Assembly: GCA_030753015.1 (NCBI GenBank)
Contig: JASMDC010000039.1
Location: 1-33,742, forward strand
Length of the DNA: 33,742 nucleotides
Reading direction: 5' to 3'
DNA from: Candidatus Undinarchaeales archaeon
GTDB taxonomy: Archaea > SpSt-1190 > JASMDC01
The notes below the pieces were generated by a model that saw only the letters and a program-made list of their open reading frames with translations, was not told the origin of the DNA and did no database searches. Shown piece after piece: positions 1-33,742 of this stretch (the stretch's first letter is position 1; each line of letters starts with the position of its first letter). The position numbers were made by a program, and so were the translations under genes.

Positions 1-219
1 CACGGCTCACCATCTTGCAGGAGCTCGCACTCGGCGATATCCTCGATGATGTCGACACATTCGCCCTGGGCACAGGCACCAGCGCCGTCGTTGCACGGCT
101 CACCATCTTGCAGGAGCTCGCACTCGGCGATATCCTCGATGATGTCGACACATTCGCCCTGGGCACAGGCGCCAGCGCCGTTGTTGCACATTTCACCATC
201 TACGAGGAGCTCGCACTCG
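1..219 (-). repeat. 93-bp tandem repeat (31 aa) in Cys-rich protein
   Basis: Two copies with period exactly 93 bases (1-93 and 94-186) differ at only about two positions, and a third, diverged partial copy starts at 187. Each codes a 31-residue unit beginning AECELLQDGEPC and ending ECVDIIEDI, with four cysteines. The array continues past the window edge, so the copy number is unknown. Confidence 0.95.
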
Positions 220-3200
220 CCGAGGGACGGCTCCGTCGTGGGTTCGGGCGTAGGTTCTAGCTCCTTGTATACGCAATAGCTGGCCTCGCAGTACTCGTCG
301 GTGCTGCAGTCCTCATCGAGCTCGCACTCGGCGGTGTAACCATATTCAGAAAGGTCCTCCTCGCCGATGCTATCGTCAGTCAGAGGGATACAGAACTCCT
401 CTTCGCAGTAGAAGCCCTCTCCACAGTCGTCGTCTGCCTGGCACTCAGCTTCGTACCCCTCGTCGATGTATTCATCACCGAGGTCATCGCCACCTACGTA
501 CTCGCAGATGCCGTCAAAGCACAGTTCGCCCTCGAGACAGTCCTCATCTACAACACATCCCAGCTCGCCGAACTCGTCGAAGACCTCACCGGACTCGTCG
601 AAGTAGTCCCCGGCCTCATCCAGAAGATCTTCGGCCTCATCAGCGAACTCCTGCTCGAGCTCCTCGTCGATTAGCTCCTCGGCATCGTCGAATAGGTACT
701 CGACATCGTCGTCGAGCTCGATGAAGTCGATGTCGTCGCCCTTGCACGAAGAGATGCAGATGTACTGCTCCTCAGGATCGTCGATGTCCCCACAGAGGGC
801 GTCGCACTCTTCCTCGGGGATGAACTCTTCCTCAGGGAAGTCCTCGTCACCATAGCCGCTGCACACGCACTCGCCATCAAAGCACATGGGTGTGTCCATA
901 CCGATGGCCATGGGGCACTCGAGACCTCCGCAATCGTCATCCGCCTGGCACTTATCGAGCTCGGGCTCGGTAGGCCCGATGGGTCCGGTGGGCTTGTTGT
1001 TCTTCATCCACGCATCACGCTTGTGCTCAACGCACTTCCGGATGCAGATGTTCATCTTGGCAGCGCCTCCGCGCATCTCGCCAGCCATCTGGACGGCGGC
1101 CTTGGCGAGGTCCATGCCCTGCCGGAACTCCCTTGCACCCTCGCGAGCAGCGCCCGATGCTCCGAAGAGCGCAGGTCGGGGCTCGTCCCCGGGACCACCC
1201 TGGCCGGGGCGGTTGGCGAGAGCCCTCTCTCTAAGATCCCTGCACTTCGGCGTGCGGAACGCAGGCCTTGCAGGATTCAGGCATTCAGGAGGTATCTTCG
1301 GAGCAATACCTTCACGGGGCTGCTCCCTTGGCGGTTGCTCCTTGGGAGGCTGCTCCTTGGGAGGCCGCTCCTTGGGAGGTTGCTCCCCACCGTACTTACC
1401 GGCCTGGCCAGTGAACTTCCTGGCAGCGGTGTTAATGTCGATGTTGAGCTTGTTAGCACAGTCCATGGCACACTCGGCCCTGGCCAGCTGCATGTCGAAC
1501 CGGTTACCAGGGCGCTCAAGGCGCTTGGCGATACCGGGAGGCGCGATGCACTTGGTCATGCACTTGGCCTTGTTCTTCTCGCCCTTGCACTTATCCTGGC
1601 ACTTCTTCATGTGCTTGGGCGGGACCACGTGCTTGGCCACGGTCTTGATGCGACACTTCTCCATGCACTGCATGTGCTTGAAGGGACTGCGCTTGTACTC
1701 AGCGCACTCCTCTTGGCACCCGCCGAAGTTAAACTTGATCTTCGGGCGCTTTGCAGCGCACTTGTAGGTGTAGGCCATGGCCGCCTTCTTGCACCCTTCC
1801 TCGCACCTGGCGAAGCAGAGCTCAGGCTTGCACTCCTCGACCTTCTTACACTCGCGGGTGATCTCATCACCCTCGCGCGTCACCTTGCAGCGCTCGCGAG
1901 TGATGCACACGTCCTTGGTGTTTGCGCACTTGCGCTCACAGCCGTCGAAGCACTTGTTTGCGACCTTGAAGGCCTCGCCCTCACACTTGCGCTTGTTCTC
2001 GTGCTGCTGACCCTCCTCGAGGGACTCATCCTCGCACTTGTCGAGGCAGCCCTTCTTGTCGCGGGCGAACTTGCACTTTGCAGCACAGATGTTGTCGGTC
2101 AGACCGGGACGGAAGAACCGCTTGCCCAGGCACTTGGGGACGCACTGTTCCACACCCGTTTGACACTTTTCCTCGCTGGACTGCTGACAGAAGTTGTTGC
2201 AGTCATCGATCTTGGCCTCGCACTTATCGAGGAACTTCTCGGCCTCGGCCTCGCAGTTCTCGATGGATGCCTCGGCCTCCTCCTGGATGGCACCGCACTC
2301 GTCGAGGCATAGGCCATACTCGGCCTCGGAGGCCTCGGCGTCCTCGGTATCCTCAAGGATGAAATCACAGCTAGAGAGACACTCGTCGACGACAGCGCTC
2401 AGGTCCTGGTCTCCGACCTCGGCACAGCGGGCAAGGATGTCCGCGGCACCGTCCTCGCACTCAGCAGCATCCGCGGAGCACCGCTCCTCGCACCCGCCGA
2501 TGAAGTCCAGGCACCGGTCGAACTCCTCGTCGCATCGGTCCTCGCACATCCCCATCCGGTCCTCGAAGCCCTCTGCGAGATTCTTGGCCTCAAAGGCTGC
2601 GGCAAAGAGCTTGCCCTTGGCAGCGTCCTTCTTAGCGTTCACGCGAGTGGCGGTCATGCACTTCGAAAGCTTATGCTTCGTCTTGGAAGCGATGATGCGG
2701 GCGCGGCGGTAGTCGACACCGTCAAACTCGCTTAGCACGTCGTCGGCCATGCCCTCGGCATCGGCGATGAGCGCTGCGCACTCGTCCGCGATGAAGCCGG
2801 CGGACTGCGCTTCCTCCATGAAGCCCTTGAAGTGTTCGAACTCCTTCATGATGCCGTTTGCGAACCGGTCCATGCCGGCCCGCTCCTCGTCCAGGAGCTC
2901 GTCGATCTTTTGCCGGGCAAGATCCTTGTCACCGGCGTAGAACTTCTTGATAGCGCCCCAGCGCGCGTTCTTGGCATCGTTATGGGCCTTGCGCAGTGTC
3001 TTGAGCGCGAGGTCGAGCTTGCCTGCGGCCTGGGCCTCATTGGCCTTGGCGATGATGGCCTCGGCGGCCTCGTACCTCTTGAGCGCATCCTCGATAGCTG
3101 CAATCTCCTCCTCGGTCTCGGCCGTGGCCTCAAGCTCTTCGAGCTGGGCTCCCAGGTCCATGAGGAAGGCTTCAGCCTCCTCGAGGGCCTCTGCGAGCCT

Positions 3201-4295
3201 GGCATCGAGCTTGTCCTTGTTCTTGGCAAGGCGCTCTGCGGCCTTCTCCTTGAACTTTTCGCGCTTCTCGGCCCACTCATTCTTCATGGCCTTAGCGCTC
3301 TCAACGAGCTTGCGGCCAATGTCCTTGGCGGACATGGCGTCCACCCGAATGCCCTCGGTGAGGAGGAGCTGGGCGGCGATCTTGCTCACCATCTCGGGCT
3401 TGCCGACCACCTTGACCTCCTTTATGCCCTTCTCGATGATGAAGGCAACGAGGTCCGGGATCTGGCTCTCGTCCTTGATGATCTTGGCCGCAGCCTTCTC
3501 AGGCATGGCCGGTAGCGCGATGACGTTCTTGAAGTCGACACCGGGAGCGAGCACGAGGAGGCGGGTGACACCCTCTTTGATGAGCTCGTCAACGACCTTC
3601 TCTTCGACTTTCTTGGTTACTTCCTCGGTGTCCTCGCCCGAGATGAGCTCAACCTCTATATTAAGGGCCTTGAGCTCCTCGGTGACATTGGCATCGAACG
3701 CTTTACCGATGAGGTAGACCTTGGCCACACCCAGATCGGTGAGGGCCGATGCAACCTCGGCGGCGAGCACATCGTTGCCCGTGAGCAGAACAGGAAGATA
3801 GTCCTTGGCTGCCAGTGACTTGGCCACTGCCAGGAGCTCGACCTCGTTCCCCTCGTTGTTACCTAGAACGTCGCTGACCACAACGGCCTCATCGACGCCC
3901 TCGCTGAAGAAGTATTTAGCGATCTCGGCGGACGTACCGTACCGGGTTGCACCCCACAGGCGGGTAACTTCGAATCCGTCTGTCACAAGTTCTTCCTCGA
4001 TGGCTGCCGAGATTACGGCCTCACCACCAATGAGGATGATCTCGTCAGGCTTCTCTTCGTCAAGGAAGGCCTTGATATCATCAGAAAGGGCTTCCTTTTC
4101 CGTGAGGAGTATGCTCAAACCCATATACTCTGCTGCTGCACCCGATACGATCGCATCGGGATAGTTCGCGTCCGTCGCAATGATGACGCCCGGAAGCGCC
4201 CCATCGGCTGATTCTCCACCCAGGTCCTCTGCAAGTCCTACAGACAGCAGCAGTACCAAAGATAACAATAGTGCCTTCGCCTTCACCTTCAACAT
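1..4295 (-). CDS. giant secreted Cys-rich protein with CWB2-like N-terminus (C-terminus off window)
   Basis: The reading frame opens at ATG 4295 and stays open to the left edge (1431 residues visible, no stop). Residues 1-22 form a signal peptide (basic MLKVKAK start, Leu-rich core, then GLA-E). About residues 35-330 look like two or three cell wall binding repeat 2 (CWB2) modules: LIGGEAVIS near 95 and LWGATRYGTSAEIA near 117 match that family's pattern. About 330-505 is charged Ala/Glu/Lys helix, probably coiled coil. From about 545 onward the chain is dense in cysteine, often as CxxxC pairs, then a KEQPP-rich linker, Asp/Glu-rich stretches, C-x-DxDC small Cys modules, a TPEPTTEP linker and 31-residue repeats. 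No catalytic motif is seen. A surface or cell-envelope role is inferred. Start support: TTTTAAAT box 4332-4339 and a short leader with GTGAT before ATG. Confidence 0.85.
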   Translation of the reverse strand, partial: MLKVKAKALLLSLVLLLSVGLAEDLGGESADGALPGVIIATDANYPDAIVSGAAAEYMGLSILLTEKEALSDDIKAFLDEEKPDEIILIGGEAVISAAIEEELVTDGFEVTRLWGATRYGTSAEIAKYFFSEGVDEAVVVSDVLGNNEGNEVELLAVAKSLAAKDYLPVLLTGNDVLAAEVASALTDLGVAKVYLIGKAFDANVTEELKALNIEVELISGEDTEEVTKKVEEKVVDELIKEGVTRLLVLAPGVDFKNVIALPAMPEKAAAKIIKDESQIPDLVAFIIEKGIKEVKVVGKPEMVSKIAAQLLLTEGIRVDAMSAKDIGRKLVESAKAMKNEWAEKREKFKEKAAERLAKNKDKLDARLAEALEEAEAFLMDLGAQLEELEATAETEEEIAAIEDALKRYEAAEAIIAKANEAQAAGKLDLALKTLRKAHNDAKNARWGAIKKFYAGDKDLARQKIDELLDEERAGMDRFANGIMKEFEHFKGFMEEAQSAGFIADECAALIADAEGMADDVLSEFDGVDYRRARIIASKTKHKLSKCMTATRVNAKKDAAKGKLFAAAFEAKNLAEGFEDRMGMCEDRCDEEFDRCLDFIGGCEERCSADAAECEDGAADILARCAEVGDQDLSAVVDECLSSCDFILEDTEDAEASEAEYGLCLDECGAIQEEAEASIENCEAEAEKFLDKCEAKIDDCNNFCQQSSEEKCQTGVEQCVPKCLGKRFFRPGLTDNICAAKCKFARDKKGCLDKCEDESLEEGQQHENKRKCEGEAFKVANKCFDGCERKCANTKDVCITRERCKVTREGDEITRECKKVEECKPELCFARCEEGCKKAAMAYTYKCAAKRPKIKFNFGGCQEECAEYKRSPFKHMQCMEKCRIKTVAKHVVPPKHMKKCQDKCKGEKNKAKCMTKCIAPPGIAKRLERPGNRFDMQLARAECAMDCANKLNIDINTAARKFTGQAGKYGGEQPPKERPPKEQPPKEQPPREQPREGIAPKIPPECLNPARPAFRTPKCRDLRERALANRPGQGGPGDEPRPALFGASGAAREGAREFRQGMDLAKAAVQMAGEMRGGAAKMNICIRKCVEHKRDAWMKNNKPTGPIGPTEPELDKCQADDDCGGLECPMAIGMDTPMCFDGECVCSGYGDEDFPEEEFIPEEECDALCGDIDDPEEQYICISSCKGDDIDFIELDDDVEYLFDDAEELIDEELEQEFADEAEDLLDEAGDYFDESGEVFDEFGELGCVVDEDCLEGELCFDGICEYVGGDDLGDEYIDEGYEAECQADDDCGEGFYCEEEFCIPLTDDSIGEEDLSEYGYTAECELDEDCSTDEYCEASYCVYKELEPTPEPTTEPSLGECELLVDGEMCNNGAGACAQGECVDIIEDIAECELLQDGEPCNDGAGACAQGECVDIIEDIAECELLQDGEP
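1318..1392 (-). repeat. 15-bp imperfect tandem repeats encoding PPKEQ units
   Basis: A run of about five near-identical 15-base units, recognisable as repeats of gctccttgggaggct, codes PPKEQ/PPKER/PPREQ repeats. It is a hydrophilic linker between the mid-protein Cys-rich region and the more C-terminal part of the giant surface protein. Confidence 0.8.
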
Positions 4296-4654
4296 AGTAT
4301 CACAGTCCGTCTTCCAGATAAGGTGTGAACGATTTAAAACGTTTTCTGTGAACGATTGAAACGATCGTTGATGCGATTATCGTAGGCATTATAATTACGA
4401 GCTATATCGTTAAAGAACGTTTCCCTATGTTTTTTAGGCGTTATACCATAATAATTGCAGGTTCTAGTGGAATTCCGCCATGTGTTGCGCCCTATAGAAG
4501 CTAAGTGCGCTTTAATTAATGCATATACCATTATTGTGTGAGATTCTTCCAGTATACGGTCATTCTCGTTATGAGATACATTCTTTGTCGTGCGTCATCG
4601 TCGAAAAAAGAGTCTTCGAGTCTTCCTTACCTCGAAAATGGACCGCTCGCACAC
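4296..4654 (-). promoter_or_regulatory. AT-rich intergenic region with promoter of the Cys-rich gene
   Basis: This gene-free stretch lies between two minus-strand genes and is much AT-richer than its surroundings. A minus-strand box A (TTTTAAAT, 4332-4339) sits about 27 bases before a predicted start site near 4309. An 11-base direct repeat (tgtgaacgatt) occurs at 4324-4334 and 4347-4357, followed by the palindrome aacgatcgtt at 4360-4369. These are candidate regulator sites. Near the far end a minus-strand T6 tract (4604-4609) may terminate the upstream gene. Confidence 0.5.
4604..4609 (-). terminator. possible T-tract terminator of the membrane regulator gene
   Basis: On the minus strand a run of six T lies about 46 bases after the stop codon of the membrane winged-helix gene. 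Archaeal RNA polymerase can terminate at T-rich tracts without a hairpin, and no clear hairpin is seen. Confidence 0.3.
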
Positions 4655-5644
4655 CTACTGTGTGAGCTTGATCCTGTTCACGCGACCCATCCCTTCTTTT
4701 ACCAGGATGCCCCGTGCCTCCATGTGGTTCAGGAGCTTGCTCAGCTTCGCCTTGGAGAATGACACCTCAAGGACCAGTATGTTCTGGTTGAGTTCCCCAT
4801 CAGCCCCTAGCAACGCGTCGACGACCTCACGCTCGTCCCACTTCAGCTCGGCCTTGGGGTACGTCGTCACGCCGCTCCCCTCGGAAGTCGCTAAAGGATA
4901 CAACCCCCGTCCGACAACAGCGACGAGGATACCTAGGACCGAACCGATCGCGAGGAACATCGCCCCTTGCCCCATGCTCAGGGAAGGTACTTCACGCTCG
5001 ACTACCATGACTGTGGGCACCGGCCTCTCAATGATGGTCTCGATGCGCTGTGGTGCTTGGAACTTCACGAAGATATCAAAGCTCCGCTCAATGAGGTTGC
5101 TCCTCGACCACTCGAGGATGAGACGTCGACCGTCAGTTGATACGAGGGCCTGAGGGACCATGACTGGCTCCGACTCGTCGAGCTCGTCTGTCTGCACCAT
5201 GAGGAAGTGACCCTCAGGTAAGTGGAGTCGGACATTGAGCTCATCAAGTTCTCTAGGAAGGGAGAGGCGACCGGAGAAAAGTGACGAGGTGTTGTAGCGC
5301 TCGATGAGGCCCTTGACCCTGAAGGACGCTGAAAATGACAGGGTTACGTTCGGTGCAAGGGCCGGACTGAATGACACCACCAACACCTTGTCCGAGGTCC
5401 TGTTCATGGTGAGCGTGACACTACCATCACCCTCCACTGAAACGTCGAAAGCTTTTGCCGGGATGCGTGTAAAGACGTCCAGTAACGGCTCCTCACCGAC
5501 GTTCGTGAGCGTGTAGGTGAGAATCTCGGCCGCGACACCATCATCTGAAAGATCATAATCAACGGAAAGGCTCTGCACGGAGACGTCGGCGGATCCCACG
5601 AGCAATAGGAGCGTGAGCAGGAGCGCGGCCTTCCGCAATCGCAT
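4655..5644 (-). CDS. membrane-anchored winged-helix regulator with extracytoplasmic sensor domain
   Basis: The 329-residue protein has a signal peptide (MRLRKAALLLTLLLLVGSA), then an extracytoplasmic beta-rich domain of about 200 residues containing NVT, NTS and NRT N-glycosylation sequons. One membrane helix follows at about 226-248, and then a cytoplasmic winged-helix domain at about 268-329 (KWDEREVVDALLGADGELNQ, then a recognition-helix-like SKAKLSKLLNHMEARGILVK). This layout is known for archaeal one-component regulators that may sense outside conditions and bind DNA from the membrane. The ligand and targets are unknown. A perfect 20-bp palindrome covers its own box A, which suggests autoregulation. 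It lies next to the giant Cys-rich surface gene, a possible target, though that is only inference. Confidence 0.8.
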   Translation of the reverse strand: MRLRKAALLLTLLLLVGSADVSVQSLSVDYDLSDDGVAAEILTYTLTNVGEEPLLDVFTRIPAKAFDVSVEGDGSVTLTMNRTSDKVLVVSFSPALAPNVTLSFSASFRVKGLIERYNTSSLFSGRLSLPRELDELNVRLHLPEGHFLMVQTDELDESEPVMVPQALVSTDGRRLILEWSRSNLIERSFDIFVKFQAPQRIETIIERPVPTVMVVEREVPSLSMGQGAMFLAIGSVLGILVAVVGRGLYPLATSEGSGVTTYPKAELKWDEREVVDALLGADGELNQNILVLEVSFSKAKLSKLLNHMEARGILVKEGMGRVNRIKLTQ

Positions 5645-5663
5645 TGAACCGGTCTTGTGAGGA

Positions 5664-5683
5664 ACGATACATAAATGTATCGT
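5664..5683. promoter_or_regulatory. perfect palindrome over box A of the membrane regulator gene
   Basis: ACGATACATAAATGTATCGT has 9-bp perfect arms around a 2-bp centre. On the minus strand its centre reads TTTATGTA, a box A placed about 27-30 bases before the ATG at 5644, so the gene is probably leaderless. A dimeric protein bound here would block TBP. It is a good candidate for an autorepressor site of the adjacent winged-helix protein. Confidence 0.6.
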
Positions 5684-5725
5684 CGGTCCGAGTGAGGGAG
5701 AAGAACACCGTGCGCACCTCGGACG

Positions 5726-5734
5726 ATTTAAATA
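5726..5734 (+). promoter_or_regulatory. box A of uvrB
   Basis: ATTTAAATA fits the archaeal box A. Its centre near 5730 predicts transcription from about 5757 and a leader of about 29 bases before ATG 5786. Confidence 0.55.
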
Positions 5735-5785
5735 ACTGACACGAGGGATTGAACTGTCCGACCCAGAGCCTGACGAGTGGATACA

Positions 5786-7750
5786 ATGACATCCTTCGAC
5801 CTGACCGCCTCCTTCTCACCGGCTGGCGACCAACCCAGGGCGATCGACAAGCTGGTCGAAGGTTTCTCTCACCACAAGCACCAGACGCTTCTCGGTGTGA
5901 CCGGTTCGGGAAAGACCTTCACCATGGCCAATGTCATCAAGCGCTTGAACGTACCGACATTGGTCGTCTCTCACAACAAGACGCTCGCAGCCCAGCTCTA
6001 TGGCGAGTTCCGCACGTTCTTCCCTCATGACCGAGTCGGCTATTTCGTCTCGTACTACGATTACTATCGACCAGAGAGCTATCTTCCCAAGACTGATACC
6101 TACATCGAAAAGGAGTCTGACGTGAATCCGCAGATCGAGCGGCTGCGGCTCCAGGCCGCCACCCACCTGATGTCCGGTTCCAACGTGGTCATCGTGGCGA
6201 CGGTCTCGTGCATCTTCGGGTTCGGCTCGCCGGCCGAGTTTCGTAAGCAAAGCGTTGTCGTTCGGCAGAGCGGTCAGTTCCCACGTCGCGAGCTCTTGGG
6301 CTCTCTCGTCCACGTTCAGTACGAGCGCAACGATATGGACCTCGGACCTGGGACCTTTCGCGCTCGGGGCGATGTCATCGATGTGTTCCCACCCTACGCC
6401 GATGAGGTGATCCGTATTGAGCTCTTCGGCGACGATGTGGAACGCATCGGTCGGTTGCACCCCGTGACCGGCACCCGGCTCGGCGATCTCGATGTCGTCA
6501 CAATCTTCCCAGCTAAGCCCTTCGCTATTGACGATAGTTCGCTCACCCGTGCCATCGGGAGCATCCGCACGGAGCTAGATGCTCATCTCCCGGAGCTCGG
6601 GCCATTGGAGACGCATCGCCTTAGAACAAGGACGAAGTACGACCTTGAGATGCTCGAAGAGATGGGGTATTGTACTGGTATCGAGAACTACTCGCGACAT
6701 TTCGATGGACGGGCATCGGGTGAACCGCCCTACACCATGGTCGACTACTTCCCCGACGGATTCCTTACCATCGTGGACGAGTCGCATGTGACCCTGCCCC
6801 AGTTGCGGGGGATGGTAAAGGGCGACCGTTCGCGCAAGAAGAACCTGATCGACCATGGTTTCCGCCTACTGTCGGCCTACGACAACCGACCGCTCACCTT
6901 CGAGGAGTTCATGGAGAGGACGAGCAAGGTGCTCTTCGTATCAGCTACTCCTGCGTCCTTCGAGCTGCAAGGCTGCGGACAGGTCGTTGAACAGATCATC
7001 CGGCCCACAGGGCTTGTGGACCCTGATGTCGTCGTCCGTCCGATCGAGGGCCAGGTGGACGACCTCATGGAAGAGATCAGACGCACGACCGCTGCGGATC
7101 ACCGCACGTTGGTCACCACGCTCACCAAGCGCATGGCCGAGGATCTCACGTCGTTCCTTTCCGATGCTGGCCACCGCGTTCGATACATCCACGCCGAAGT
7201 GGACACCCTTGAGCGCACCGAAATCATCCGCGACCTCAGGCTCGGCACGTTCGACGTCCTTGTGGGTATCAACCTCCTGCGCGAGGGGCTGGACCTGCCC
7301 GAGGTCGGGCTCGTGGCCATCCTCGACGCTGACAAGGCGGGCTACCTGCGTACGGATACGGCGCTCATCCAGACCATCGGTCGCGCTTCCCGCAATGCTG
7401 AGAGCAGGGTCATCATGTACGCGGACAAGGTCACAGAAGCTATGGACAGGGCCATCAGCGAGACCGAGCGTCGTCGCGACCTCCAGACCGAGTTCAACCG
7501 GGAGCACGGCATCACCCCCACAACAGTGGTCAAGGCCGTAGCTGAGGGGCTCGGGGAGGGTGACAAGCGACGTAAGCGCCGGCGCCACGCCCGATCGTCC
7601 GAGCTTGGTAGAGCTGATCACGAGCTCGAGGCGGAGCTGGAGGCCAAAATGCGCAAGGCCGCTGAAGAGCTCGACTTCGAACGTGCCATCGAGTTGCGGG
7701 ACCGTCTCAGGGAAGTGCGCGGTGAAGTGCCCATGAGGCCACGTACCTGA
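5786..7750 (+). CDS. uvrB: excinuclease ABC subunit B
   Basis: UvrB is the damage-verifying helicase-like subunit of bacterial-type nucleotide excision repair. It is loaded by UvrA and recruits UvrC. The frame begins at GTG 5777, but ATG 5786 gives MTSFDLTASFSPAGDQP, which matches the usual UvrB N-terminus, so 5786 is preferred (654 residues; E. coli about 673). The Walker A motif GVTGSGKT lies at residues 37-44, a YYDYYRPE segment belongs to the beta-hairpin region, and the Walker B-like DESH comes before VTLPQLRGM. Helicase motifs V/VI are represented by GINLLREGLDLPEV and QTIGRASRN. The last about 40 residues form the UVR domain (LDFERAIELRDRLRE) that contacts UvrC. The stop is only 4 bases from the convergent Cys-rich gene. 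Confidence 0.97.
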   Translation: MTSFDLTASFSPAGDQPRAIDKLVEGFSHHKHQTLLGVTGSGKTFTMANVIKRLNVPTLVVSHNKTLAAQLYGEFRTFFPHDRVGYFVSYYDYYRPESYLPKTDTYIEKESDVNPQIERLRLQAATHLMSGSNVVIVATVSCIFGFGSPAEFRKQSVVVRQSGQFPRRELLGSLVHVQYERNDMDLGPGTFRARGDVIDVFPPYADEVIRIELFGDDVERIGRLHPVTGTRLGDLDVVTIFPAKPFAIDDSSLTRAIGSIRTELDAHLPELGPLETHRLRTRTKYDLEMLEEMGYCTGIENYSRHFDGRASGEPPYTMVDYFPDGFLTIVDESHVTLPQLRGMVKGDRSRKKNLIDHGFRLLSAYDNRPLTFEEFMERTSKVLFVSATPASFELQGCGQVVEQIIRPTGLVDPDVVVRPIEGQVDDLMEEIRRTTAADHRTLVTTLTKRMAEDLTSFLSDAGHRVRYIHAEVDTLERTEIIRDLRLGTFDVLVGINLLREGLDLPEVGLVAILDADKAGYLRTDTALIQTIGRASRNAESRVIMYADKVTEAMDRAISETERRRDLQTEFNREHGITPTTVVKAVAEGLGEGDKRRKRRRHARSSELGRADHELEAELEAKMRKAAEELDFERAIELRDRLREVRGEVPMRPRT

Positions 7751-7754
7751 TCTG

Positions 7755-9818
7755 CTACACCCTCGGCTTGTTGCAGTGAGGGCATACTGCCAGGCTCGCA
7801 TGTATCTGTTGTCCACAGTGCGGGCAGGGGACGGTCGCAGCCACTACATCGGTAGGTGCGGGGCCGGACGGGATGAAATCCTGTGCGGTCCTGCGTGTGT
7901 AGCCGAACTGCTGCTGGCGATAGTACTGTCCCGACTGCCCCCACCCCGGTGCCTGAGCCCATTGCTGTTGTTGTTGGGGGTACTGGTATGCGTGAGGTGC
8001 CTGTGCTGCAGGAGCTTGCGCAGGTGGGGCGGGTACCTGAACGGGTTCTGGCGCTGTTCCGGGAGGCGCGACCGGAGGTTGTGCTGGAGCCTGCGCGGGA
8101 GCGGGCGCCTGATAGGAGGGTGCCCCGGGCTGCTGATAGGGTGAGGCCGCTGCGGGAGGAGTCATGGCACCACCCGAGGGCACTGCGAAAATCTGGTCAT
8201 CTGTGCGGCTCTTGGAGGCATCCACGGCGCTCTGGAGGTCCTTGGGGGACGGTTTCGCCGCGAGCTGGGGAGGCGTGATGGCGATAGGCGGTGCCTCGAC
8301 TCGGAATTCATTTCTCGTGTCGGCGAACGCCTCTTCCGGGAAGAACGTGTCCTCGGGCGGTGGCCCACCACGCCGCATGAAGATGACGAGTATACCCACG
8401 AGCAGGATGAGCCCTGCAGCTCCAGCGAGTATCATCGTGTCATCGACGGGGATGCCAAGGCCCGGGATCACGAATCCCGTCGGGGTAGGTTCGGGCGTCG
8501 GCTCCGGTGTCGCCTCGGGCGTCGGTTCCGACGTTGGTTCGGGTGTCGCCTCGGGAGTGGGCTCCGGCGTCGGCGCCAGTTCGGCGTCGGTCTTCCACGC
8601 ACCATTAACACATGCACCCCCTGTCGCGTTCCAACTGTCCGCGCCCTCGGTCCAGCAGCATCGGTCGTCATGCCAGCTCCCCTTCAGGCACTCGCATGCT
8701 TCCTGGGTAGCATTGGCCTTCGTGCAGCCGCTACAGTCGAACGTACACGTCCCACCACTGCAGGCCTGGCACTCGCCGCAGGCGTCCTCGGTCCATGAGC
8801 CGCCCTCGCACCGGCCAGCTGTCCCGCACCAGCCATCGTCCGGACCGCAGCATCGCTCCTCGGTCCACGCGCCGCCCTGGCAGGTAGTACAGAGGTGCTC
8901 GTCCGCTTGGGAGGTCCATGTCCCATCTGAGCAGTAACCCGTGGTCCCGCACCACGCCTCGTCGGGATCGTCACCACAGCACTGGCCCCCCTCCCACTTG
9001 AGGTCCTGGCAAGTGCAGCTCGTCTCATCGGTGTCAGGATCCGTGGCGACATCGTAGCAGGCGCCGTCGATGCAGCAGCCGGTCCGACACTGGTCGTTGG
9101 ATGTGCATGGCCCGCAGTCACTACCGGCCTGGACAGGCTCCCAAGTCGAACAGGTCCACCCTGCGCACGCGTCGTACCCGCTCTTCCCGGGGAAGTCCTG
9201 GGATGTGCAGTTCCAGATCTCGCACAGGCCGTCGCCCCAGGTCGCGCACTCCCAGGTCGCGCAGCTCTCGTAACTGGTGAGGACGGTCACGCACTCCCAG
9301 TCCGTGCACACGCCCTTGGCCGATGCACGGCAAACGAACGACTTGCACCCCTCTCGCCCGCTCACTAGCGGAGGGATGGCGTTCTCTGTGCAGTCCCACA
9401 AACCGCACACGTCCTTTGTTGTGTCCGTGCACGCGTACCGTGTGCAGCTCTCCCGGTCGTTACCGGCAGGAATATCGATCGAGCTGCAGTCCCAAGAGAT
9501 GCACAGTCCACGGTCCCATGCGGTGCATATGTTCTCGTCACAGCTCTGGTCGCTGATCACGGGATCTGTGGCGTTGCAGCTCCAACTCGAACACTGGCCG
9601 CCCTTGAAGTCGTTACAATTCCATACATCGCATGTCTCCTTCCCGCTACCTAATGGAGGGAGCATGATGTCGGAGCAGTCCCAATGAGCGCAGGTCTCCG
9701 ACGAGCACGGGAGCACGCCAGAGAGAGGGCCGACGGGCAGGTCGTTGTCACCGAACTTTGCCAATCCGAACACGAGGACGACGATGCCCAGGACGGCCAA
9801 GAATCGTGCTCCTCTCAC
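7755..9818 (-). CDS. Cys-rich single-pass surface protein with CxxWxC repeats and cytosolic zinc ribbon
   Basis: The 687-residue protein begins at GTG 9818, with no nearby ATG. Its parts in order: an N-terminal hydrophobic signal or anchor (residues 5-20); an outside region, about 40-230, with eleven C-x2-[W/Y/F]-x-C motifs (CAHWDC, CDVWNC, CISWDC and so on); a second Cys region with CCGxDDxWCGTxGxC-type units; a Thr/Pro/Glu stalk (TPEPTPEATPEP); one membrane helix at about 460-480 ending in MRRGG; and a long Pro/Gln/Ala-rich tail, presumed cytosolic. The tail ends in a zinc ribbon (C665, C668, C679, C682). I do not recognise the family. A surface role with intracellular coupling is inferred. 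The box at 9841-9849 lies about 27 bases before GTG, suggesting a leaderless transcript. Confidence 0.85.
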   Translation of the reverse strand: MRGARFLAVLGIVVLVFGLAKFGDNDLPVGPLSGVLPCSSETCAHWDCSDIMLPPLGSGKETCDVWNCNDFKGGQCSSWSCNATDPVISDQSCDENICTAWDRGLCISWDCSSIDIPAGNDRESCTRYACTDTTKDVCGLWDCTENAIPPLVSGREGCKSFVCRASAKGVCTDWECVTVLTSYESCATWECATWGDGLCEIWNCTSQDFPGKSGYDACAGWTCSTWEPVQAGSDCGPCTSNDQCRTGCCIDGACYDVATDPDTDETSCTCQDLKWEGGQCCGDDPDEAWCGTTGYCSDGTWTSQADEHLCTTCQGGAWTEERCCGPDDGWCGTAGRCEGGSWTEDACGECQACSGGTCTFDCSGCTKANATQEACECLKGSWHDDRCCWTEGADSWNATGGACVNGAWKTDAELAPTPEPTPEATPEPTSEPTPEATPEPTPEPTPTGFVIPGLGIPVDDTMILAGAAGLILLVGILVIFMRRGGPPPEDTFFPEEAFADTRNEFRVEAPPIAITPPQLAAKPSPKDLQSAVDASKSRTDDQIFAVPSGGAMTPPAAASPYQQPGAPSYQAPAPAQAPAQPPVAPPGTAPEPVQVPAPPAQAPAAQAPHAYQYPQQQQQWAQAPGWGQSGQYYRQQQFGYTRRTAQDFIPSGPAPTDVVAATVPCPHCGQQIHASLAVCPHCNKPRV
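8480..8580 (-). repeat. TPEPTPEA stalk repeats
   Basis: Short, imperfect, GC-rich direct repeats code a Thr-Pro-Glu stalk between the Cys-rich ectodomain and the membrane helix. Such stalks are common on archaeal surface proteins and are often O-glycosylated. Confidence 0.7.
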
Positions 9819-9840
9819 AAGTGATTGTTAGACGCAGATC

Positions 9841-9884
9841 GTTTATATAGGTACGGCCGGCCCGGCTGGTTAGCAAATTTAAAG
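9841..9884. promoter_or_regulatory. divergent promoter pair (Cys-rich gene / CPBP protease)
   Basis: The box at 9841-9849 (TTTATATAG; CTATATAAA on the minus strand) is about 27 bases from GTG 9818. A second box at 9877-9884 (ATTTAAAG) is about 27 bases from ATG 9907. Both genes are therefore predicted to be leaderless, which also decides the start of the plus-strand gene. Confidence 0.55.
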
Positions 9885-9906
9885 ATTCACGATGCCATAT
9901 CAGTCG

Positions 9907-10692
9907 ATGGAGGAAGAGCGATCCTGGACCTGGCGCGATCTCGAAGCGTTGATACTCGTCCTGGTGTTCACCGTACTGGTCTACCTCCTTTCCATGCATG
10001 TGCACACGGCGCTGGCCCTCTCAGCCATTTCCCATCTTTACATAATCACCGCAGCCATGCTCTACTTCTTCGCTCATCGGAACCCTTCAGTTGGCGAGAC
10101 CTACGAGTCGTTCTTCCTCCTCTTCATCATAGAGGGACTGACGGGTGTCGCCCTGGTCGCTCTCGTGCTGTCCGGGCTCTACGGCGCGAGGTACGTGGTG
10201 ATCTACGCCGTCCAGCTCGGCCTAATCCTTGCAGCATGCAGAGCATGGGACGACTTGGGCTCGCTGCGGCTCAGGTGGCCGCGGACGCTATCCTCGCTTG
10301 TCCTTGCGGTGGTCGGAGGTCTCCTGTTCGGTTCATTCATGGTAAGTGCTGGTGAGGGTATCATGGAGGACCACCTGAGCGCCCCCCTCTGGGGCCTGCT
10401 CCAGGCCATCGTGCTCGCACCGCTAACGGAGGAGCTCCTCTTCCGTGGCCTGATGTACACCAAGGTGCGACGTGAGTTCCCTATCATTGCGGCCTACGCG
10501 GTCTCGGGCGTCTTTGCGATCGTCCATCTCAAGCGTCGGCTCTCCGTCCCTGCCCTCTTTGGTATCTTCGCCTACGGTCTCGTGGCTACCATGGCCATGG
10601 ACGACGCCGACTCCATCCTCCCGCCTGTCATCATGCATGCAACGGCCAATGCGGTCATCTATTCAGGGCTCATCGGTCTCGCGCTCGCCTGA
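9907..10692 (+). CDS. CPBP-family intramembrane metalloprotease
   Basis: This polytopic membrane protein of the CPBP/CAAX protease (Abi) family cleaves within or near membranes. The substrate is unknown. With ATG 9907 it has 261 residues, and an upstream ATG at 9892 would add five. Box A position favours 9907. Catalytic motifs are all present: EELLFRG (E175, E176), FAIVH (H207) and HATAN (H244, N248). About six to eight hydrophobic segments are visible. It lies between uvrB and uvrA and shares a divergent promoter region with the Cys-rich surface protein. In bacteria and archaea the family ranges from prenyl-protein processing to bacteriocin immunity, so the exact role cannot be set from sequence. 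Confidence 0.88.
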
Positions 10693-10757
10693 GCCCAAGG
10701 ATACCGGCCCGCCGCCCCCCCACAAGCTTTTTGAACCTGACCCTCCGAGCGTGGTCT

Positions 10758-13574
10758 GTGGAGGAACAGATTGTCATCCGAGGTGCTCGGGAGCACAACC
10801 TCGGGAACATCGATGTCACCTTACCACGCAACAAGCTCATCGTAGTCACGGGCCTCTCTGGCTCGGGCAAATCGACCCTGGCCTTCGACACCCTCTACGC
10901 TGAGGGTCAGCGACGGTACGTTGAGTCGCTCTCGGCATACGCCCGTCAGTTCCTCGGGTTGATGAGCAAACCGGACGTGGACTCGATCGACGGCCTCTCC
11001 CCCGCCATCTCCATCGAGCAGAAGACGGTCTCCCGCAACCCGCGAAGTACCGTGGGCACCATCACCGAGATCTACGACCACCTGCGTCTGCTGTTCGCCC
11101 GCATCGGTATCCCCCACTGCCCATCCTGCGGTGAGCCGATCCACCCGCAGACGCCCGAGATGATCGTCGACAGGCTTCTGCAGCACCCCGGTAAGGTGCT
11201 GGTCATGGCACCGGTCGTTCGTGGACGCAAGGGTACTTATGAACAGCTGTTCGAGGACCTGCGGCAGCGAGGGTTCGTTCGAGTCAAAGTGGACGGCGAG
11301 ACGTACCCCCTCGACGACGTGCCCGCCCTGGAGCGCTATGTCATCCACCACATCGCTGTGATCGTGGACAGGCTGACGGTACCGAAGAAGAAGGCCGAGC
11401 AGGATGCGATGCGTGCACGGCTCCAGGAAGCGGTGGAAACGGCGCTCTCCCTCGTGAAGGACGCCGTCATTGTCGAGTTCGACGGAGAAGAGCACATCCT
11501 CTCGATCCGAATGGCGTGCCCCAAGTGTGACGTGAGCATCGGGGAGCTCCAGCCGCGGATGTTCAGTTTCAACAATCCTTACGGTGCCTGCCCTGAGTGT
11601 CACGGTCTCGGAATCCGCACGGAGTTAGATCCCGAACTCGTCGTGCCCGACCCCACCCTCACCCTGGAAGAGGGGGCGATCAAGCCCTGGACGACACAGT
11701 ACTGGCGGATACAGTACCTCCGCGGTGTTGCCCGCCACTTCGACATCCCGATGGACACCCCATTCAATGAGCTTTCCGAGGAACATCGACACATCATCCT
11801 CCATGGGTCCCACGAGCGGATCCGGTTCGAGATGACCAGCAGGCGCGGGGACTCAGAGTACAAATTCGCTGGCAAGTATACAGGGATCGTTCCCGACCTC
11901 ATCCGCCTCCACAGGGAGACGAAGTCCGAGCGACGGCGACGTGACATCGAGCGTTTCATGACCCAGCTCCCTTGCCAGAACTGCAAGGGCAAGCGTCTGC
12001 GCCCAGAGGTCATCGCCGTCACCGTCGGTGATCTCAACATCGACGAGGTGACCTCGCTCTCCATCGCACGATGTCAGCAGTTCTTCAAGGAGCTGAAGCT
12101 CAATAAGACCCACCGGCTCATCGCAAAGCAAGTGCTCAAAGAGATCGACAAACGCCTCGATTTCCTCATGAACGTCGGCCTCGAGTACCTTAGCCTCTCG
12201 CGATCGGCGGCCACACTCTCGGCGGGTGAGACTCAGCGCATCAGGTTGGCCACCCAGATAGGTGCGAACCTGGTCGGAGTTATGTACATCCTCGACGAGC
12301 CGAGCATCGGGCTCCACCAGCGCGACAACCGACGGCTCATCGATACGCTGCTCAAGCTGCGGGATCTGGGGAACACCCTCATCGTCGTGGAACATGACGA
12401 GGAGACCATCAGGACAGCTGACCACATCGTGGACATCGGCCCAGGTGCCGGCATCCACGGAGGGCACATCGTCGCCCAGGGCACCGTCACGGACATCAAG
12501 GGATGCGAGGATTCGATCACCGGGAAGTACCTTTCCGGCAAGAAGACCATCCCGATACCAGAGCAGCGTCGCGAGCCGTCAGGCGGGCTCACCGTGGTCG
12601 GAGCACGGGAGAACAACCTCAAGCACATCGACGTGCGCATCCCTCTGGGGGTGCTATGCCTTGTAACGGGCGTGTCGGGCTCGGGGAAGTCCACTCTCGT
12701 CAACCTCACGCTCAAGCGGGCGCTCAAGCAGCGCTTCTACCGCTCATCCGATAGGGCAGGAGCCCACGACCGCATTGATGGGATCGACCAGCTCGACAAG
12801 GTCATCGCCATCGACCAGAGCCCCATCGGCCGCACCCCGCGATCCAATCCCGCTACATACACTGGGCTGTTCACCCCCATCCGCGAACTCTTCGCCACCA
12901 CTTCAGAGGCAAAGGTGCGCGGGTACAAGCCGGGGCGGTTCTCCTTCAACGTCAAGGCCGGCCAGTGTCATGCCTGTGTGGGTGCGGGGCTCATCTGCAT
13001 CGAGATGAACTTTCTGCCGGACATCTACATCCCTTGCGAAGAGTGCAAGGGAACGCGTTACAACCGCGAGACGCTGCAGGTCACCTACAAGGAGAAGAGC
13101 ATCGCTGATGTGTTGGACATGACCGTTGAGGAGGCATTGCGTTTCTTCGAGAACATCCCTAAGATCCGACGCAGGCTCCAGACCATCATGGACGTGGGCC
13201 TGGGCTATATCAAGCTCGGACAGTCAGCGACGACGCTCTCGGGCGGTGAGGCGCAGCGCGTGAAGCTCTCCTCCGAGCTGTCAAAGCGCGGAACTGGTCG
13301 TACGCTTTACATCCTCGACGAGCCCACAACAGGCCTCCACTTCGACGATGTGAAGAAGCTCCTGAAGGTGCTCGACCGCCTCGTTGAGAAGGGGAACTCG
13401 ATTGTTGTCATCGAGCATAACCTGGACGTCATCAAGTGCGCGGACCGCATTATCGACCTGGGGCCCGAGGGCGGTGAGGCTGGCGGGACCGTTATAGCTG
13501 AGGGTACACCCGAACAGGTGGCCCGCAGCAGGAAGAGCTACACCGGCAAGTTCCTGCGAGGGATGCTCGGGTGA
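10758..13574 (+). CDS. uvrA: excinuclease ABC subunit A
   Basis: UvrA is the damage-recognition ATPase dimer of bacterial-type excision repair. The frame is open from TTG 10731, but GTG 10758 gives [18 protein letters not shown], aligned with known UvrA starts, and a T-rich box near 10726-10734 lies about 27 bases before it. The product has 938 residues, the normal size (E. coli 940). There are two ABC ATPase modules: Walker [10 protein letters not shown] at 32-40 and GVSGSGKST in the second half, with signatures LSAGETQRI and LSGGEAQRV, both followed by ILDEP. Zinc-binding Cys sets are at C254-x2-C257-x20-C278-x2-C281 and in CHACVGAGL...CEECKG. Its stop overlaps the uvrC start by 4 bases (GTGA), so the two are translated as a unit. 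Confidence 0.98.
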
Positions 13575-15334
13575 GGCCACCGGCGGTCGACGACCTTCCT
13601 CACCGACCAGGCGTGTACCTCTTCAAGAACGCCTCGGGCGACGTCATATACATCGGAAAGGCAAAGGATCTGCGCAAACGTGTGAGCTCATACTTCCAAA
13701 AGACCACGCTCCCCGAGCGGACACGGCAGCTCGTGGCCGAGGTCCGTGACGTGGAGGTTACTATCACAACATCTGAACTTGAGGCGCTGGTGCTGGAGGC
13801 TGAGCTCGTCCGCAAGCGCCGACCGAGGTATAATGCCGACCTGGCCATGGCGCAGCGCTACGCGTACATCCGCATCACGCGGGAGGAGTGGCCACGTGTA
13901 GTGAGGGCGTGGAAGGTGGAGAAGGGGGCTGGCGAGCACTACGGCCCCTACCCATCCGGCGCTAGCCGCAACCAGGTCCTGCGTATGTCCCGCAGGCTGT
14001 TCGGGCTGCGTTCCTGTAAGCGAATGCCGAACAAAGCCTGCCTGTACCTCCGCCTCGGTATGTGCTGTGCACCCTGCGAGGAACACGTTACCCGCCGTGA
14101 CTACCTCCATCGTGTGAGCAAGGCCCGTCGACTCCTGAAGGGTGATGTCGATGGTCTCGCCCGCCAGTTGGAGCGGGAGATGAAGACATGTGTCAAGGAA
14201 ATGCAGTACGAGCGGGCCGCCGAGTGCCGGGACAGGCTGCAAGCGCTGGAGCACATGGCACAATATCGGAAGGTCGCGGCCAGGACGGCCCAGGACGTGG
14301 ACATCGTCGCGTTCGAGGTCTCCAAGGGTGTCTGTCGCGTGCTGATCATCGAACTGCGTCGGGGATTGGTGATGGACCGCCACAGGTTGGAGACGGAAGG
14401 TCTCGATACGGAGGGGCTCGTCTCACTCCTATGCCAACATTACACCCGCACCCCCGTACCCGACAAAGTCGTACTTTCCAGAACCCTCCCGAATCCCGGT
14501 CTTCTCCAGGACTACCTCGATAGGAAGCGTCCAGGGGCAGAGGTCGTGACGTCCGCCGAGGAGGATCAAGAGCTCACCGAACTTGCCCGCATGGCAGTGC
14601 GCAGCCTGACCGTCCGTGGTGCAGAGGCCGAGGAGACCGCCGTCATGAAGGACGTGAAGAGCGTACTGGGCCTCAGACGGCTTCCGCGTACCGCGGCGTG
14701 CGTCGATATATCCACGCACCACGGAACTGCCCCAGTGGGTTCGTGGGTGGTGTTCCGCGAGGGACGCCCCGCGAAGGACCTCTACCGGCGGTTCGCTATC
14801 CGAAAGGCCAGCGGCACGGATGATCCCGCCATGGTGGCCGAGGTCGTGCAGCGTCGGTTCACTGGATCGCTCGCTAGCGAAGAGCCGCCCGACCTCCTGC
14901 TCATCGATGGGGGTTCCACCCAGCTGGGCGCGGCCCGGCGTGTCCTAGATCGGCTTGGTCTCTCTCGGACGATCGACCTCGCCTCTCTGGCCAAGGAGGA
15001 GGAGCGCGTCCACCGTCCGCGGCGGGATCCGATGATCCTTGACCCCGGGACACCGGCGTTCAGGTTCTGCACATCGTTACGGGACGAGGCCCATCGGTTC
15101 GCCGTGGACTATCACCGGAATAAACGGTCGAAGAGCCTCGCCAGCAGTGTGCTTGACAGGATCAACGGTATCGGCAAGAAGCGAAAACAAGCGCTGTTGC
15201 AGGCGTTCGGCTCCCCAGCAGGTGTACTGGCCGCTGACGAGGCGGAGGTCGCCAGTGTTGTGGGGAAGGGCATGTCGCGTCGGGTCAGGCAGTACCTTCT
15301 GGACCGGGAGGACGATCGGGCGAGCCGGGAGTGA
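13571..15334 (+). CDS. uvrC: excinuclease ABC subunit C
   Basis: UvrC makes both incisions around the lesion after binding UvrB. The 587-residue protein starts at GTG 13571, overlapping uvrA. The GIY-YIG nuclease domain is N-terminal (GVY 14-16, YIG 27-29). A cysteine group follows (C149, C157, C165, C169), matching the place where UvrC proteins carry an iron-sulfur cluster, though the first spacing is shorter than in E. coli. The UVR domain lies at about 199-228. The RNase H-like endonuclease half has [16 protein letters not shown] and [12 protein letters not shown]. Tandem helix-hairpin-helix motifs ([18 protein letters not shown]) close the chain. With uvrA and uvrB it completes the repair set. 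Confidence 0.97.
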
Positions 15335-15348
15335 TCCCGCCTGCATGG

Positions 15349-15939
15349 TCAGTACGAACCGCTGAAGTAGAGCGCAATGGCCACTGATGCTACGATGGCC
15401 AAGACAACGCTGGTCATCACCCACCACCGGACCCAGCGGTCCATTTCGAATCCGATCTCCACTCCACGCTCCCGGAGAAGGTCCTCGATCCGCCTGAGGT
15501 CCGTTGCCAATCCACCGATGCGATGCGTTCGGCCGTAGGTGTCCTTGAGCTCGAGCGCCAGATAGGCACGGTCTCGTTGCCCGCGTTTAGAAGCGAGCGT
15601 GAAATTCGCTTGATCGATCTCACGCACGTCCAGGTTGAGAGGTAGGTCCTCGTCGAACACGACACCCGGGACGACGAGCGAGTTACCATGGAATCTTATC
15701 GGTTCCGGTTCGGGATGCTCGATCCGTGCGAAGTACAACCGGGCAGCCACCCAGGAAAAGAGCGCGAACGCGACCAGCCAGCCTTCGCCAATCCAAGTAT
15801 CATGGAAACTGTACTGCAGGAGCGCGAAAGGGACGACCGTCGACAACGAGAGCATACGTGATCGTGCTGATAGACGGAGCCCGGGTGTGAAGAGAGGCAC
15901 CAGGGCAAGTTCGCCTTTAGTTCCGCCTTCACCCTCCAT
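15349..15939 (-). CDS. small integral membrane protein, unknown function
   Basis: The gene begins at ATG 15939 (a GTG at 15945 is in frame), 15 bases after the malic enzyme stop, with GGTG just upstream, so it is probably in the same transcript. The 196-residue protein has two hydrophobic helices near the N-terminus (LSLSTVVPFALLQY and WLVAFALFSWVAARLYF), a central soluble beta-rich region of about 80 residues that might be PH-like (RFHGNSLVVPGVVFDEDLPLNLDVREID), and a C-terminal helix (VMTSVVLAIVASVAIALYF). No known family is recognised with confidence. A link to malate metabolism is only positional. Confidence 0.75.
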   Translation of the reverse strand: MEGEGGTKGELALVPLFTPGLRLSARSRMLSLSTVVPFALLQYSFHDTWIGEGWLVAFALFSWVAARLYFARIEHPEPEPIRFHGNSLVVPGVVFDEDLPLNLDVREIDQANFTLASKRGQRDRAYLALELKDTYGRTHRIGGLATDLRRIEDLLRERGVEIGFEMDRWVRWWVMTSVVLAIVASVAIALYFSGSY

Positions 15940-15954
15940 GAGCACACCAGGACA

Positions 15955-17319
15955 CTACTCGTCCGGCGGTGGGGGCGGGATGAATCCCTCCTTCATAAGG
16001 AGAGCCGTTTGTTCCCGTGCCCGGCGGATGATGGACTCGGCATGCTCGTACAGTTCCTGGCGGGACACCTTATTTCGGGCGATCCCCTGCTCCATGGCCT
16101 TCATACCGACAGCGAGCGCCTCCCGAGGGAAGACCTCCCAGTCGGTCATATCGGGCACGATATGGTCATTGCTCAGGCCCCGGTCCTCGGCCGTCTTGGC
16201 GATTTCCAGAGCGGCAGCGATGCACATCTCGTCGGTGATGGTCGTCGCCCGCACATCCAGGGTACCACGGAATATGCCAGGGAAGCCCAGAGAGTTGTTG
16301 GCCTGGTTGGGGAAATCCGAGCGTCCGGTAGCGACGATGACCGCTCCTGCCTCCTTGGCCTCCCAAGGCCAGATCTCCGGGATCGGATTGGCGCACGTGA
16401 ATACCACAGCATCCTCGTTCATGGCCGCGATCATCTCCTTCTTGATGATGCCGGGACCGGGCCGCGAGCTGGCGACCAGTACGTCGGTGTCGCGGATGCA
16501 CTCGGCCATGTCACCTGTACGCCCTCCGCTGTTTGAGTTAAGGCACATGTCCCACTTGCCCTCGTACTCGGTGCCCTCGAACTCCGTCCGTCCGGGGTGT
16601 AGGACGCCCTTTGAGTCGCACATTATGATGTTCCGCTTGGTGATACCGGCTGCCACCAGCATCCGTGAGATGGCGATATTGGCCGCGCCCGCACCCACCA
16701 TAGAGACTACAGTGTCCTCCATCTTTCTGCCCGTTAGCTTGAGTGCATTGATGACACCGGCGACGACGATGGTGGCCGTACCCTGCTGGTCGTCGTGCCA
16801 GATGGGGATCTCGGCCTCCTCCCGCAAGCGGTCGAGGATGTAGAAGCACTTGGGATTGGCGATGTCCTCCAGGTTGATCCCGCCGAACGATGGCTGAATG
16901 AGCTTGACCGTCTCGATGATCGCATCGGGATCCTTGGTGTCCAGGCAGATGGGTACCGCATCCACCCCTCCGAGGTATTTGAAGATGAGCGCCTTCCCCT
17001 CCATGACGGGCATGGCCGCCTCCGGTCCGATGTCGCCGAGACCGAGCACTCTAGTGCCGTCGGAGACAATAGCTATGGTGTTCCAGCGGTTGGTAAGCTC
17101 GTAGGAGAGGAGCGGATCCTCCTTGATCTGGAGGCAAGGTTCCGCGACACCCGGCGTGTACCAGATCCCGAAGTCGTTCAGGTCGCGGATGACGCACTTG
17201 GGCGTCATCTCAATCTTGCCTCGGTAGAACGGATGGTAGCGCTTGGCGTCCTGTGCCGGTTTGTAGGCCTTGGCCAGAAGCTCTTCCTTGGTCACCTTCT
17301 TCGTCCCGTCGCCTGCCAT
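15955..17319 (-). CDS. malic enzyme (malate dehydrogenase, oxaloacetate-decarboxylating)
   Basis: The enzyme converts malate to pyruvate and CO2 with NAD(P) reduction. The 454-residue protein is the short MaeB-type core without a phosphotransacetylase domain. Key residues are seen: Y54 in IWYTPGVAEPC, K109 in MEGKALIFKYLGG, metal ligands E151-D152 in NLEDIANPKCF and D176/D177 in HDDQQGTA. The nucleotide-binding loop is GAGAAN at 209-214, and there are CANPIPEIWP and GRSDFPNQANNSLGFPGI. Cofactor choice cannot be read safely. Start ATG 17319 has a purine-rich gaggggag site before it and box A CATTTAAGG at 17348-17356. It shares a divergent intergenic region with the aminotransferase gene. Confidence 0.95.
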   Translation of the reverse strand: MAGDGTKKVTKEELLAKAYKPAQDAKRYHPFYRGKIEMTPKCVIRDLNDFGIWYTPGVAEPCLQIKEDPLLSYELTNRWNTIAIVSDGTRVLGLGDIGPEAAMPVMEGKALIFKYLGGVDAVPICLDTKDPDAIIETVKLIQPSFGGINLEDIANPKCFYILDRLREEAEIPIWHDDQQGTATIVVAGVINALKLTGRKMEDTVVSMVGAGAANIAISRMLVAAGITKRNIIMCDSKGVLHPGRTEFEGTEYEGKWDMCLNSNSGGRTGDMAECIRDTDVLVASSRPGPGIIKKEMIAAMNEDAVVFTCANPIPEIWPWEAKEAGAVIVATGRSDFPNQANNSLGFPGIFRGTLDVRATTITDEMCIAAALEIAKTAEDRGLSNDHIVPDMTDWEVFPREALAVGMKAMEQGIARNKVSRQELYEHAESIIRRAREQTALLMKEGFIPPPPPDE

Positions 17320-17347
17320 GATGCTCCCCTCAGATTACATTCCGCAC

Positions 17348-17399
17348 CCTTAAATGTCTGCCCTAGGGGTGCGTCGCCCCCGGGCCAATCTTTTTAAGT
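17348..17399. promoter_or_regulatory. divergent promoters of malic enzyme and aminotransferase
   Basis: The minus-strand box CATTTAAGG (17348-17356) serves the malic enzyme. The plus-strand box TTTTTAAGTA (17391-17400) lies about 35 bases before ATG 17432 of the aminotransferase, giving a leader of roughly 8 bases. Confidence 0.5.
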
Positions 17400-17431
17400 A
17401 TCCTCGGACCGTGCTCGAAAGGGACAGTACG

Positions 17432-18631
17432 ATGTCAATCCAGATCTCATCCCGGACAAAGGCTATGCAGCCCTCAGCCACCCTGGCCTTCAACGACCGC
17501 ATGATGGCCATGAGAAAGAAGGACCCTTCCACCATCAGTTTCGGCGTCGGTGAGCCCGACCTCCCTACGCCCGAGCATATCAAACAAGCAGCACGTAAAG
17601 CGATGGTGGAGAACAGGACCCGTTACACTTCGGCCGGCGGTATGGCCGAGCTGAAAGACGCGGTAAGCATGAAGTACAAGCGTGACAATGGTCTCGACTA
17701 CGGTCCAGACCAGGTCATGGTGGCACCCGGTGCGAAACAGGTGATCGGTATGGCGCTGCTGTCCTTGTGCGATCCCGGGGACGAGGTGCTCGTCCCCTGC
17801 CCCTACTGGATATCCTTCATCGATCAGATACGGTTCGCGAGTGGTGAGCCGATCCCCGTCCCCACCCGCCAGGACGAGGGTTTTGTGCCTCATGCGGATG
17901 TCATCGCCGATCATGTCACTGAACGCACACGAGCGATCATCCTCAATACCCCCAACAATCCGACAGGTGCCGTGTACCCGCGGGCGGAACTCGAGCGGAT
18001 CGCTGACGTGTGCGTAGAGAACGATATCGTCGTCATCGCCGACTCCCTCTACGAATCGCTGGTTTTCGGCGGTGCCGAGCACGTACCCATCGCATCACTG
18101 GGAGAGGAGATAAACGATCTGACGCTCACGGTCGCGGGTGTCTCGAAGTCATACTGCATGACGGGATGGCGTGTGGGATTCGGCGGCGGACCCGTCGATC
18201 TCATCAAGGCCCTCACCAAGATCAATGGACAACTGTCCACATGCGCAAACTCCATCGCACAGTGGGCAGCGCTGGAGGCACTCACCGGACCCCAGGAGCC
18301 GTTAAAGGTCATCGCAGATGAGTTCGCCGCCCGTCGTGACCTTGCGATCAAGCTCCTTGGAGAGGTCGATGGTATCTCCTTCGCCCCCCCCATGGGAGCG
18401 TTCTATATCTACATCAACTGCTCTGAGCTGTTCGGTCGGACCGCCGGCAACACGACCCTTAACAACGCCACGGACGTGTCCAACTACTTCATCGACGAGG
18501 CGCGGATTGGGCTCATCCCCTCCACGGTCTTTGGTGACACAGGCCACTTGCGCCTTGCCTACACGACGTCACAGGAGGATCTGGCAGAGGGCGTACAGCG
18601 TATGGACTCCGCAATCGCAAAGCTGAAATAG
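17432..18631 (+). CDS. class I aminotransferase (aspartate/aromatic type)
   Basis: This PLP-dependent fold type I enzyme transfers amino groups between an amino acid and 2-oxoglutarate or a similar keto acid. The chosen start is ATG 17432 (MSIQISSRTKAMQPSATL), 399 residues, the usual length. The longer frame from 17354 would span the promoter. Motifs seen: FGVGEPDLPTP near the N-terminus, YTSAGGMAELK, NTPNNPTGAVY, D204-x2-Y207 in IADSLYES, and the Schiff-base lysine K239 in GVSKSYCMTGWRVG. The substrate is probably aspartate by similarity to the AspB group, but aromatic or alanine specificity cannot be excluded. The permease gene follows 26 bases later, perhaps co-transcribed. Confidence 0.93.
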   Translation: MSIQISSRTKAMQPSATLAFNDRMMAMRKKDPSTISFGVGEPDLPTPEHIKQAARKAMVENRTRYTSAGGMAELKDAVSMKYKRDNGLDYGPDQVMVAPGAKQVIGMALLSLCDPGDEVLVPCPYWISFIDQIRFASGEPIPVPTRQDEGFVPHADVIADHVTERTRAIILNTPNNPTGAVYPRAELERIADVCVENDIVVIADSLYESLVFGGAEHVPIASLGEEINDLTLTVAGVSKSYCMTGWRVGFGGGPVDLIKALTKINGQLSTCANSIAQWAALEALTGPQEPLKVIADEFAARRDLAIKLLGEVDGISFAPPMGAFYIYINCSELFGRTAGNTTLNNATDVSNYFIDEARIGLIPSTVFGDTGHLRLAYTTSQEDLAEGVQRMDSAIAKLK

Positions 18632-18657
18632 ACCGTCGGTAGAAGGGAAAAAGACGC

Positions 18658-19833
18658 ATGGACCCGATCGCCATCCTCACGGGAATCCTCATCGCCTCGT
18701 GGGACGTGTGCGTGGAGGCAAGCGTGTTCCTCCTATTCGGATTCCTTGCTGCAGGCATCATCTACGTGCTCATACCCCGCGACAAGGTCCTGCTCCACCT
18801 GGGCGAGTCGAGCCTGACATCGGTGTTGAAGGCGTCCCTGTTCGGCGTGCCGCTCCCCCTGTGCTCGTGCGGTGTCATCCCGGCCGTCGCCGAGCTGCGT
18901 AACAAGGGAGCGTCGAAGAGCGCGTCCCTGGCCTTCCTTATCTCGGTCCCTGAAACGGGCGTGGACTCCATCGCCCTATCCTGGACCCTCCTTGACCCCG
19001 TGCTGACGATCGCACGCCCGGTGGTCGCATTCGTCACGGCGACCATCACGGGGCTGGTCTCGAACGCGGTCGATCCAGAGGAGGTGCATGAGGTGAGCAC
19101 GGACGAGACCTGCATCCACTGCGGCGATTGCCTTCTATGCAATCCTCACGACCATACGATTACTGAGAAGGTGCGCTCGGCCTTCGAGTACGGATTCGGA
19201 GAGCTCCTTGGCGACCTGGCGCCCTCCCTGGCAGTGGGCATCATCCTCGCCGGTGTCATCGCCTACCTCGTACCGGAAGACGTTCTGGGCGCCTATGTGG
19301 GAGGTGGATTCCACTCACTCGTCATCATGCTCCTTGTGGGCATACCGCTCTACATCTGTGCCACATCGTCCACCCCTGTCGTGGCCAGCCTCATCGCCAA
19401 GGGGATGAGCCCCGGAGCGGGCCTTGTGTTCCTCCTCGCTGGTCCGACAACGAACATGGCCACTCTCGCTGTAGTACGTTCGCGGTTCGGAACTCGCTCG
19501 GCGGTCATCTATCTGACGTCGATCGCCATTTGTTCGCTAGGAGCAGGAATGCTTGTTGACGGCTACTACACATCGGCAGGGCTCGATCCCCGGACCACGA
19601 TCGGTAACGCGGGGGAGCTGTTCCCTCACAACGTGGAGGTGGGCGCAGCGATCGTGCTGATCATCCTCCTAGCACGGGGAGTGTACCTGCAATACACGAA
19701 GGGCCCCCCATGTGATGATGTGTGCTGTTCGACCGATGTCAAGCCCAATTGCACTCATGACACGGATGACGCAAACGAGCACCACCACGAGAAGGGCTCA
19801 TGTGAACACGATCATGAGGAGAACGAGCACTGA
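18658..19833 (+). CDS. permease of the SO_0444/ArsP-like metal efflux family
   Basis: The 391-residue polytopic membrane protein belongs to the permease family that includes ArsP and the SO_0444 type Cu/Zn exporters. It shows the family signature VPLPLCSCGVIP at about 62-73 with its CSCG cysteines, and the duplicate half has GIPLYICATSSTPV. A central cytosolic loop has CIHCGDCLLCNPHDH. The C-terminal 40 residues are rich in His, Cys and Asp (CDDVCCSTD, then clustered HHH and HDH), which should bind metal. Export of a soft or divalent metal ion is the likely function, with the exact metal unknown. It starts 26 bases after the aminotransferase gene. Confidence 0.88.
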   Translation: MDPIAILTGILIASWDVCVEASVFLLFGFLAAGIIYVLIPRDKVLLHLGESSLTSVLKASLFGVPLPLCSCGVIPAVAELRNKGASKSASLAFLISVPETGVDSIALSWTLLDPVLTIARPVVAFVTATITGLVSNAVDPEEVHEVSTDETCIHCGDCLLCNPHDHTITEKVRSAFEYGFGELLGDLAPSLAVGIILAGVIAYLVPEDVLGAYVGGGFHSLVIMLLVGIPLYICATSSTPVVASLIAKGMSPGAGLVFLLAGPTTNMATLAVVRSRFGTRSAVIYLTSIAICSLGAGMLVDGYYTSAGLDPRTTIGNAGELFPHNVEVGAAIVLIILLARGVYLQYTKGPPCDDVCCSTDVKPNCTHDTDDANEHHHEKGSCEHDHEENEH

Positions 19834-19867
19834 AGCTCACGCCACTCAGTTCTAGTGTGGACGTATA

Positions 19868-20794
19868 TTACTTTAGGACGTCATCGCACCACGCGATAAG
19901 TTCTCGCGCCAGTTCCTGGAACATCGGGTGCTCATAGGTCATGAAGTCGTTGTGCTTCCCATCGATTGTATGGAAGTGCTTTGCTACGGTGGCCATTTGG
20001 TAGAGTCTCTCTGACTGCTCGATAGGATGGAGCCGATTATCCTTCCCGTGTGCTACGAATAGCGGGCAATCGAGCCGGTCCACTCGCTCCAGAGCGTTGA
20101 ACCTCATGATGGAACCTGCGATCTCGAAGGACACAGTTATCTCGTAGTTCTTTACCGGTCGCAACCGGTCGTCCACCACGTTCGCCGTGTCTGGATCGAG
20201 CGGGTAGCTCTCGAAGGGATTAGTGAAGGTCAGCTTACCGGTGAGTACGCGGTGGGCCCGCTCCTTCTCTATGCGCCGTTCCAGCTCGGCGAAAGCGTTA
20301 CCAGGGAACGCGTACTTGTAGAACGCCTTCCCATCGAAGAATCCGTTGAGCACTGCTACGGCCTTCACGTCAGTTTCCTTGGACGCGACGTCCACGACGA
20401 GCCCGCCAGCCATCCCCCATCCGAGGATGCCGATGCGGTCAGGATCGATCGTTCCCTGCTCTCTGAGGAAAGCGAGCGCATGCTGGATGTCGTGAACCTG
20501 CTCCTCGAGGATGAGCCGTCCGCGTATGCCCTCGCTCTCACCGCAACCCCGGAAGTCGAAACCGAGAACGGCGTAGCCAGCCTGAGTGAGCGCCTGGGCG
20601 AAGAGCCTCGGGTAGATCGCGTTGAGACCCGTGTATCCCGAGTTCACGATGATGGCGGGAAGTCGTTCCGAACCGTTATGATCACTCGGCAAGTAAATGA
20701 TCCCATTGAGCTTGACACCATCGCTGTAGAACGACACATCGATCTCGTTCATTGCTAGTGGCGTTCCTGGCGCCAGCAGGATCCCTTCGCCCAT
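19868..20794 (-). CDS. alpha/beta-hydrolase-fold protein without nucleophile serine
   Basis: The 308-residue protein has the fold of dienelactone hydrolase/acyl-peptidase type alpha/beta hydrolases: an oxyanion-side strand AIIVNSGYTG, then GFDFRGCGESEG, the nucleophile elbow, an acid in HGKDNRLHP (D252) and a His in DGKHND (H281). At the elbow the sequence is GWGMAGG (125-131), with Gly127 where Ser (GxSxG) normally stands; the codon is clearly GGG. Acid and base are kept. It may be a non-hydrolytic or altered enzyme. Start ATG 20794 has GTGAT 6 bases upstream and box CTTAAAAAG at 20824-20832. A shorter start at 20752 (MNEIDVSFYS) is possible. Confidence 0.85.
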   Translation of the reverse strand: MGEGILLAPGTPLAMNEIDVSFYSDGVKLNGIIYLPSDHNGSERLPAIIVNSGYTGLNAIYPRLFAQALTQAGYAVLGFDFRGCGESEGIRGRLILEEQVHDIQHALAFLREQGTIDPDRIGILGWGMAGGLVVDVASKETDVKAVAVLNGFFDGKAFYKYAFPGNAFAELERRIEKERAHRVLTGKLTFTNPFESYPLDPDTANVVDDRLRPVKNYEITVSFEIAGSIMRFNALERVDRLDCPLFVAHGKDNRLHPIEQSERLYQMATVAKHFHTIDGKHNDFMTYEHPMFQELARELIAWCDDVLK

Positions 20795-20875
20795 CGTCGA
20801 TCACGCGGTACTGCTAGCAGTCCACTTTTTAAGCGTCTGCTTTGGGTAGGATGCCTGCGGGGTGTCGCCTCACGG

Positions 20876-21985
20876 CTACTTATCGAGCACGTCGTCCATG
20901 ACCCCGAGGAGCTCCCCGATATCATCTGGCATGAGCGCGCCCATGTGACCGATGCGGAACGATTTATTCCTGAGGTCCCCATACCCATTGACAATGCGGT
21001 ATCCACGGTCGATCATCTGTTTGACGAAGTCCAGGGTCACCATACCCTCGGGACGCCTGATCGCAGATACTGTCGGCGATTCATAACCAGGATCTGGAAC
21101 CATCTCATACCCGCGACCGTTCGCCCAGCCCTTGACCATGTTCGCCATCCTGCGGTGCCGTGCGAAGCAGTTTTCCAGCCCCTCTACGTCAAGGATGTGG
21201 TTGAGCGAAATGTCCAACGCTCTCAGCGTGTGGATCGGCCCCGTCGTCGGTGTCTGATGCTTTGCCAGCATCTTCTTCCGCAGTTCGACCATGTCGAAGT
21301 AGTATCCACGGTTCTTCGTTCGCTCGGCCTTCTCGAACGCCTCGTCCGAGACCGCGGCAATAGCAAGGCCTGCCGGTAGAGCCAGCGCTTTCTGCGTTGA
21401 ACCGAGACATACGTCGATCTTGAGCTTATCGACCTCTACCTTCAGCCCACCCAGTGCCGAGACCGCGTCCACGCACAACAGTGCACCTGTATCCTTGACA
21501 ACTGGTGCGATCTCTTCCATCTTGTTCATTACACCGGCCGAAGTCTCGTTGGCTTCGATACAGACGATCCGATAGTCCTTCTTGTCGAGCCACTCCTTGA
21601 CCTTATCAGCTCTGAATGCCGTACCATCAGGTATCTTGTACTTATCGACGTTCTTGCCAAGACCCTGACCTATCTGATGCCACCGGTTCCCGAAAGCACC
21701 ACACGAGAGGACCAGTCCAGGCTCGTCCCCATCGAGGAGGTTCGACATACACGCTTCCATAGCGCCGGTCCCACTTGAGATGAAGGTGAGCACGTCGTTC
21801 TTAGTGTACATCAACCTCTTTGCCTGTTCCTCTACTGACTCCTGTAGCTCGGAGTACCACGCGTTCCTGTGTGTATCGTTTGGAAGCGCCAGCTCCTTGA
21901 GTAGGTAGTCCGGTACTATGACCGGTCCCGGTGTGAAGAGCTTGAGATTGCACGGTTCATGTCTTTCGTACTGCTTGAGCGCCAT
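20876..21985 (-). CDS. class V aminotransferase (alanine-glyoxylate / serine-pyruvate type)
   Basis: This PLP enzyme of the AGT/serine-pyruvate/phosphoserine-like class V group would move an amino group between alanine or serine and glyoxylate or another keto acid. The chosen start is ATG 21985 (MALKQYERHEP, 369 residues), with a gaggcgag site before it and a TTTTAAACA box at 22024-22032. The in-frame ATG at 22021 overlaps the promoter. Seen: the TPGP motif at 18-21, FISSGTGAMEA at 69-78, CVDAVSALGG (D173), and the Schiff-base lysine K199 in GSTQKALALPAGLA. The C-terminal half has the RIGHMGALMPDDI pattern typical of the family. Substrate is inferred only. Confidence 0.92.
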   Translation of the reverse strand: MALKQYERHEPCNLKLFTPGPVIVPDYLLKELALPNDTHRNAWYSELQESVEEQAKRLMYTKNDVLTFISSGTGAMEACMSNLLDGDEPGLVLSCGAFGNRWHQIGQGLGKNVDKYKIPDGTAFRADKVKEWLDKKDYRIVCIEANETSAGVMNKMEEIAPVVKDTGALLCVDAVSALGGLKVEVDKLKIDVCLGSTQKALALPAGLAIAAVSDEAFEKAERTKNRGYYFDMVELRKKMLAKHQTPTTGPIHTLRALDISLNHILDVEGLENCFARHRRMANMVKGWANGRGYEMVPDPGYESPTVSAIRRPEGMVTLDFVKQMIDRGYRIVNGYGDLRNKSFRIGHMGALMPDDIGELLGVMDDVLDK

Positions 21986-22070
21986 GTCGACTCGCCTCGT
22001 CCGCGCGGATGCAATCGCCACCTGTTTAAAAGGGTGTCGGTGAAAACGTGCCAGGGAGATACAGAGATAT

Positions 22071-22090
22071 TTACTACTCTAAAATAGTAA
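22071..22090. promoter_or_regulatory. inverted repeat beside the metallopeptidase promoter
   Basis: TTACTA and TAGTAA are perfect 6-bp arms separated by 8 bases. They lie directly upstream of the box A at 22092-22100 (ATATTTAAG), i.e. over the BRE position. This could be an activator or repressor site for the peptidase gene. Confidence 0.45.
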
Positions 22091-22100
22091 CATATTTAAG
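22091..22100 (+). promoter_or_regulatory. box A of the metallopeptidase gene
   Basis: CATATTTAAG is centred about 28 bases before ATG 22124, which predicts a leaderless message beginning at the start codon. Confidence 0.55.
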
Positions 22101-22123
22101 TGTGCGAAACTATAACATAGTCG

Positions 22124-23050
22124 ATGCCCGGGGACGGTCTTGACGCCTACATGGACCGCGATCACTGCGCAGTCTATAATATGCTCGAGACCGACCGGGA
22201 GCTCGTTCACGATATCATCGAATACAGCCACGTCTACGATAGGGCCATCAAGGAGCACGAGCACATCGACCGTACCGACCTCACCCGGCGCATCAGGGAC
22301 GAGTACGGTTGGGACCAGACCAAGGCCGAGTCCACACTGCATGACGTCCTCGACCTGGGTGCGCTTGACATGCTCGGACGACTCGATGGGGAGTCAGTGG
22401 TCGAACGGGCACGCTACACACAGTCCCTCCGCCCTCAGCTCGAGGATGCGTACAAGGACGCCGTGGCTTACCACGCGTCCAAGGGGCGACAGATACCCCA
22501 GGACATCACTGTGGGCATCCATATCGGCAATCCACGGGAGATGATCAACTTCGACGTGATGGCCTCTTACGATCCAGTGGACAACCGGGTGCGTATCAAG
22601 GAGAAGGATGCTCCGTTCAAGGGCGTGGAACCAAACCAGGACGCGCTCTTCAACTGGGACCGCTTCTCCAGGGATACGCTCTACCGGGCCTGCCTTGTAC
22701 ACGAGTTCGCCCACGTCAACAACGACCGTACCTACGATGTCAACGGCGAAAAGAACGACGTGCTCGACGAGGGGCTGGCGGTGTACACCACCCTCGAGTA
22801 CTGCGCAGACATGGTCAAGGAGGGCCAAGAGGAGTTCGGCCTTTTCGCCAAGAACTATGTCACACGTTCGCTGGAACTCACCAAGAAGTACGCCCTCGGC
22901 ACCCGCGTCGTGGCAGGGATCCTGGCCAGCGAGGGTAAGGAGGGTCTCGAGAAGGCATTCAAAGGTGACAGGAACCTCGAGGAGCTCGCGAAGGAGTACA
23001 GGCTCCTCGGTGAAAAAGTGCTCGCAGATCAACTTGCGAATATCGTCTAG
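22124..23050 (+). CDS. predicted HEXXH zinc metallopeptidase, novel or divergent
   Basis: The 308-residue soluble protein has HEFAH at 193-197 followed by DEGLAVY with E216, the order expected for a gluzincin: two His plus a downstream Glu binding zinc and the HEXXH Glu as catalyst. No signal peptide or membrane helix is seen, so it would act in the cytosol. Residues about 45-95 (DLTRRIRDEYGWDQTKAESTLHDVL and following) look like a small helical, possibly winged-helix, domain. I do not recognise a named family. A stand-alone transcript is likely: the divergent gene upstream is a class V aminotransferase and a non-coding stretch follows. Confidence 0.8.
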   Translation: MPGDGLDAYMDRDHCAVYNMLETDRELVHDIIEYSHVYDRAIKEHEHIDRTDLTRRIRDEYGWDQTKAESTLHDVLDLGALDMLGRLDGESVVERARYTQSLRPQLEDAYKDAVAYHASKGRQIPQDITVGIHIGNPREMINFDVMASYDPVDNRVRIKEKDAPFKGVEPNQDALFNWDRFSRDTLYRACLVHEFAHVNNDRTYDVNGEKNDVLDEGLAVYTTLEYCADMVKEGQEEFGLFAKNYVTRSLELTKKYALGTRVVAGILASEGKEGLEKAFKGDRNLEELAKEYRLLGEKVLADQLANIV

Positions 23051-23122
23051 AGCGAGGAGTCCCCATAACCGTGCTATGTTGACACAAACCTATGTTTTCC
23101 AGCCGACAAATGATTATAAACA

Positions 23123-23248
23123 ATGGGGGATTACGAATTGGAGTTGAGCGCGTACATCCAGTGGTTGTACGCCCGCAAGCAAGAGCCACACTCCAAGGGA
23201 CGCGGTCGGAGTCACGAGCCTAGAACGCTCACCCCCCCTAAAAAATGA
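23123..23248 (+). CDS. possible 41-aa ORF, doubtful
   Basis: ATG 23123 to TGA 23248 codes a 41-residue basic, hydrophilic peptide (MGDYELELSAYIQWLYARKQ, then a Lys/Arg/Pro-rich tail). It has no purine-rich ribosome site, and the box A at 23113-23121 is too near the ATG to make a transcript that includes it. It competes with the RNA-structure explanation for the same bases. Confidence 0.15.
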   Translation: MGDYELELSAYIQWLYARKQEPHSKGRGRSHEPRTLTPPKK

Positions 23249-23272
23249 GTAGGCCTGCCCTCGGGCGTACGA
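23150..23272 (+). ncRNA. candidate structured RNA or leader element upstream of hdrCBA
   Basis: Bases 23165-23175 pair with 23262-23272 (11 bp: nine contiguous Watson-Crick plus one U-G and one U-A). Inside that helix two hairpins can form: 23190-23194 with 23208-23212, and 23228-23231 with 23246-23249 extended by 23219-23222 with 23250-23253. That makes a three-way junction. The 5' strand of the closing helix can instead form a 7-bp hairpin, 23150-23156 with 23166-23172, so the two states exclude each other. A TATA-like element lies about 30 bases upstream. No known RNA family is recognised. It could be a small RNA, a leader switch, or chance folding of a short coding frame. Confidence 0.3.
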
Positions 23273-23363
23273 AACAAGGCTAAGGACAATCGGTGCGGTC
23301 ACACCCCCAGGACAAGAAGGTCCATCTCCTCATACACACCTTTTTATTATTGGGTCACCCCCC

Positions 23364-23948
23364 GTGGATGTGGAAGAACGCTCCCGGGCCATTCGCTTCG
23401 CTATCGGGAAGACCCGTAACGATCTTAAGAAAGTAGTGGCCGAGCGCGGTCGGCTCGTGCTACATCCCGGGGACATGGAGCGGTCTGCAGCCTGCGTCCA
23501 GTGCGGTCTGTGCGTTGGGTCGTGCCCCTCCGGACGGTGGACGGCACTGAACATCCGTCGCATCATCCGCGCTATTCAGCTCGGCGTGGGCGATCCCACT
23601 CATGATCCCGCGCTGTGGGAATGCACGACCTGCTACGCCTGCCAGGAGCGATGTCCTCGTGAGGTCCCCACCTGCGAGCTCGTTCGGGCACTGCGCAACC
23701 ATGCGTTCGCCAGGGGGCTCGTCGACGATGAGCACGTCGCGGTAGCCCGCACTGTGGTGCGCACAGGTCACACCATCGAACTTGGGGATGAGGGCCGAGA
23801 GAAGCGCGTGTCGCTCGGTCTGCCCGAGGTGCCCCCCACCGTCCTCGCCGACCCCGCTGCCCTCGAAGAGGTACGAATGCTCCTGAGCCGCGTTGGATTC
23901 TCACAGCTTATACATGATGCGTTCGAGACGAAGGAGGGCGATAGTTGA
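23364..23948 (+). CDS. hdrC: heterodisulfide reductase subunit C-like protein
   Basis: HdrC carries two [4Fe-4S] clusters that pass electrons between HdrA and HdrB. The 194-residue protein shows both ligand sets, C44-x2-C47-x2-C50-x3-C54-P and C87-x2-C90-x2-C93-x3-C97-P, in the normal positions. Two GTG starts are possible: 23364 (MDVEERSR) and 23370. The box A at 23341-23349 would put transcription near 23371, favouring the second as leaderless; 23364 is kept as the longer form. Its stop overlaps the TTG start of hdrB by 4 bases. In methanogens the complex reduces CoM-S-S-CoB. In other archaea the disulfide substrate is unknown. Confidence 0.92.
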   Translation: MDVEERSRAIRFAIGKTRNDLKKVVAERGRLVLHPGDMERSAACVQCGLCVGSCPSGRWTALNIRRIIRAIQLGVGDPTHDPALWECTTCYACQERCPREVPTCELVRALRNHAFARGLVDDEHVAVARTVVRTGHTIELGDEGREKRVSLGLPEVPPTVLADPAALEEVRMLLSRVGFSQLIHDAFETKEGDS

Positions 23949-24817
23949 AACCTCTGGCCCTCTTCCTCGGCTGCATCGCACCCATTCGCATGCCGGGCAT
24001 CGTATCGTCCACACGACTCGTGCTCGACCACTTCGATGTGCCATGGACGGAGATGAAGGGGGCCTCATGCTGCCCCGCCCCGGGAGTGGTCGGCTCGTTC
24101 GACCTCACCACATGGCTCACGTTAGCTGCCCGGAACATCACCCTGGCCGAGGAACTGAAGGCCGACATCACCACGGTGTGCAACGGATGTTACGGCACGC
24201 TGCAGGAGTCCTCCGCCATCCTCGCCGACGAGAATGTGCGGTACGAGGTCAACGAGCGGCTCGAAGAGATAGGGAGGGAGGTCCGCGGAACAGCGCGCGT
24301 GTACCATCTGGTGGAAACATTGCATGATGCAGTGGGCCCGGAGCGCATCACGAAGGCGTCCTCTGGCCTCGAGGGGCTCAAGGTTGCTGTCCATCACGGA
24401 TGTCACTTCCTAAGACCGCGACGGACCAGGGACCATGGGTCAAGCGAGCGACCGAACATACTAACCGACATCGTCAGCGCCTGTGGCGCCCAGCCCGTGG
24501 CATGGTCCGAGGCCCATACGTGTTGCGGTGCGGGCGGCGGTGTACGCGCGGGGCGGCCGAGTACGGCGCTGCGCATCACCGCGACCAAGCTGCGTTCCGC
24601 CCATGAGGCCGGTGCCGACGTCATCGTCAATCCCTGTTCGTTCTGCCACCTCCAGCTCGTTCGGGGACAGGAGGAGCTGCAGGAGTCGCATGGCCTCGAC
24701 ATCTCCGTCCCGGTGCTCCACGTGGCCCAGCTCGTCGGCCTCGCCATCGGGCTCGACCGCAGCCGCCTTGGGATTGAGGGGCCACCGCTCCCCAAGGGGG
24801 TGCCGAAGCGTGAGTGA
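23945..24817 (+). CDS. hdrB: heterodisulfide reductase subunit B-like protein
   Basis: HdrB is the catalytic subunit, whose two CCG domains each bind an unusual non-cubane [4Fe-4S] cluster that cleaves a disulfide. The 290-residue protein starts at TTG 23945, overlapping hdrC (TTGA). Both CX(31-39)CCX(35-36)CXXC motifs are intact: C10, C42-C43, C79, C82 (31 and 35 residues between) and C153, C193-C194, C231, C234 (39 and 36). FLGCIAPIRMPG and NPCSFCHLQL are close to the family. All cluster ligands are kept, so disulfide reduction is plausible. The substrate cannot be read because no methanogenesis genes are present in the window. Confidence 0.94.
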   Translation: MKPLALFLGCIAPIRMPGIVSSTRLVLDHFDVPWTEMKGASCCPAPGVVGSFDLTTWLTLAARNITLAEELKADITTVCNGCYGTLQESSAILADENVRYEVNERLEEIGREVRGTARVYHLVETLHDAVGPERITKASSGLEGLKVAVHHGCHFLRPRRTRDHGSSERPNILTDIVSACGAQPVAWSEAHTCCGAGGGVRAGRPSTALRITATKLRSAHEAGADVIVNPCSFCHLQLVRGQEELQESHGLDISVPVLHVAQLVGLAIGLDRSRLGIEGPPLPKGVPKRE

Positions 24818-27194
24818 TGGACCACCTAAGCGAATTGGCGTGTGGACATGCCGTTGCGGCGGGAACATCGGCGATGTCGTGGACGCGGTCGGTGTAGCGA
24901 AGGAGGCCGCGGGATGGTCGGACGTCGCTAGTGGGCTGTGCAAGGAATACCTGTGCTCGCCCGATGCCCAGGACGAGATCGCACGGGCCATCGAGGAGGG
25001 CGAGGTGGACAGGGTGGTCCTGGCCTGTTGCTCACCACGTCTCCATGGTGCGACCTTCCGGCGTCGGTTCGGTGAAGCAGGGCTCGATCCGTCTCACGTG
25101 GCCATCGCCAACATTCGCGAACAGGGCTCTTGGGCTCATAAGGAGGATCCTGAGGGGGCCACAGCGGCCGCCCGCGACACTATCCATGCTGCCGTCGAAG
25201 GCGTCCGAGAAGCGACGCTACGCGCACGCACGCCCATCACGGTAACTCAGGAGGTGCTTGTCGTGGGTGGTGGTGTGGCAGGCATCACGGCAGCCCTCAG
25301 GTTGGCACGAGCAGGGACTCGTGTTGTACTCGTTGAACGCGAGCCCTCATTGGGCGGCCACCTCTCCCGCTACCCGAAGGTATTCCCCACCCTCGACTGC
25401 TCACAGTGCATCCTCACCCCCCTCATGGCAGAGGTACGTGACGAGGAGAACGTCCGAGTGCTCGCCCCTGCTGAAGTGATAGGTGTGGAAGGGGGTCCGG
25501 GTTCCTACAACATTCGTATCCGGGAACGGTCCCGGTTCGTTGATCCCGAGCGCTGCGTTCGCTGCGGCCGCTGTGCAGATGTATGCCCAGTAGAGGTGCC
25601 AGACCCACGCCAGGAAGGGCTCGGATCACGTAAAGCAGCCTACCTCCCTTTCCTCCAGGCGGTTCCCACGACCTACCTCATCGACGGCGAGGCGTGCACG
25701 AAGTGCGGCGCGTGTGTCGAGGCATGCCCCGGCGGTGCCGTCGACCTCACCCTCGGCGACAGTGTACATGAGCTCGAGATCGGTGCGGTCGTCCTCGCCA
25801 GCGGTTACGACCTGTACGATCTCAACGACTATGGTGAATGGCTCGTGGGCGACCACCCGAACGTCGTGGGGCCTATCGCCGTGGAGCGCATGTTGGACAT
25901 CGAGGGCCCAACAGCGGGCCGTCTCGTCCGCCCCTCCGATCGAGGGGCAATCAAGCGAGTTGTCTACGTGCTCTGCGCCGGCTCCCGTGACACGAACAAG
26001 GGTAAACCATACTGTTCGGGAGTATGTTGCATGTACGCCATAAAGGAGGCACGGGTCATCCGCTCGGCCTTCCCCGGGACCGAGGTGTGGGTGTTGTACA
26101 CCGATGTGCGAGCTCCCGGGAAACGGTACGAGGAGTTCTACCGCACCGCCCAGGAAGAGGGCGTGATCTTCGTACGGGGGAAACCCGGTCAGGTCATCGA
26201 TATCGGCGACCGTCTGATGGTGCGTGTGGAGGACACCAGCGAGGCCCTGCCCATGGAAGTGGAAGCGGACCTGGTGGTCCTATGCCCGCCTTTGGTACCC
26301 CATCCCTCGGCCGCTCCTGTCGCGGCCTCCCTTGGTGTCCCGCTCGATGAACACGGCTTCGTGCTCGAGCGTCATCCCAAGCTAGATCCAGTGCGCACGG
26401 GGCGCGAGGGTGTCATGGCATGCGGAGCTGCTATCGGACCCATGGACGTCCAGAGCTCAGTTGCGACCGCCGAGGCCGCTGCTGCCAGGGCGCGGGCGTT
26501 CCTGGACGGTGAGGCCGAACCCATCGCAGGGACCGCTTTCCTATCCCGTCCCGAAGCGTGTGACGGATGCGGTGCGTGCGTCGAGGTATGCTCGTGGCGC
26601 GCCCTCGCTCTGACGGACGGAAGAGTGGTTGTGGAGGAGCCCATGTGCACCGCATGTGGCGCCTGCGTACCTGCGTGCCCGACACTGGCCCTCGACCTCG
26701 CCGGACTGGACGAAGAGGTCCTCCTGGCCCGCATCCGTGGTATGCTGACCATCCCGGTCGACGGTCCGCGTCTGTTGGTGTTTGTCGAATCGAGCGCTGC
26801 TGCGGTAGCCCTCGATAATATTGGCGCCAGCAGAATGGACTACCCCGCGGGCATACGCGTCATCGAGGTCGCCAGCACCGCCCGCATCGGGCTGCATCAT
26901 GTGATGTCCGCGTTCGCTGCAGGTGCAGACGGAGTCGCTCTCATCGAGGGGCCGCCCGAGGGGCCGTTGGGAGCGGTCCATGAGATAGCTGAGTCACGGG
27001 CACACGAGATGGAGCCCAAACTGGAAGAGTCCGGCCTCGATCCGCATCTTCGTTTCTCTTTCCGAACAGTGTACGTGCCCGAACGTCGGAAACTCGCAAG
27101 GTTGCTTTCGACTCTCTACGGCTTGGTTGAGGACGCCGGTCCGCTGGACGGACCGGCCCGCGAACGAGTCGCCAGAGCAGCGAGTACGCTCTAG
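24810..27194 (+). CDS. hdrA: HdrA fused to a cysteine-less MvhD-like domain
   Basis: HdrA is the FAD-carrying, electron-bifurcating hub of heterodisulfide reductases. The frame extends to 24483 inside hdrB, but GTG 24810 (8-base overlap) gives MSDGPPKRIGVWTCRCGGNIG, the expected HdrA start: 794 residues against about 650 for plain HdrA. Seen: N-terminal Cys motifs (C14, C16, C44, C49, C73-C74); NIREQGSW with Gly106 where Cys is usual; FAD motif VVGGGVAGITAAL at 151-163; FPTLDCSQCILTP; ferredoxin motifs from C249 and C296; and a second pair from C584 and C613. Residues about 652-775 align by eye with MvhD (YPAGIRVIEV, AFAAGADGVALIEG) but contain no cysteine, so its [2Fe-2S] cluster cannot form. 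HdrA-MvhD fusions are known in Methanosarcina; the cysteine loss is the odd part. Confidence 0.93.
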   Translation: MSDGPPKRIGVWTCRCGGNIGDVVDAVGVAKEAAGWSDVASGLCKEYLCSPDAQDEIARAIEEGEVDRVVLACCSPRLHGATFRRRFGEAGLDPSHVAIANIREQGSWAHKEDPEGATAAARDTIHAAVEGVREATLRARTPITVTQEVLVVGGGVAGITAALRLARAGTRVVLVEREPSLGGHLSRYPKVFPTLDCSQCILTPLMAEVRDEENVRVLAPAEVIGVEGGPGSYNIRIRERSRFVDPERCVRCGRCADVCPVEVPDPRQEGLGSRKAAYLPFLQAVPTTYLIDGEACTKCGACVEACPGGAVDLTLGDSVHELEIGAVVLASGYDLYDLNDYGEWLVGDHPNVVGPIAVERMLDIEGPTAGRLVRPSDRGAIKRVVYVLCAGSRDTNKGKPYCSGVCCMYAIKEARVIRSAFPGTEVWVLYTDVRAPGKRYEEFYRTAQEEGVIFVRGKPGQVIDIGDRLMVRVEDTSEALPMEVEADLVVLCPPLVPHPSAAPVAASLGVPLDEHGFVLERHPKLDPVRTGREGVMACGAAIGPMDVQSSVATAEAAAARARAFLDGEAEPIAGTAFLSRPEACDGCGACVEVCSWRALALTDGRVVVEEPMCTACGACVPACPTLALDLAGLDEEVLLARIRGMLTIPVDGPRLLVFVESSAAAVALDNIGASRMDYPAGIRVIEVASTARIGLHHVMSAFAAGADGVALIEGPPEGPLGAVHEIAESRAHEMEPKLEESGLDPHLRFSFRTVYVPERRKLARLLSTLYGLVEDAGPLDGPARERVARAASTL

Positions 27195-27196
27195 AA

Positions 27197-28555
27197 CTAT
27201 AGCCCCAGATGTAATGGGTACTTGTTATTGAGCTCGAAGTCCTTGATGGCAGCGCGTAGGCGCGCCATCCCCTCGTCGATCTCCTCTGAGGATATGTTCA
27301 GTGGAGGTCTGAACCGGATCGAACGCTCCCCCGCAGGGAGCACCATGACCCGTTTATTGTAGGTCTCCTTGAGGAGCGAGTTGCGGACATTCGTCGTGCG
27401 CAGGTCGAAAGCGCACATGAGGCCTCGCCCGCGAACGTTGGTGATACCCCCGGGATGCTCAGCGGCGAGCTCCGTGATGGCCGCGATCAGGCGCTCACCC
27501 TGGCGGGCGGCGTTCTCAACTAGCTTCTCCTCCTCGATCACCTCAAGGTACCGCTGGGAACGAACCATGTCCACGATGTTGCCGCCCCAGGTGGAGTTGA
27601 TGCGCGAGGACACCTTGAACACGTTGTCCTCGACCTCGTCCACCCGCTTCCCCACCATGCAGCCACACACCTGGGTCTTCTTCCCGAATGCGATAGCATC
27701 AGGTTCGAAATCATAGTGCTGGTGGGCCCACATCTTACCCGTGAGCCCCAGCCCGGACTGGACCTCGTCCAAGATGAAGAAGATGTCCTCGTCGGTGCAG
27801 ATACGGCGCAGCTCCTGGTGGAACTCAGGACGGAAGTGGTTGTCCCCACCTTCACCCTGGATGGGCTCGATGATGAGTGAACTGATATCGTCAGGGTTCT
27901 CCTTGATGGCCTTCTTGATCTGTGTGTAGGCCAGGTGCTCCAGCTCCTCGACCCGCTCGAGGTTCTTGCCCTCTAGCGGAAACGTGATCTTGGGATTGAC
28001 GATGCGAGGCCAATCGAACTTCGTGAAGAACTTCGTCTTGTTCGGGTCTGCTGTGTTCGTAAGTGAGAGCGTGTAGCCGGTGCGACCATGGAAGGCCTGA
28101 GCGAAGTGCATGACCTTGCGGCCCACGTTCTCCTTATGACCCCTGCTCCAGTTCGTGCGCACCTTCCAGTCCATGGCGACCTTCAAAGCGTTCTCTACAC
28201 CCACCGATCCCCCGGACACATAGAATACGTACTTCATGTACTTGGGCATGGCGACGCGCGTGAAAGTATCGACGAACTCCGCCATCTCCGTCGTATAGAG
28301 GTCCGAGTTGGTTACCTTGTTCACGGCGACCTCCCCGATCTTGCGGATGAACTCATCGTTGGCCAGCCGTGGATGATTACAACCGATAGGTGCTGATGCG
28401 AAGAATGAGAAGAAGTCAAGGAAGTCCTCCCCGCTCTTCGAATCGTGAATCCAGCTGCCATGGCTCTTACGAATATCGAGCACCATGTTGAAACCGTCGA
28501 CAAGCATGTGCTTGCCTAATACCTTATGGACGTTCTTGGGGGTGATGGCTGTCAT
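27197..28555 (-). CDS. lat: L-lysine 6-aminotransferase
   Basis: This class III PLP aminotransferase takes the epsilon amino group of lysine to 2-oxoglutarate, giving aminoadipate semialdehyde (as piperideine carboxylate) and glutamate. The chosen start is ATG 28555 (MTAITPKNVHKVLGKHM, 452 residues), with GGAGG 9 bases before it. An in-frame ATG at 28594 sits inside the promoter. Motifs: VSGGSVGVENALKVA, EPIQGEGGDNHF, FILDEVQSGLG (D263), and FGKKTQVCG with Schiff-base lysine K292, a pattern typical of Lat rather than ornithine aminotransferases. A role in lysine breakdown or in making a compatible solute is possible. The stop lies 2 bases from the convergent hdrA stop. Confidence 0.92.
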   Translation of the reverse strand: MTAITPKNVHKVLGKHMLVDGFNMVLDIRKSHGSWIHDSKSGEDFLDFFSFFASAPIGCNHPRLANDEFIRKIGEVAVNKVTNSDLYTTEMAEFVDTFTRVAMPKYMKYVFYVSGGSVGVENALKVAMDWKVRTNWSRGHKENVGRKVMHFAQAFHGRTGYTLSLTNTADPNKTKFFTKFDWPRIVNPKITFPLEGKNLERVEELEHLAYTQIKKAIKENPDDISSLIIEPIQGEGGDNHFRPEFHQELRRICTDEDIFFILDEVQSGLGLTGKMWAHQHYDFEPDAIAFGKKTQVCGCMVGKRVDEVEDNVFKVSSRINSTWGGNIVDMVRSQRYLEVIEEEKLVENAARQGERLIAAITELAAEHPGGITNVRGRGLMCAFDLRTTNVRNSLLKETYNKRVMVLPAGERSIRFRPPLNISSEEIDEGMARLRAAIKDFELNNKYPLHLGL

Positions 28556-28599
28556 CGGAAAGCGCCTCCGTATGATGTTGGCCGAAAGGGCCATAATCC

Positions 28600-28650
28600 T
28601 TTATATTATTATTTATTCGTAAATTAATTGTTGGTTTTCGTAATATATCC
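28600..28650 (-). promoter_or_regulatory. AT-rich promoter of lat
   Basis: On the minus strand AATATAAAGG (28599-28608) is a good box A, giving a leader of roughly 20-25 bases with GGAGG at 28566-28570. Upstream, TTCGTAA occurs at 28616-28622 and again near 28637-28643 (plus-strand reading) in a very AT-rich stretch. It may be a regulator-binding region. Confidence 0.5.
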
Positions 28651-28783
28651 TGAATTAAATACGTCTTTCGGCCTTCTTCCCGCCAATAATCCCCGTTACC
28701 ACAGATTCGCTACAAATCGCGCATAATTAATGCAATGATAGGAGCCGATGCTCACGAGTTGTCCTCTCCGCCGGCTGAAGGAT

Positions 28784-29326
28784 CTACCGGTCGAAGAAGG
28801 GGCTCTTTCCCGTGGCGGTCAGAGGGATCCCGCAGCACACGTTTGTCTTCGTCAGCCCTACAGAGCGCGCAGCAACGCCGATTCGTATCATGAGGCGATT
28901 GTCGACGTTGTGCATGCTCGCCGTCTTGGCAGCGCTGCCCAGGGCGATACCGAGGTCAAGGAGACGGAGCATGCAGTTCGGTCCCTTGAAGTCCGCAGAT
29001 GTGGACGCCTCGTTGAAAGCGGCGCATGAATCGAAACCGCACGCCGCGCAGTTGAGTCCCACACCCGAGTGGGGCTTCACGCCGATAAGCAGCACGGCAG
29101 GGGAGGCTTCGATAGCCTGTGAGTCCCGCTCATAGTTATGTCGCCCCTCGCGGTCGAGACGGCGCATCTCGGCAGCCAGCTTGTCCTTGCACTTTCCCTT
29201 GATGATCTTGATCTCGAGGATGTCCGTCCCCATGGTCTTGGGCGCTGTGCGGGCAGATACAGCCATGAGCTCGGCAACGATGCGAACGGCATCATCGAGG
29301 CACACCTCGTCGTCAGGCGCGGTCAT
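28784..29326 (-). CDS. DUF2148 ferredoxin-domain protein
   Basis: The 180-residue soluble protein matches the DUF2148 family found with iron-sulfur proteins in archaea and anaerobic bacteria. Typical parts are CAACGFDSC in the middle, GPNC a little later, then DLGIALGSAAKTASMHNVDNR and IGVAARSVG. The cysteines probably bind an Fe-S cluster. The biochemical role of the family is unknown. ATG 29326 lies about 27 bases after a minus-strand box (TCTTAAAG, 29348-29355), so the transcript is probably leaderless. The gene is monocistronic by position: lat starts 229 bases downstream behind its own promoter. Confidence 0.85.
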   Translation of the reverse strand: MTAPDDEVCLDDAVRIVAELMAVSARTAPKTMGTDILEIKIIKGKCKDKLAAEMRRLDREGRHNYERDSQAIEASPAVLLIGVKPHSGVGLNCAACGFDSCAAFNEASTSADFKGPNCMLRLLDLGIALGSAAKTASMHNVDNRLMIRIGVAARSVGLTKTNVCCGIPLTATGKSPFFDR

Positions 29327-29698
29327 GGCGGCAGGGGACGTGTGAACCTTTAAGAATCCTCTTGGAAGGCCCGATCCAAATCAAGTCACGGTCGGAGGAC
29401 GACAGGATTATAATAAGGCTTATTAAGGTCGAGAACCACTTAACATCTCACAGGGATAGGGTATGGACACAATTCTTACTGTGATAACGATAGGCCTCAT
29501 GCCGGTTCTCACATGCTCTGTTGGGTATGGCGCCTTCTACTTGAGCGAACTCGGTCTGTACGAATAGAAGCAAAAAGCCCACTGGAAACAAGTAAGTCGT
29601 CGTGGACTCCGGGGTCCTTCTTTCGAGCAAAAGATAGTATATTTAAAGGATAGTCCCCGTCGCAAGGGCACATCCCTTTACAACTGGGTGGTGACGAT
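29327..29698 (+). promoter_or_regulatory. regulatory stretch before trmB-type gene
   Basis: Apart from the 34-codon frame, this 372-base stretch holds promoter elements only: the divergent DUF2148 box (29348-29355), the boxes of the miniprotein, and TATATTTAAAGG at 29637-29648 for the TrmB-type gene. Just before ATG 29699, GGTGGTGA is a strong Shine-Dalgarno site, in contrast to the leaderless genes elsewhere in the window. Confidence 0.55.
29463..29567 (+). CDS. probable 34-aa membrane miniprotein
   Basis: ATG 29463 to TAG 29567 codes 34 residues with one hydrophobic segment (TILTVITIGLMPVLTCSVGY) and a short acidic tail ending in ELGLYE. TATA-like elements lie upstream (TTATAATAAGG at 29409-29419 and CTTATTAAGG at 29418-29427), the second suitably placed for a short leader. 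It sits in an otherwise gene-free stretch and has normal codon use. No family is recognised. The chance of a random short frame with a TM helix is real, so confidence is moderate. Confidence 0.4.
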   Translation: MDTILTVITIGLMPVLTCSVGYGAFYLSELGLYE

Positions 29699-30538
29699 AT
29701 GGTCATTGATGATGATGTGCTTGAGGAAATGCGAGACAAGTTCGGGCTGAACCTGTACGAAGCCAGGGTGTGGGCAGCCCTCCTTTCGAGGGGAATCTGC
29801 ACGGCCGGAGAGATCTCAGAGCTCGGTGGTGTGCCGCGATCACGTGCATACGACGTCCTCGAGACATTAGAGAAAAAGGGTTTCGTCGTCATGAAGCTCG
29901 GAAAACCTATCAAGTACCTCGCTATCGATCCTTCCGAGATCGTTGAGCGCCTTCGCAAGCGTGTCAACAAGGATTATGAGGAGCGTCATGTCTCCCTCGA
30001 GAAGCTCGATGGATCGGATCTCATGGGCAAGCTCGACACCCTCTACAATGAGGGCATCCGGATGCTCGATCCCACTGAGATGTCGTCGTCGCTCAAGGGA
30101 CGGTACAACATCCACGACCACCTTGAGCTGATGATGAACGACGCGATCAAATCCATCGATATCGTCACGACCGAGGAGGGTCTCAACCGTCTCGCCGAGT
30201 ATCATCTCCCCGTCATCAAGGGTGCCTCCGAGCGTGGCGTTAAGGTCAAGATCGCCGCTCCCATATCGCGATCCGGGCTTGCAGCTGCCAAGTACCTGCT
30301 CGAGTTCTCCGGGGTGCGACATATGGACCATATCAAGGCGAGGTTCAACATCATCGACCACGAAGAGGTGATGTTCATGATCATGCCGGACATTTCCATC
30401 CATCCCACCTACGACACCGGCATCTGGATCCACTCACCCTTCTTCGCCAAGGCTCTTGCCGACCTGTTCGAGCACACCTGGGAGCACCTGGAGCACGCCG
30501 AAAAGGTCATCAAGAAGATCGAGGCCGAAGAAGTATAA
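29699..30538 (+). CDS. TrmB-family transcriptional regulator
   Basis: The 279-residue protein has the TrmB plan: an N-terminal winged helix at about 1-80 (LNLYEARVWAALLSRGICTAGEISELGGVPRSRAYDVLETLEKKGF), a short coiled segment, then a C-terminal sensor domain (KSIDIVTTEEGL and following) of the phospholipase D-like TrmB type. TrmB proteins sense sugars or other metabolites and control transport and central metabolism genes. Neither ligand nor target can be read here. ATG 29699 is supported by a strong GGTGGTGA site 5 bases upstream and a TATATTTAAAGG box. The gene appears to be alone in its transcript. Confidence 0.92.
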   Translation: MVIDDDVLEEMRDKFGLNLYEARVWAALLSRGICTAGEISELGGVPRSRAYDVLETLEKKGFVVMKLGKPIKYLAIDPSEIVERLRKRVNKDYEERHVSLEKLDGSDLMGKLDTLYNEGIRMLDPTEMSSSLKGRYNIHDHLELMMNDAIKSIDIVTTEEGLNRLAEYHLPVIKGASERGVKVKIAAPISRSGLAAAKYLLEFSGVRHMDHIKARFNIIDHEEVMFMIMPDISIHPTYDTGIWIHSPFFAKALADLFEHTWEHLEHAEKVIKKIEAEEV

Positions 30539-30587
30539 ACTTCCCGTCATTATCGGGCGTTCTGTTCAAAGTGATTAGCTATAGCGC

Positions 30588-31022
30588 TTAAGCGACACCG
30601 TTCGCGAACTGGCCCGGCCGGAAACGATCGCCGTTCAGAACGGTCCGGTAGGCCCGTATCACCTTCCCTCCACGTCGCATGAGTTCCTCCTCTCTCATGA
30701 AGGCTTCGTGAAGCTCTTCCATCTCATTGTAGGGCTCGGGTGCGTCCTCAACGTCCTCCTCGCCCAGGTAACTACGCGTGCGCAGGTAGAATCCCTCGCT
30801 CCCATCATCCTCGGGATCGAATGTAGCGTGCTTTCTCAGGTAGTTACGTGCGGCCAGAGCCTCCTTGAACAGCTCCTCATGCTCACGGCTGCCTTGATGG
30901 TGGTCGGGGTGGTGGTCCTTGGCCATGCTACGGAACACGCTCGTCACCTCGTACCGAGTTGCGCCCTCCTCCAGCCCCAGGATGCTGTACGCTGCGCCCA
31001 CGTCGGTAATACCGTAGACCAT
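30588..31022 (-). CDS. J-domain (DnaJ-like) protein
   Basis: The 144-residue protein begins with a J domain of about 65 residues: AYSILGLEEGATRYEVTSVFRSMAKDHHPD with the essential HPD at 38-40, followed by the helix EELFKEALAARNYLRKH. The rest is acidic and charged with no zinc-finger or peptide-binding DnaJ domain, so it is a type III co-chaperone that would stimulate an Hsp70. No DnaK is in the window. ATG 31022 follows a minus-strand box TCTATAAAG (31056-31064). It is divergent from the amidohydrolase gene. Confidence 0.85.
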   Translation of the reverse strand: MVYGITDVGAAYSILGLEEGATRYEVTSVFRSMAKDHHPDHHQGSREHEELFKEALAARNYLRKHATFDPEDDGSEGFYLRTRSYLGEEDVEDAPEPYNEMEELHEAFMREEELMRRGGKVIRAYRTVLNGDRFRPGQFANGVA

Positions 31023-31138
31023 GGTCGTGTCCGATGGTCCATGCGGGGCCCGGCGCTTTATAGACTTTCCCCCGGGGTCACGGCGGCCCCGCCCAAGAAG
31101 ATATAAGCCTTCCTCCGCTCTCTACGGAGGGATTGACC

Positions 31139-32623
31139 ATGACGTCCGACCATCTCTTCGCCCGTGCCCGATTCCTCCTCCCCATGGCCGGAAAGGACGG
31201 GACCGCAACGCGTATCGCCGACGGTTACGTTCTCACGGCCGGCGGGACCGTAAAAGAGATGGGCACCTACTCCTTCGAGATTGGTGAGCGCATCCTGAGG
31301 GACGTGGGCCACTCGCTCAAGGTGCTTGGCGGGAAGAGCTCCGAGGACGGTCCGCTCGCCACCGAAGACCTTGTCCAGCTCAACGGCGTCATCCTACCCG
31401 GGTTCATCAAAGCTCACGGTCACGACCACGAATCACCCCTTATCGGTATCGCAAAGGATGTACCGTTAACGACCTGGCTTGATGAAGCAGTGAACCTATT
31501 CACAGGCTTCCTCAACGAGCGTGCGGACGACCTTTCCAAACGCTTCGGCCGCTCACCGCACCTTGTGACCTACCTCAAGGCCCGTGTCGACGACATCAGC
31601 TATGGCATCACTTCGTGTATGGTCCATCATTGCAATTTCAACAAGTACCATGTTGCCGAGATCGTCGAGGCAAACCGGTCGGCAGGCACGCGCATGATCA
31701 TCGCCGTCGGGAGCCAGGACCGACACTACGACGAGCGTATACTGGACACGCCCGAGGAGGCCGTGGAGCGCCTGGACTCGGCACTCAAGCTCGTCAAGTA
31801 CACCTCGCGCACGACGATCGTTCCCGGACCCGACCAGTTCTTCTCGAACGGGCCCGAGCTCCTCAAGGCACTCAAGGACTGGGCCCGACGCAACAAGACA
31901 TTCCTGCACATCCATTCCTCCGAAGAGCCCGGTACCACTAAGTGGTTCAGGGACACGTACGGGATGACTCCTGTCGAGTACGCTGACTCCATCGGTGTGC
32001 TCGACGCTGAGACCATCCTCGCCCACCAGGTGAACTGCACCGACAACGACCTCAAGCTTCTCAAGGAGCGAGGCACCAAGGTCGTGCACAATCCACTGGC
32101 CAACACAATCCTTGGCTCGGGGATGCCGCCTTTGGTCCGGATGCTGGACATGGGCATCCCCGTGGCCGTTTCCACCGATGGATCGGGTTCGGCTGACAAC
32201 CAGAACATCATCATCGCCGCCAAGCTCGCCAGCCAGTTCCAGAAGGCCTTCAACAAGGACGCGTCCATCCTACCTGCCCAACAGTGCCTGGAGCTCATTA
32301 CAATCGAGCCGGCCAAGGTCCTGGGACTGAACGCTGGCTGCTTGGAGCCCGGACGCGATGCTGACCTGATCGTCCTCTCACTGGAGCGTCCGAACCTTGT
32401 ACCAACCCGCCGTGACAACGTGATGGAAAACATCATCTGGGCCGCTGACGGCTCGGAGGCGCAGCACGTGGTCGCCGGGGGTCAGATCCTCCTGGAAGAT
32501 GGCCGGTTCACAACACTGGATGCCGGGCGTATCCTACGTGACGTGCAGGTGCTCTCGGAACTGTTCAGGGACTGGGTGGAGCGGGAACGCCCTAAGATCA
32601 AGGGCACGGGCGTCCACACCTGA
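31139..32623 (+). CDS. amidohydrolase (SsnA/TrzN-like, deaminase superfamily)
   Basis: This metal-dependent hydrolase has the amidohydrolase TIM barrel. The start is ATG 31139 (494 residues), with GGAGGGAT about 7 bases upstream and box ATATAAG before it. The TTG at 31133 is less likely. Metal and catalytic residues seen: FIKAHGHDHE (H93, H95), HIHSSEE (H259 and the following Glu), AHQ (H296) and STDGSGS (D347), plus HNPLANTILGSGMPPL, the signature of the guanine deaminase/TrzN/SsnA branch. The extra His (H97) is unusual. The substrate may be a purine, pterin or other N-heterocycle. Genomic context gives no hint. Confidence 0.88.
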   Translation: MTSDHLFARARFLLPMAGKDGTATRIADGYVLTAGGTVKEMGTYSFEIGERILRDVGHSLKVLGGKSSEDGPLATEDLVQLNGVILPGFIKAHGHDHESPLIGIAKDVPLTTWLDEAVNLFTGFLNERADDLSKRFGRSPHLVTYLKARVDDISYGITSCMVHHCNFNKYHVAEIVEANRSAGTRMIIAVGSQDRHYDERILDTPEEAVERLDSALKLVKYTSRTTIVPGPDQFFSNGPELLKALKDWARRNKTFLHIHSSEEPGTTKWFRDTYGMTPVEYADSIGVLDAETILAHQVNCTDNDLKLLKERGTKVVHNPLANTILGSGMPPLVRMLDMGIPVAVSTDGSGSADNQNIIIAAKLASQFQKAFNKDASILPAQQCLELITIEPAKVLGLNAGCLEPGRDADLIVLSLERPNLVPTRRDNVMENIIWAADGSEAQHVVAGGQILLEDGRFTTLDAGRILRDVQVLSELFRDWVERERPKIKGTGVHT

Positions 32624-32626
32624 CCA

Positions 32627-33136
32627 CTAGAACCTTATGCGGTGCTGCTTCCCCCACCGTTGTGTGTGGCGCGTACGAACTTCCTCGAGGGCGTCAAGCC
32701 CGTCCCTAAGTCGCTGGATGAGGACCGGTTCGAGCACAGGGTATGAATCGTCCCATTGGACAAAAACGCGATCGCTCGCGAAGTCGCCCAAAGAGGCATG
32801 CGTGTTGTCCGATTTGAAAGTGGTGACCACCTCGTCCCGGAAAGCCTCCTCCTCGAAAGGGAGCCGTCGAGGGGACTGTACCCGAGCATGGGGCACGCGA
32901 TAGGTGGCCGAGTTCATCCCACCTTCATCGATATCGAGGATGAAGGCCGCTTCGAAACGGAACCCGGCATGACTGCCCGTCAATGTTCCACGTGCTTCGT
33001 TCGGACCGCTCTTTTCCAGTGAGACATCAATACCAGCGATGACGGTCCCAACTATTTGGGAGAAAAGTCGTAGGGCCCGTTCTAGCTTCGATCCTTCGTT
33101 CTTCTTTCTCGGCCCGAGAGGGGCCTTCCCGGGCAC
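32627..33136 (-). CDS. hypothetical protein
   Basis: The 169-residue soluble protein starts at GTG 33136, with GGGAGG about 8 bases upstream, and lies 18 bases after the stop of the Pro-rich repeat gene, so the two are likely co-transcribed. It has a basic N-terminus (PLGPRKKNEGSKLERALRLF), a central beta-rich part and a charged helix near the end. I recognise no domain, signal peptide or membrane helix. Confidence 0.6.
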   Translation of the reverse strand: MPGKAPLGPRKKNEGSKLERALRLFSQIVGTVIAGIDVSLEKSGPNEARGTLTGSHAGFRFEAAFILDIDEGGMNSATYRVPHARVQSPRRLPFEEEAFRDEVVTTFKSDNTHASLGDFASDRVFVQWDDSYPVLEPVLIQRLRDGLDALEEVRTRHTQRWGKQHRIRF

Positions 33137-33154
33137 GCCACAGGCCTCCCGTCA

Positions 33155-33742
33155 CTAGGTGAGGCGTTCCATGCGCTCTAGGATATCGAGGATCTCCCTG
33201 ACCTCTTTCTGGAGGTGGCCGAGCTCTTCGTTGAGCGACCGTTTGGACTCCTCGCCTGCGGGCGACGGGGGCGACTCTACAGCGCCCTCTCCCTTCGGAG
33301 CGTACACCGGAATCTCCGCTTCTTCCACAGGTTTCGGCGGAGCTGCACCCGGCATTGTAACTCCTCCAGGGATTGTGGGCTTCGGCGCCTCGTCGGCCTT
33401 AGGTTCGGGCGGGGAGGCCGGAGGTATCGGCTTGGGTGGGCTAGGTGCCCGCGGCGGCACAGTCTCCTCCTTCGGAGGCTCAGGTGACTTTGGTGTCTCT
33501 GGTGGCTTGGGTAAGGCCACGGGCTTCGGTGGTTTGGGCACAGCCACTGGTTTGGGAGAGCTCGGTGGTGTGGGTACACCAAGAGGTGTCGGCGGCTTGG
33601 GTACTACCACTGGTTTGGGAGGGGCAGGCGGTTTGGGTGCACCAAGAGGCGTCGGCGGCTTGGGTACAGCCACTGGTTTGGGAGAGCTCGGTGGTGTGGG
33701 TACACCAAGAGGTGTCGGCGGCTTGGGTACTACCACTGGTTT
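33155..33742 (-). CDS. Pro-rich repeat protein with C-terminal coiled coil (N-terminus off window)
   Basis: The frame is open to the right edge (196 codons visible), so the true start is beyond it; an internal GTG at 33736 is only apparent. The visible part is a long Pro-Lys-rich repeat region (KPPTPLGVPTPPSSPKP units), then Pro/Glu-rich linkers, then a C-terminal amphipathic helix or short coiled coil (SLNEELGHLQKEVREILDIL). It probably forms an extended stalk or scaffold. Function is unknown. The small gene at 32627-33136 follows 18 bases later in the same direction. Confidence 0.75.
   Translation of the reverse strand, partial: KPVVVPKPPTPLGVPTPPSSPKPVAVPKPPTPLGAPKPPAPPKPVVVPKPPTPLGVPTPPSSPKPVAVPKPPKPVALPKPPETPKSPEPPKEETVPPRAPSPPKPIPPASPPEPKADEAPKPTIPGGVTMPGAAPPKPVEEAEIPVYAPKGEGAVESPPSPAGEESKRSLNEELGHLQKEVREILDILERMERLT
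33545..33742 (-). repeat. 126-bp tandem repeat (42 aa, two 21-aa halves) in Pro-rich protein
   Basis: The segment beginning cactggtttgggagagctc at 33545 recurs almost unchanged at 33671, a period of 126 bases. Each period codes two related 21-residue halves: one with LGVPTPPSSPKP and one with LGAPKPPAPPKP. The array runs beyond the right edge. Confidence 0.9.

Follow-up and report, generated by a model that had tools for sequence, protein, structure and literature searches.

A cysteine-less MvhD domain fused to HdrA in an archaeal hdrCBA cluster, a state shared with methanogen HdrA1-type proteins

The hdrCBA genes and the tail of HdrA

The window, i.e. the whole stretch of 33,742 nucleotides under analysis, contains three overlapping genes, hdrC, hdrB and hdrA, all encoded on the forward strand (Table 1). 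HdrC matches 4Fe-4S dicluster models, and HdrB, in which two CCG cysteine-rich domains are found with motifs that are intact by eye, scores 343.1 bits against TIGR03288, slightly below the cut-off of 345.15. HdrA comprises an N-terminal 4Fe-4S domain, an FAD/thioredoxin-reductase domain with an inserted ferredoxin domain, a C-terminal ferredoxin domain and an MvhD tail. Its core retains 26 of the 26 Fe-S cysteines surveyed, together with Glu358 and Lys411 of the FAD site. The complex had been described in an earlier note as active-looking, with intact HdrB ligands, and the cysteines kept in HdrB, HdrC and the HdrA core would agree with this description as far as sequence can tell. Around the cluster lie genes for aminotransferases, a DUF2148 protein and a TrmB-type regulator, and none of these neighbours is an evident redox partner. 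Elsewhere in the window (7755-9818, reverse strand) a big cysteine-rich, repeat-like protein is encoded, for which no Pfam match was obtained at E 1e-5; it has a membrane segment, contains the stretch TPEPTPE and carries a motif resembling a zinc ribbon at its C-terminus.

Table 1. Positions of the hdr genes, the HdrA tail and selected HdrA residues in the window
Feature	Position	Strand	Details
hdrC	23364..23948	+	194 aa, 4Fe-4S dicluster subunit; TIGR03290 163.7 bits, cut-off 160
hdrB	23945..24817	+	290 aa; Pfam CCG 113.7 bits, 2 stretches
hdrA	24810..27194	+	794 aa, GTG start
Glu358 of HdrA (FAD-site Glu356)	25884..25886	+	alignment to 5odc_A, survey
Lys411 of HdrA (FAD-site Lys409)	26043..26045	+	alignment to 5odc_A, survey; kept
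FlpD/MvhD domain fused to HdrA	26775..27128	+	PF02662 66.4 bits; 0/5 cysteines
MvhD CxxC pair site, Glu659...Ala662	26787..26798	+	alignment
MvhD C-S/T-G-R Cys site, Ser688	26874..26876	+	alignment
MvhD GC(H)xxxC pair sites, Gly713 and Pro718	26949..26966	+	alignment

When the last ~150 residues of HdrA are analysed alone, a single Pfam family is matched, PF02662 (FlpD/MvhD, E 3e-18), the match covering residues 655-771 at 64-66 bits (cut-off 22.3). When the tail is aligned to MvhD domains that have their cysteines, Glu, Ala, Ser, Gly and Pro are found in the five cysteine columns, and cysteine is absent from its other positions too. The frame, coordinates and motifs given in the earlier note are correct, VESS, ASTAR and PPEGPLG being the stretches aligned at the cysteine sites, and the loss of all MvhD [2Fe-2S] cysteines that it had put forward is borne out by the alignment (0/5). 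Because these cysteines are absent, the tail is, by its sequence, unable to carry the MvhD [2Fe-2S] cluster. The identification of the tail as MvhD also holds at the level of remote homology, as a profile of Cys-less tails finds the solved MvhD chains (5odc_D, E 2e-18), and the predicted fold is in agreement, albeit at low confidence. Using AlphaFold with alignments two rows deep (the window protein and L077), a tail model with a pLDDT of 58.5 was obtained, the full-length model (pLDDT 45.5) being of no use. A Foldseek search of the PDB with this low-confidence tail model returned MvhD as all four best hits (E 1.8e-4 to 1.4e-3, prob 1.00), and its VIA-align comparison with MvhD yielded Z values of 7.1-7.4, which are below 8 and not decisive by themselves.

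Distribution, conservation and ancestry of the cysteine-less tail

A profile made from three tails, those of the window HdrA and of two methanogen proteins, was used to search 394 archaeal genomes, and a wider profile was used later. Strong matches correspond to HdrA proteins of ~770-790 aa in families f29 and f79, as well as in the archaeon G334, and had none of the five cysteines when read; in the class of G078 a strong match denotes E below 1e-30, and the genome tallies count by E-value, the cysteines having been read in those proteins that were fetched. Strong matches were obtained for 49 of 237 genomes in this class, G078 itself being a genome that groups with Methanohalophilus (L077). 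The genus g274, of Methanosarcina type, is nearly uniform in this respect (28/30), and most of its genomes with a strong match also carry a second, lower-scoring domain, which in G534 belongs to a Cys-containing fusion of the HdrA2 type (L161). The Cys-less gene of G534 is located at about 3.885 Mb in the order hdrA-C-B, a locus consistent with hdrA1C1B1 of M. acetivorans (MA3126-MA3128). HdrA1 has been described in a review as being without the MvhD-homologous extension of HdrA2 (PMC6019823); this is contradicted by the Pfam FlpD match in the tail of the G534 HdrA1 (59 bits). A strong match is also found for 108 of 149 genomes in the class of G236, where the Cys-less tail is carried by a second HdrA. 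The G236 protein passes model NF041891 "hdrA_Methbact" (1402 bits, cut-off 1300) and is encoded near coenzyme M biosynthesis genes, for which reasons G236 is probably a member of the Methanobacteriaceae. The Cys-less form is also present in G440, which appears to be ANME-2d-like, and in G334, an unrelated archaeon; a scan of named genome contigs gave a single locus, in Methanohalophilus euhalobius.

The methanogen Cys-less proteins pass NF041778 or NF041891, both of which are named "ferredoxin:CoB-CoM heterodisulfide reductase HdrA", and a Cys-less FlpD tail is in fact the state of the members passing these cut-offs. The loss of the cysteines can thus no longer be regarded as a novelty of the window gene, since the same state is general in HdrA1-type proteins. 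The Cys-less tails furthermore carry new shared motifs, DNIGxS, ExP and YxP. Outside the methanogens, the HdrA of G334 (L158:4340-6679) stands alone, hdrB and hdrC not being recognised in its 13 kb contig, and its neighbours by eye are an ADP-forming acetyl-CoA synthetase and a molybdopterin oxidoreductase. Among 28 genomes of the G334 phylum no second Cys-less form was found above E 1e-20, the other two matches being a Cys-containing fusion (G105) and a stand-alone domain (G085).

Cysteine loss is all-or-none: 43 of the fused tails that were read have none of the five, the rest have four or five, and there are no intermediates. The core Fe-S cysteines are kept in the surveyed Cys-less HdrA wherever the fragment covers the sites. 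In six tails (L119, L095, L096, L097, L092 and L059) the second cysteine of CxxC is replaced by Ser or Asp and the other four are kept; since this position varies in otherwise intact tails, the ligands of the MvhD cluster are probably the other four cysteines. The rate of change of the tail in the Methanosarcina-type proteins is about as low as that of the core (median dN/dS 0.10 versus 0.09, 78 pairs); the tail is therefore under purifying selection and not decaying.

The trees were built separately for core and domain. In the tree of 70 HdrA cores, from which the tail was left out, the Cys-less rows need two changes, one for a methanogen clade (SH-aLRT 100) and one for the pair formed by the window protein and G334 (97), a pair which joins two long branches. 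A single clade of all 25 Cys-less rows was not recovered, yet it is not rejected either (AU p 0.36). In the tree of the MvhD domain the Cys-less rows form one side of one branch with a support of 98, part of which comes from the Cys columns, as the value drops to 72 when these and their neighbours are removed. One ancient loss of the cysteines would be the simplest reading of these results.

The window genome, the FAD site and known Hdr systems

The assembly to which the window belongs (G000) is rated 98.9% complete, with a contamination estimate of 5%. Neither McrA nor a NiFe-hydrogenase large subunit was found in a search of this genome, which speaks against methanogenesis in the window organism and against a hydrogenase as the partner of the window Hdr. 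There is one Cys-less HdrA gene, and the genome also has a Cys-containing HdrA-MvhD fusion (L002/L010) on contig C84. By eye, this fusion (L075, C84:61500-81400) stands amid Wood-Ljungdahl-type genes, with formylmethanofuran dehydrogenase, methenyl-H4MPT cyclohydrolase, F420-dependent methylene-H4MPT dehydrogenase and CODH/ACS-type genes as neighbours, in a genome without detectable Mcr. Contig C62 (L076, 74500-94400) holds a large Hdr cluster with a 1027-aa double HdrA, HdrB, HdrC, a stand-alone Cys-containing MvhD (189.9 bits) and an FrhB-like gene, and near it a molybdopterin oxidoreductase with 4Fe-4S and membrane subunits. Two FrhB-like genes occur in the genome, both on contigs other than that of the window. 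At 3.85 Mb the genome is much larger than those of its nine class-mates (0.6-1.1 Mb), none of which has an HdrA match: this may mean that the lineage is unusual in its large genomes or that its classification is odd.

Mapping of the Methanothermococcus HdrA (5ODC_A) onto the window protein places Glu356 at Glu358 and Lys409 at Lys411, two residues that have been proposed as marks of bifurcating HdrA (PMC12054007). The lysine is kept in 43/43 Cys-less proteins; the glutamate is replaced by Ala, Gly or Ser in 41 of them, being kept only in the window protein and in G334. Two G031 HdrA proteins without a fused tail (L038 and L058) are also without this glutamate, and with exceptions in both directions a tight coupling between loss of the cysteines and loss of Glu356 is not claimed. 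Given the retained Glu/Lys pair, bifurcation is possible in the window HdrA.

The window HdrA falls below the cut-off of each of the full-length models: it obtains its best score with the HdrA2 model NF040770 (717.8 bits, cut-off 1100), followed by NF041891 (640.8 bits, cut-off 1300) and NF041778 (594.2 bits, cut-off 1400), and the best NCBIfam score of the tail is with NF041891 (59.6 bits). With the Methanosarcina HdrA1 (NF041778) it shares the domain order, the Cys-less FlpD/MvhD tail with its common motifs and the complete set of HdrA Fe-S cysteines, but the gene order there is A-C-B instead of C-B-A, and Glu356 is lost. The second HdrA of Methanobacteriales-type genomes (NF041891) has the Cys-less tail and also the hdrC-hdrB-hdrA order; it too has lost Glu356, however, and in G236 it lies beside coenzyme M biosynthesis genes, whereas no Mcr was detected in the window genome. 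A fusion of MvhD to HdrA in a protein of about 790 aa is likewise found in HdrA2 of Methanosarcina acetivorans (NF040770, type Ia HdrA), in which one Fe2S2 cluster has been assigned to the MvhD part (PMC5296606), but tails of the HdrA2 type keep the five cysteines that the window tail has lost. Finally, the HdrABC-MvhD structures (5ODC, 7BKB, 8RVU) align with the HdrA core over residues 6-649 and contain an MvhD homologous to the window tail, which is there a separate subunit whose [2Fe-2S] cluster feeds the FAD. A statement that HdrA1 has a Cys-less MvhD domain was not found in the open-access papers surveyed. The window protein, a variant new here, adds a non-methanogen form to a class that is known but has been poorly recognised.

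Role of the tail and route of the electrons

In the solved Hdr complexes, the bifurcating FAD is presumed to receive its electrons from the [2Fe-2S] cluster of MvhD/ElpC, the last station on the way to it, within a mobile arm that also includes the N- and C-terminal domains of HdrA (PMC12350162). The reading that we prefer, and to which we would give an even chance, is that the window protein is an HdrA1-like HdrA with a structurally retained MvhD tail, exchanging electrons with ferredoxin via its [4Fe-4S] domains and receiving none from hydrogenase, formate or F420. The whole [2Fe-2S] site would have been lost from a domain kept as structure, and the MvhD body would probably cap the C-terminal ferredoxin domain and hold the geometry of the donor arm, while neither a hydrogenase, a formate dehydrogenase nor an F420 module could feed the FAD through such a tail. 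Ferredoxin would probably give electrons at the [4Fe-4S] domains of HdrA (or take them, in the reverse direction), which would then reach the disulfide site of HdrB by way of the FAD and HdrC, so that methanogen HdrA1 would be no more than a ferredoxin:heterodisulfide reductase. In the organism of the window, where Mcr was not detected, the substrate would be a disulfide of some kind. The ferredoxin route in HdrA1 is suggested by genetics and annotation: deletion of hdrA1C1B1 in M. acetivorans has been read as a lowered redox cycling of ferredoxin (PMC9963511), and the literature surveyed holds no purified HdrA1 complex. Counting against an HdrA1-like reading of the window protein are its scores below both HdrA1 cut-offs, HdrA2 as its best full-length model and the kept Glu356. 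More tentatively, and at somewhat less than even confidence, we propose that a class of HdrA, made up of methanogen HdrA1 and scattered non-methanogens, swapped the MvhD entry for a redox-dead body and became a two-site ferredoxin:disulfide reductase, the window lineage having kept a bifurcation-competent FAD site and acting on some disulfide without methanogenesis.

The earlier note had offered a choice between another route of electron entry, for which ferredoxin would be the simplest donor, and the conversion of the domain into a docking surface, for which a co-occurring partner is missing. A tail acting as the docking site of a new redox partner (FrhB/FdhB-like, a polyferredoxin or other) that feeds the clusters of HdrA itself would fit with the strong purifying selection on the domain, with its new common motifs and with the two FrhB-like genes of the window genome; we nevertheless hold it to be unlikely, as no obvious redox partner gene flanks the window hdrCBA or the HdrA1 operons inspected, and the FrhB-like gene on C62 adjoins the Cys-containing MvhD and an HdrABC set of its own. 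That same MvhD might in principle dock in trans and supply the missing cluster, being complete, but the fused tail is expected to fill the place of MvhD and the C62 protein has HdrA, HdrB, HdrC and FrhB-like neighbours of its own, which makes such an arrangement very improbable. An enzyme with three substrates, bifurcating or confurcating between ferredoxin, F420 or another mid-potential carrier and a disulfide, would act directly at the FAD and need no MvhD cluster. The analogy with HdrA2 has led to a proposal of F420 coupling in HdrA1B1C1 (PMC6019823), no F420 site is known in HdrA2 although it uses F420H2 (PMC12054007), and the window protein keeps the Glu and Lys concerned; however, the glutamate, the proposed mark of bifurcation, is lost in nearly all Cys-less proteins, methanogen HdrA1 included, and we consider this scheme rather doubtful.

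Isolated decay, in the window genome alone, of what was once a functional HdrA2-type fusion is hardly credible. It would account for a single such gene standing alongside a Cys-containing fusion and a stand-alone MvhD, and for the finding of no Cys-less relative in the class of the window organism (0/9 class-mates with a match), but the loss is common to several methanogen groups, the domain tree sets the Cys-less tails apart by a single split, and the window hdrA has an open frame and an intact core. Decay was rejected on the grounds that the loss is shared and that the Methanosarcina-type tail is under purifying selection. Neither a fold other than that of MvhD nor Cys-containing versions in all close relatives, the two contrary outcomes named in the earlier note, was found, the low-confidence model being MvhD-like and the cysteine loss both shared and conserved.

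To return to the preferred reading, a cluster-less tail with ferredoxin exchange at the [4Fe-4S] domains: only physiological arguments have so far been brought forward on the electron supply of HdrA1B1C1, and the presence in HdrA1 of a conserved MvhD domain without its cluster would explain why a hydrogenase-type feeding module is not needed. It would also set HdrA1 mechanistically apart from HdrA2. For genome annotation, it follows that counts of FlpD domains overestimate electron entry of the MvhD type.
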